Shown here: in pieces, positions 1-43,192 of the stretch | Numbering within the stretch: position 1 is the first letter of the stretch | How the letters are laid out: each line of letters starts with the position of its first letter | From: a virus | DNA: 43,192 nucleotides | Virus record (IMG/VR): IMGVR_UViG_3300009149_000006 | Coordinates: 1 to 43,192 of that record | Strand: one strand, 5' to 3' | The notes under the pieces: generated by a model | The model's input: only the letters and a program-made list of their open reading frames with translations | Databases searched by the model: none | Told to the model about the DNA's origin: nothing | Translations under genes and position numbers: made by a program

Positions 1-32
1 ATCCGTCTCCTTTCGCCCTATTGAACAGCGTC
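1..32. repeat. Terminal direct repeat, copy 1 (circle closure)
   Basis: The first 32 bases are identical to bases 43161-43192. Overlap of this kind is what a circular or circularly permuted genome leaves when it is written linearly. The repeat carries, on the minus strand, the ribosome binding site (AAAGGAG) of the gene starting at 43159, so the leftward operon runs through the junction. A true short terminal repeat cannot be excluded. Confidence 0.85.
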
Positions 33-35
33 CGT

Positions 36-485
36 TCAGAATATGTATATCGGCCTTACCCACGACCGCTGACTCCTGCGCGGTAAATATCTGTCCACCC
101 AGGTCACGGCCCCTCTACTCCGTGCCCTGCTTATATTGCGCCGACTGCCGGTGTCAAACACCTGTCGAAGCTCGAACCCCGCCGGCAGATCAATGAGAAC
201 CCAGGTGCCCCAAGGCTTGTCTATCATAGCTGCGACGCGCTGTGACACTCGGCGGCCCGAGGCTGTGACACGATTGCAGCCCGGGTCAAGGTGTGAGTAG
301 CAGGTAATCCACGCCAGTTTCTTTGTGGGGTCGGCATCAAGCAGCTTCTCGTAGCCTAAGTGTTGCCACCATTCAAGTTCGCCGAACCGACCATCAAGCG
401 CCTTCTTCGCCACGACCTGATGCACCGGCAACTCGCAGGCCTCGGCGGTCGCCGTCAATAGCAGCAGGCTAATCAGGAGTCTCAT
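36..485 (-). CDS. Secreted 3D-domain (double-psi beta-barrel) protein, putative peptidoglycan lytic enzyme
   Basis: The protein has 149 residues. An N-terminal signal peptide (MRLLISLLLLTATAEA) is followed by a region matching the 3D family of lytic-transglycosylase-like proteins: DPGCNRVTASG, then KPWGTWVLIDLP, then an FDTGS motif and VDRYLP near the C-terminus. Members cleave or bind peptidoglycan outside the membrane; that role is inferred here. The start at 485 was chosen because GGAGGT lies 5 nt upstream and because it exposes the signal peptide. The start overlaps the end of the 39-residue gene 469-588. It is the last early gene before the circle junction. A Cys follows AEA, so a lipoprotein is possible, but the lipobox is poor. 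Confidence 0.6.
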   Translation of the reverse strand: MRLLISLLLLTATAEACELPVHQVVAKKALDGRFGELEWWQHLGYEKLLDADPTKKLAWITCYSHLDPGCNRVTASGRRVSQRVAAMIDKPWGTWVLIDLPAGFELRQVFDTGSRRNISRARSRGAVTWVDRYLPRRSQRSWVRPIYIF

Positions 486-588
486 TGAGTACCTCCAGTT
501 TCTCACACACCCTATCGGCCACTTCTGATAGCTCATCGAAGAAGCGGCGCAGGAGAGATAGAATTGGCCAGACTTTATCTTTGCTCAT
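469..588 (-). CDS. Small 39-residue protein ahead of the 3D-domain gene
   Basis: An open frame of 39 codons begins MSKDKVWPILSLLRRFF and is preceded by a strong GGAGGAG ribosome binding site; two ATG codons stand in a row (591 and 588). The N-terminal half is amphipathic and the C-terminal half is acidic, with no recognisable domain. Its stop overlaps the start of the 3D-domain gene by 17 nt, so the two are probably translationally coupled. Its C-terminal NETPD is encoded by a copy of the junction repeat that recurs at 610, 1189, 1426 and 1875. Confidence 0.6.
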   Translation of the reverse strand: MSKDKVWPILSLLRRFFDELSEVADRVCEKLEVLNETPD

Positions 589-611
589 CATCTCCTCCTT
601 TCATCGGCAGG

Positions 612-884
612 CTAATCAGTAGAAGTTTCATCGGTGACCTCCTCGTCTACCGGAGCGGCCAGTATCTTCTCCATGGCCTCCGATAATGCGGTCATAAATG
701 CAGCGATATCTCGTAGGCATTGAGCATCAAACTCGGTCGCGTGGTCAGGTTGGAAGACATAGCACTTCCAACCAGCATACCAGTCTATCATCCCCAGTAC
801 GTTCCCCGATCGCTTTGCGTGAACAGCCCACAGAGTTTCACCGTAACACTCAACTGTTAAGTATTTGCCGATTGATTGACTCAT
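612..884 (-). CDS. Conserved-looking phage protein of unknown function
   Basis: 90 residues. The start at 884 is preceded by GAGGAGG at 6 nt. The pattern WAVHAKRSGN-LGMIDWYAGWKCYVFQP, then CLRDIAAFMTAL resembles a small phage protein type with a compact beta sheet followed by a helix, found among early genes; I do not know a function. It overlaps the upstream zinc-ribbon gene by 35 nt. The acidic tail DETSTD is encoded by the junction repeat. Confidence 0.7.
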   Translation of the reverse strand: MSQSIGKYLTVECYGETLWAVHAKRSGNVLGMIDWYAGWKCYVFQPDHATEFDAQCLRDIAAFMTALSEAMEKILAAPVDEEVTDETSTD

Positions 885-1149
885 CGGCGGCCTCCTCGTC
901 ATAGCGAACAAGAATGGGAATCAGTTTGTGTGCTCGCTCTAATGCCCGCTCGCGCACAGCCAGCTCCTCCGCCCGCACCATCCGGTTGGCGATGCCGTTG
1001 TCGGCGAGGTAGTAGCCACAGTAGGGGCAATAGCTATAGTCAACCGATCGGTATCTGTCGCTCCATCGTCCCGGGGCAAACGACTCGGTATCCCAGTGAT
1101 ATTCACCGCACGCGCACCTTCCCTTGATATTGTTTGATTGCTCACTCAT
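850..1149 (-). CDS. Zinc-ribbon protein, paralogue of 2235-2630
   Basis: 99 residues. The cysteine pairs CAC near residue 12 and CPYC near residue 41 form a probable zinc ribbon. It is followed by GYYLADNGIANRMVR, nearly the same as GYYLADDGFAYQMVR in the protein at 2235-2630, so the two are paralogues. A C-terminal helical part follows. The start has GAGGAGG seven bases upstream. A role in protein or nucleic acid binding is only inferred from the metal-binding fold. Confidence 0.7.
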   Translation of the reverse strand: MSEQSNNIKGRCACGEYHWDTESFAPGRWSDRYRSVDYSYCPYCGYYLADNGIANRMVRAEELAVRERALERAHKLIPILVRYDEEAADESINRQILNS

Positions 1150-1190
1150 CTGCGGCCTCCTCGGCCACCGGAGCGGCCAGGAGCAGCAGG

Positions 1191-1394
1191 CTAAGTATGA
1201 GTTTCATCAGTTGCCTCCTCAATCAATCTCTCGATTTCACCTTCGATAACGTCGAAGATAGCTGGCCCCTGGCGTATCTCACTGTCACGAATGAGCCTAC
1301 CACCTGGCTGAAACAGCAGGATGTAAATCTTCTCGGGCGCAATGTTGATGCTGACGTTCATGTCCTGTGCGGCAAGTTCTTCGGCTATGTCCAT
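1191..1394 (-). CDS. Small hypothetical protein, 67 residues
   Basis: A short protein beginning MDIAEELAAQDMNVSINIAP with two predicted strands and an acidic C-terminal helix (EGEIERLIEEATDE). An AAAGGAC-type ribosome binding site lies upstream. No family recognised. Its C-terminus (DETHT) is encoded by the junction repeat copy at 1189-1207. Confidence 0.6.
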   Translation of the reverse strand: MDIAEELAAQDMNVSINIAPEKIYILLFQPGGRLIRDSEIRQGPAIFDVIEGEIERLIEEATDETHT

Positions 1395-1450
1395 TGTCCC
1401 GTCCTTTCGGCCACCGGAGCGGCCAGGCTAAGTAGGAGTTTCATTCTCAA

Positions 1451-1858
1451 TCACCAAGCCTCTGTTTGTGCTATAAGAGCCTCGACACGTTCCTCTTGTT
1501 TGCTTCTTGCTTTGTTTCTGGCATTATCCGCTGCAACAATACTATCAACTACCTCGTGAAGTGCCTTGCAAGCATCTTGGAAATTATCAGCACTATTTAC
1601 TACATAGGAGAAACATCTGTCAAGGGCATTGGGGTGTGACCACCCAAACCCTCCTGCCCTATCAGGGCGATACTCTTCAAGGAAGAAACGAGTGTATAGT
1701 AAAGAATCTCCGTGAATTACCCAGCCCCTAATTCGCCATCTTCGGTTACCTTGCTCCCAGGCTTCAACAATGCAGTCTTTTCTAATTTGACCCTCACCTC
1801 CCCCAGGGCCAGCTAACTTGCCAACATCATTAGAATCTATCCAGTTAAGCATAATCAT
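1451..1858 (-). CDS. Hypothetical early protein, 135 residues
   Basis: The start is ATG at 1858 or the third codon at 1852. The N-terminal half is rich in Gly and Trp (KLAGPGGGEGQIRKD, RRWRIRGWVIHGDSLLY) and the last 40 residues look helical and charged. I recognise no family. The start codon overlaps by an ATGA the stop of a small out-of-frame reading created by the junction repeat at 1875-1893. Confidence 0.65.
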   Translation of the reverse strand: MIMLNWIDSNDVGKLAGPGGGEGQIRKDCIVEAWEQGNRRWRIRGWVIHGDSLLYTRFFLEEYRPDRAGGFGWSHPNALDRCFSYVVNSADNFQDACKALHEVVDSIVAADNARNKARSKQEERVEALIAQTEAW

Positions 1859-1876
1859 CGACTCCTTCCGGCCAGG

Positions 1877-2275
1877 CTAAGTTGGGGTTTCATCATCGCT
1901 CCCTTCGGCGGCGGGCCGTTCTATTACGCGGAAGTAGTTGCACCACATTGTCTTGGGCGGCTCGTCATCGTAGAAGTGTCCAAGCAGCCACTGAAGGTTC
2001 TCGCTGGGTGTGTGGATTTGTCCAACAACACTCGTAGCTATAAAGCCATCCGCACGGGCGAAGGTGTCAGTCATATCTATCTGTCGCATCAATATCCAGT
2101 CGCCGAACTCAATGATTATGCCTGTGCGCTTTCCCCCAACGGTAATTTCCTTGCGATTATGATGCCGCTGCTTTCGGAGTGTATGTACCTTTTCACCACA
2201 TAGTATCATCCCGATGGGGTCGGGGTAGCCAAACTCAGGCATCGGCGTCATTGCGATTGTCGGTAGCTTGCTCAT
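1877..2275 (-). CDS. Hypothetical protein, possibly ASCH/PUA-like
   Basis: 132 residues. The segment MILCGEKVHTLRKQ followed by a glycine-rich stretch and GIIIEFGDWILMRQ recalls ASCH domains, where a G-x-K-x-x-T-x-R motif lines an RNA- or nucleotide-binding cleft. The match is only by eye, so the function is tentative. The acidic tail DDETPT comes from the junction repeat at 1875-1893. It overlaps the zinc-ribbon gene upstream by 41 nt. Confidence 0.5.
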   Translation of the reverse strand: MSKLPTIAMTPMPEFGYPDPIGMILCGEKVHTLRKQRHHNRKEITVGGKRTGIIIEFGDWILMRQIDMTDTFARADGFIATSVVGQIHTPSENLQWLLGHFYDDEPPKTMWCNYFRVIERPAAEGSDDETPT

Positions 2276-2630
2276 CGCTGCCCCCTTCGGCCTCCTCGCG
2301 GGCTTTTACGTCCAGCACCATCTGCGCCTCATAGAGAAAGTCTGCCCGAAGCCTTCGCCACGAGGGTAAATCCTGTGTTGCGCTGGCATAGTCCACAGCA
2401 GCACCATCAAGTGCTTCGTTGAGAAGGGCCAGCTCCTTCTCCAGCTCCGCGACACTGTCCTGCCGCACCATCTGGTAGGCGAACCCATCGTCGGCGAGGT
2501 AGTAGCCGCAGCGGCGGCAGAAGTGATCCGCCCAGCAAGTATTTCGGTCTATAAGCCAGCCTCGGTCACTCCAATACTCACAGCATCCACACCCACACTT
2601 CCCCTCAATCTTATCCGGCTGCTCAGTCAT
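2235..2630 (-). CDS. Zinc-ribbon plus coiled-coil protein, paralogue of 850-1149
   Basis: 131 residues. CGCGCC near residue 12-17 and CRRC near residue 38-41 can bind zinc; GYYLADDGFAYQMVR is shared with the paralogue at 850-1149. A helix follows (VAELEKELALLNEALDG) that could form a coiled coil, then an acidic tail. The two paralogues sit in the same operon 1 kb apart, consistent with duplication of a gene and its junction. Function unknown. Confidence 0.7.
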   Translation of the reverse strand: MTEQPDKIEGKCGCGCCEYWSDRGWLIDRNTCWADHFCRRCGYYLADDGFAYQMVRQDSVAELEKELALLNEALDGAAVDYASATQDLPSWRRLRADFLYEAQMVLDVKAREEAEGGSDEQATDNRNDADA

Positions 2631-2926
2631 CTGCGACCACGCTCACAATCCCGCCGTACTTCGCCAAAAGTACATCGGCCGCCAACATAAAACCTACAAG
2701 TATCGTGATCCTTCTCCAGCTTAGCAATGTCGGGCTTGGCTTCGGCGTTCTTTCGCTTGTCGCGCATCTGCTTAGCCATCAAATATCGTTGCTGGTCAAT
2801 ACTATCGGCCATCCAGGGGTCGCCACACTCCCGCATTATAGCAGCAGCCAGTTGCAGATATTGGCACTTGACTGTCACCACGGCTTCGTCTACTTCTGCT
2901 TGCATCTCGGCTATCCGGTCTTTCAC
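2627..2926 (-). CDS. Hypothetical coiled-coil protein that is the source frame of the 80-bp repeat
   Basis: 99 residues, mostly helical and charged, ending in a cysteine-containing segment (CRFYVGGRCTFGEVRRDC). It overlaps the next gene by ATGA. Residues from about RKNAEAKPDIAKLEK to CRFYVGG are encoded by an 80-bp stretch (2678-2757) that recurs exactly at 3818-3897 in another frame. Here the stretch fits the coding frame smoothly, so this is probably the original copy. Confidence 0.65.
   Translation of the reverse strand: MKDRIAEMQAEVDEAVVTVKCQYLQLAAAIMRECGDPWMADSIDQQRYLMAKQMRDKRKNAEAKPDIAKLEKDHDTCRFYVGGRCTFGEVRRDCERGRR
2678..2757. repeat. 80-bp exact direct repeat, copy 1
   Basis: Identical over 80 bases to 3818-3897, with flanks that differ immediately on both sides. 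In this copy it is an in-frame part of the gene 2627-2926. The two copies are 1140 bp apart. Confidence 0.95.
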
Positions 2927-3132
2927 CGTTGGGCCTCCTCGGTACTAATATAGTCATTTTCGTCACAGCGCTCGCAATGAACATAAACCTGCCTATGAAT
3001 AGAGTCATAGCCATCATAAACAAGCTTACCGCCACACCAATAGCAAATATGGTCACTGCCTTCCAACCAGTCTTTCCAATCAAACGGCTCGTGGGCAATA
3101 TCATCATCTATCTGTGGCTCAGGTGTTTTCAT
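2923..3132 (-). CDS. Zinc-ribbon protein, 69 residues
   Basis: A single zinc-ribbon signature: CYWC at residues 30-33 and CERC at residues 53-56, with an acidic N-terminus (PEPQIDDDIAHEPFDW). The frame is open to 3195, but the promoter at 3203-3175 would start transcription near 3168, so the ATG at 3132 (GGGAGG upstream) is the likely start. This is the first gene behind that internal promoter. It overlaps the next gene by ATGA. Confidence 0.65.
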   Translation of the reverse strand: MKTPEPQIDDDIAHEPFDWKDWLEGSDHICYWCGGKLVYDGYDSIHRQVYVHCERCDENDYISTEEAQR

Positions 3133-3174
3133 TATCGGTCTGGTAGCCTCCCTGCTTTGCAACGCTATACCTTC

Positions 3175-3203
3175 ATTATAGCACATCTGCGCCATTCTGT
3201 CAA
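3175..3203 (-). promoter_or_regulatory. Consensus sigma-70 promoter inside the leftward operon
   Basis: Read on the minus strand: TTGACA at 3203-3198, a 17-nt spacer, and TATAAT at 3180-3175, preceded by TGC (extended -10). This is a perfect match in both boxes. It overlaps the stop codon of the gene 3200-3646 and would give a transcript starting near 3168. Confidence 0.85.
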
Positions 3204-3646
3204 GTACATTTTATGCCGCGCGCCATCTCCCGCCACATCTCCTCTTGTTCGGCCTTGGTCACCCGTGGCGGGTTCGCAAAGAGCACCTTCCGGTCGAGCA
3301 TACGCAGGAAAGCAGCATCCTTCTGCTTCTTCGTTGGTGGCTTCGGGGCCACCACAAGCTTGATTACCTCTCCCCCAATCTTGACAAACCGCTCAGTGCC
3401 GTTTTCTACTACCACAACACGCTGGCCGTTCCGGCTCCATTCTAAATGCAGGGGATCAGGAATAGCAACGTAAACCCGCTTTGCGTCAGAAGCATCAGCA
3501 GCGTGGTACTCAAAAACCTCCGCTACTAATAACTCCTTAGCAAACTGATCGGCCACCTCCTTCGCCTTCCCAAAATCCCTTTCGTACCGAGTTCGTGGCT
3601 CGCGAAACCACGGGGCTTTCCAGATTATCTTATGTCCTGTGTTCAT
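3200..3646 (-). CDS. Hypothetical early protein, 148 residues
   Basis: Begins MNTGHKIIWKAPWFREP. The ATG at 3646 is preferred over a GTG at 3655 because GAGGAG lies 10 nt upstream of it and only 1 nt before the GTG. A central beta-rich part (KRVYVAIPDPLHLEW, RVVVVENGTERFVKIGG) is followed by a basic C-terminal helix (KPPTKKQKDAAFLRM). No family recognised. Its last codons lie within the promoter at 3175-3203. Confidence 0.65.
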   Translation of the reverse strand: MNTGHKIIWKAPWFREPRTRYERDFGKAKEVADQFAKELLVAEVFEYHAADASDAKRVYVAIPDPLHLEWSRNGQRVVVVENGTERFVKIGGEVIKLVVAPKPPTKKQKDAAFLRMLDRKVLFANPPRVTKAEQEEMWREMARGIKCT

Positions 3647-3651
3647 CCTAA

Positions 3652-3795
3652 TCACTCTCCTCTTAGATTACAGCGGATCGCATCATACAACAGGTACAAC
3701 ACCACACCCACCACCGCACTCAGTCCCACATAACTCCACGCCAGCGGCTCAATCATTATTCTCCCTGCATATACTGCCTCGACGTATTCGTTCAT
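3652..3795 (-). CDS. Small membrane protein, 47 residues
   Basis: Begins MNEYVEAVYAGRIMIEP and has one clear membrane segment (SYVGLSAVVGVVLYLLY) followed by a positive tail. A perfect AAGGAGG lies eight to nine bases upstream of the ATG at 3795, which supports an independent start even though the frame stays open upstream to 4005. The ribosome-binding junction here (3792-3810) resembles that of the gene at 4005 (4002-4020) in 16 of 19 bases. Confidence 0.6.
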   Translation of the reverse strand: MNEYVEAVYAGRIMIEPLAWSYVGLSAVVGVVLYLLYDAIRCNLRGE

Positions 3796-4005
3796 TGACC
3801 AACAACCTCCTTCCCACGCCGCCAACATAAAACCTACAAGTATCGTGATCCTTCTCCAGCTTAGCAATGTCGGGCTTGGCTTCGGCGTTCTTTCGCTGAG
3901 TGATACCAGTCCGTCCTCATAACCGTCAACAAAAACCTCCATATTGTCGGGATACTCAGCAAGCTTTTCGCGCAATTCCCTTACCGTTAACTCCTCTTTA
4001 CTCAT
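3652..4005 (-). CDS. Fusion reading frame created by the 80-bp repeat (117 residues)
   Basis: The first 37 or so residues (MSKEELTVRELREKL, then NMEVFVDGYEDGLVSL) look like the N-terminus of a normal small phage protein. The frame then enters the 80-bp repeat at 3897, where it is read in a different frame from the source gene (giving SERTPKPSPTLLSWR and a short hydrophobic run), and continues without stop into the 47-residue membrane protein. The original C-terminus of the upstream protein has therefore been replaced. The start at 4005 has GAGGAGG upstream. Whether the full fusion is made or the internal start at 3795 is used is unknown. Confidence 0.5.
   Translation of the reverse strand: MSKEELTVRELREKLAEYPDNMEVFVDGYEDGLVSLSERTPKPSPTLLSWRRITILVGFMLAAWEGGCWSMNEYVEAVYAGRIMIEPLAWSYVGLSAVVGVVLYLLYDAIRCNLRGE
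3818..3897. repeat. 80-bp exact direct repeat, copy 2 (ectopic)
   Basis: Identical to 2678-2757. Here it interrupts a gene whose N-terminus is at 4005 and abuts the start region of the 47-residue membrane protein. It is read in a non-native frame, which marks it as the acquired copy. Confidence 0.95.
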
Positions 4006-4229
4006 AGACTAACAACCTCCTCGGCGGCTTCTGGTTCCCAGTATTCTGGGGTCATAGAGTCCTCTTCACTAAGTCCCTCCTCGGCTCTTTCTCTATCCCA
4101 ATATTCCGGGCCGAAATACCTGTCCAAGATGTCCTCCAATAACGCTGTTACAAACTCGTGGTCTTTGCATCCACAATCCTCATCTATTAGATTCAACATA
4201 CGGGGCGTTATCTCTATTGTTATTCTCAT
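4002..4229 (-). CDS. Small acidic protein, possible ribbon-helix-helix-like
   Basis: 75 residues. The N-terminus MRITIEITPRMLNLIDED is a strand followed by helices, loosely like ribbon-helix-helix DNA-binding proteins; the C-terminal half is strongly acidic with a repeated EYW motif (GPEYWDRE, TPEYWEPE). AAGGAGG is found 9 nt upstream of the start. It overlaps both neighbours (4 nt and 50 nt). The family assignment is weak. Confidence 0.6.
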   Translation of the reverse strand: MRITIEITPRMLNLIDEDCGCKDHEFVTALLEDILDRYFGPEYWDRERAEEGLSEEDSMTPEYWEPEAAEEVVSL

Positions 4230-4482
4230 CCGGTTTCACCTCCTTCCCATAACATTCCACAAAGCCTCTAATGCGCGACAAGTTCACTAATACATCAGCT
4301 ATTTCTGACCTCAAGCAATTCCAGTCTGTCTTACCCTCTGCCCTCTGGCGCTCGTGTTCTGCCCAGAAGGACAGGCGCGCCAACTGTGATTGCGCCTCTG
4401 CAATCACCGCAAAGTCTACCACTATTCGCCCCGTGCTCTCCTTCTCTTTAGTCAGTTGTTCCAAGTCCACCTTCTTGTTCAT
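4180..4482 (-). CDS. Helical protein, faintly MazG-like
   Basis: 100 residues. The segment AQSQLARLSFWAEHERQRAEGKTD followed by EIADVLVNLSRI recalls the helix pair of MazG-type nucleotide pyrophosphohydrolases, where E-x-x-D residues bind magnesium. The full metal-binding set is not visible, so this is only a possibility. AAGGAGG lies 9 nt upstream of the start at 4482. Confidence 0.55.
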   Translation of the reverse strand: MNKKVDLEQLTKEKESTGRIVVDFAVIAEAQSQLARLSFWAEHERQRAEGKTDWNCLRSEIADVLVNLSRIRGFVECYGKEVKPDENNNRDNAPYVESNR

Positions 4483-4500
4483 TGACTTAAGCCTCCTTAT

Positions 4501-4674
4501 CTACTGACGCTGCCTCCCGATTTCTGATATTCCGACGTCCGGTATCCTCTCCTCTCGTGCTTTTCGCGCCGGACAACACCACTCATACCTCGCGCAGTGA
4601 ACCCTGCAATCGTCAGTGCAAACACAGTACGGTTCGCCTTTGTAAAGCTTAATCTCTGGCCTTTGCCTCTTCAT
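4501..4674 (-). CDS. Cysteine-rich small protein, 57 residues
   Basis: Starts MKRQRPEIKLYKGEPYC with a GGGAGG ribosome binding site. Six cysteines and a histidine lie within about 20 residues (CVCTDDCRVHC, then WCC), suggesting a zinc knuckle or zinc ribbon. The ends are basic. It fits between its neighbours and ends 18 nt before the next start. Function unknown. Confidence 0.55.
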   Translation of the reverse strand: MKRQRPEIKLYKGEPYCVCTDDCRVHCARYEWCCPARKAREERIPDVGISEIGRQRQ

Positions 4675-4737
4675 AGCTCGCCTCCCTTGTTCAGTCTAAC
4701 ACCCCGCGCCTGCCCCCGAAGGAGCAAGCGCCGACCG

Positions 4738-5136
4738 TTAGAATACTCCGCTTGCGTGAAAGCGGGGCATCTTTTGCAAACGATGGGGATCAAGGCCTTG
4801 GGTCTCTGCGATTACTGCCAACACAGCCACCGCTTGCTCAATCTCCTTTCTGCTGTAGGGTAACCGCGCACAGCGCGAATCAATGTAGAAATCCGCTGGT
4901 TGCTCGGCTGCGAACTGGCCCATTATCCCTCCTCCGCACATCACATAAACCGCGACCTGGTGCGCCCCTATGTCCAGCATCCCCTGCGCCCTCTCCGGCT
5001 TGGTCTCGCGGGCCTTAGCAAATATATCTTCAAACTGATCGTCCAGTGATGCCAGGTCAGAATCGGTCTCGGCGAATGGAGCCCTGCGATATCCCATATC
5101 ATAAGCGTGAAACACAAGCTTTCGGGCCGCGAACAA
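4738..5136 (-). CDS. Hypothetical early protein, about 132 residues
   Basis: The only usual start in frame is TTG at 5136 (then an ATG at 5097). The frame is open further upstream to about 5220 and reads ATLAEIGEEIAGLRKQNFE, which looks like coding sequence, so an unusual start such as ATT near the GAGAGGAG at about 5180 is possible. The protein has a helical N-terminus (AARKLVFHAYDMGYRR) and a hydrophobic middle (AVYVMCGGGIMGQF). No family recognised. Confidence 0.55.
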   Translation of the reverse strand: MFAARKLVFHAYDMGYRRAPFAETDSDLASLDDQFEDIFAKARETKPERAQGMLDIGAHQVAVYVMCGGGIMGQFAAEQPADFYIDSRCARLPYSRKEIEQAVAVLAVIAETQGLDPHRLQKMPRFHASGVF

Positions 5137-5186
5137 TGCCTCATCCAGTTCGAAGTTCTGTTTCCGTAGGCCAGCAATCTCCTCTC

Positions 5187-5465
5187 CTATCTCTGCAAGT
5201 GTTGCTCGGCCTCCTCGATAAAGTCCTTACAGCGATGGTCGGCGGGTAGTAGTCGGTTCATGCGGTCGCAGGCCTTAGCCAGAGCCAAGTCCCGCACATC
5301 CCGCGCCTTCTCCGCTTCCCCCTGCTTCAATCCCATCAGGCCAATCGTCGACGTCACGGCCTGTAGCGGCTGGTGGAGCCTATCGCGGTCGGCCACTTCG
5401 AGCGTATCTACCTCCTCCAATAGCCAGGTGCTGGCGTCCTCTAATCGTTTAAGCAGGGCTTTCAT
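5187..5465 (-). CDS. Helical hypothetical protein, 92 residues
   Basis: Begins MKALLKRLEDASTWLLEEVD; AGGAGG lies upstream of the ATG at 5465, which is preferred over the upstream extension to 5525. Nearly all residues are predicted helical with many charges, possibly a coiled-coil protein. It overlaps the zinc-ribbon gene 5449-5655 by 17 nt. Function unknown. Confidence 0.65.
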   Translation of the reverse strand: MKALLKRLEDASTWLLEEVDTLEVADRDRLHQPLQAVTSTIGLMGLKQGEAEKARDVRDLALAKACDRMNRLLPADHRCKDFIEEAEQHLQR

Positions 5466-5655
5466 TTTGGGCCTCCTTCTTGGCGGATGGGCGGCCAAAG
5501 TGTTCAGACCAGCCACAAGCATCACATCGCCACTGGATAGTCCGCGCTGTCTTCCGCCCCGGTGTAACCGTCCCCTCTACACCACAGATAGGGCAGCGTT
5601 CTGGCCAGGTTGCTTCAATATCTGCTTTGTCTCGTGCGTCTCGCGCCTTGCTCAT
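5449..5655 (-). CDS. Zinc-ribbon protein, 68 residues
   Basis: CPICG near residue 21 and CDACGWSEHF near residue 44 are two knuckles of a classic zinc ribbon, as in transcription factors and many phage nucleic-acid binding proteins. The ends are charged. It is the fourth small zinc-ribbon gene in this early block. Confidence 0.7.
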   Translation of the reverse strand: MSKARDARDKADIEATWPERCPICGVEGTVTPGRKTARTIQWRCDACGWSEHFGRPSAKKEAQNESPA

Positions 5656-5713
5656 TTCGCGACCTCCCGTTCGTCAGACTTTTATCATTCCTCGATTACA
5701 AGCTCGCCCTCGC

Positions 5714-6136
5714 TCACCTCTCTTTGTTGTTGTGCCTCTGTCGGTGCGACTCCGGTAATACGAACCATATCCTACCTTCTCCGCCTCCCCACTCTAAGGT
5801 CTCACCGTGTTCATAGCACAGATCGGCAAAGTTGAGCAGCCCCTTAGCTGGTAAGTACAGGTTAGGTTGCCTCACATTGCGCGACTGCGCAAGGAGCTGT
5901 ACGGCGCCGCCCTTCTCGCCAGGTTGCAGCGGTTCCAGGTCAACGCGCCTTGTCTCATCATCATACCAGAGAATAAACCTCTGGCCCTCCTCGATGCCTA
6001 ACTCTGCCGCCGCCAGGTGGTTGATATTGATCCTATACTCCTCCGGCTGGCCAGTTTCCCGATCATAGGAGACCTGTAAGCTAATCATAGTCTCGTAGTG
6101 CCCGTTCTCTGTGGCATAGAACCTGCGCTTGCTCAT
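5714..6136 (-). CDS. First gene of the leftward operon; possible regulator
   Basis: 140 residues, beginning MSKRRFYATENGHYETM, with GGGAGG upstream. It is mostly beta structure; the segment NHLAAAELGIEEGQRFILWYDDE then YLPAKGLLNFADL loosely resembles swapped-hairpin (AbrB-like) DNA-binding proteins. It is the first gene behind the promoter at 6209-6181, a common place for a phage regulator. The assignment is tentative. Confidence 0.6.
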   Translation of the reverse strand: MSKRRFYATENGHYETMISLQVSYDRETGQPEEYRININHLAAAELGIEEGQRFILWYDDETRRVDLEPLQPGEKGGAVQLLAQSRNVRQPNLYLPAKGLLNFADLCYEHGETLEWGGGEGRIWFVLPESHRQRHNNKER

Positions 6137-6180
6137 CTGCTTGCCTCCCTTCCTTGGTGCCTTCTCTACTCTACCCCTTC

Positions 6181-6209
6181 ATCATAGCATAAATAAGAGA
6201 AAAAGTCAA
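6181..6209 (-). promoter_or_regulatory. Main leftward promoter
   Basis: On the minus strand: TTGACT at 6209-6204, a 17-nt spacer, TATGAT at 6186-6181 with a preceding TGC (extended -10). Transcription would start near 6174 and read the gene starting at 6136, and through it the whole leftward operon. Confidence 0.75.
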
Positions 6210-6312
6210 GGCCTTTTGCCAGCTTTATTCGTAACTTCCTGGGGTTTCTTTGTGTCTTTTCTGTGAACAAATCCCTTCTGTCCATCGAATCTTTGTTCTA
6301 AAACAGACAGAA

Positions 6313-6352
6313 AGAAGGCAGAACGTGCACTTTGAGATTTTATCTGCCTTCT
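6313..6352. repeat. Inverted repeat in the intergenic region
   Basis: AGAAGGCAGA at 6313-6322 is the exact inverse complement of TCTGCCTTCT at 6343-6352, with a 20-base gap. It could be a hairpin or a dimeric protein binding site. Confidence 0.7.
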
Positions 6353-6494
6353 CCAAAACGGGCACTTTTCCCAGTGATAGCTTGAAGGTGTGCAGAACGT
6401 GCAGAATGGACACTTTAATCTATGAAGATATATTTACATATGTATACCCCTCCCCATCGTATTGATCGCACAGAGCGGTATGTGTATATATATT

Positions 6495-6520
6495 TATCTG
6501 TCTATTCTGTCTATTCTGTC
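6495..6520. repeat. Short tandem repeat
   Basis: TATCTGTC followed by two exact copies of TATTCTGTC (6503-6511, 6512-6520). It lies beside an AT-rich stretch. Iteron-like, but only nine bases per unit. Confidence 0.7.
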
Positions 6521-6738
6521 TACTTACTTGATATGATAGGCTTTCTTGGCTTGCCGGAGAAGGCAGAAAAGGCGGAAGGTGCGGATTGAGGGCGCAAAAG
6601 CCTTGACACGGGGAGCGAAACGCGCAAGGCCCGGGCGTTTTACGTGATATGCAGGGCGCGAGGCGCGAGGGGGTATAGTTGAATTCGCGCGGCGCGATGT
6701 TGGACGTATACTTATTTAGTAAACCGCGCATAATTTTC

Positions 6739-6765
6739 AAAAAATCACAAAAAAATCACAAAAAA
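6739..6765. promoter_or_regulatory. Helically phased A-tracts upstream of the late promoter
   Basis: Three runs of six to seven A residues begin at 6739, 6749 and 6760, each separated by TCAC. The 10-11 bp spacing matches the helical repeat, which bends DNA. The last tract ends about 28 bp upstream of the -35 box of the promoter at 6794, a position where such tracts act as UP elements or activator-independent enhancers. Confidence 0.6.
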
Positions 6766-6793
6766 TATCATATGGGGGGAGTGGGAGTAGTAC

Positions 6794-6822
6794 TTGACAA
6801 GACGGATGTAATATGGTATAAT
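6794..6822 (+). promoter_or_regulatory. Main rightward (late) promoter, perfect consensus
   Basis: TTGACA at 6794-6799, a 17-nt spacer and TATAAT at 6817-6822, with TGG directly before the -10 box (extended -10). The expected start is near 6829, about 30 nt before the first small gene. Confidence 0.9.
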
Positions 6823-6860
6823 GGGTGGTGAAGTAAAAATAGTAGAGGGAGGCATGATAG

Positions 6861-6989
6861 GTGATAGGCAAGAAGTGGAGACAGAGGCGGCGGAGGGCAG
6901 AGGGGTTAGTACCAGCGACCGTAGCGATAGCGGGCTTGGTGTTAGTAGCGGGGATACTGGCGTGGTGCGTCTACATTTGGGTACACTAA
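6861..6989 (+). CDS. Small membrane peptide, 42 residues
   Basis: A GTG-start frame of 42 codons preceded by GAGGGAGG with an 8-nt spacer. The N-terminus is strongly basic (MIGKKWRQRRRRAEG) and is followed by one membrane segment (ATVAIAGLVLVAGILAW) with an aromatic end. An ATG at 6854 in another frame is only 1 nt from the ribosome binding site and gives no protein-like product. The gene is the first of the late operon. Basic single-span peptides of this size in phages include holin-like and superinfection-exclusion peptides; which, if either, is unknown. Confidence 0.55.
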   Translation: MIGKKWRQRRRRAEGLVPATVAIAGLVLVAGILAWCVYIWVH

Positions 6990-7000
6990 GGGGGTAGCGA

Positions 7001-8053
7001 ATGGAGATAGGTGAGTATCGCGGAAGACGCGGTTTAATGGGCAAGGAGTTAGGGGAAGAAGGATGGCGGCGGTTGCATGAGTTAAGTCATGGGTCGCCGA
7101 CTTTAGCGAGTGAGTTTTTGGGTTACAGATCGACGAGTACAGTAAGGCGGCACTGGAAGCGGTTGGAGTTAGGTAATCGGGGAGATGGAGTGAGGCTGGA
7201 CTTTGAGCCGTTTTTGGCGGGAGAGGAGCCGGAGAGCACAGGGGACATACGGGAGATGTACTTAACGGCGACGCTCAAGGCGGACAGTGCGCCGCATTAT
7301 GAGTGGACGGTAAGCCGCGATGTAGAGTACGCGCATCTGGTATTTTTGGGCGATCTGCACTATGGTTCGCCGGAGATGGACTACCGGAGGTTTTTGGCGT
7401 TATGCGACTGGATAGCGGAGTATCCGGAGGTACGGTGGATAGGGATGGGGGACTATTGGGACTTAGTGACGATGCAGAGTCCTGGCATACATCGTCAGAG
7501 TCTCACTTATGATCAGGCCACCGACTTGATGCGTGAGGACACGGGGCCGATAATGGCGCAGTGCGTGATGTTGCATCGGGGCAATCACGATGAGCGCATC
7601 ATGCGCGGGTTACAGATAGGGCATGATCCGGTAAAGCGATGGGCAGAGGAGTGTGGTGTGCTCTATGGGGGATATAGTGGCTTCATCAACATCACGGTAA
7701 CCGACGGGCGCAAGCGCCAGACGCAGAAGTATGTGGGGTTTCAGCACCACGGGTTTGGTAGCGGAACGACCTGGGGGTATGTGTTCAATAGTATGGAGCG
7801 GTTAGCGGCGCAGAACGATTGTGACTGGGTGGCGATGGGGCATCGGCATCAGAGGGCCAGTGTGGAGACTGCGAAGTCGCGGGTAGTGGGTGATGTGGTA
7901 GAGGTTTATGGGGTGCCGTTGATCTGCACGGGGTCATTCCAGAAGCACCTAAAGGACAGTTATGCAAGCAAGAAGGGGATGCGGCCCGCTTCGTTAGGGG
8001 CAATGACAGCACATTTGTATCTTGATAGGCACTCAGTACATGGGAGGGCGTAA
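7001..8053 (+). CDS. Calcineurin-like metallophosphoesterase with N-terminal helix-turn-helix-like region
   Basis: 350 residues. All metal-binding motifs of the family are visible in order: GDLH (117-120), GDYWD (150-154), GNHDE (194-198), HHG (249-251) and GHRH (280-283). These bind two metal ions and hydrolyse phosphodiesters or phosphomonoesters; the substrate is unknown. The first 55 residues contain ASEFLGYRSTSTVRRHWKRL, which looks like a DNA-binding helix-turn-helix and suggests the enzyme works on DNA. It follows the membrane peptide by 11 nt and overlaps the next start (TAATGA region). Confidence 0.8.
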   Translation: MEIGEYRGRRGLMGKELGEEGWRRLHELSHGSPTLASEFLGYRSTSTVRRHWKRLELGNRGDGVRLDFEPFLAGEEPESTGDIREMYLTATLKADSAPHYEWTVSRDVEYAHLVFLGDLHYGSPEMDYRRFLALCDWIAEYPEVRWIGMGDYWDLVTMQSPGIHRQSLTYDQATDLMREDTGPIMAQCVMLHRGNHDERIMRGLQIGHDPVKRWAEECGVLYGGYSGFINITVTDGRKRQTQKYVGFQHHGFGSGTTWGYVFNSMERLAAQNDCDWVAMGHRHQRASVETAKSRVVGDVVEVYGVPLICTGSFQKHLKDSYASKKGMRPASLGAMTAHLYLDRHSVHGRA

Positions 8054-8310
8054 TGACGACACTCGCTTGGCTTGGCACCATAATCCTGTTTTTGGTCGGA
8101 CTGCCTCAAATCTGGCGGAATTATGCCAGGAAAAAAACCGACGATTTAAGCGTATGGTACTTTATACTCTTGCTTATCGCCTCCGTACTATTGTTAGCGG
8201 ATTCAGTTTTTGGTAGCTGGCAGCCGACAGCGGTAGCGAGTTGGCTGGTTAGCGCACTCGTGGCGATAGCCATACTCGTTCAGATAGCCTATTACAGAGG
8301 GAGGGCGTAA
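8053..8310 (+). CDS. SemiSWEET / PQ-loop membrane protein
   Basis: 85 residues with three membrane segments, the usual size of bacterial SemiSWEETs. It has the defining PQ motif in the first helix (LVGLPQIWRNYARK) followed by KKTDDLSVWYFILLL, which matches the loop and second helix of the family. SemiSWEETs form dimers that pass small sugars through the membrane. A transporter gene between a metallophosphoesterase and a nucleotide-metabolism gene of a phage is unusual. The start overlaps the stop of the upstream gene. The family call rests on the PQ motif and topology; the substrate is not shown. Confidence 0.75.
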   Translation: MTTLAWLGTIILFLVGLPQIWRNYARKKTDDLSVWYFILLLIASVLLLADSVFGSWQPTAVASWLVSALVAIAILVQIAYYRGRA

Positions 8311-8311
8311 A

Positions 8312-8845
8312 ATGAAGAAGGTGTACATTGCGGGACCGTACAGTGGTCCCAACAAGCACGAAAACGTACATCGGGCGCGGGAGGCGGCAGCGATACTTTT
8401 TGTAAGGGGCTGGGCACCATTTGTGCCTCATACGATGACGTTAGACTTTGAGAAAGATTACCCTTACATAAGAAAGGAGGTTTACCTCAAGACTGACTTA
8501 GAGTGGCTAGAGCAGTGCGATGCGGTATTTATGTTACCAGGCTGGGAAGAGAGTGCTGGGGCGAGAGGGGAATATCACCGAGCAAGGGAATCGGGGTTGC
8601 CGTGCTATAGTGCGATGGAAGATGTTCCTTATGTGGATGAAGAAAGCACATCTGATTCTGTTGTAGACCATCCGCTGCACTACACGCAGGGCACGATGGA
8701 GTGCATTGAGGCTATCGAAGGGTTGGGGCTGGCTTTTCACGAGGCACAGATTTTGAAATATATTGTCCGTTGGCGATACAAGAGTGGCGTGGAGGACTTA
8801 AAGAAGGCCAAATGGTTTTTAGAGAGACTTATCGAGCGGGCGTAA
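8312..8845 (+). CDS. DUF4406 - DUF3310 fusion protein
   Basis: 177 residues. Residues 1 to about 110 match DUF4406, related to nucleoside 2-deoxyribosyltransferases: KVYIAGPYSGPNKHENV, then RGWAPFVPHT, then WLEQCDAVFML and GARGEYHRARESGLP. Residues from about 115 match DUF3310: HPLHYTQGTMECIEAI, then LKYIVRWRYKSGVEDLKKA and a terminal helix. DUF4406 proteins are thought to act on nucleosides or nucleotides; DUF3310 is a common phage domain, also linked to nucleotide metabolism. Here both are one polypeptide joined by an acidic linker. Confidence 0.75.
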   Translation: MKKVYIAGPYSGPNKHENVHRAREAAAILFVRGWAPFVPHTMTLDFEKDYPYIRKEVYLKTDLEWLEQCDAVFMLPGWEESAGARGEYHRARESGLPCYSAMEDVPYVDEESTSDSVVDHPLHYTQGTMECIEAIEGLGLAFHEAQILKYIVRWRYKSGVEDLKKAKWFLERLIERA

Positions 8846-8872
8846 TTTAGTCAGTACGAGGAGGGTTAAAAG

Positions 8873-9148
8873 ATGGAGATAGCCCATATTAAGTGGTTCG
8901 ATGCTCAGTACACGGAGGGGCCAGACTATGTGGCCGGCCTGGACCCGGGCATCATAATCGAAAGCGCTGGCGTTCTGATCTCTTCCGACGCCGACCACGT
9001 TACGATCGTCGGGGATTGGTGGGACTCCTATCCCAGCGCCCGGTGCCGCCATATTCATCACATTCCCAATGCCAACATCCTTGAGATGCACACGAGTGAC
9101 GTTGCCGATATGAAGAAGCGGCGCATCAAGAGGGGGGGAAAGAGATGA
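8873..9148 (+). CDS. Hypothetical protein, 91 residues
   Basis: Starts MEIAHIKWFDAQYTEGP after GAGGAGGG. Beta-rich with a Cys-His cluster (CRHIHHIP) and a basic tail (KKRRIKRGGKR). The combination of ILISSDADHVTIVGDWWDS suggests a small beta barrel. No family is recognised. It overlaps the next gene by ATGA. Confidence 0.7.
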   Translation: MEIAHIKWFDAQYTEGPDYVAGLDPGIIIESAGVLISSDADHVTIVGDWWDSYPSARCRHIHHIPNANILEMHTSDVADMKKRRIKRGGKR

Positions 9149-9318
9149 GTGTGCTGAAGCTGCTGGGGGTTGATGTTGAGAGACTCAATTTGCTGATAGA
9201 GGAGTCGCGGATATTGGTGGCGCAATTGCGGGCGATAGCTCCTCAGGTGCAAAATGTTGTAGCCAAGGCCAATAGGATCGTCGACATTGCCCTGGAGGAA
9301 GACGATGAAGGGAACTGA
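9145..9318 (+). CDS. Small coiled-coil protein, 57 residues
   Basis: The start overlaps the previous stop (ATGA) and AGGGGGGGAAAG lies upstream. The sequence (VERLNLLIEESRILVAQL, then VQNVVAKANRIVDIAL) has regular hydrophobic spacing typical of a two-helix coiled coil. It overlaps the next gene by 14 nt. With the following gene it occupies the place where a small terminase often lies, but neither shows a clear signature. Confidence 0.6.
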   Translation: MSVLKLLGVDVERLNLLIEESRILVAQLRAIAPQVQNVVAKANRIVDIALEEDDEGN

Positions 9319-9529
9319 GAGTGAGGTGCCGGATGATCTAACGGCTCAGTCGGTGGGCGAGCTAAAGCGCATTCTGGGCGGTGATGTTCAGGAGGGTGAT
9401 GATCTGATAGCCAGGGTGGCACTGGCGATACTAAAGATGGCACAACGATCCAAGGGAGCGGAGTCTCCGGAGGTAGAGGAACCCGACTTGGTAGAAGAGG
9501 CCCGCGACCGCTTTACAGGGCAGTTTTAA
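9305..9529 (+). CDS. Small acidic protein directly before the large terminase
   Basis: 74 residues from ATG 9305 (GGAGGAAG upstream). The sequence is acidic (PDDLTAQSVGELKRI, VQEGDDLIARVALAI, EEPDLVEEARDRF). Its stop overlaps the terminase start (TAATG), so translation is coupled. By position it may be, or assist, the small terminase subunit, but I see no helix-turn-helix. Confidence 0.6.
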   Translation: MKGTESEVPDDLTAQSVGELKRILGGDVQEGDDLIARVALAILKMAQRSKGAESPEVEEPDLVEEARDRFTGQF

Positions 9530-11202
9530 TGAATGTTGAGCGTGTAGTTGTTCCTGTCGAAGAAGCCCTCCAGATGACGCCCGAGGAGAAGTGGAACTTC
9601 ATTCTCGATATGTATGGGCTGAGAGGGCGTGAAGACTTGCTCCGCAAGTCGAAGCGCGATGAGGAATGGGCGGAGCTAGGTCTCCGCGACTTGTTTTTTA
9701 TGACGGTAGTCATTCTGGGTTACGGGCGTGCTACGCTTACTGGTTTGCACTATGAGATGTGTGAGTTCATCGAGCAGGGCGCCGAACGCAGTCGTCAAGG
9801 AGAAGAGTGGCATGGGCTGGTGGAGGTGCCTCGCGAGCACTTTAAGACGACTTTCTGTGTCATTGGCCGTGGCCTGCAACGCATTGCTGAAGACCCCGAC
9901 AAATGTCAGTTGATTACCTCTGCGGTCCACCGTCAGGCACGAGATACCTCAACGGCGATGAAGTGGCACATCGAGCATAATGGTATCTACCAGCGGCTTT
10001 ATCCTTACATAGTACCAGACCGCGATCAGTTCACCGGAGAGGCTTGGCGGGTAGAGTCGCGGAAACGGAGCCGTACTCCTCGCCGTGAGCCTACTGTGAT
10101 GAGTATTGGTGTAGGTGGGACTGGGGAAAGCTATCACTTTGATTGGATTTCTCAGGATGACTTGGTGACGCGCCGAAACTCTGAAAGCCGTCTAGTGCAG
10201 GATGGGGTGGTGGATTTTTATCAACAGAATCAGGCGTTGTTGAACAAGGGTGGTGAGGAGATAACCACGGGAACACGGTTTAATGACTACGACCTGTATG
10301 GTTGGATGCGCAGCGAGGAAAATAAGACGCGCATTGAGATATTCCACCGCGAGGTAGAGCAGCAGGTGGATGAGGGTTCGGAGCGGATGTACTTCATTTT
10401 CCCCGATGAGTGGGACCCCGAGCGGCTTGCCGAGAAGCGCAGTAAGATGCGCCTGACCACGTTTTACTGCCAGTATTACAATAACCCACTTCCGGACGAA
10501 TTGATAAAGTTTGGTGAGGATTACTTTACCCATTACCGAGAATTACCTGATAATATATGCTATACGATAGGTTGGGACCCATCGCCTGGTATGGGGGGAG
10601 ACAAGTCTGCATTGGTTGTGGTGGCCTACAATGACGTGGGTGATTTCTATGTAGAAGAGGCCCTGACTGGTATGTGGCGGGAACAGGAGCAGATCAAGGG
10701 AGCTGACGAGCTAAATCAAAAATATCATGCAGTGCTGACACTGGTTGAGACCTATGGATATGCTAAAACTATTTTGACCTCGGTAGCAACTTTTCAGGAG
10801 GAACAGGCGTCTATAAGAGGAGCGGAAGCTTATTGGATGATTGAGGGGGAGGGCGGAGATAAACGTAGTAAACCACATAGGGTATTGACGCTGTTGCAGC
10901 CGCTCTATGAGCGTAGAAGGATAAAGCACCACGTAAGCCTGAAGGGTTCGGAGCTAGAGTATCAGTTGAACCGCTTTGGGGTAGCGGAGGCAGATGACCT
11001 GCCTGATGCTCTTTACTATGCTATATTGGCAGCGGCAAAGAGCGGCTATATCGGCCCCGCAGATCAACCTAAACCTCCTCCCCAGACACCCAGTGAAAAG
11101 TTGCGTGCGGGAATAGAGTTAACAGCCGACGAGCGGATTACGGTAGGGCCGACTATTGAGACACGGGGTGCCTATGATAGAAAAAGGGAAAGAATCTGGT
11201 AA
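9529..11202 (+). CDS. terL: Large terminase subunit
   Basis: 557 residues. The ATPase part has a deviating Walker A (VPREHFKTT at about 100-108), a Walker B-like FDWISQDD at 204-211 and a TTGTRF motif near 247-251 that fits motif III. The nuclease part begins IGWDPSPGMGGDKSALVVV (first Asp at 350) and ends with DDLPDALYYAI, supplying the other acidic residues. It packages DNA into the procapsid with the portal. Length and order are normal. The Walker A lacks the usual G-x-G-K-S/T spacing but keeps K and TT, as in other divergent phage terminases. Confidence 0.9.
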   Translation: MNVERVVVPVEEALQMTPEEKWNFILDMYGLRGREDLLRKSKRDEEWAELGLRDLFFMTVVILGYGRATLTGLHYEMCEFIEQGAERSRQGEEWHGLVEVPREHFKTTFCVIGRGLQRIAEDPDKCQLITSAVHRQARDTSTAMKWHIEHNGIYQRLYPYIVPDRDQFTGEAWRVESRKRSRTPRREPTVMSIGVGGTGESYHFDWISQDDLVTRRNSESRLVQDGVVDFYQQNQALLNKGGEEITTGTRFNDYDLYGWMRSEENKTRIEIFHREVEQQVDEGSERMYFIFPDEWDPERLAEKRSKMRLTTFYCQYYNNPLPDELIKFGEDYFTHYRELPDNICYTIGWDPSPGMGGDKSALVVVAYNDVGDFYVEEALTGMWREQEQIKGADELNQKYHAVLTLVETYGYAKTILTSVATFQEEQASIRGAEAYWMIEGEGGDKRSKPHRVLTLLQPLYERRRIKHHVSLKGSELEYQLNRFGVAEADDLPDALYYAILAAAKSGYIGPADQPKPPPQTPSEKLRAGIELTADERITVGPTIETRGAYDRKRERIW

Positions 11203-11208
11203 AAAGAC

Positions 11209-11237
11209 TTGACGTAGATTTAATTTTGTGCTATAAT
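11209..11237 (+). promoter_or_regulatory. Promoter for the portal-capsid segment
   Basis: TTGACG at 11209-11214, a 17-nt spacer and TATAAT at 11232-11237, with TGC before the -10 box. The start should be near 11244, only about 4 nt before the portal ATG at 11248. Transcripts from here would lack the GGAG at 11238-11241 and be nearly leaderless for portal. Confidence 0.8.
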
Positions 11238-11247
11238 GGAGTAGATT

Positions 11248-12966
11248 ATGAGGGTATCCTTACCAATCGTAGGCGATATTGAGATTTCTCGTCACCGTAA
11301 GCGCCCGCGCAAGGATGTCGAGGTTACGGCGGAACTGGGCCAGCTTGTGTCTGATGCCCAGACTGCACTTGCGAAGCGGCATACGAGCTGGAAAACCTTT
11401 GATGAGTATTACTTCGGTGAGCAGAAGATAAACAAGGATGTGAACTACGATGTTGTAGAGAACCGCGATATGTACCCCCTGAATTACTGTATGTCTACGG
11501 TAGAGACGATGATCCCGATTTTGTTAGATGCTGCTCCGATGTGGTATGTGCTGCAAGAGGGTGTGGGGCAGGGGTCCCCACTGGTGGAAGATGCCACAAT
11601 GTTTTTACAGGCTTTCTGGCACTATGCAAAAATAGACCATACGTTAGAAGAGGTTTGCCGTGATATGATTGTGTATGGGACAGGAGTGGGTAAGGTTTAC
11701 TGGGATAGCGAGAAGATGCCAGTGGAGCGGATGGCGGAACGTGTTGAGATTGTAACAGACGAGGAAACAGGGGAGGCAAACTTCCAGACGATAACCGAGA
11801 CAGAGGAAGAGCGACTCGGTGACGTAGCGATTGAGTGGTGCGATCCCTTTTCTATCTTCCCCGATCCGAATGCGCGGCGGTTAGACGAGTGCCGTTATGT
11901 GGCTCTGAAAACGGAATTGTCCAAGGAAGATTTGCAGCGGCAGTTTGAGTGGCTTGACGAGGATGATATTGCGACGGTAAGTGGTTCAGATAGGCAGCGA
12001 CTCCGGCCTCGCGAGCAAGAGGAGAAGCGTACCGACCTGGCAGAGGTCTGGGAGGTTTACCACGAGTTTGGCCAGAAACTGACTATCTACACGGGGAGTA
12101 CGATACTCTATGAGGGCGATAACCCTATGCCAGGGAAGCGCTTCCCCGTAGTGTTCTTTACCAATCGGCGACGGGGTGGATGGATGTTTGGGCAGTCTTG
12201 CATTAACGACATTATGGCGACGCAGGACTTCCTGAATCTGGCTAATGTGCACGTAGCTACGAATATGCGCTATGCGATGAACCCTCAGCTTCTCACTAAT
12301 GACCCCAAACTGAAGGAGTATACTAATAAACCTGGTGGGGTTGTCTACGTCGAAAGCAAGATACGGGGCGAGAAGGGTTTCGCGGAATGGCAGGAGATTC
12401 CGGAACTGCCTTCGTCGCTGTTCATTTATATGGATAGACTGCAACGAACCTTAGATGTGCAGTCTGGTGTGCACGATGTGATGGAGGGGGTTAAGCCCAA
12501 GGGAATTACTAGCGGAATAGCCCTGGCGCAGTTGAATGAGGGGGCGCAGGGCCGCCTACGGCTGCTGATCCGGTCGATGGCAAAGTCCATCGAAGATATG
12601 GGGCAGCTAGTTCTTGATATGATGGTGGCGAACTATGCAGAGGATCGCAGTATAGCACAATACGAGGGAGAGTCGCCTGAAGTAGTGTCGTTGGGAGTGA
12701 CGTCGCTACCCAAGCTTGGTGGTAGCCAGTATCGTGTGATTGTCCAAGGGCGCGGCGAACTACCTTTGAATCCTGCCGCGCAACTTGATATTGCAATGCA
12801 GCTTTATGGCGCAGGGGTTATAGATCAGGTTGAGTTGCTGAAAGTAGCGAAGTGGCCCAATCCCAATGAAGTAGTATCGAGAATGCAGCAGGCACAAATG
12901 GAGCAGATGGCAGGCGCGGCGCAAGCACAAGGATTACAGATGATGCCGTCTCAGGAGGCGATGTAA
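11248..12966 (+). CDS. Portal protein
   Basis: 572 residues. Recognised from position directly after the large terminase, length, and typical portal segments: MFGQSCINDIMATQDFLN in the middle and the wing/stem part QSGVHDVMEGVKPKGITSG followed by LAQLNEGAQGRLRLLIRSM. The protein forms a dodecameric ring at one capsid vertex through which DNA enters and leaves. The C-terminus is rich in Gln, Ala and Met. Its stop overlaps the next ATG. Confidence 0.85.
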   Translation: MRVSLPIVGDIEISRHRKRPRKDVEVTAELGQLVSDAQTALAKRHTSWKTFDEYYFGEQKINKDVNYDVVENRDMYPLNYCMSTVETMIPILLDAAPMWYVLQEGVGQGSPLVEDATMFLQAFWHYAKIDHTLEEVCRDMIVYGTGVGKVYWDSEKMPVERMAERVEIVTDEETGEANFQTITETEEERLGDVAIEWCDPFSIFPDPNARRLDECRYVALKTELSKEDLQRQFEWLDEDDIATVSGSDRQRLRPREQEEKRTDLAEVWEVYHEFGQKLTIYTGSTILYEGDNPMPGKRFPVVFFTNRRRGGWMFGQSCINDIMATQDFLNLANVHVATNMRYAMNPQLLTNDPKLKEYTNKPGGVVYVESKIRGEKGFAEWQEIPELPSSLFIYMDRLQRTLDVQSGVHDVMEGVKPKGITSGIALAQLNEGAQGRLRLLIRSMAKSIEDMGQLVLDMMVANYAEDRSIAQYEGESPEVVSLGVTSLPKLGGSQYRVIVQGRGELPLNPAAQLDIAMQLYGAGVIDQVELLKVAKWPNPNEVVSRMQQAQMEQMAGAAQAQGLQMMPSQEAM

Positions 12967-13286
12967 TGCCTTTTAAGTCTGAGGCCCAGCGGCGAAAGTT
13001 TTACGCAATGAAAGCTAGAGGGGAAATCTCACAAAAAACTATTGATGAGTGGGAGCACAATACTCCTAAGAACATTCCTAAACGCGTTAGACCTAAAAAG
13101 AAGAAACGGAGGAAACGGACTCATAATAGTCCGGCAATCGATATGAAAAGCGACGAGATTGTGAACCGACATACACAGCCGCCAACAGCGGCAAAACCTA
13201 ATCCGCCAGTGAAAAAAGATTCGGATATTGCCCCTCATGGTAATGGCAAGAAGGGCATAGCACCACTGCGGGGACGGTCTGAATAA
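12966..13286 (+). CDS. Small basic protein found between portal and scaffold
   Basis: 106 residues. The N-terminus MPFKSEAQRRKFYAMKARG followed by KTIDEWEHNTPK is a motif I know from many small phage proteins; its function is not established. The middle is a run of lysines and arginines (RPKKKKRRKRTH) and the rest is low complexity with Pro and Asn. The charge suggests nucleic acid binding. The start overlaps the portal stop (ATGTAATG). Confidence 0.7.
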   Translation: MPFKSEAQRRKFYAMKARGEISQKTIDEWEHNTPKNIPKRVRPKKKKRRKRTHNSPAIDMKSDEIVNRHTQPPTAAKPNPPVKKDSDIAPHGNGKKGIAPLRGRSE

Positions 13287-13295
13287 TGAATACAC

Positions 13296-13311
13296 TCGCA
13301 CGCAAGTGCGA
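13296..13311 (+). promoter_or_regulatory. GNRA-type hairpin upstream of scaffold
   Basis: TCGCAC, loop GCAA, GTGCGA form a 6-bp hairpin with a GNRA tetraloop. It lies in the short intergenic region 13287-13365 with a second hairpin 10 nt downstream. No T-tract follows, so termination is unlikely; RNA processing or stability control is possible. Confidence 0.5.
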
Positions 13312-13321
13312 TGTAGAGCAC

Positions 13322-13341
13322 CCTCCCGCATCTGCGGGAGG
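13322..13341 (+). promoter_or_regulatory. GC-rich hairpin upstream of scaffold
   Basis: CCTCCCGC, loop ATCT, GCGGGAGG form an 8-bp hairpin (nine with the A-T pair closing a two-base loop). It ends just before the ribosome binding site AGAGGAG of the scaffold gene and is not followed by a T-run. Confidence 0.6.
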
Positions 13342-13365
13342 TATAGAACGAGAGGAGTCTGAGTG

Positions 13366-14364
13366 ATGGAACCTGTTCAAGATAACATTGGCCTTGAACC
13401 CGAAGATGTTCGCGTTGATGACTCTGATGAGGTCGGGTATAGTTCTTATGACGCACCACATCCCGATGACTTAGAGGGCGTGGCCGACATTTTCGGACAA
13501 TCTGTGGCTGGTGACCTTGATGGCGATGAGGACGAAACTGCTACGGCAAGTTCTGGTCAGAATGTTGACCTGGCCGAGCTAACCGACGAGGAACTTGCCG
13601 AGTTGGTGGCAGCGAACCCTCAAGCTGTAAGGAACCAGGCGATGATGCAATCTCGATTTACGCGCGAGTCACAGAGGCTCAAGCAAGAACAAGCCCAGTT
13701 GCAGACTGAACGTGACGAGCTATCGAGAATGCGTGGTGGGGTAGAGACCCTCTTGCAACGTGCTGGTATTGAGATACCTGCTAATGGTAACGAGGGGCCG
13801 TTGAGAGCGGCAATGAGCCAACGGGTTCAGCAAGCTGCTTTTCAACCTCAACAGCAACCGGCTACACCCGAGACCCCTGCTGGCACACCCGCTACTTTAG
13901 AAGAGTGGGGCGACCAGATTGTGGAGAAGGCGGTAGCAGCTGTTACGCAGGAACTGAAGCCATTGCAAGAGGCGCAGCAACGTGCGGAAATTGAGCGCTA
14001 TCACCGTGATAACGATATGCGGTTCGCGGAGTTAGCGCGGAATAATCCTGAGATTGCTGATGTTACTGGTCAAAGAGTGAAACCGGAACTTCGCCGGCGG
14101 ATCGAGAAAGAGATGATCGACACGCAGAACTTCTTTGACCCAGCAGCAACGTACTATAAGTTAAGGGAGCCGATGCTGCGCAAGCGCCGCCAAGCGGCGA
14201 TAGCTCAGAGTGCTGAGGAGCGCAAGGAAAAGCCGAGCACGAAGCCGACACGTAGCACTACACGGGGCAAGGCGAAGGCATTGTCCTCTGAAGAGAAAAC
14301 GGCGGCGACGTTTGCTTATGCCAGAGCGCATCCCCAGGACTTCATTGTGGCAGAAGAAAAGTAG
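13366..14364 (+). CDS. Putative capsid scaffold protein
   Basis: 332 residues from ATG 13366; a GTG directly before it (13363) is an alternative. The N-terminus is very acidic (DDSDEVGYSSYDAPHPDD, LDGDEDETATASS), the middle is helical and glutamine rich (SQRLKQEQAQLQTERDEL) and the C-terminus is basic (RSTTRGKAKAL). This order and the place between portal and major capsid are typical of scaffolding proteins. The identification is by context and composition. Confidence 0.7.
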   Translation: MEPVQDNIGLEPEDVRVDDSDEVGYSSYDAPHPDDLEGVADIFGQSVAGDLDGDEDETATASSGQNVDLAELTDEELAELVAANPQAVRNQAMMQSRFTRESQRLKQEQAQLQTERDELSRMRGGVETLLQRAGIEIPANGNEGPLRAAMSQRVQQAAFQPQQQPATPETPAGTPATLEEWGDQIVEKAVAAVTQELKPLQEAQQRAEIERYHRDNDMRFAELARNNPEIADVTGQRVKPELRRRIEKEMIDTQNFFDPAATYYKLREPMLRKRRQAAIAQSAEERKEKPSTKPTRSTTRGKAKALSSEEKTAATFAYARAHPQDFIVAEEK

Positions 14365-14377
14365 GCAATAGGGCAAT

Positions 14378-14407
14378 CTGTGACCTCGCGCTGATGAGGT
14401 GACACAG
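14378..14407 (+). promoter_or_regulatory. Hairpin hiding the ribosome binding site of the major capsid gene
   Basis: CTGTG (14378-14382) pairs with CACAG (14403-14407) and ACCTC (14383-14387) with GAGGT (14396-14400), leaving a 2-nt bulge and an 8-nt loop. The ribosome binding site GAGGTG is inside the stem and the ATG is 1 nt beyond it, so folding would reduce translation initiation. Confidence 0.65.
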
Positions 14408-14408
14408 A

Positions 14409-15506
14409 ATGGCCTTGGTAAATACGTTTAATTCGCTGACACGGGATATTTACGAGCCTAATTTTGCCGATAATATCTTTGTTAAATCAGCATTTTGGAG
14501 TGAAGCATATAGGCACGCAAAACCAGTAAATGGTGGAAAGCAGTATGTAGCACCAATCAAGACTGGGAAGCTGGGTGGAGGCACTTACCGTCTGGCTGAC
14601 GACACCTTGACACTAACTACTGGCGAGATCGCCTCGGAGGTTCGCTTCGACTGGCGGCATTACTATGTGCCTGTCCAGCTAAGTGCGATCAACGTCGACC
14701 TAAATGCTCAAGCTGGCACCGATCAGATAGCGAACGTGCTGGATACCTATATCTGGTCTGCTGGCGAAACGATGCGCGATAGTTTGTTAGGGACCCACGT
14801 CTTTGGTACTGCCGAAGATGACACTTACAACGAGCGCATTGATGGTCTTTATGACCTGATGCAGGAAGAGGATACCGCTGACGGGTTTGGTGGATATAAT
14901 GGTAATAGCAACTACGGTGAGATATCCGTTACCGACCTCACTACCTGGAAGGCTCATATTGACCGCTGTACTGGCTCATCTGGTGCTTGGGTTCCGAACG
15001 AATGCACCGTAGAAGTCTGCCGTGCGATGATCAATGAGATCGTCCACGGTCCCAACGGCTGCAACGAACTACCCCACCTTGCTGTGACCACCCCCGAGGT
15101 ATACCAGAAACTCTCTCGTGAGATTTTCGAGAAGGGTCTCTCCCAGCCGGTTATTACCCGTACTGGTGAGCGACTGGTCAAGGCAGGGTTCCAGGCGTTT
15201 GAGATCGATAACGTGCCGTTCATTGCGGACGAGCACGCTCCTGACTCTACCTGGGATGCTACAGTTGTTTGTACTAATGGCTACGAGAATGTAACCGGAG
15301 ATCACATCTTCTTCATCAACTGGGATTATTGGTTCCCCTTCTACCTACCGAAGTGGAATATGCAGTTTGATGAGTGGCTGAAAGCTCCTGCTACCGGCCA
15401 TAAGTACACCAACCGCCTATTCTGGTGGGGGAACTTCATGTGCACGCAGCGCAGGGCACAAGGTGCAATCTACAACATCGATGTGAGCCTGCTGTATGAC
15501 AGCTAA
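14409..15506 (+). CDS. Major capsid protein
   Basis: 365 residues, directly after the scaffold gene. It begins MALVNTFNSLTRDIYEPNF and has features of HK97-fold capsid proteins of this type: an N-terminal arm, a beta-rich E-loop-like part (KQYVAPIKTGKLGGG, then EVRFDWRHYYVPVQLS), a long helix (DQIANVLDTYIWSAGETM) and a domain with repeated TPEVYQKL and PFIADEHAPDS patterns. The sequence fits no named family well enough for me to state one. The assignment is by context, length and fold-like features. Confidence 0.8.
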   Translation: MALVNTFNSLTRDIYEPNFADNIFVKSAFWSEAYRHAKPVNGGKQYVAPIKTGKLGGGTYRLADDTLTLTTGEIASEVRFDWRHYYVPVQLSAINVDLNAQAGTDQIANVLDTYIWSAGETMRDSLLGTHVFGTAEDDTYNERIDGLYDLMQEEDTADGFGGYNGNSNYGEISVTDLTTWKAHIDRCTGSSGAWVPNECTVEVCRAMINEIVHGPNGCNELPHLAVTTPEVYQKLSREIFEKGLSQPVITRTGERLVKAGFQAFEIDNVPFIADEHAPDSTWDATVVCTNGYENVTGDHIFFINWDYWFPFYLPKWNMQFDEWLKAPATGHKYTNRLFWWGNFMCTQRRAQGAIYNIDVSLLYDS

Positions 15507-15559
15507 AAACTGAATAGGGATGTTCGTATAAATATCTATGAGTAAGAGGTGTGAAGACT

Positions 15560-17434
15560 ATGTTAAAAACGTGGAAAGTAACGTTGCTGGCACTGGCACT
15601 TGTCATCGGGATGGTTCTGCCGGTGCAGGCAGCATTGTACTACCGCGATATGTCGGGCTATGTGCTGGAACAAAGCGCGACTGCTGATGCCGATACTACT
15701 ATCCAGTATGAGGTTGGTACGGCAGAGGCGCAGACTATCACGGTGAGTAAGAATGGTGGCGCGTATGGCGTTACCGCCGGTACTACAGCAACGCAGATTG
15801 GAGGCGTAGTGTACAAGCTCGTTATACACGAGGATGACATTGACACTAATGGTAATGTCAGCTTCCTCTCTACAGGAGCTACCGACCAACAATATCTACT
15901 GAACATCACAGTGGTAGATCACGATGTTCAGTCTGCTATTGCTGCGATACTGGCTGACACTGGCACCGACGGTGTCGTTTTAGGTGCTGATGCGATCACT
16001 GCGGCAAAGAGAGCTGACGATGCTATCTCGGCTGAGCACCTGAATACCGGCGCGATTACAGCCGACGCCTTTGCTGCTGACGCGATTGTGGCGGCAACCC
16101 TGGCTACCGGCGCGATCACAGCGGACGCTTATGCTGCTGACGCGATTGTGGCGGCGACACTGGCTACAGGTGCTCTGACAGCCGATGCCTTTGCCGCTGA
16201 CGCGATTGTGGCGGCGACACTGGCTACCGATTCCATCACTACCGACGCGTTGCAGGATGGCACGCTTGCAGCAGCCAAGTTTGGCGCTGACTGTATTACT
16301 TCCGCAACGATAGCCGATGACGCTATCTCGGCGGAGCACCTGAATACCGGCGCGATTACAGCCGACGCCTTTGCTGCTGATGCGATTGTGGCGGCTACGC
16401 TGGCTACCGGCGCGATCACAGCGGATGCTTATGCTGCTGACGCGATTGTGGCGGCGACACTGGCTACAGGTGCTCTGACAGCGGACGCCTTTGCTGCTGA
16501 TGCTATTGTAGCAGCTACACTGGCTACTGATGCAATCGGAGCCGATGCGCTGGCTACTGACAGCGTTCAAGAAATCGCCGACCAGGTATGGGATGAGGCT
16601 GCCGCTGATCACGTTGGTGCGGGCAGCATCTCCAAGGCGATTCAGGACGGTGTGAGTGCTGCTGGTGTGGCGGATGCGGTATGGGATGAGGCTGCTGCTG
16701 ATCACGTTGCTGCGCTCTCTATGGGTGCATCAATGGGCGACATCCTCACTGATACTAGCACAGGTGTAGCTATCGCTGCTGACGGTATCACTTCTGCCAA
16801 GATAGCTGACGATGCTATTTCTGCGGAGCACTTGAATACAGGTGCTCTGACAGCGGACGCTTTTGCTGCTGACGCTATTGTTGCGGCGACTCTCGCAACT
16901 GGGGCGCTAACGGCGGATGCTTTCGCTGCCGATGCTATTGTAGCAGCTACACTGGCGACTGATAGTATTACGGCTGACGCTATTGCCGATAGTGCTATAG
17001 ACGCTGGTGCAATAGCTGCTGCTGCTATCGGCGCATCTGAAATAGCTACTGACGCTATTGGTGCCGACGAGATTGCCTCTACGGCGGCTGCTGAGATCGT
17101 AGCCGCTGACGAGCCGCGTGGTGTATATGTCTACCGAGTGCATAAGAATGAGCCGGTTGCTGCTAACCGGACGGTCTACTTCCGTGCACCAGGTACGTTG
17201 CCCGCGAATGCCTCGATCAGCATCAATGGCGGAGCGTTCGCTAGCAGCACCAATGCACCGGCAACTGTGAATGGTAACTTCCGCAAACTCGAATTGAGTA
17301 GGGCGGAGACCAATATCGAGGGTCGTTTGGTGATTGACATCACTACGACTTCTACGGTTAGCTATAGTACAATAATCGTAGATTGCTCGAAGGAGGACCC
17401 GTTCACTGGCCGACGCACAGGTGGTGTTTACTAA
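15560..17434 (+). CDS. Repetitive secreted or surface protein with pentapeptide-periodic repeats
   Basis: 624 residues from ATG 15560 (AAGAGGTG upstream; a GTG at 15551 is an alternative). It starts with a typical signal peptide (basic MLKTWK, hydrophobic core, VQA cleavage site near residue 24). A beta domain follows (residues 25-130), then about 400 residues in which a hydrophobic residue (I, L, F or Y) recurs every fifth position, as in GAITA DAFAA DAIVA ATLAT. The main unit is 20 residues (60 bp), with a higher-order 300-bp duplication. A C-terminal beta domain ends the protein (VYVYRVHKNEPVAANRT). The repeat suggests a beta-helix or fibre. It is encoded between capsid and lysis/tail genes. 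Confidence 0.7.
   Translation: MLKTWKVTLLALALVIGMVLPVQAALYYRDMSGYVLEQSATADADTTIQYEVGTAEAQTITVSKNGGAYGVTAGTTATQIGGVVYKLVIHEDDIDTNGNVSFLSTGATDQQYLLNITVVDHDVQSAIAAILADTGTDGVVLGADAITAAKRADDAISAEHLNTGAITADAFAADAIVAATLATGAITADAYAADAIVAATLATGALTADAFAADAIVAATLATDSITTDALQDGTLAAAKFGADCITSATIADDAISAEHLNTGAITADAFAADAIVAATLATGAITADAYAADAIVAATLATGALTADAFAADAIVAATLATDAIGADALATDSVQEIADQVWDEAAADHVGAGSISKAIQDGVSAAGVADAVWDEAAADHVAALSMGASMGDILTDTSTGVAIAADGITSAKIADDAISAEHLNTGALTADAFAADAIVAATLATGALTADAFAADAIVAATLATDSITADAIADSAIDAGAIAAAAIGASEIATDAIGADEIASTAAAEIVAADEPRGVYVYRVHKNEPVAANRTVYFRAPGTLPANASISINGGAFASSTNAPATVNGNFRKLELSRAETNIEGRLVIDITTTSTVSYSTIIVDCSKEDPFTGRRTGGVY
16018..16980 (+). repeat. 60-bp repeats with 300-bp higher-order duplication
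   Basis: Units of 60 bp start at 16049, 16109 and 16169; the whole block from about 16021 recurs with a 300-bp period from 16321, and a further shorter block begins near 16813. Differences between copies are mostly synonymous, so the repeats are kept by selection on the protein. Confidence 0.85.
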
Positions 17435-17461
17435 GTAAGCCTGGCCCGCTGCCTGGCTGAT

Positions 17462-17511
17462 GTGGGGTAGGAGTCCCCACCCTCCCGCTCCTACCCCACT
17501 GTCTCTTTTTT
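17462..17511 (+). terminator. Rho-independent terminator after the capsid block
   Basis: GTGGGGTAGGAG (17462-17473) pairs perfectly with CTCCTACCCCAC (17488-17499) around a 14-nt loop and is followed by a T-rich end with six T residues at 17506-17511. It lies between the repetitive protein and the next small gene and would lower expression of tail genes relative to capsid genes. Confidence 0.85.
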
Positions 17512-17524
17512 CGAGGAGGACGTT

Positions 17525-17746
17525 ATGCGAAAAGTGTTTCGTTGGATAGCACGGGGACTAGGGCTGTTGCCTAAGTTCGCTGTTGTCGTGCAAGTAGGGC
17601 GACAGAGGTCTGGCTGGGAGCCGCTTGTGCTAAGCTGGCATAAGACGAAGACGGAAGCAATGCGCAGAGCCAAATTACTACGTAGCCAGCGGATACTTTG
17701 TGATGTGGAACCTGAGGATACAGCACGAAGGTGGGTGAAAATGTGA
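17525..17746 (+). CDS. Small basic protein, 73 residues
   Basis: Starts MRKVFRWIARGLGLLPK after GAGGAGG. Short amphipathic N-terminus, then VVVQVGRQRSGWEPLVLSW and a basic helix (TEAMRRAKLLRSQR). No family recognised. It overlaps the amidase start (GTG at 17743), so it may be coupled to lysis. Confidence 0.6.
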   Translation: MRKVFRWIARGLGLLPKFAVVVQVGRQRSGWEPLVLSWHKTKTEAMRRAKLLRSQRILCDVEPEDTARRWVKM

Positions 17747-18414
17747 AGCGAGTAACACTCCCACAGTTGAAACTCTACCTTTCGGCGGCTCCTCAGCCTC
17801 GTGATATTGATATGGTGATCTTGCACCACACGTGGCGACCTAGGGCCTCGGAGTATCTCGGCGAGTATACCTGGAGTGCTATCCGACGCTACCACATGAA
17901 GCAAAAAGGCTGGTCGGATATTGGCTATCATGTAGGTATAGGGCCAGATGGCAGTATCTGGTTACTACGGCCTATTGAGCGGTCGGGGGCACACTGCCTA
18001 GGGAAGAATAGCCATTCTGTGGGAGTGGTGATGATTGGCGACTTCGATGTGGAAAACCCGTATGACAACGGCTACGCTACTGCCATTGACGTGATAGCTG
18101 CTGTCTGCCACGCCTATGAGCTAGACGCAGATGCTGTTTACTTCCACCGTGACTTTGCCAACAAGACTTGTCCTGGAACAAAGATAAAGCGAGAGGATGT
18201 GCGCAGATTGGTCAACAGTAAACTGAAAACTGGTTCCTATTATCCAGGGGCGGTTAACATTGTTGTAGAACACAATGGGCAAGTAGTGGGATCGTGTATG
18301 GGCCAGTTGGAGCAGGGGACAGTGGTGGCCTCGGTGCGGATATTAGCTGAGCTAGTTGGGGCGGAAGTTAAGGATGAGATACCACAGAGTCGGACGGTAC
18401 GTATACTAATATAG
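17743..18414 (+). CDS. N-acetylmuramoyl-L-alanine amidase (Amidase_2 / PGRP family)
   Basis: 223 residues from GTG 17743 (AAGGTGG upstream and overlap with the previous stop; a GTG at 17731 is an alternative). The zinc ligands and catalytic residues are visible: ILHHTW near residue 30, YHVGIGPDGSIW, GVVMIGDF and HRDFANKTCPG. The enzyme cuts the bond between N-acetylmuramic acid and L-alanine. The last 55 residues (VNIVVEHNGQVVGSCMG, LAELVGAEV) look like a small stalk or wall-binding domain of the copper amine oxidase N-terminal type. It is the likely endolysin or a virion hydrolase. Confidence 0.85.
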   Translation: MKRVTLPQLKLYLSAAPQPRDIDMVILHHTWRPRASEYLGEYTWSAIRRYHMKQKGWSDIGYHVGIGPDGSIWLLRPIERSGAHCLGKNSHSVGVVMIGDFDVENPYDNGYATAIDVIAAVCHAYELDADAVYFHRDFANKTCPGTKIKREDVRRLVNSKLKTGSYYPGAVNIVVEHNGQVVGSCMGQLEQGTVVASVRILAELVGAEVKDEIPQSRTVRILI

Positions 18415-18427
18415 TAGGAGGAGCTAA

Positions 18428-18643
18428 ATGCCGATAGGCGATATGACATTGGATGAAGTATTGCAGGGCCACGATGAACAGAAAGCCGTGGAGGATATTG
18501 CTGCTTTTAAGAGTCAAGCTATGGGGGCCATTACGCAGTTGGCAGCGGTCTTAAGTAACCTGACTAATAGTCCTTGTACTAGAGCGGCAGTGCAACTGCG
18601 CCAGGAGATCATCGCGAAACTTAGAGATACCTTTGCGGGGTAG
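18428..18643 (+). CDS. Small helical protein, 71 residues
   Basis: Starts MPIGDMTLDEVLQGHDE after AGGAGG. Predicted helical throughout (VEDIAAFKSQAMGAIT, then AAVQLRQEIIAKLRD). It ends 3 nt before the next start. Function unknown. Confidence 0.65.
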   Translation: MPIGDMTLDEVLQGHDEQKAVEDIAAFKSQAMGAITQLAAVLSNLTNSPCTRAAVQLRQEIIAKLRDTFAG

Positions 18644-18646
18644 ACT

Positions 18647-19777
18647 ATGGCTTTTGACCCGACAGAGTGGCAGTATCAAATGCCGGTGACTATTAACGCT
18701 GCCTCCGTTGCGGCCAATATGCCTGACGGCGGGGAGAGCGTCTTCCCTGTTGTCTTGGAAATTGTTAATGGTGGTAAAAACTGGGAAGGCGACGCAGCGA
18801 ATATCTTTACCCGCGTGGCAAACAAGGCCAACGATATTGCGTTTACGCTGACCGACGAGAGCACCCAGTTACTGCATATCACACCGGAGTATAATGCGAC
18901 TGGGGGGAGCGAGCACCTGGTTAGTCATATCGGAGGGCCAAGCATAGCTTCGGCGGTGGACACCGAGCTACTGATGTGGACTCGAGACGATGGGGCGGTC
19001 AGCCAGGAAAGCACACCGTACCTGGCAGCGGATAACTGGGCTGGCTACTGGGGACTGCACGAAAGCGCGGCGGGGACGGGGACAGCAGATACATACCAAG
19101 ATTTGAGTGACAACGCCAACCACGGCGACGACTATGTAAGTGATGCGGGCAAGACGGGCAAGGTAGGTGCGGGGCAGGAATTTGATGGTACCGATGACTA
19201 TATTGATTTGCCCGACCTTGCCGAAACCGCTGCTGGCACAATTACCGTATGGATAAATCCCTCTACCACAATAGGAGCGGCCACCAATAGCGGCTTACTA
19301 TTAAACGGCATTGGTAGCGGAGCTGCGGGGGAAACTATTCTCTTGAGGTGGACAGGCGCTAGTGGTGCATTGGATTTTTACATTTATGACGGTGATTTTC
19401 AGGTTGCGCGGTCAACAACGACGAGTTGGACTGCGGGAACTTGGTATCGAATAGCGGCCACCTGGGACGGCACCACTATGCGTCTCTATGTAGATGGTGC
19501 AGAAGAAGATAACACTCTCCAGGGGAGTCCCAGTGGTGCGACCAGTGTTTGGCGTCTAGGACGATGTGACTCTGGCGCGAACCGGTACTTCTTTGACGGA
19601 TTTATAGACGAGGCTGGCATACGCAGCGCAGCCAGTTCCGCCAACTGGATAACTACAACCTACAACTGCCAGAATGCAAACGATACCTTCTGGACGGTGG
19701 GCAGCGAAGTGGCGGTGGGGGGAGTCTCAACACCGATCAATTTGTTCCTGGGCAGTCGTGTGTTAGGAGGAATATGA
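18647..19777 (+). CDS. LamG-domain (concanavalin-like) surface or fibre protein
   Basis: 376 residues. The N-terminal part (WQYQMPVTINAASV, FPVVLEI) resembles DUF2341. Residues from about 125 form a LamG fold: GYWGLHESAAGTG, DLSDNANHGDDYV, GQEFDGTDDYIDLP, TITVWINPS, then WYRIAATWDGTTMRLYVDG and FIDEAGIRSAAS. This fold binds carbohydrates, so the protein may bind host surface sugars. It is followed by the 19779 gene with a 1-nt gap. Confidence 0.7.
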   Translation: MAFDPTEWQYQMPVTINAASVAANMPDGGESVFPVVLEIVNGGKNWEGDAANIFTRVANKANDIAFTLTDESTQLLHITPEYNATGGSEHLVSHIGGPSIASAVDTELLMWTRDDGAVSQESTPYLAADNWAGYWGLHESAAGTGTADTYQDLSDNANHGDDYVSDAGKTGKVGAGQEFDGTDDYIDLPDLAETAAGTITVWINPSTTIGAATNSGLLLNGIGSGAAGETILLRWTGASGALDFYIYDGDFQVARSTTTSWTAGTWYRIAATWDGTTMRLYVDGAEEDNTLQGSPSGATSVWRLGRCDSGANRYFFDGFIDEAGIRSAASSANWITTTYNCQNANDTFWTVGSEVAVGGVSTPINLFLGSRVLGGI

Positions 19778-19778
19778 A

Positions 19779-20516
19779 ATGGCGATCAAGGGCGTTGCGC
19801 TGACTGTAATCTATTACGCGTGGGACACGGCCAATAACACGTTTAAGACGGGAGACGTGGGCAACCATACGATGCGTGTGGTGACTGATGGTACGGCTAC
19901 TGCCGCAGACAACTCTCCTGCTGAAGTAGAGAATGGGGCATACAAACTGCTACTTTCTACCGACGAAATGGACGGGAACTTTATAACCTGGGAGGGGAGT
20001 AGCAGCACGGCGGATATTGAGATTTTTGGTGGAAGCGTCGTCACGGAACAGGGAGTGCTGGCTACATTGGCTGTTCCTGGTGACGAGATGGACTTGATAG
20101 ACGCACCTAACTCGACGGCAATTACGGCTATTCAGTCCGGCCTATCTACGCTTGCTGCTGGTGCTGAGATGGACTTGATAGACGCGCCGAACTCGACGGC
20201 AATTACGGCTATTCAGTCTGGCCTATCTACGCTTGCTGCTGGCGCTGAGATGGACTTGATTGATGCGCCGAACTCAACAGCTATTGCAGCAGCAGCACTG
20301 GCTCTTATTGAGGCAGACCTGGCGGGGTATGAGGCGTCGGCGAAAACTGGTACGAAGCTAGGCGAGATGATGGCTCTGATCCGAGCTTTTGCAGCAGGTA
20401 AGTTTGCCATTAATGGGTCGCCGCCAGTGCAGACGCTATACGAGACAGATGGTGTAACGGAAATATGCACGACTCCACTTGCTAGTGATTATAGTACGAG
20501 AGGTGCGCCTGAGTAA
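19779..20516 (+). CDS. Fibre-like protein with 27-residue repeats
   Basis: 245 residues. The first 90 form a beta domain (YYAWDTANNTFKTGD, AEVENGAYKLLLSTDEM) with the same layout as the beta domain of the repetitive protein 15560-17434. Then EMDLIDAPNSTAITAI is repeated three times (81-bp units at 20085, 20166 and 20247, the last one partial), followed by a helix. Probably a fibre or adhesion component. AGGAGG lies upstream. Confidence 0.65.
   Translation: MAIKGVALTVIYYAWDTANNTFKTGDVGNHTMRVVTDGTATAADNSPAEVENGAYKLLLSTDEMDGNFITWEGSSSTADIEIFGGSVVTEQGVLATLAVPGDEMDLIDAPNSTAITAIQSGLSTLAAGAEMDLIDAPNSTAITAIQSGLSTLAAGAEMDLIDAPNSTAIAAAALALIEADLAGYEASAKTGTKLGEMMALIRAFAAGKFAINGSPPVQTLYETDGVTEICTTPLASDYSTRGAPE
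20085..20286 (+). repeat. 81-bp tandem repeat within the fibre-like gene
   Basis: Exactly spaced units begin at 20085, 20166 and 20247 (81 bp, 27 codons). The first two differ in a few bases; the third is partial. Confidence 0.85.
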
Positions 20517-20518
20517 CG

Positions 20519-21196
20519 ATGCCTGCACATCGCATAGCAGCAAGTGGCTATGGAGGAGTACCGCATCTGATAGCTTCTCGTGGCTATCGGCAGCCTAACT
20601 ATGCACTAAGAGTAACAGCAAACCATAGCTTGACGCCTTCAATAGTCTTTACGCCGACGCCGGATATGGCGGCATTAGCTTCACCGCAAGACGCGGAGTT
20701 CTATCTTGATTATGACCAGGAGACATCTGTTACACTTACTGTACCTGCCGTTGATCCGAGCGGCTATCACTGGGACGGCTGGTACGTTGGTGCGGTGCGG
20801 CAGACGACGGCCAAGGCATACAACTTTACACTTAATGCTAACACCACGGTGGAGGCGAGGTACAATATGGACTACAATATAACCGTAATGGCAACATTAG
20901 CGGGAGGTGCATCGACAATCTATCCGACGATAACCTTCTCGCCGACGCCAGACAATGATGCCTTGGCATCACCACAGCAGGCCGACTTCGTGCTGAATTA
21001 TGATGCTGACACCGAGGTGACACTAACTGCACCAACGGCAAACCCGCCAGGCTTCCGTTGGTGGGGCGTCTGGGTAGGGAATACTCGACAGACCTGGAGC
21101 AAGGAGTACACATTTACCCTAACCGCAGGTGTGACGGTTGAGTTCCGTTATCTTCACGTCAGAGGTCGTATCTCAAAGAAAAGGTGGTGGCGTTAG
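20519..21196 (+). CDS. Protein with two InlB-type beta repeats
   Basis: 225 residues with two copies of a repeat of about 80 residues: LRVTANHSLTPSIVFTPTPD ... SVTLTVPAVDPSGYHWDGWYV ... NTTVEARY and a second ITVMATLAGGAST ... EVTLTAPTANPPGFRWWGVWV ... GVTVEFRY. This matches bacterial (InlB B-type) repeats found in surface proteins. The C-terminus is basic. Probably an adhesion or fibre part. It ends one nt before the TTG start of the next gene. Confidence 0.7.
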   Translation: MPAHRIAASGYGGVPHLIASRGYRQPNYALRVTANHSLTPSIVFTPTPDMAALASPQDAEFYLDYDQETSVTLTVPAVDPSGYHWDGWYVGAVRQTTAKAYNFTLNANTTVEARYNMDYNITVMATLAGGASTIYPTITFSPTPDNDALASPQQADFVLNYDADTEVTLTAPTANPPGFRWWGVWVGNTRQTWSKEYTFTLTAGVTVEFRYLHVRGRISKKRWWR

Positions 21197-21197
21197 C

Positions 21198-21833
21198 TTG
21201 GCAATCTACGGAGGATTAAATTACGGGCAGTTGCGGTCTCAGGTGCACCTTACAGTTTTGGATGTGTACCCAGATCGCATTGACGATGCACTTGTAAAGA
21301 AGTGGGTGAAGCAGGGGCACCTTGAGATAGACACGCGATTGCGCTGGACGCGGGGTACAGATACCTTTGATACAGTGAATGGTACTGTATCATATACTCC
21401 TACAACCACCAATCGCAATATCGTTGCAGTTGTCTACGACAGCACCGAGGTTCTCGAGGAGATAGATTTCCAGCACTACCTGCGCAAGTACAGCGACTCC
21501 CAGGCGACCAGCGACCCTGATCACTATGCGATGTGGGGAGGAACTATGTATCTCTACCCCACGCCGGATGATGCTAAGACGGTAACACTATATGTGATTG
21601 AACTGCCCACAGAACTTAGTGCTGATGGTGATATACCGACGATCCCGCCAGAACTGCACTGGTTGATTGTAGACTTTGCGCTGAGCAAGGCATATTTCCA
21701 CCTGCAAGATATAAACTCTGCGACGAACTACTATGCTAAGTTTGAGCGTGACTTAGCAGCTTGGGAAGACAATGTGGAAAGTTATAGGAACCGCCAGGTG
21801 GCGGTCGCCGATATTTGGCCTGGGCACGCTTAA
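21198..21833 (+). CDS. Head-tail adaptor-like protein
   Basis: 211 residues. A TTG start at 21198 is preferred: it lies one nt after the previous stop and AAAGGTGG lies upstream; the frame is open from 21138 but that would overlap 59 nt of the preceding gene. Pattern: LRSQVHLTVLDVYPDRIDD, LVKKWVKQGHLEIDTRLRW, TFDTVNGTVSYTP, then YLYPTPDDAKTVTLYVIEL and a C-terminal helical part. This is the layout of adaptor proteins between portal and tail in podoviruses. The neighbour 21846-22523 has a similar layout. Confidence 0.55.
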   Translation: MAIYGGLNYGQLRSQVHLTVLDVYPDRIDDALVKKWVKQGHLEIDTRLRWTRGTDTFDTVNGTVSYTPTTTNRNIVAVVYDSTEVLEEIDFQHYLRKYSDSQATSDPDHYAMWGGTMYLYPTPDDAKTVTLYVIELPTELSADGDIPTIPPELHWLIVDFALSKAYFHLQDINSATNYYAKFERDLAAWEDNVESYRNRQVAVADIWPGHA

Positions 21834-21845
21834 GGAGAGCTAACG

Positions 21846-22523
21846 ATGGCTGCTGGTGTGAAAACACAGGAGATTATTGACAGGGTACGCGTCCGCATCG
21901 CAGAGCCTTCGGAGAGTATGATTACTGATGCTCAGCTTGCCGACTTCATTACTGAGTGCCAAAGAGACCTGGTTTGGCAGCTACCCGATGCAGCACTCTG
22001 GGCAGTAACTGCCGATAAGACTACAACTATTGTAGCTGGCCAGGAGGCCTATACCTTTGAAACGACCGATAGCGCTGCGACACGCTTTGTGCGAGAACTG
22101 TCGGTGAAGTGGAAGGTAACATACGCACGCCGGTTGGAGCTGGAGGATCAGGTAAATCTCGCTACAATCCCTGACCTTAAGGCCTCAGACACTAACCCAT
22201 TTTACACTATTCACAACGATGGTATCACCTTTGAACTGGGTGGCGAAGCGACGCAGAGCAATGGTAGCACTTTCATCATTCGCTATATCAAGCTGCCTGC
22301 GGATATTGACATCGGCAGTTCGCCAGTAGAGCCGGAGTTCCCCTGGCAGTTCTTTGGTATCATAGAAGACTTTGTGGTGAGCAGGGCGTGGGAGCAGAGA
22401 GAGGAGCCAGAACGTGCGGCTACGGCGTATCAGAGTTATATCCAGAGGGTACAGGCTGTGTGGGCACATTATCAGCCTGGTGCTGATACCCACCTTGCTA
22501 TGCCAGTTGGGGTGCGACCTTAA
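21846..22523 (+). CDS. Second adaptor-like protein
   Basis: 225 residues: KTQEIIDRVRVRIAEPSES, ITDAQLADFITECQRDLVW, then beta strands (EAYTFETTDSAATRFVREL) and a helix with FVVSRAWEQREEPERAATAY. The order helix - beta - helix matches the preceding gene and podoviral adaptor (gp11-like) proteins. Preceded by AGGAGAGC. The two adjacent genes may be paralogues. Identification by layout only. Confidence 0.55.
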   Translation: MAAGVKTQEIIDRVRVRIAEPSESMITDAQLADFITECQRDLVWQLPDAALWAVTADKTTTIVAGQEAYTFETTDSAATRFVRELSVKWKVTYARRLELEDQVNLATIPDLKASDTNPFYTIHNDGITFELGGEATQSNGSTFIIRYIKLPADIDIGSSPVEPEFPWQFFGIIEDFVVSRAWEQREEPERAATAYQSYIQRVQAVWAHYQPGADTHLAMPVGVRP

Positions 22524-22524
22524 G

Positions 22525-25062
22525 ATGCCTAATAAGGAAGAGATAATCTTCAGTGATTTCTCTGGCGGACAGGATATCCGACAGTTCCCTCCGTCCTACG
22601 TGCAAGAGCGTGTGGTACAGGGGAAACTGCCTCATATTCTGGGTGTGACTGTACGCAAGGACGGGACGCTACGCTGGCTTCGCAATCAGTATACTATTGA
22701 CGGGCCAAGCGGGGTAACACCTGAAGCGTTGTTCGAATATACGACATCGAGCAAAGAACAGTTATTGGTGTTCGGTACAGATGGCAAACTACACTCGCTG
22801 GAAACTGACTGGGCCAGTGCCCCGACTCAGTTCGAGTATGGCTATGAGTTATACAACGGAGGTAGCTGGACAGAGCGGGCGACAGGCCAGCAGGTAACGG
22901 GACCATGGGGTCTGGTCCAACATCGCGATAAGGTGTTTGTCTGCCACCGGAGTCAGGCTACGAAATGCTACGCGGGGGCATCGGAACTGCTCGAGGTGGG
23001 CCTACGGCCACCAGAAACAGCCCCTGGGATAAGCACTACCGATGAAGACTTACAAGTTGACTATACAGAGACTGGTGCTCCCGATTATACCGTGCTTGCC
23101 AGCGAGAAGGCCACATTTACATTGATGCCTAACGACTGTGATAGTCGTGTATCTAAAGACCATGGTGCTGCTCACTTTAAGGACTTTATACACGATTTCC
23201 AGTTCAAGATTACAGCGGCAGCCGGAACTGTTCCTCAAGTCATCCTTTGGGCGCTGGCGGATACTGCCGATGAGACTTGGGTGAACTGGGGGCAATGTGT
23301 TGCGGTCTCGGTCATCGAGATCAGCGGAGTTCTGAAACTATGGTTAAGGCGCGACCTTAGTGGGGGGCCTACATCTGCGGCGCTGTCACTTGATACTGAT
23401 TATTATTGTACGGTGCAACGTGCCGGTACGATCCTAACACTGCGGATTTTCTCAGATGCAGGGAGGCAGACGCTTGTAGACACTATTGAGGGAACCTGTA
23501 CGGCAGAGGCATTTCAATATCTCTACGCTGCTACTGCACTGGAGTCCGGCGCTGCGGCGGATACGATGAGCGGCTATGTCACTAAGATCAATATCAACGA
23601 AGCAGCAGCGGCGGCGGGACAACTACCAGCGGGGACATACTCTTATTACGTTACGTTCGGCAAGAGCGATACTGATGGCAATGAACTATGGGAGAGCACA
23701 CGGGGACCGATACGGACCGAAGTGATTGGTGCTGATAAGAAGATCGCCTTGGTGAGCATCCCCACTGTGCCCAGTGGGGACACAACAAACTGGCGCAAAA
23801 TCTATCGCGCCTACACTTCAGTAACAACAACTGGAGCACAGGGCACGTCATTCGGGTTTCTGGTTAAGCTGGATGACAACACAACGACTACTTGGACTGA
23901 TGATGCGTTGGAGGCGACCCTCGGTGATCCAATAGCCTTCGATTACGCCCGCCCCCCGCGTGGAGATATAATCTGCTCACACAAAGACCATCTGTTTATG
24001 GCAGGGATAGCGCAGACCTCCGATAGTTATGCTGAGCAGAGCACTACTGATTTGCAGAACCTGCTGTTCTACTCGCGGCTGAATGAACCTTACTACTGGC
24101 CTGGGGATAACTATATTGAAGTAGGCAACGATAGCCCCATAGTGGGCTTGGTCTCCTACCAGGATTATCTCATCATTGTTAAGACCAACTCGGTGTTCTT
24201 GCTGGCAGGCGTAGAGGGTTCATTTGTATTGCGCCAGATAGAAAGCCAGATAGGGGCAACGGACCCCTGCTCGGCAGCGAGTTCCCCGCAAGGTATAGCT
24301 TGGACGACCCCTAGTGGGATAGCCCTTTACGATGGGCAGGGCCTGCGGATGATTTATGATGCAGATAGCGAGTCTCCCTTTGATATGCCGGCAAGCGACT
24401 ATCCGTGGCTAGCCTGGCACCAGGGTTATCTTTACTTTATGCCCAGTGGTACTACTGGTAGTCGGCTATTGCGCTGGGACTCGCGGCGTGATTGCTGGGA
24501 GATGCACTACCATACCAAGGCGGTAGACATAGTGGGCATTAGGGCATTTAACTTTGGGCAGTACCAGTCTCACATCTTAGGTTATCTTGATTGCCATACG
24601 GCCACACAGAAGATTATGGTGTTACATCCAGCGAAGGCTTTTGCTAATGGGGACGAGGAAGGAACTACTTGGACGCCGTTCTTTTCGCGGGTCAGGATAA
24701 CACTGCCGCCGATAACAACGAAGCCTGGTGAGGAAGTATGGATACAGAGGATATCTATAGACGGTGACTGGCAGTACGTGGAAGTAGGTACGGGTATAAA
24801 TGCACTACACGCATCTTATCCAGTGAAGCTCTACGTTAATACAAATGGCGATTACAGCACGGGGGATCTGGGTATTGCACCACAGAATGGTGCTTATGCT
24901 TCTGGTGAAACGATAAAACATACAGTATTATTACCACCTAGTTATACAAGCAATACACAATACATACAGATTGCTGGGGATTACGCTGAGGACTTTGAGT
25001 TGAGGTCGGTAAATGTGGTAATCTCACACCGTAAGCGTATTGCTGAGGAGGCTGTCTCTTAG
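22525..25062 (+). CDS. Tail nozzle/tube-like protein
   Basis: 845 residues from ATG 22525, directly after the preceding stop; an upstream extension to 22414 would overlap the adaptor gene. Beta-rich throughout. The N-terminus MPNKEEIIFSDFSGGQDIR with KLPHILGVTVRKDGTLRWL, and repeated beta-propeller-like parts (GLVSYQDYLIIVKTNSVFLL, GIALYDGQGLRMIYD, HQGYLYFMPSGT) resemble large nozzle proteins of podoviruses (gp12-like). It follows the two adaptor genes, which supports the assignment. Confidence 0.6.
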   Translation: MPNKEEIIFSDFSGGQDIRQFPPSYVQERVVQGKLPHILGVTVRKDGTLRWLRNQYTIDGPSGVTPEALFEYTTSSKEQLLVFGTDGKLHSLETDWASAPTQFEYGYELYNGGSWTERATGQQVTGPWGLVQHRDKVFVCHRSQATKCYAGASELLEVGLRPPETAPGISTTDEDLQVDYTETGAPDYTVLASEKATFTLMPNDCDSRVSKDHGAAHFKDFIHDFQFKITAAAGTVPQVILWALADTADETWVNWGQCVAVSVIEISGVLKLWLRRDLSGGPTSAALSLDTDYYCTVQRAGTILTLRIFSDAGRQTLVDTIEGTCTAEAFQYLYAATALESGAAADTMSGYVTKININEAAAAAGQLPAGTYSYYVTFGKSDTDGNELWESTRGPIRTEVIGADKKIALVSIPTVPSGDTTNWRKIYRAYTSVTTTGAQGTSFGFLVKLDDNTTTTWTDDALEATLGDPIAFDYARPPRGDIICSHKDHLFMAGIAQTSDSYAEQSTTDLQNLLFYSRLNEPYYWPGDNYIEVGNDSPIVGLVSYQDYLIIVKTNSVFLLAGVEGSFVLRQIESQIGATDPCSAASSPQGIAWTTPSGIALYDGQGLRMIYDADSESPFDMPASDYPWLAWHQGYLYFMPSGTTGSRLLRWDSRRDCWEMHYHTKAVDIVGIRAFNFGQYQSHILGYLDCHTATQKIMVLHPAKAFANGDEEGTTWTPFFSRVRITLPPITTKPGEEVWIQRISIDGDWQYVEVGTGINALHASYPVKLYVNTNGDYSTGDLGIAPQNGAYASGETIKHTVLLPPSYTSNTQYIQIAGDYAEDFELRSVNVVISHRKRIAEEAVS

Positions 25063-25901
25063 TGGCAAGCTATGTGGTTGCCGGCGCAGGCGTTGTAGCT
25101 TGCAACGGCACATATAATCCAAGCGGAACATTCGGTGGTAAGACATCGTACGTGCTTTCTACTGGGGGCAAGTGGATATGGTGGAAGACCTATTTCGGTG
25201 CGACGTGGGTAATATCAGACAATAAGGGCGACTCCGTACTGGAACGCTATTACCGCGATGACGGTGGTGCTAATCCCGATGATGGGGTTTGGAGTCTTGG
25301 TGCAGGGGGGAGCAATCCTGTACCCACAGTTGCAGATGTAGAGGCTGGTAATGGCAATGGCGATGGTGATGAAGGTAGCATTAGTGCTGGCACTAGGATT
25401 GAGATTGAGTCAAAGACAAGAGTTGTCCCAAGGTTATACTCAGTACCGGTGCCGTTTGTTGCACGAGATAGCCGTGAGGGGGAAATACTCGCAGATGTCT
25501 ACGGCAGGTTGCCAACTGATCTTTTATCGCGTTTGGCGGAGATAGAAAAAGAGATAGTAGATAAATTGCAAAAAGTGACAATCGTAGAGCGCTTTGATGA
25601 TATAACCCATGCGGTTGATGGGGCGTGGACGGATGTTGAGCTTGCGGCTTACGGTGTTGTAGATGACGATGAGTGTTTTATACTCTTTCAGAACAATGTA
25701 GCTGCCAGTAATGTCGCTGGTGTCAGGGCTAAGGGTAGTGGTATAGATAGGAGATTAACAAACGGGGGCGGTATGGGGAATAACACTCAGATGATTCTTC
25801 CCGCAATTGCTGGACCAGGGGCCGTAATTGAGGTATACTTGGAGGACGCGAGCGATTTCAAGGTGTATCTTGTGCAGTATAGACACTATAGCACGGGTTA
25901 G
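25062..25901 (+). CDS. Tail-associated hypothetical protein, 279 residues
   Basis: GTG start overlapping the preceding TAG; GAGGAGG upstream. The first 60 residues (VVACNGTYNPSGTFGG, TYFGATWVISDNKGD) have a repeat-like beta fold; the C-terminal 110 residues (IVERFDDITHAVDGAWTD, DECFILFQNNVAAS) look like a beta domain often found in fibre proteins. A short Asp/Gly/Asn linker lies between them. Function unknown. Confidence 0.6.
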   Translation: MASYVVAGAGVVACNGTYNPSGTFGGKTSYVLSTGGKWIWWKTYFGATWVISDNKGDSVLERYYRDDGGANPDDGVWSLGAGGSNPVPTVADVEAGNGNGDGDEGSISAGTRIEIESKTRVVPRLYSVPVPFVARDSREGEILADVYGRLPTDLLSRLAEIEKEIVDKLQKVTIVERFDDITHAVDGAWTDVELAAYGVVDDDECFILFQNNVAASNVAGVRAKGSGIDRRLTNGGGMGNNTQMILPAIAGPGAVIEVYLEDASDFKVYLVQYRHYSTG

Positions 25902-25913
25902 AGGTGACGGATA

Positions 25914-26789
25914 ATGATAATTGGATCGAGGGCGTTTACACCGAAAAAGGACAAGTCTCAATACTCTAATGCTGAGTTTATGCGCGGCTTCATCGAGACG
26001 CTGACGGGTAGTGGGCAAGCGGCTCAGGCTATGCCGACGAACGTCCAGGCGGCTAATCAGCGTGGGGGTATGGCGTCTCCGGTTAAGCCTTCAGGAAGCG
26101 GTGACGGGAAAGGCGGTTTCCCCTGGCTAGCGGTAGGGGGCTTGGTCGGTGGATTGCTCTCCAAGCCCAAGGCTCCCAGCACCCCCAAGGCCCCAGAGAT
26201 ACCTCCCCAGGTAGGGCGTCTTACTGGAGGATATGAGCAGTCCTATGGCAGCTTGCTGGGACAGGCACTAGGTGGGCAGATGGGCTACCCGCAGCCCTAT
26301 TACCAGCAACAGGTTAGTCAGGGTATGGCTGCTTTAGCGGCGCAGTCGGCGCAACAGCGACAGCTATTGACGCAGGCTTTGGCAAGTCGCGGGATGCTTC
26401 GGTCGGGCGCAGAAGAGCGCGGCCTGCGCGGTATCGGTGAAGCGCAGATGGCAGGGCAGTCTAATCTGCTTACCCAGCTTGCAATGCAGGACCTTGAGGC
26501 GCGGCGTGCAGGACAACTGACTGGCATGGGGCAGTATCAGAATCTGCTGGGTCTGGCGTCGGGGCAAGCATTGAGTGCTCAGCAGCTTGATATGGCACAG
26601 CAAGCGGCGTACCAGCAACAGCAGCAACAGTGGCTGAATACCCTGGGAGGCTTAGCCAGTGCTTATGCTATGTATCAGTATGGACAGCCTGGAGCGGCTG
26701 GTGGCCTCTCGCTTAGCCCTCAGGAACTCAATATGATACAGATGGGAAATCTCGGTGGTTTGACAGGGACGCCAGCTAGGTTGTTATAG
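25914..26789 (+). CDS. Internal/ejection-type virion protein, Gln/Ala-rich
   Basis: 291 residues. A short membrane-like segment (PWLAVGGLVGGLLSK) and a long helical part rich in Gln and Ala (QQVSQGMAALAAQSAQQ, LASRGMLRSGAEERGLRG) are typical of podoviral internal virion proteins that travel with the DNA. It is followed by two further large helical genes, matching the ejection-protein block. Family not named. Confidence 0.6.
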   Translation: MIIGSRAFTPKKDKSQYSNAEFMRGFIETLTGSGQAAQAMPTNVQAANQRGGMASPVKPSGSGDGKGGFPWLAVGGLVGGLLSKPKAPSTPKAPEIPPQVGRLTGGYEQSYGSLLGQALGGQMGYPQPYYQQQVSQGMAALAAQSAQQRQLLTQALASRGMLRSGAEERGLRGIGEAQMAGQSNLLTQLAMQDLEARRAGQLTGMGQYQNLLGLASGQALSAQQLDMAQQAAYQQQQQQWLNTLGGLASAYAMYQYGQPGAAGGLSLSPQELNMIQMGNLGGLTGTPARLL

Positions 26790-26804
26790 GATAGGTGAGA
26801 GAGT

Positions 26805-27950
26805 ATGCCTAATGTAAGAGATGTTTTCTCAGCGTTACTATACGGTGGCAAGGACTATCTTGAGGGCCAGAACCTGGCGATGCAATACCGTGCCTTGCAA
26901 GAGCAGCAAGCTGCGGAACAGGCAAGACAGCAGGAACGCCTGCGGATGGCCCAGACACAGCTGGAGGAAGCTCAGGCTACAGATAGGCTGACAAGGGCTG
27001 CGAAGAAACTCGATATAGAAGTAGCTCAGGAAAGACTGCGACAACTTCAGGCAGAACCCAGTCAAGCAGAGCAGGAGTACCAGCAACTTGTTAGGAAGGT
27101 TAATGCTCTAGGTGCGAATAGACTACCAGCACCTCCTGAGTGGCAGGCAGCGTACGAGGGACTGGCGGCAACACTACCTGGGCAGGAGGGCTACCAAGCT
27201 CCTACTACTGTACCCCTGCCTGATCAGCCCACAGCGGAACAGCTTTACCAAGCCCTAGGTCAATACCAGCCGCAACCTGGAGAAACCTTTGAGATGCCAG
27301 AGCTTGGTATAACCCGCAGGGGGCCTGCAATAGTCTCTGAGTTAGACAAGGCGAGGCTGGTAGAGCAAGAAATAGATAATTATGAGAAATTGCTCAATAT
27401 CGAGAATCTACCAGAGGAAATACAACTTCGACTTAGGGATGCTAGAGCCAAAACTCAGAGGGCAGAGAATGAGGCAGTGGCAAGTGGCTGGGCTGATGAT
27501 ACTGCACGAATGGCTTACTATAAAGCGGTCAGAGAGTATGGTCGCATAGGGCAGGAAATAGCTTATCATACGGAGGCCGATCCGAAGAGACTACAAGCCA
27601 TCGACGACACACACAAGATGATAGAATGGTTATTGGGGACAGAGAAGCCTGCGTTGCTGGACCTAAAAAAGGCGGCTTCTGAGGCGGCAGCTTCTCAGAC
27701 CGCTGCGACTCCTGGGGCCATTACTCCTGCCACGGTGTTCGGCAGACTGTTTAGCCTGGCGATGGGAGCTACTCCAGCTAATCTCCCTGAGGTCGAGAGA
27801 ACAATAGAAGCATCAAAGGGTCTTAAACCAGATGACAAGGTACTGCTTCGTAGTACGGCGAAGGCCCAGGCGAAAAAGGCTAAGCCCCAGGGGCCACTTG
27901 ATTATAGTTTGTTGGGCGGAGATGCAGGAGTGGATATGTGGAGAGAATAA
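26805..27950 (+). CDS. Coiled-coil ejection-type protein, 381 residues
   Basis: Helical nearly throughout: residues 20-100 are a long Gln/Glu/Arg-rich coiled coil (YRALQEQQAAEQARQQERL). A Pro/Ala-rich region and another helical part follow (RLVEQEIDNYEKLLN). It ends directly before the 1502-residue gene (stop TAA, then ATG). Likely part of the internal core with its two neighbours. Confidence 0.6.
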   Translation: MPNVRDVFSALLYGGKDYLEGQNLAMQYRALQEQQAAEQARQQERLRMAQTQLEEAQATDRLTRAAKKLDIEVAQERLRQLQAEPSQAEQEYQQLVRKVNALGANRLPAPPEWQAAYEGLAATLPGQEGYQAPTTVPLPDQPTAEQLYQALGQYQPQPGETFEMPELGITRRGPAIVSELDKARLVEQEIDNYEKLLNIENLPEEIQLRLRDARAKTQRAENEAVASGWADDTARMAYYKAVREYGRIGQEIAYHTEADPKRLQAIDDTHKMIEWLLGTEKPALLDLKKAASEAAASQTAATPGAITPATVFGRLFSLAMGATPANLPEVERTIEASKGLKPDDKVLLRSTAKAQAKKAKPQGPLDYSLLGGDAGVDMWRE

Positions 27951-30900
27951 ATGGCTGATTACTGGACCCAAGTTAGAAAAAATCTGGAGGGCCTTATCGC
28001 ACGGGTAAGGGCTGGTAAATACTCACTAGAGACAGCGATAAAGTATGCCAATAGCCTTTATCGTGTAAAGAATGGCCATCTTGGTGTTGAGGACCCCGAG
28101 GGTGACCGTGCTAAAGAACATGGTCATTATGTAAGGGCGTTTATGGATGCTCGTGCTGTGACAAAGGGTAGGAGAATTGTAGACGAGATTCGTGCCCTTG
28201 GGGAGAAGAGGCTTGTGCCGAGCAATGTTGCCAATTTCTATGCCGAGAAGGCAAGGCCGTCATCCCCTATTTTTATATCACCAAAGGAACCTCAATTCAT
28301 TGCTCCTCAGCAACCTCCTACACCCGTTGAAGAGAAACTGAATGCGGGAATAGAGCAGGTGCGTGACGGTAAGAAGAAATACGCTACTATGGTCAAGGAA
28401 ATTATGGCGGTGGGGCCTATGATATTGGGCCAGGAGAAGGTTGCTGGTTTAGTGAATGAGGCGGGAATGGCTGCGGGCTTCTCCCCTCAATACATTAACG
28501 AGGTTGCGGTACCTCGCGAAATTAAGCTAAGCTCAGTTTGGGCATCAATGGGGATTCCTCAGTGGATTGTGGAGCGAACAATAGTACCTCTATACAGACA
28601 CTGGCGATATGGAGAAGAGTTAGAGGAGACAACAATAGATGACTGGAGAGAGTTGCAACGGGATGTAGCACGGGGTAAGTATCCTGTGGAGTCTACAATT
28701 CCCAGTTATTTAAGCAGCCTGCCCGAAGACGCTACATTCCTACAGAAGATTGGGGCAGTTGCCGCAGGGTTAACTGCTGATGTAGCTCGCGACCCTTGGT
28801 GCTGGGCTAGTGTGTTGGGAGGGTTTAGGGTTGCGATTGGTACTGTAGCAAACGGTGTTACAAACCGGACGGCAGGACGCTGGTTCAAGTACGCCGCCAC
28901 TCATAAACCTGAGGTTGCTAAGGCGGCTACGGCCATGAGAGATGCAGCATTAGAACTTTTGGCCGACCGTTCTTTCGATGTAGAAGCATTCACAAAAGGT
29001 GGAGGAATCGAGTATGTTCGGGCAGCTTTTGTTGCGGCTGCTCGCAAGGGAGGCTTGGTGAAGGAAGAGGTTGCCAAGTGGGCGGCGGAAGAGTGGATGC
29101 GTATCTGGCAAAGTGGTCTAAAGAAGCAATTTCGCATTCTAGGCAGAGAGATTTTCCCTGATTGGAAAGCAGGCAATGAAATCGCAGATATTGATAAGGC
29201 TATACGGGCTAAACAAGCTAAGATACTAACCATAGCTACTGCGAAAGCAGTAAGGCGGATGGCACCAACAGCTGCGGAACAGAAGCTTGCCCAGATCGCC
29301 AATTTGCCTGCGGCAACTGCCTATGAGACGAAACTGGCCGATAAGGCGGCAGAAGAACTAACGAAGATGGCCAGGGGGTCGGACGTTAGCCTGTCAAAGA
29401 TAGCGGAGACAGTACGTGATTTTATTGTTAGAACTGGTAATACTCCCACTGTTTTCAATGCGCCGCTAGGTGCAATGATGGGCAAGTACCAGAGACTTTC
29501 TTCTGTATACGCAGGGAATTTAGCCCGACCCTTGCGGGGCTTAACACCAGCTGACCGAGACAGGGTGGGTGAGCTTATGGCGTTGCATCCTCAGGTCGTG
29601 AGAAGTAAGCAATTTGCTGAACGAACGGGGATACCAATAGGAGAGGTTTGGGAGCCGCCAATAGCCGATCGTGTAGAAACAGCACTGAAGATGACAGGAG
29701 AGTGGACAGGGCCAGAACAAGTAGCTAAGATATTAGATACAACGAAAGCCCTCGTAGATAGACTACCTCCGGAAACGAAGAAACTCTGGATAGCAACCGA
29801 CGAGATGGTAAAAGGCTTTATCGGCGCTCGCCAACGTATTATTGACGAGATCGGTATTGATGTTGCTGATAAGGGGCCAAGCTATCTCACTTATCGACGT
29901 GCCAAGCCGGAGTATAGCCGGCTCAGTCATGTAGCCTTACCACAAGCCAAGCAGTGGTTTCAAAGATTTTCTGAGTACGAACATCCTGTTGTGGTAGAAT
30001 GGTTGCGGGCTGCTGGACACGAGGAAATACCCGCAGCCATAACCGATCCTTTGCCACTTAGTATAGCGTATGGCCACGGAATGGCGAAGGCTATGCTACA
30101 TAAAGACATCGCTGCTTTCTACAAGCGATATGGCGTAAGATTTTTAAACAAGCAAGCAGCGGAAGTGATGGGGTGGGGGCCTCCCCTCCAAACAGTTGAG
30201 GCGCAATACCTGGATAGTATCGGAAAGCCTTCAGCATTAAGTGGTCTGCGGAGCCACTACTTACCATTAGGCGTTCCTAACTATATTACATCTCAATTAT
30301 CTTCTAAGCACACAGTACAGAAATTTGCAGCGAAGTGGGGGTCAATTTCCCGTCAAGCGGCATTGAATACTATACACTTCCCTATGATTAACATACCAGA
30401 ACAGTTCTTTAATGCGGCGGTAAGTGGTGTACCCAGCCTTGCTGATCCCCGCAATATTAACACCTGGAGAGCAGCATTCCGAATAGCGATTGAGGCTATG
30501 CTGGACGACACTATTGAGGCAGGCATCGCCTCTGCTCCAAGAACCTTTGGCGAGCGTCTTAGCCTGGGGGTTGCCAGGGGAGGGACAGGCCTAAGCGATG
30601 TTATTGATAAGAAACTGTCAATAGTCCTGCAAGATAATGTTGTTATGGACAATGTTCGCAAGTTCCTAAAAATACAAAAGATTTCGGAGAATGATATAGC
30701 AGAGACCTTAACCTGGCTTAAACAAACCGATGTTCTACATGGAGGATATGCTGCAAACCTAGGAAGGTACGAGGCAAGAATAAATGATATTGCAGATGCT
30801 GTTCTAAGAAACACCATAGGCTGGGGGATTAGAAGTGGGGGAGCAATCGAGGACTTCGCTCGTTCTGCTGCTGCGGCTGCAATGCACCTTTCTGGATTGT

Positions 30901-32459
30901 CGGATGCAGACACAACAAGAAGACTAACAGCAGGTTTTGTCCCCTATGGAAGAGCCTGGCAATCAACATTCAGTGACTGGATGCGTGCACCATCGTATTT
31001 CTTTACCTATGGTTGGACTCGTCCTGGTCAAGTAGCTAACGCTGTGATAGAGCGCCCCTGGCTTGCTTATTTACCCGCTCGTATGGCGCAGAGTGCTTAT
31101 GATACAATGTTCAACGATGAAGGCCAGATAACACTAAGAGGACGAGATAAATACCTTCGCCTTAATCCTAAGTATAGACCTGTCAACTGGGATGCTTGGC
31201 CAATAAGTATGCACAAGGAGAAGTTCCCTGATTGGTTTCGGGAACGGTTTGTCCCCAATCTAGCCATACCATATCCTGGCCTTGATGTGGTCGGAGATGT
31301 CTCATCTAGGCTGGGACTTACTTCCGAACGAGACCCCTCGCTTACCGGCGCAGCACTGCGTTCCATCCATCCCTGGCTTAGAGCTGCCGGTGAGGCTTGG
31401 CACGGGAACACAGAAAGAGCCTTTGAGATTGCCTTCCCAATAGTTACTAGGGCTAGGCGCTGGTCGAAATTGGCTAGGCCACCTACTTACCAAGAGATTT
31501 TGGATGTATACGATAAATACCATATATCACTAGCGGGCAAGTCTCCTGATCCTACAGTAACAGAAGAACTTTGGAAAATGATGCAGGCAGAAAATACTAT
31601 AAGGGAAACAACGGGTTTCTTTGTTAGTTTTCAATCCGTAGAAGGAATGCTGGACAATTTGAGTCTTGACGATAAAGAATGGTTAAACCAGGTTAGGACG
31701 GGAAAGAACAAGCCTCCATTATTGTATTCTAATCAACAGCAGACTGAAGCTGCTGAACGAGCTGTCGCCTTGGGCCATCCTCCACCTACATTAAAGGATA
31801 TGAATGATCTTTTAGGCCAGGGGATAACGACAGGTGCATGGTTAGCAACCGAGAAGAAAAGGGCAGAAGCGGCACGAGTATCGCAACTTGGATTTGACGA
31901 CTGGCGAAAAGAGAACGCCAGACGAAGACAAGTTAATGAAGATTATCTACCTATAACCGAGAATGCTCTCCGTGAACTCAATAAACGGCGAGCATCTGCT
32001 GACCCTGTAAAGTTTCCACCCTATACCCCCGAGCAGGTAATGGCCCTTGAGCATCTATCGGTCCCTACGTCACTGCCCGCAGGGACGAGAATGGCAAGAG
32101 GAGCAGTATCTAGCGACGTGGGGATGTGTGCCCGAACGATGTGGGAATCCTACTTTGGGAAGACGGGATATGGAGATGCGGAAGAGGCACCGGGTGTTTG
32201 GGCGAAGGAGGGCTTCACTACATTACCCCAGGGGACACCCATATCGGAAGGCAAGGCTGGAGACGCAATTTGGTATCCACTGGGGGAGCATGGGCATACA
32301 GGTTGGCTATTTGTGAACCCAAAGTCAAAGCAGCTAGAACTGTTGAGCAACTATGAGGGGCAGTTAGGCTTTAGTCCTCTGCAAGATATTCCTGGCACTA
32401 TAATCAGTCGTCCCCCCCCCATGAATGCTTTCGAGTATGAGTTGCAACGATTAAGGTGA
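27951..32459 (+). CDS. Giant internal/ejection protein with C-terminal NlpC/P60-like cysteine peptidase domain
   Basis: 1502 residues, the largest gene. Most of it is helical and basic, without a family I can name. The last 110 residues form an NlpC/P60-like domain: catalytic Cys in VGMCARTMWESYFG (about residue 1393), then KAGDAIWYPLGEHGHTGWL with the catalytic His (about 1449) and ISRPPP near the end. Such domains cleave peptidoglycan and would help the phage open the cell wall during DNA entry. The position after two other helical virion proteins matches the large internal virion protein of T7-like phages, where an enzyme domain is usual. A run of nine C residues lies near the 3' end (32412-32420). 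Confidence 0.7.
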   Translation: MADYWTQVRKNLEGLIARVRAGKYSLETAIKYANSLYRVKNGHLGVEDPEGDRAKEHGHYVRAFMDARAVTKGRRIVDEIRALGEKRLVPSNVANFYAEKARPSSPIFISPKEPQFIAPQQPPTPVEEKLNAGIEQVRDGKKKYATMVKEIMAVGPMILGQEKVAGLVNEAGMAAGFSPQYINEVAVPREIKLSSVWASMGIPQWIVERTIVPLYRHWRYGEELEETTIDDWRELQRDVARGKYPVESTIPSYLSSLPEDATFLQKIGAVAAGLTADVARDPWCWASVLGGFRVAIGTVANGVTNRTAGRWFKYAATHKPEVAKAATAMRDAALELLADRSFDVEAFTKGGGIEYVRAAFVAAARKGGLVKEEVAKWAAEEWMRIWQSGLKKQFRILGREIFPDWKAGNEIADIDKAIRAKQAKILTIATAKAVRRMAPTAAEQKLAQIANLPAATAYETKLADKAAEELTKMARGSDVSLSKIAETVRDFIVRTGNTPTVFNAPLGAMMGKYQRLSSVYAGNLARPLRGLTPADRDRVGELMALHPQVVRSKQFAERTGIPIGEVWEPPIADRVETALKMTGEWTGPEQVAKILDTTKALVDRLPPETKKLWIATDEMVKGFIGARQRIIDEIGIDVADKGPSYLTYRRAKPEYSRLSHVALPQAKQWFQRFSEYEHPVVVEWLRAAGHEEIPAAITDPLPLSIAYGHGMAKAMLHKDIAAFYKRYGVRFLNKQAAEVMGWGPPLQTVEAQYLDSIGKPSALSGLRSHYLPLGVPNYITSQLSSKHTVQKFAAKWGSISRQAALNTIHFPMINIPEQFFNAAVSGVPSLADPRNINTWRAAFRIAIEAMLDDTIEAGIASAPRTFGERLSLGVARGGTGLSDVIDKKLSIVLQDNVVMDNVRKFLKIQKISENDIAETLTWLKQTDVLHGGYAANLGRYEARINDIADAVLRNTIGWGIRSGGAIEDFARSAAAAAMHLSGLSDADTTRRLTAGFVPYGRAWQSTFSDWMRAPSYFFTYGWTRPGQVANAVIERPWLAYLPARMAQSAYDTMFNDEGQITLRGRDKYLRLNPKYRPVNWDAWPISMHKEKFPDWFRERFVPNLAIPYPGLDVVGDVSSRLGLTSERDPSLTGAALRSIHPWLRAAGEAWHGNTERAFEIAFPIVTRARRWSKLARPPTYQEILDVYDKYHISLAGKSPDPTVTEELWKMMQAENTIRETTGFFVSFQSVEGMLDNLSLDDKEWLNQVRTGKNKPPLLYSNQQQTEAAERAVALGHPPPTLKDMNDLLGQGITTGAWLATEKKRAEAARVSQLGFDDWRKENARRRQVNEDYLPITENALRELNKRRASADPVKFPPYTPEQVMALEHLSVPTSLPAGTRMARGAVSSDVGMCARTMWESYFGKTGYGDAEEAPGVWAKEGFTTLPQGTPISEGKAGDAIWYPLGEHGHTGWLFVNPKSKQLELLSNYEGQLGFSPLQDIPGTIISRPPPMNAFEYELQRLR

Positions 32460-32809
32460 TGACTGTGTCGAACGTAAACGGCCAAGCCCGTACCGACATC
32501 GCTGTTCTGGTGCAGCGCTTAAATGACCACGAGAAGCGAGCACGGGAAGATTGGGAGAACATAATTGAAAAGCTGGCTGAAGCTAAGGCGCAGGTCAAAG
32601 AAAATGCCGAAGAGGCCCAGCGGAATGCCCGCGAGGCCAAAATGATTGCCAGGCAAAATAGCCAAACATTAAATACAATAAAAACGGAAATGGCGGTGGC
32701 TCAAGTGAAGATGGACAATGGAAGCAAGAGGTTTGTCGCGCTTATCGCCGCCGCCGCCAGTATATTTGCGGCGGGGCTAACAGCGTTGGTTCAAATCCTC
32801 ATCCACTAA
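32459..32809 (+). CDS. XhlA-like holin/membrane anchor protein
   Basis: About 116 residues from ATG 32459 (GTG at 32456 and GTG at 32465 are alternatives). The N-terminal 80 residues are a charged coiled coil (RLNDHEKRAREDWENIIEKL) and the C-terminus has one membrane segment (FVALIAAAASIFAAGLTALV). This layout is that of XhlA-type phage lysis proteins. The start overlaps the stop of the giant ejection-protein gene. Confidence 0.6.
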   Translation: MTVSNVNGQARTDIAVLVQRLNDHEKRAREDWENIIEKLAEAKAQVKENAEEAQRNAREAKMIARQNSQTLNTIKTEMAVAQVKMDNGSKRFVALIAAAASIFAAGLTALVQILIH

Positions 32810-32853
32810 CAAAAGACAATTTTACGCATTACTTTATAGAGGAGTGTTGACTT

Positions 32854-33159
32854 ATGGACTGGGAGCAATTCCCTGAGTATGTTGCTATTGCTATAACCAC
32901 TATCGCCACTATGGGTATGGTGGGTGCTGCCACTATGCAGATAGTCAAGGAGGTCGTAAGGCTACTCAGAACAGCAATACCAGCGTTCCAGCTTGAGCTT
33001 TCTGCGGAGTTTATGACCATAACCAGCGGGTTAATCTCTGCTGGGCTAGCTGCTTACGTTATGCACCAGACAGGGACGCCGCTTGCTGTAGCAATACTAG
33101 CTTGTATAGTCGCTCTTTATTCGCCTAAGGTAACACACGACGCAGTACGACATCTATGA
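32854..33159 (+). CDS. Putative holin
   Basis: 101 residues with two to three membrane segments (VAIAITTIATMGMVGAATM, FMTITSGLISAGLAAYVM, TPLAVAILACIVALYSP). Size and place, right after the XhlA-like gene and before a secreted protein, fit a holin that lets the lytic enzyme reach the wall. Identification by topology and context. Confidence 0.6.
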   Translation: MDWEQFPEYVAIAITTIATMGMVGAATMQIVKEVVRLLRTAIPAFQLELSAEFMTITSGLISAGLAAYVMHQTGTPLAVAILACIVALYSPKVTHDAVRHL

Positions 33160-33174
33160 GAAGGGAGGTGACCT

Positions 33175-33525
33175 ATGAGAATTGCATTAGCTATTCTGCT
33201 ACTACTGACTCTCGTAGCTCTGCCCGCTGTTGCGGGTGATCTGCTAATAACAACCGAGAAGATCGAGGTCAATGGGTTAGTTGGCAGCATTGGTGTGGCT
33301 GGCGGGGCTTTCTGGCCCGTAGTTAGTATAGCAGACAGTGGTGTACAGCTTGGTCCGATGGTTGCTATTGGAGAAAGCACGGGAGTTCTTGGCGGTGGGG
33401 CTAAGATCGGAGTAACTATCGATGCTCCCATACTAGAAAACCTCAATTTCGGTTGGATAGGATATGGTTACAACTGGGTAGAGAACGATTGGGGTCTTGA
33501 GTTTGGAGTGGGAGTAACTAGGTAG
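33175..33525 (+). CDS. Small secreted protein with C-terminus changed by a 44-bp duplication
   Basis: 116 residues. A signal peptide (MRIALAILLLLTLVALPAVA) is followed by a Gly/Val-rich beta protein with amphipathic strands (GSIGVAGGAFWPVVSIAD, LGPMVAIGES, LNFGWIGYGYNW), possibly a small barrel. The end VENDWGLEFGVGVTR is produced by the first unit of a 44-bp tandem duplication; the frame without it would end GVGVAVALK. GGGAGGTG lies upstream of the start. Confidence 0.65.
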   Translation: MRIALAILLLLTLVALPAVAGDLLITTEKIEVNGLVGSIGVAGGAFWPVVSIADSGVQLGPMVAIGESTGVLGGGAKIGVTIDAPILENLNFGWIGYGYNWVENDWGLEFGVGVTR

Positions 33526-33560
33526 AGAACGATTGGGGTCTTGAGTTTGGAGTGGGAGTA
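33477..33560 (+). repeat. 44-bp tandem duplication at the gene end
   Basis: Bases 33477-33516 recur exactly at 33521-33560, a period of 44 bp. Because 44 is not a multiple of three, the second unit is out of frame for the gene and the protein stops at 33525. Confidence 0.9.
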
Positions 33561-33600
33561 GCAGTTGCTCTCAAGTAGCCTCAGGAAGGTACTCTGTGAC

Positions 33601-33691
33601 GCACGACATCGCGCGTAGACGAGCGAACTTCACGTTATGAAGCCTAGGGCCCACGAAACCCTAGAAAACGCGTCTGGGCGCTTTGTCGTGC
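33601..33691 (+). ncRNA. Candidate branched RNA structure at the convergent gene end
   Basis: GCACGACA (33601-33608) pairs with TGTCGTGC (33684-33691). After a 2x2 internal loop, GCGCGTAGACG (33611-33621) pairs with CGTCTGGGCGC (33671-33681) with one mismatch and one G-U. Inside are two hairpins: CTTCA/TGAAG (33628-33642) and CTAGGG/CCCTAG (33644-33664). The G-U pair favours the plus strand. It lies between the last genes of the two convergent operons, so a bidirectional 3'-end structure is also possible. No poly-T follows. Confidence 0.45.
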
Positions 33692-33701
33692 TCCTGAGCA
33701 C
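33688..33701 (+). terminator. Weak hairpin, possible late terminator
   Basis: GTGCT, loop CCTG, AGCAC is followed by TATTTGGTTATAA. It is short, lacks a clear T-tract and competes with the outer stem of the branched structure. It is the only terminator-like element I can see at the end of the late operon. Confidence 0.3.
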
Positions 33702-33991
33702 TATTTGGTTATAACTGAAGCCATCCATCTAGCAATTAGACGCTTTATCTTCCGAGGATCGTCCTGTTCAGAGGGATAGGGGGACGTGGCGCGCAGGTAC
33801 TCCTGGGCTGCATTTTTCAGGGTTCGCTCAAGTACCATTACTCGATTGCGAAGGTTATTGCGTTTGTATTGAAGATAGTGCTGGTAACGATTACATTCAG
33901 CAAGACGATCCTCGAGAGCAGTAATTCTCCTCAGCCATCGAAGTCGGCTTCGGGTTAGCCTCCTTCTTGTTACCCAAGGCCACCTAATCAT
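33701..33991 (-). CDS. Small basic coiled-coil protein, last gene of the leftward operon
   Basis: 96 residues from ATG 33991 (AGGAGGTG spaced 6 nt; a GTG at 34000 is within the ribosome binding site). It begins MIRWPWVTRRRLTRSRL, very rich in Arg, followed by helices (ITALEDRLAECNRYQHYL, then NAAQEYLRATSP). Probably nucleic acid binding; no family recognised. It overlaps the VRR-NUC gene by 8 nt. Confidence 0.6.
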   Translation of the reverse strand: MIRWPWVTRRRLTRSRLRWLRRITALEDRLAECNRYQHYLQYKRNNLRNRVMVLERTLKNAAQEYLRATSPYPSEQDDPRKIKRLIARWMASVITK

Positions 33992-34412
33992 TTCTTTCAC
34001 CTCCTATTTTCTCTACGATCCGTTTGATCCTCCAGGGGTCTCCACGAAACCTTGTTATCAGCCCGCCTGCCATCTCCTTCCGGAAGTCCTTGTGCACAGA
34101 ATAACGTAGTGTCCAGCGAGATGGGTTCTCCCCAAACTCTGCTGAATGTGCCTTTACACTAAGCACACCTACATTACACCCTGCCCTTACCATATCATCA
34201 ATACAGGCTTCCTGTGTTGAGGTAAGCTTATTAGGGGCTACCTTCACCTCGAACCACCACGATACGCCGTTGATGCAAGCATAGATGTCCGGCAGACCTC
34301 TCCGCACAAAAGGCGTCGCTGCACTTATCTTCTGCACAAATGCATTAGGATCATACCGCTTAATGTCCTTCATGATGCGTTTTGTTTCTCGTGCCTCGGG
34401 ACCTTGGGGCAT
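33984..34412 (-). CDS. VRR-NUC nuclease
   Basis: 142 residues. The PD-(D/E)xK core of the VRR-NUC family is visible: GLPDIYACINGVSWWFEVK supplies the D and E-x-K, followed by NKLTSTQEACIDDM (with the conserved Gln) and VGVLSVKAHSAEF. Stand-alone VRR-NUC proteins occur in many phages and act on branched DNA in repair and replication. A GGAGAT lies upstream of the start. It overlaps the HTH gene by 53 nt. Confidence 0.8.
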   Translation of the reverse strand: MPQGPEARETKRIMKDIKRYDPNAFVQKISAATPFVRRGLPDIYACINGVSWWFEVKVAPNKLTSTQEACIDDMVRAGCNVGVLSVKAHSAEFGENPSRWTLRYSVHKDFRKEMAGGLITRFRGDPWRIKRIVEKIGGERND

Positions 34413-34947
34413 TGTAACCCATCTCCTTTAACGTCTTAACCCAACGATAGATTGTTGTGGGGCACACATTAAACTGCTTTGCCACCTCAGCATACGTATG
34501 CTTTCGCAGCAAAGCGTAGAGCCGATAGACATTATTCTGCAACATTGCCCGATGCCGTATCCCCCCTCCCCTACCAGGTCCACGTATCGCTACACCGGCA
34601 GCGACTAATATCCGGCGAACCGCCTTGTCGCTAGCCTTCATGCCCAATCCTCGTAACGCATCCGCTATATCCTTTAGGCTTTTGCCTTGCTGATACTCAT
34701 CCGCCATTGTTTTATAGATACCTGCTGACCCTTGGGTAACTATTGGTGATGGTGCTCCTCGTACCCGACGGGCAATACCGAGTTCTTCAAACACCTGTCG
34801 TACCCGCTCACGTGTCACCGGAGGATTAACCATTGCACCAATCTCCGCCAACGTCATCTTCTCGCTCCAATATAACCTCCGCAACTCATTCGTCGAATAC
34901 TTGTTGAGCGCTTTCCTCTCCTGTCTCAGCGAAATCACCTCCTTCAT
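34360..34947 (-). CDS. Three-HTH regulator
   Basis: 195 residues from ATG 34947. Three helix-turn-helix units can be seen: MTLAEIGAMVNPPVTRERV (like sigma-70 region 4), KSLKDIADALRGLGMKASDK, and TYAEVAKQFNVCPTTIYRWV (resolvase-like). A basic tail follows. The strong AAGGAGG lies just inside the ATG start and is correctly spaced to a CTG (34929), so translation may begin there. It overlaps the primase gene by 62 nt. Possibly a late-gene activator or repressor. Confidence 0.7.
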   Translation of the reverse strand: MKEVISLRQERKALNKYSTNELRRLYWSEKMTLAEIGAMVNPPVTRERVRQVFEELGIARRVRGAPSPIVTQGSAGIYKTMADEYQQGKSLKDIADALRGLGMKASDKAVRRILVAAGVAIRGPGRGGGIRHRAMLQNNVYRLYALLRKHTYAEVAKQFNVCPTTIYRWVKTLKEMGYNAPRSRGTRNKTHHEGH

Positions 34948-37900
34948 CTACAGTTTCTTCGGTTTCTAAATCTAATGCAGTCACTATTTTCTCCCAATCT
35001 AGGCGCGCCCACCTCGCTACTATTCCCTCAAACTGGCGCTTGGTGCCATAATCAATGAACGCATGGTGATTACGAAGGATATTCAAGAGCTTTCTCGGTG
35101 AGAGCCGCTCAAACTCCGTACCCCTAAGTGGCCCCGTCTTCTGTGCTATACTTGTAGCGACCCATAACATCCTCTTGACCTTATTCTCTACTACCCCATC
35201 AGCCACCACGACTCCACCAAGACTCATTCGCCTAAAGCTACTGCTCCCCGATGTTGCTAATTGGTAAACCGTATATGGCACTCTATCTATCTCGAAGGGT
35301 GAGCTAATCAGGTCAGATACGATGCGCTCCTCTAGTGTTAGCGTGCGACTCTCTACCTCGTACTCTGCCTTTGATCGGAACAACCGCTCTGCCACGGACT
35401 CAAAGTTTTCATCCAACATCTTTGCAGTGGCCAGTATCGGCAGGACATTGTCTCGGTGGCTAGGCGACATCAGGCCATCGTAGGGCAGATGCCCATAAAG
35501 TAACTCCTCGTATGCTGCCCGCAGGTCCTCGTAGTTGTTTTGAAATGCCAGCAGGATACTCCGGCGCATCTCTCGACAATCTGCTCCTTGCTGCGCCCAG
35601 AACTTAGCTATGGTCTCGCCAGGGCTATCCCATTCATCGTCGTATTCCGGTTGGATAACAAGCCAGCGGCGTATCTCCTGATCAGCCTCCCAGCTATTAA
35701 CACTGCTACAGATACAGCCCATATTCAGCACCGTGCGCCTCCAACCGCCCTCTGCTGTCCCTCGCAATCTACCCGCCCCCGACTCCGCTGCATTGCGCAT
35801 TGAGATCAAGGCGTCGAGAGTATTCCTGTCTTTTTTAGAGGGGTTAATAACGTTAATCTCGCCTTCGTCTAGCAACAGCGTATGCGCTGACTCACTATAT
35901 CGCGAGTTCAACCCCGCCTCTGTTATATTGTCTTCGCATTTCCCTGTTACTATGAATGGGCCACCCATCCTGGCGTAATTGGCTGCACCCCCATAAAAGC
36001 CCTTAACCAATGTGCTCTTACCACTACCTGACTTCCCCTGAAAGTGCACCAACGGTTTGCGTGGAAAGACGGTATCCCACGTAAATGCGAAAGGCAGTAG
36101 CGCAAGAATGTTCACATCACCCTTGTGCTTCAGTTCCCAACCTCGCTTTATAGCTTCGCATAGTAGCTCGTAGACTTTATCAGGTGCATAGTTAGAGTGG
36201 ATCGGTCGGTTCAATTCGTCGATGTTAAACTCCAGCCAATCATCCTCGTCACTACAATCCACAACACAATGCTCAGTAATGAATGGATCGGTGGCTTCCA
36301 CCCAAGGCCGACCTGGCTCCTTAACTAACATCCGCTCACCAGAGACGATAATAATCCTCCCTTCTACGATATGTAGGCCACTTTTCACCATCCGGTAATT
36401 ACTCATAGGTGGTGCTTTCTTTGTCAGATAGAACAAACCATCTCTGAGCAATGATGACGCTTCATTTTTTCCAACGCCCTTGATGCTCCGCAACTCCCCC
36501 ACCACGTCTACCACGGGGGCCATCATACCAGGTATCTTGTTCAGTGATGTCAACGGTAGGCGTACCAAGTTCTTGCGTTTCCTTGCCCACAACACCAACG
36601 CCGTACTCTGCTCGGTCTGCTCGTAACCTATAGCGCGATAATGCTCGTCGATTATATCTACGGCGCGAGATACCTTGCCAAGTGAAGCACCGTCCAGAAC
36701 TTTGCTTATGTCCTGGCTTAGCTGAGTCTTAGGAATACTAAGCATACTGCTGAGGTAATCTATAGCCTTGGCCTTCCTGGTAGAGGCCATTGCTCCAATA
36801 ACTGGATAGACACTTTTCTCTAGCTCTGCGTCAAGGGTATCGGGATCGCGGCGCAATCTCAATAGCCACGGGACAATCAGGTCTTCAGCGTCCTCTATTA
36901 TGTCGACTATGGCCTCAGGCCCATTGTCTCGCAGATAATCACAAAGGTCTTGCTCGCGACCAGGCAGGTCTACTATCCGTACCGCTGCTCCACCTAATGC
37001 TAGCTGGGAACCCAGGGCGATAGCCGCCTCTCTTCCTGCGCCGTCGGCATCGAAAGCAATCACCGCCTCCCCGTCTCCTATTGCCGACAGTATCTGCTTG
37101 CGATAGCTCTCCTTCATCTGTGTACTACAGGAGGAGACTATTGCCCAGTCTTCGCCTAAGAACTCCCGTGCCTGCCAAGCAGCATAAGCGTCGGGTATAC
37201 CCTCAGGGATAAGGACGCGACTGGCTCCCCGCAAGCTATCTGCTCCCCACAGTGGCTTCTCAACCGTCGTTGCAATCGCAGGTCTTTCCTTAGACGGCAG
37301 GCTCTGGTTAATCCATTTGGTTTCGGGCTTATAGGTCGTACTCTCAATAGCCCGCCCTGCCACATAGCAGGGCATCCCGCCGCTCAGCCAGGTGAAGGTC
37401 AGTCTTCCAGTAAGGGGGATGAACGGCTTGCTATCTCGTCCTTTAATGACGAGACCAGTGCTTCGAGCCTCTTCGACACTGAGTCCAGTTTCGGAAAGCA
37501 GCGCGTCCACATCTCCCTTAGCATAGCCAACTCGACAATAGGAAATTGTTTCGGGTTGAAGTCCATACTGTTGGTTAAGAAACTGTCGCAGGTCATCTGT
37601 AAGTCTCGTATGCCAACATTCCACGATTGCTGCAATGCGTCCTCGTACAATCCTTTTCTCCTCATTGAGTAAAGCCTCCTTCGTTTTCTTGGGCTTCGGT
37701 ATCTCAATGCCAGCATACGCAGCCAATTCCCTACACGCTTCATTGAACTCATCTCCTTCCAGCTTAGGTTTACCGTGCATATAACCCCACCAGCTAATCA
37801 CGTCGCCACGCGCACCACACGACCAGCAACACCAGTGCTGCTCGCTATCGTTGACTACTAGCTCAGTAGGGTTTGTTCCAGGATGTATTGGGCACGTCCC

Positions 37901-38002
37901 GCGCCATAGGCCAGGTCGGCCTTGCTTCAGGTCAGGGACATCTCTACTAATGTACTCAGATAAACGGATAGCGTCCTTGATATCTTGGGCGAAATCCGGC
38001 AT
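34886..38002 (-). CDS. Primase-helicase
   Basis: 1038 residues. Zinc finger of CHC2 type: C37-x2-H40 (CPIH) and C59-x2-C62 (CWSC). TOPRIM domain: IPEGIPDAY (Glu 267) and AFDADGAGREA (Asp 318/320). From about residue 600 an ATPase domain with Walker A GKSGSGKST (656-664) and Walker B LLLDE (709-713), then GRLRGTAEGGW and a typical arginine in EADQEIRRW. It makes RNA primers and unwinds DNA. No DNA polymerase gene is visible, so the phage probably recruits the host replisome. The ATP domain is of the kind found with phage/plasmid primases. Confidence 0.85.
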   Translation of the reverse strand: MPDFAQDIKDAIRLSEYISRDVPDLKQGRPGLWRGTCPIHPGTNPTELVVNDSEQHWCCWSCGARGDVISWWGYMHGKPKLEGDEFNEACRELAAYAGIEIPKPKKTKEALLNEEKRIVRGRIAAIVECWHTRLTDDLRQFLNQQYGLQPETISYCRVGYAKGDVDALLSETGLSVEEARSTGLVIKGRDSKPFIPLTGRLTFTWLSGGMPCYVAGRAIESTTYKPETKWINQSLPSKERPAIATTVEKPLWGADSLRGASRVLIPEGIPDAYAAWQAREFLGEDWAIVSSCSTQMKESYRKQILSAIGDGEAVIAFDADGAGREAAIALGSQLALGGAAVRIVDLPGREQDLCDYLRDNGPEAIVDIIEDAEDLIVPWLLRLRRDPDTLDAELEKSVYPVIGAMASTRKAKAIDYLSSMLSIPKTQLSQDISKVLDGASLGKVSRAVDIIDEHYRAIGYEQTEQSTALVLWARKRKNLVRLPLTSLNKIPGMMAPVVDVVGELRSIKGVGKNEASSLLRDGLFYLTKKAPPMSNYRMVKSGLHIVEGRIIIVSGERMLVKEPGRPWVEATDPFITEHCVVDCSDEDDWLEFNIDELNRPIHSNYAPDKVYELLCEAIKRGWELKHKGDVNILALLPFAFTWDTVFPRKPLVHFQGKSGSGKSTLVKGFYGGAANYARMGGPFIVTGKCEDNITEAGLNSRYSESAHTLLLDEGEINVINPSKKDRNTLDALISMRNAAESGAGRLRGTAEGGWRRTVLNMGCICSSVNSWEADQEIRRWLVIQPEYDDEWDSPGETIAKFWAQQGADCREMRRSILLAFQNNYEDLRAAYEELLYGHLPYDGLMSPSHRDNVLPILATAKMLDENFESVAERLFRSKAEYEVESRTLTLEERIVSDLISSPFEIDRVPYTVYQLATSGSSSFRRMSLGGVVVADGVVENKVKRMLWVATSIAQKTGPLRGTEFERLSPRKLLNILRNHHAFIDYGTKRQFEGIVARWARLDWEKIVTALDLETEETVDEGGDFAETGEESAQQVFDE

Positions 38003-38022
38003 AGCTTTTACCTTTCTGCGTC

Positions 38023-38199
38023 TCAGGCATCCGATGTGGGATATTCGTCAAGACACTTGACTTTTTCAAACGGGATGAATGTCATTCCTATTGAGGAAAC
38101 AATAACAAAACACCTTGACTCTACGTGTAGCTTCAATTCTGCCTCCTCGAACACACTCACCTCACTGTCACAATAGGTTACAGCGATATTTGTGCTCAT
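38023..38199 (-). CDS. Small hypothetical protein, 58 residues
   Basis: Begins MSTNIAVTYCDSEVSVF; an AAGGAGG lies upstream of the ATG at 38199. Beta-rich with several charged residues. The region contains an inverted repeat GTCAAG-ACA-CTTGAC around 38046-38060 that is part of the coding sequence. No family recognised. Confidence 0.6.
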   Translation of the reverse strand: MSTNIAVTYCDSEVSVFEEAELKLHVESRCFVIVSSIGMTFIPFEKVKCLDEYPTSDA

Positions 38200-38377
38200 G
38201 GTTTTCCTCCTTCCGTTCCAATTCTCTATATTCATCATACTCTATTGCTACTGGGTCATACCCCTCTATCTCCCGCCTGCAATACGGGCAGACGAAACTC
38301 CCCCTAAACACAAAGAACGCCCAGCAGTCCTTACAGAACAGCGCATGGTGCTGCGATAGGTGAGGTCTGCGCGACAC
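38168..38377 (-). CDS. Zinc-ribbon protein, 69 residues
   Basis: CKDC at about residue 15-18 and CPYC at about 30-33 form a zinc ribbon; the rest is acidic and helical (YDEYRELERKEENHEHK). GTG start. It overlaps the next gene by 32 nt. Function unknown. Confidence 0.65.
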   Translation of the reverse strand: MSRRPHLSQHHALFCKDCWAFFVFRGSFVCPYCRREIEGYDPVAIEYDEYRELERKEENHEHKYRCNLL

Positions 38378-38384
38378 TTATGGT

Positions 38385-38774
38385 TTACCATCCTTCCCGT
38401 TCGGTTGGTATCAAGTTTTTAATACAATATTGAATCCAAGTAGCATCTACCCCACTCAAGGCAAGCCTGTCGCCAGTCCAGGCAACAGCACAGTTGAAAT
38501 TAGTCCTAGCCCACCACCATTTGCCAACACGCAGAAGCCAGATGTATTTATGCCCACCCACAACATTCAAGGGATCAACATCCCAGCCTTCTTCCTCCCA
38601 CGAACAGCGACAGTACTTTATACCCCACAGTGCCCAAGAATAGACCGCCTTCCGGCTTGTACGTCGCGATGATGTCCTGCGCCAAGTCGCCTGTACTTGG
38701 TTCCCAGTTGAGTGCTGGTCTATTTCCTCGCGCACCTTCTGAAGTTGAGCTTCGTTTAACCCATCATTGGTCAC
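38385..38774 (-). CDS. Hypothetical protein, 129 residues
   Basis: Begins MTNDGLNEAQLQKVREE with a helical N-terminus, an Arg/Ser-rich stretch (TWRRTSSRRTSRK) and a Trp-rich beta part (YIWLLRVGKWWWARTNF). No family recognised. Overlaps the upstream gene by ATGA. Confidence 0.6.
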   Translation of the reverse strand: MTNDGLNEAQLQKVREEIDQHSTGNQVQATWRRTSSRRTSRKAVYSWALWGIKYCRCSWEEEGWDVDPLNVVGGHKYIWLLRVGKWWWARTNFNCAVAWTGDRLALSGVDATWIQYCIKNLIPTEREGW

Positions 38775-39544
38775 TCGAACACCTCCTCTCCGTTGTCACT
38801 TGCCGCGAACTCGTCGTTGCTCTCACTTGTCTCAAGCGGCATTCTCATCGAAGCCTGCGCACAGCTATCACGCATGGCTTGTAGCTCAGCGACAGCCTCT
38901 GGCTCAAGCTGACTTGCCAGAGACAGGACAAGTTTGGTATACTCTATGCCCTGGCGGTTTATAGCCTTCTTCGCACCAAAGTGCGTCACGACCTGCCAGT
39001 ACGCTAGCTTCTTGCCAAACAGCATCAGTGAGTGGTGCTGCGGTTCCTGTACGCTTGTTGTTGGGGCGTCAAGTACATGGGGGAGGATATTGTCTTTGGG
39101 CAATATGAAGAGGCGTGCCTTTTTCGCACAGGCTTGCCCTTCGCCACTGCGCGCAGAACCCCATTGCGACCAAGGGCACTGACGACACAGGGCTTCCTTC
39201 TCCTCCTCCCGCCACCAGCCAGTTATACCATCCTTACTTGAGCAAGCGGGGAACGGGTTCTTTTCGTCGCGTTCCTCGAATGGTTTATCCCAGTACACCC
39301 TGAATAGGTGCATGTGGAGGATAACACCATCAAAACCCTTAGCCCCCGATATTAGTTCCTCCTCCCCCTCGATACTCTCAATGCCAAAGCCTACTGCTCC
39401 GGCGTGCTTGAGGGTGATACGTGGGATAAGGTCAAGGCTCATCCCTTCTGGCCCCAGGATGCTAGCTACACTCTCCTGATACAACTGCATCATGTCTTGT
39501 TCCTCACGCACCACAATGTCCTCTGATTCGTTTTGTCCTACCAT
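38771..39544 (-). CDS. Putative ssDNA-binding-like protein with cysteine cluster
   Basis: 257 residues. The middle contains FPACSSKDGITGWW, ALCRQCPWSQWGSARSGEG, ACAKKARLFIL and then LDAPTTSVQEP. A cysteine cluster followed by beta strands and an acidic C-terminus (NDEFAASDNGEEVFE) is a pattern I associate with phage ssDNA-binding-like proteins, but I cannot name the family. It lies between helicase and primase genes, which supports a replication role. Confidence 0.45.
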   Translation of the reverse strand: MVGQNESEDIVVREEQDMMQLYQESVASILGPEGMSLDLIPRITLKHAGAVGFGIESIEGEEELISGAKGFDGVILHMHLFRVYWDKPFEERDEKNPFPACSSKDGITGWWREEEKEALCRQCPWSQWGSARSGEGQACAKKARLFILPKDNILPHVLDAPTTSVQEPQHHSLMLFGKKLAYWQVVTHFGAKKAINRQGIEYTKLVLSLASQLEPEAVAELQAMRDSCAQASMRMPLETSESNDEFAASDNGEEVFE

Positions 39545-39562
39545 TTGACTCGCTCTCCTTTC

Positions 39563-40087
39563 TTAGTGGCTCCTATGCCTTAACACAACGCCTTCTGATG
39601 TCTGTACCCAGTCTGGCAACTCCTCGTCCCGACTCAGTATGTCACGTGCCCACGCGCCTACGCTCTGGTAGTTGGGACTGATAACATTGAGCAGGCCTTC
39701 CTCCCTAAAGTATTCAACTGCCTTATCCCTATCTTTGGCCAGTACCCAGGCTTTCTGTTCAATAGCAGGATAGAGTGTTATCACTCCGTCCAGCGTATAC
39801 CGCTGGTCACCACCAAGGTTCTGCAACTGGAATAGTATCTGTTCTTGCAGTGCCTCGATCTCCCTTTTTAGGTCGCTTTCCTGCTTCGACAGTGCTTTCT
39901 TCTGATCCTGCTTTATCCGATACTCGTTTGCTAACACTGCAAGCTTCTGGTGTGCCAGTATCTCTGCCTGGCTTAGGCCCGCTTCCTTGCTTCTCGCGTC
40001 GTTCTCTGCCCACTCCGCTGCCCTCAGGTCGGGGTCTTCCAAGTCGCTTAATGCTTCCAGCCTGTCCTCGTCTTCTCGCGTAACCAT
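39563..40087 (-). CDS. Coiled-coil protein overlapping the helicase end
   Basis: 174 residues. An acidic N-terminus (REDEDRLEALSDLEDPDL) and a coiled coil (KKALSKQESDLKREIEALQEQ) are followed by a C-terminal beta part (RYTLDGVITLYPAIEQK, ERWAR-like AWARDILSRDEELP). The start follows GGAGAAGACCTAA and overlaps 281 nt of the helicase frame. It looks like the true gene of this stretch; the helicase extension does not. Function unknown. Confidence 0.65.
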   Translation of the reverse strand: MVTREDEDRLEALSDLEDPDLRAAEWAENDARSKEAGLSQAEILAHQKLAVLANEYRIKQDQKKALSKQESDLKREIEALQEQILFQLQNLGGDQRYTLDGVITLYPAIEQKAWVLAKDRDKAVEYFREEGLLNVISPNYQSVGAWARDILSRDEELPDWVQTSEGVVLRHRSH

Positions 40088-41507
40088 TTAGGTCTTCTCC
40101 TTTCGGTAGCACCACAGCCTCAACACCAACGTTCTGGATGTAGTCCACCATACTTCCCTTCGCTTGAAGGTTGCTCAACACTGCGTCGTCTATCGTGCCT
40201 GGTATAACCAAGTCAATATACCTCACCACCTTTCTTTGTCCAATCCGATGCAGCCGATCCTCTGACTGCACACGATGGATGTAATTGTAGTCGTTGGAAT
40301 AGTATACTGCCGTACTCGCCCCCTGCAAATTGATTGCCACCCCTCCACACGCAGGGTTCGATACCAGAACCCGATGATCATTATCCTGATTGAATAAGTC
40401 CATTGTCTGGGCGCGGTACTCGGAGCTATGCTGAGCCTCGATGGATAATGGATTATATGGTTCGAGGCGTTCCAGCAATATAGCTATGTCCCGAAGAAAC
40501 CGCGCCCAGACCACCAGCTTCTCTGACCCACAGACCTGAGCGGCTATCTCATCAATAGTATCAAGCTTGGGCTGCCATTCTAACTCCACGTTGTCGCCTT
40601 CGGTGTTCTTAATAAAGCCACTCGTCACTTGTTGTAGCTTAACTATAGCAGCAGCCGCATTCGCCGCTCGCACTCTGCTCATCTGCCCATTCATCTGGTA
40701 TTGAGCAACGAAATCACGAGCCAGCTTATTATACAGCGTCCTCATCTGCTTAGGTGGCTCGACAATCCAGTGTTGGTGTGTTCTCTCGGGTAGGTCCAGG
40801 CAGTCATTCTTGCTACGATAGTCGGCCTTGCGCCACATTAGCTGCTTTATCTTGTCTGACGATCCCTTCTTCGGTGCCCACATTCCAGGTATGTGTGGGA
40901 CTCGTACCATAAAGGAATTGCGGAAGCGATACCAGCTTTTGCCAAAGGTCTCCCCTCCGTCCATTGCTCGATACTGACTCCACACGTCACCTATATCTCG
41001 CCCGATTGGTGTGCCGGTAAGCAGTATTACATAAGCACATCCGTCGGCCAGCTTGATGGCTGCCTTGGTGCGCTTCGCCGCCTGGTTCTTAATGTAATGA
41101 CTCTCGTCAAGCACTAACATAATGCGGTTCTGTTCTGCCCACTCCGTGAGTTTATCGAGATGTCTCGTTAGGAGTGCGTAGTTTAGTATAACCACTGGTT
41201 TTTCGCAATCCCAAGCGTTGCTCAACTCTTGCTCCCGCTCGTCAGGTGTGCCGTCCAATACAAATATATCCGACCATTCGTTAGCGTTTAACTTGATCTC
41301 GGCAACCCAGTTATACAATGCTACCTTGGGTGCTACTATTATGCAGATGTCGCACTGCTCCTCCGCAAAGCACTTATCCATTACTCGAACAACAGGCAGG
41401 GTCTTCCCGACACCACATTCCCAGAATAAAGCATAGCGCTTGTTTGTTTGTAAAAGGTCGATGCCGTCAAGTTGGTGGCTATATGGTACTTGTGCGTTGT
41501 TAGTCAC
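39807..41507 (-). CDS. SNF2-type DEAD-box-like helicase with extended C-terminal overlap
   Basis: 566 residues. Helicase motifs in order: Walker A ECGVGKT (30-36), DESH (134-137), LTGTPI (163-168), CGGVAINLQGAS and SEDRLHRIGQ. This is the SNF2 family used in phage replication or recombination. The GTG start at 41507 overlaps a small upstream gene (TAGTG). From about residue 473 the frame continues for some 94 codons inside the next gene in another frame and becomes basic and repetitive (RRRGQAGSIKRLGRPRP), so the true protein may end near LPKGED and the tail may come from an indel. Confidence 0.8.
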   Translation of the reverse strand: MTNNAQVPYSHQLDGIDLLQTNKRYALFWECGVGKTLPVVRVMDKCFAEEQCDICIIVAPKVALYNWVAEIKLNANEWSDIFVLDGTPDEREQELSNAWDCEKPVVILNYALLTRHLDKLTEWAEQNRIMLVLDESHYIKNQAAKRTKAAIKLADGCAYVILLTGTPIGRDIGDVWSQYRAMDGGETFGKSWYRFRNSFMVRVPHIPGMWAPKKGSSDKIKQLMWRKADYRSKNDCLDLPERTHQHWIVEPPKQMRTLYNKLARDFVAQYQMNGQMSRVRAANAAAAIVKLQQVTSGFIKNTEGDNVELEWQPKLDTIDEIAAQVCGSEKLVVWARFLRDIAILLERLEPYNPLSIEAQHSSEYRAQTMDLFNQDNDHRVLVSNPACGGVAINLQGASTAVYYSNDYNYIHRVQSEDRLHRIGQRKVVRYIDLVIPGTIDDAVLSNLQAKGSMVDYIQNVGVEAVVLPKGEDLNGYARRRGQAGSIKRLGRPRPEGSGVGRERREKQGSGPKPGRDTGTPEACSVSKRVSDKAGSEESTVEAGKRPKKGDRGTARTDTIPVAEPWW

Positions 41508-41593
41508 TATAATTCCAGTCCATGCTGCTTCTGGCGAGTGGCCTTCTCTACCTGCTCAATTCGCCAGCTAAACTTGTCGGATCGGAACTCCAT
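41507..41593 (-). CDS. Tiny protein, 28 residues, coupled to the helicase
   Basis: Starts MEFRSDKFSWRIEQVEK after GGAGAT and ends in a TAG that overlaps the helicase GTG start. It is flanked by two copies of an 18-bp element (41517-41534 and 41602-41619, 17 of 18 bases equal), which suggests it arose with a duplicated junction. A leader peptide role in helicase translation is possible. Confidence 0.45.
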   Translation of the reverse strand: MEFRSDKFSWRIEQVEKATRQKQHGLEL

Positions 41594-41619
41594 TACATCT
41601 CCAGTCTATGCTGCTTCTG
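41517..41619. repeat. 18-bp direct repeat flanking the 28-residue gene (J3)
   Basis: CAGTCCATGCTGCTTCTG at 41517-41534 and CAGTCTATGCTGCTTCTG at 41602-41619 differ at one base. They bracket the 28-residue gene in the same orientation. Confidence 0.75.
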
Positions 41620-41626
41620 CGCTCAG

Positions 41627-42160
41627 TTAAAAGTTATCAATACCCGCATCAAATTTGTATTCTACTGTTCCAAAAGGAACTAATAACTCAACCCTATAAG
41701 GATGCCAAGACCTACCTCGCCCTACCCATTTCGTTCTCCAGCCGCATCGTTGGTGATAGTGATAGATTGCGACCGGCTTACATTGAGGGAGTTGCCGAAC
41801 AGAACAGATTGTGGCCTCTACTTTTTCCAATTCAAGTGCCGCAGTCGAACCAGTGTAGTAGTAAAAACAGGGTCGTTGCTCTATTTGCCCCGTGCCTAGT
41901 GCAAATCTACCATACAACCAAGTACTTCCGTCTAGTGCGAAAATAGGCTTCTCAACAATGTAGTCTTCCCGTGGTGCTGTGAACATCATAATACCAGCTA
42001 TGATGATCAATACCACGATGATGGGAAGGCCCAAAAATGCAGGGATGGCAATCGTATCGGCCCACTCTCGGTCTATTGGCCAAAATACTAACCAGCCGAG
42101 GCCACAGGCAATTCCAGCAACTTTTATGACAAACCAAAGAATACCCATTTCCTCAATCAT
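41627..42160 (-). CDS. Membrane protein, 177 residues
   Basis: From ATG 42160 (AGGAGA upstream; a GTG at 42166 is an alternative). Two membrane segments lie near the N-terminus (FVIKVAGIACGLGWLVFW, FLGLPIIVVLIIIAGIMMF) followed by a soluble domain of about 100 residues with aromatic strands (PCFYYYTGSTAALELEK, KPVAIYHYHQRCGW). No family recognised. An early membrane protein could alter the host envelope. Confidence 0.65.
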   Translation of the reverse strand: MIEEMGILWFVIKVAGIACGLGWLVFWPIDREWADTIAIPAFLGLPIIVVLIIIAGIMMFTAPREDYIVEKPIFALDGSTWLYGRFALGTGQIEQRPCFYYYTGSTAALELEKVEATICSVRQLPQCKPVAIYHYHQRCGWRTKWVGRGRSWHPYRVELLVPFGTVEYKFDAGIDNF

Positions 42161-42324
42161 TCGCACCGTCTCCTTTTAGCATCCGACTTCCGTCGCTTCT
42201 TCCTCGGCTGAGTTCTACCACACCAGCCGCACTTCGTACAAACATCGCTTAACCAGTTGCCACACTTTGGGCATTTCTTCACTTTATAGCTCAATATCAC
42301 TTTCCACTTCGTTGCCCCAGACAT
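42157..42324 (-). CDS. Zinc-ribbon protein, 55 residues
   Basis: CPKCGNWLSDVCTKCGWC gives five cysteines in a zinc-binding pattern, then a strongly basic tail (PRKKRRKSDAKRRR). Its stop overlaps the next start (ATGA), which supports the frame. The start is less certain: ATG 42324 has a weak ribosome binding site, and a GTG nearer the cysteines is possible. A 22-codon TTG frame overlaps its 5' end. Confidence 0.5.
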   Translation of the reverse strand: MSGATKWKVILSYKVKKCPKCGNWLSDVCTKCGWCGRTQPRKKRRKSDAKRRRCE

Positions 42325-42353
42325 CCCTTACGCAGGCCGCGCCGGTTTTCAAG

Positions 42354-42815
42354 CTACTCGGTGAACTCCTCCCGCAGCTCCTCTATGATTTCCAAATCTT
42401 CCGCTGTCCTAGCATCCCAGTAAGCATTTCGCGGCCTCGGCTCTTTGGTTTTATTCTCCACAATCTCCAGTACGCGGGCGAGGGGGACGAGCCGGCGTAT
42501 AGTCCTCTCAAGCGAGTGTCGTGCTGCCCATAAGTGTTGGGCTACTTCCGCTTTGTCGTTCAGCCCATTGTCGAGTTCTGCGTCACTAATGCGACACCTT
42601 AGATAATTCAGTTCGTCCCAGATGTCCATTAAGCAGGCCGGTTTCAATTTGTCTGCATTACGCGGCCCAGGCAATCGCGTGCCGCACTCAGGACAATAAC
42701 TCCACCAAACAACTTGCCCTATTTCTTGCACATCATCAGCCGGAGAATACTCGCTCAATACCCAGATTTCTAGTTCCGTATCATACTCCACGAAACCACA
42801 GGCACATATCTCCAT
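42354..42815 (-). CDS. Zinc-ribbon plus helical protein, 153 residues
   Basis: CACGF at residues 4-6 and CPECG near residue 41 form a zinc ribbon; the rest is helical (LKPACLMDIWDELNYLR, LERTIRRLVPLARVLEIVE). AAAGGAG lies upstream within the second copy of the terminal junction element. Function unknown. Confidence 0.65.
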   Translation of the reverse strand: MEICACGFVEYDTELEIWVLSEYSPADDVQEIGQVVWWSYCPECGTRLPGPRNADKLKPACLMDIWDELNYLRCRISDAELDNGLNDKAEVAQHLWAARHSLERTIRRLVPLARVLEIVENKTKEPRPRNAYWDARTAEDLEIIEELREEFTE

Positions 42816-42832
42816 CTTCGTCTCCTTTCGCC

Positions 42833-43159
42833 CTATTGATCAGCGTCGTCTTTATCAGCAATAATTGTAAACTCTTCGCCAACGCATTGATTGGGTGAAA
42901 ACCCTGTCCGCTCTTTGACCCCAGGCCAGGGAATACGGAGCAGCGCATCCGCATACCAAGGCCAATTTGGGCTTTGGGGTTTACCACCTATGTCGCCATG
43001 TGTGTTCTTGAAGTCCTCAGCAGGCGGGTTATGCAAGCCCCACTTGATACCAACACCACAAAGTCCGTTAAAGACGGTGGTTCCCACGCGGCCATCGGGC
43101 AGGCGAATCTGTGTTCCTAATTTACAAGCCCGTGCATAGAGACTACTCTGACAATCCAT
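42833..43159 (-). CDS. Hypothetical protein spanning the circle junction context, 108 residues
   Basis: Begins MDCQSSLYARACKLGTQ; AAAGGAG lies in the terminal repeat just upstream. Beta-rich with Cys and Gly (VFNGLCGVGIKWGLHNPP) and an acidic end (IIADKDDADQ). The previous gene in the circular genome is the 3D-domain gene ending at 36. No family recognised. Confidence 0.65.
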   Translation of the reverse strand: MDCQSSLYARACKLGTQIRLPDGRVGTTVFNGLCGVGIKWGLHNPPAEDFKNTHGDIGGKPQSPNWPWYADALLRIPWPGVKERTGFSPNQCVGEEFTIIADKDDADQ

Positions 43160-43160
43160 T

Positions 43161-43192
43161 ATCCGTCTCCTTTCGCCCTATTGAACAGCGTC
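43161..43192. repeat. Terminal direct repeat, copy 2
   Basis: Exact copy of bases 1-32. A third, near-identical copy (28 of 29 bases over the core) lies at 42819-42847, also at a gene junction, so the element itself is a duplicated junction sequence and not only an assembly overlap. Confidence 0.85.

Follow-up and report, generated by a model that had tools for sequence, protein, structure and literature searches.

A viral PQ-loop superfamily membrane protein with a replaced sugar pocket, encoded in the same operon as a metallophosphoesterase

Why would a phage encode a protein that resembles a small bacterial sugar transporter? The question is raised by an ORF at 8053-8310 of a 43,192-base virus record (the window, by which we mean the whole stretch of DNA that was analysed), in which we recognised genes for terminase, portal, head and tail/virion proteins, an amidase endolysin, a primase and a helicase. 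Transporters in general are uncommon in phages of such size. A preliminary description of this DNA had read the ORF as a SemiSWEET sugar transporter, unexpected in a phage and located in the late operon. As it stated, the product is an 85-residue, three-helix protein with a PQ motif (P18-Q19) and a KxxxD-L-S loop (K27-K-T-D-D31-L-S33), and the gene overlaps that of a metallophosphoesterase (MPE). The overlap is 1 nt: the final base of the TAA that ends the MPE gene (8051-8053) doubles as the A of the PQ-loop ATG.

The ORF consists of 85 codons with an ATG start, a GGGAGG Shine-Dalgarno lies a few nucleotides 5′ of the ATG, and the GC content matches that of the phage (0.49 vs 0.52). It is the second gene of a rightward operon that includes terminase, portal and capsid genes further along. 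Its assignment to a late operon was not borne out, as the operon opens with a perfect sigma-70-like site (TTGACA-17-TATAAT, 12/12, with a 17-nt spacer and the TG of an extended -10). Given this site, early expression driven by the host appears at least as likely as late expression. Perfect TG-extended sites of this kind occur just twice in the window, at 6794-6822 (+) and 3203-3175 (-); both, at 12/12 with a 17-nt spacer, are likely strong early promoters.

Table 1. Features of the PQ-loop locus (positions in the window)
Feature	Position	Strand	Basis
Perfect sigma-70 promoter-like site, likely promoter of the MPE/PQ-loop operon	6794..6822	+	Consensus match, no proof of function
Calcineurin-like metallophosphoesterase (MPE), 350 aa, coupled upstream neighbour	7001..8053	+	Pfam Metallophos, phrog_7339, L002/L003
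GGGAGGGCGTAA, exact 12-bp direct repeat, copy 1 (PQ-loop Shine-Dalgarno and MPE stop)	8042..8053	+	Repeat search
PQ-loop (SemiSWEET-superfamily) membrane protein, 85 aa	8053..8310	+	PF04193 47.8 bits, 4qnc/4rng profile match, shuffle control
PQ motif, residues 18-19 (P19-Q20 in L. biflexa SemiSWEET)	8104..8109	+	Gap-free alignment
K27-K-T-D-D31-L-S33, cytoplasmic loop/gate motif (K28, D32, S34 in LbSemiSWEET)	8131..8151	+	Alignment
Leu47 in place of sugar-stacking Trp48	8191..8193	+	Alignment; role PMC5972207
Ser63 in place of sugar-binding Asn64	8239..8241	+	Alignment; role PMC5972207
GGGAGGGCGTAA, copy 2 (next gene's Shine-Dalgarno and PQ-loop stop)	8299..8310	+	Repeat search
DUF4406/DUF7768 (nucleoside 2-deoxyribosyltransferase-like) fused to DUF3310, downstream neighbour	8312..8845	+	Pfam/PHROGs searches

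Several searches placed the protein in a family. It scored 47.8 bits against Pfam PQ-loop (PF04193; cut-off 22, E 1.2e-12, residues 2-57) and has the pattern of that family, a PQ in the first helix followed by a basic-acidic-Ser loop (P18 Q19, K27, D31, S33). A two-sequence profile made from it and its relative in the viral contig L002 (see below) found the solved SemiSWEETs 5UHS and 4QNC at 3.9e-5 and 4RNG at 6e-5. As a chance control, we built a profile from bacterial homologues and solved SemiSWEET (PDB) sequences only. This profile gave 31.1 bits to the window protein and 49.1 bits to the L002 protein; with 20,000 shuffled versions of the window protein, in which local composition was kept, its top score was 21.4 bits. 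The length and three hydrophobic segments fit the SemiSWEET range (about 85-100 aa). These data confirm that 8053-8310 encodes a PQ-loop superfamily protein and that the resemblance is not due to chance.

The more specific models gave a different answer. Of the two Pfam families that had been named for this ORF, PQ-loop holds and MtN3_slv does not, the latter scoring 20.7 bits against a cut-off of 23.7; NCBIfam SemiSWEET_2 gave 16.4 bits, under its cut-off of 80. In PHROGs, the unnamed family phrog_25992 matched weakly over nearly the whole protein (E 3.7e-5). When the window protein was searched as a single sequence against viral contigs, genomes, plasmids and phage records, no convincing relative emerged; relatives were reached through the neighbouring MPE and through profiles. 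Judged by its sequence, the protein belongs to the PQ-loop superfamily but not to the canonical sugar SemiSWEETs. PF04193 takes in cystinosin-type and other non-sugar carriers.

To compare individual residues, we used a gap-free alignment over the three helices with 27 bacterial homologues and the solved SemiSWEETs, in L. biflexa numbering. MAFFT alignments of few sequences opened gaps in helix 3; the gap-free register follows the larger alignments together with the PDB profile. P19, Q20, K28, D32, S34 and P59 are retained. The sugar pocket of SemiSWEETs is formed by Trp48, Asn64 and Thr13; replacing the Trp or Asn with Ala markedly lowers uptake in two SemiSWEETs, and Tyr51 and Phe17 help open the path to the pocket (PMC5972207). 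In the window protein all three pocket residues are changed (T13L, W48L and N64S, corresponding to Leu12, Leu47 and Ser63), as are the outer gate (Y51D and G52S, corresponding to Asp50-Ser51), F17 (to Gly) and M37 (to Tyr). W48, Y51, G52 and N64 were invariant in 27/27 of the top-scoring homologues found in the searched Elusimicrobiota genomes, a set skewed towards canonical members. Of another 38 bacterial homologues, most of them with lower scores, 9 lacked W48, 14 lacked N64 in the ungapped register (some of these losses, e.g., in L057 and L073-L075, look like register shifts caused by insertions) and 8 lacked both, including one (L072) with exactly Leu and Ser at 48 and 64. Thus, PQ-loop outliers like the window protein exist in bacteria too. 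The designation as a SemiSWEET sugar transporter therefore stands for the fold family, since the protein belongs to the PQ-loop superfamily and its closest solved relatives are SemiSWEETs, but not for sugar, as both SemiSWEET-specific cut-offs were missed and T13, W48, N64, Y51 and G52 are replaced.

AlphaFold2 (AF2) predicted helices at 3-26, 31-52 and 58-84 with low confidence (monomer pTM 0.43 and 0.35 in runs with one and four sequences). Foldseek searches with these low-confidence models returned no SemiSWEET, just chance matches to channels. We gave the structure results no weight in either direction.

How unusual is such a gene in a phage? Among 50,697 phage records we found no convincing PQ-loop match, and in the literature searched no description of a phage PQ-loop or SemiSWEET protein. 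One strong tblastn match, MT837855.1 ("Bacteriophage sp."), was rejected as phage evidence because on inspection the contig looks bacterial. It contains glycosyltransferase-, MFS permease-, PfkB-type kinase-, thioredoxin reductase- and GreA-like genes, is apparently mislabelled and resembles a fragment of a bacterial chromosome. An Elusimicrobia sequence (L011) fell under the PQ-loop cut-off and was left out. We did not infer an Elusimicrobiota host from the two genome matches, as PQ-loop proteins are common in that group (55/150 genomes have one over the cut-off). IMG/VR, however, yielded at least three further phage lineages with PQ-loop genes (L002, L017 and L092-L100). The expectation that the gene is out of place in a phage thus holds for the isolate collection and not for IMG/VR or PHROGs, which already has a weakly matching unnamed family; on these matches, the window gene is not unique.

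The 24,962-bp contig L002 carries the only syntenic homologue of the window gene, encoding an 84-aa PQ-loop protein, about 32% identical, directly behind the MPE in the same slot. It has Tyr at 48, keeps Asn64 and scores 44.6 bits against SemiSWEET_2. Besides the MPE, the two contigs share two other genes and nothing else detectable. At 0.7-2 kb downstream of its PQ-loop gene, L002 contains a PfkB-type sugar-kinase-like gene (8060-8947) and a cupin sugar-isomerase-like gene (9051-9428), which makes a sugar-related role more plausible in L002. The second lineage is a 314,837-bp contig (L017; IMGVR_UViG_3300044712_000810) in which 3977-4243, flanked by type II topoisomerase subunit-like and SSB-like genes (by inspection), encodes an 88-aa protein 41% identical to 4RNG, with W48 kept and Ser at 64. 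This protein passes the SemiSWEET_2 cut-off (81.8 vs 80) and also matches phrog_25992 (9.7e-6). Since it is over the SemiSWEET cut-off, viruses do carry real SemiSWEETs, and L017 is a better candidate for a viral SemiSWEET than the window gene.

The third lineage is a single phage family represented by nine contigs, each from a different metagenome sample (L092-L100), with seven distinct sequences of a PQ-loop gene around 3926-4207. The 90-aa protein (52.5 bits) is 97-99% identical among contigs, carries Ser at position 48 and lacks the Asn of position 64. Its pN/pS is 0.066, indicating strong purifying selection. As selection is maintained without W48 and N64, the PQ-loop superfamily would appear able to function in phages without the sugar pocket. 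In 7/9 of these contigs, a YfcE-like MPE lies downstream of the PQ-loop gene, adjacent in six and with one gene between in L099; L097 and L100 have the PQ-loop gene without an adjacent MPE.

Thus, MPE and PQ-loop genes are adjacent in two unrelated phage settings, with opposite gene order (window and L002 vs the L092 family). The pairing is striking because no MPE motif was found in the flanks (about 1.5-4 kb) of PQ-loop genes at 34 bacterial loci. However, MPE genes were present in 12/12 phage contigs checked, several with two or three, and the window-type and YfcE-like MPEs share little similarity (24% over 106 aa, E 0.02). Because MPEs are so common and the two types so dissimilar, the adjacency may be due to chance, and we treat the pairing as a lead.

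The window MPE scored 23.5 bits against Pfam Metallophos (cut-off 21.5) and matched phrog_7339, "DNA repair exonuclease", at E 2.8e-27. It is 79% identical to the MPE of L002 and 77% to that of the 41,253-bp contig L003. The MPEs are 77-87% identical among the three, while their other shared genes are mostly 24-58% identical (as between L003 and the window) or absent. This difference points to recent exchange of the MPE gene. The terminase, used as bait, retrieved no relatives. A scan of neighbouring genes in the window revealed no recognisable sugar gene. Elsewhere in the window, 32456-33525 contains three small ORFs with no PHROGs family match. Two of them look holin-like on inspection, one being a coiled-coil with a C-terminal membrane segment and the other having several hydrophobic segments; the third encodes a secreted protein with relatives in two other genomes (G001 and G002).

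In L003, the DUF4406/DUF3310 gene comes immediately after the MPE, and the contig contains no PQ-loop match anywhere. The window holds no exact match to GGGAGGGCGTAA beyond the two copies that flank the PQ-loop gene, and just two further sites have one mismatch. The empty site of L003 has a single near-identical junction copy, GGGAGGGCGTGA, and deleting one repeat copy together with the PQ-loop gene from the window gives an L003-like arrangement. This is consistent with gain or loss of the gene by recombination at the 12-bp repeat, and equally with reuse of one Shine-Dalgarno/stop string, each copy serving the next gene.

The model that we favour, with a probability of roughly 45%, is that the protein forms a homodimer of the PQ-loop type that facilitates passage of a small, non-canonical solute across the host inner membrane. 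It starts from what was computed for the window gene, namely its superfamily, ORF, coupling, residue changes and patchy presence in relatives, and is suggested by the PF04193 score, the SemiSWEET profile match, the kept residues, the L002 slot, selection in L092-L100 and the bacterial outliers (8/38). The protein would form a "binder-clip" dimer hinged at Pro18 and work by alternating access. The cytoplasmic-side motif (PQ, K27, D31, S33) is intact and the central pocket and outer gate appear rebuilt, so the cargo would probably be something other than the classical mono- or disaccharides. During infection, a small solute would move downhill across the host membrane. From the coupled MPE and the deoxyribosyltransferase-like neighbour, the cargo may come from nucleotide or phosphate-ester metabolism; against this link, the genes downstream in L002 include the sugar-kinase-like and sugar-isomerase-like ones instead. 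A broader version, in which pocket-replaced PQ-loop proteins of several unrelated phage lineages are co-expressed with an MPE and move, or signal through, a phosphoester- or nucleoside-derived molecule for metabolic takeover or counter-defence, is speculative and seems quite unlikely.

Other explanations share some of this evidence. The protein could be a membrane partner without transport activity, anchoring or regulating the MPE or reusing the PQ-loop fold for superinfection exclusion or host takeover. The recurrence of the MPE coupling in phages and its absence from the bacterial loci, the patchy, moron-like presence with a 12-bp repeat at both ends, and a report of a phage MPE as a counter-defence factor (PMC12287305) are consistent with this idea, which we regard as doubtful: the ubiquity of MPEs makes chance adjacency plausible, the two MPE types barely resemble each other, L003 has the MPE without a PQ-loop gene, and L097 and L100 show the reverse. 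A genuine SemiSWEET that facilitates sugar passage through a diverged pocket, and alters sugar flux or the osmotic state of the host cell during infection, is unlikely. In its favour, the nearest proteins of solved structure are sugar SemiSWEETs; Asn64 is kept in the syntenic L002 protein, which reaches 44.6 bits and is encoded close to sugar-type genes; and L017 exceeds the cut-off. Yet the Trp and Asn at which Ala mutants markedly cut uptake (PMC5972207) are replaced along with T13, Y51 and G52, both sugar-family models stay under their cut-offs, and the scanned neighbours offer no sugar gene.

A recently acquired passenger (a moron) with no selected function in the window phage would account for the L003 slot, for the repeat whose collapse restores that arrangement, and for syntenic PQ-loop copies only about 32% identical beside MPEs that are 79% identical. 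We consider it improbable, because the ORF is intact, with a good ribosome-binding site, stop-start coupling and phage-like composition, and the same superfamily occupies the same slot in L002. The holin-like alternative raised in the preliminary description, here a lysis protein (holin, antiholin or other) whose PQ motif arose by chance, is in keeping with the small size, the three hydrophobic segments and the AF2 (low confidence) and Foldseek results, which lend the PQ-loop fold no support. However, the profile evidence is far above chance, the L002 relative is also a PQ-loop protein, no holin family in Pfam or PHROGs matched the window protein, and the window has an amidase endolysin at 17731-18414 (9.4 kb from the PQ-loop gene) and holin-like ORFs (by inspection) at 32456-33159. 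With strong profile evidence and lysis genes elsewhere, this reading is weak and highly improbable.

If the window protein transports, as the facilitator model holds, it would be among the smallest phage-encoded carriers, and the natural loss of Trp and Asn beside a viral SemiSWEET that keeps Trp would make a convenient contrast for studying cargo choice by PQ-loop dimers. Compared with SemiSWEETs (L. biflexa 4QNC/5UHS; 4RNG, 4X5M, 9KAX; NF037968), it is alike in length, three helices, the helix-1 PQ, the K/D/S of the cytoplasmic loop, Pro59 and gap-free alignment, and unlike in the T13/W48/N64 pocket, the Y51/G52 outer gate, F17, M37 and scores under the cut-offs. It exceeds the curated cut-off of the PF04193 family but is a single three-helix unit and phage-borne; with phrog_25992, the E-values of both it and L017 are modest. 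L017 passes the NCBIfam cut-off and keeps W48, whereas the window protein fails it and has Leu at 48; both have Ser at 64. The L002 protein resembles it in its slot behind a 79%-identical MPE and differs in Asn64 and Tyr48. The L092-L100 proteins are of the same superfamily and similar size but stand apart as a group in sequence, and the MPE there lies downstream of the PQ-loop gene, not upstream as in the window.
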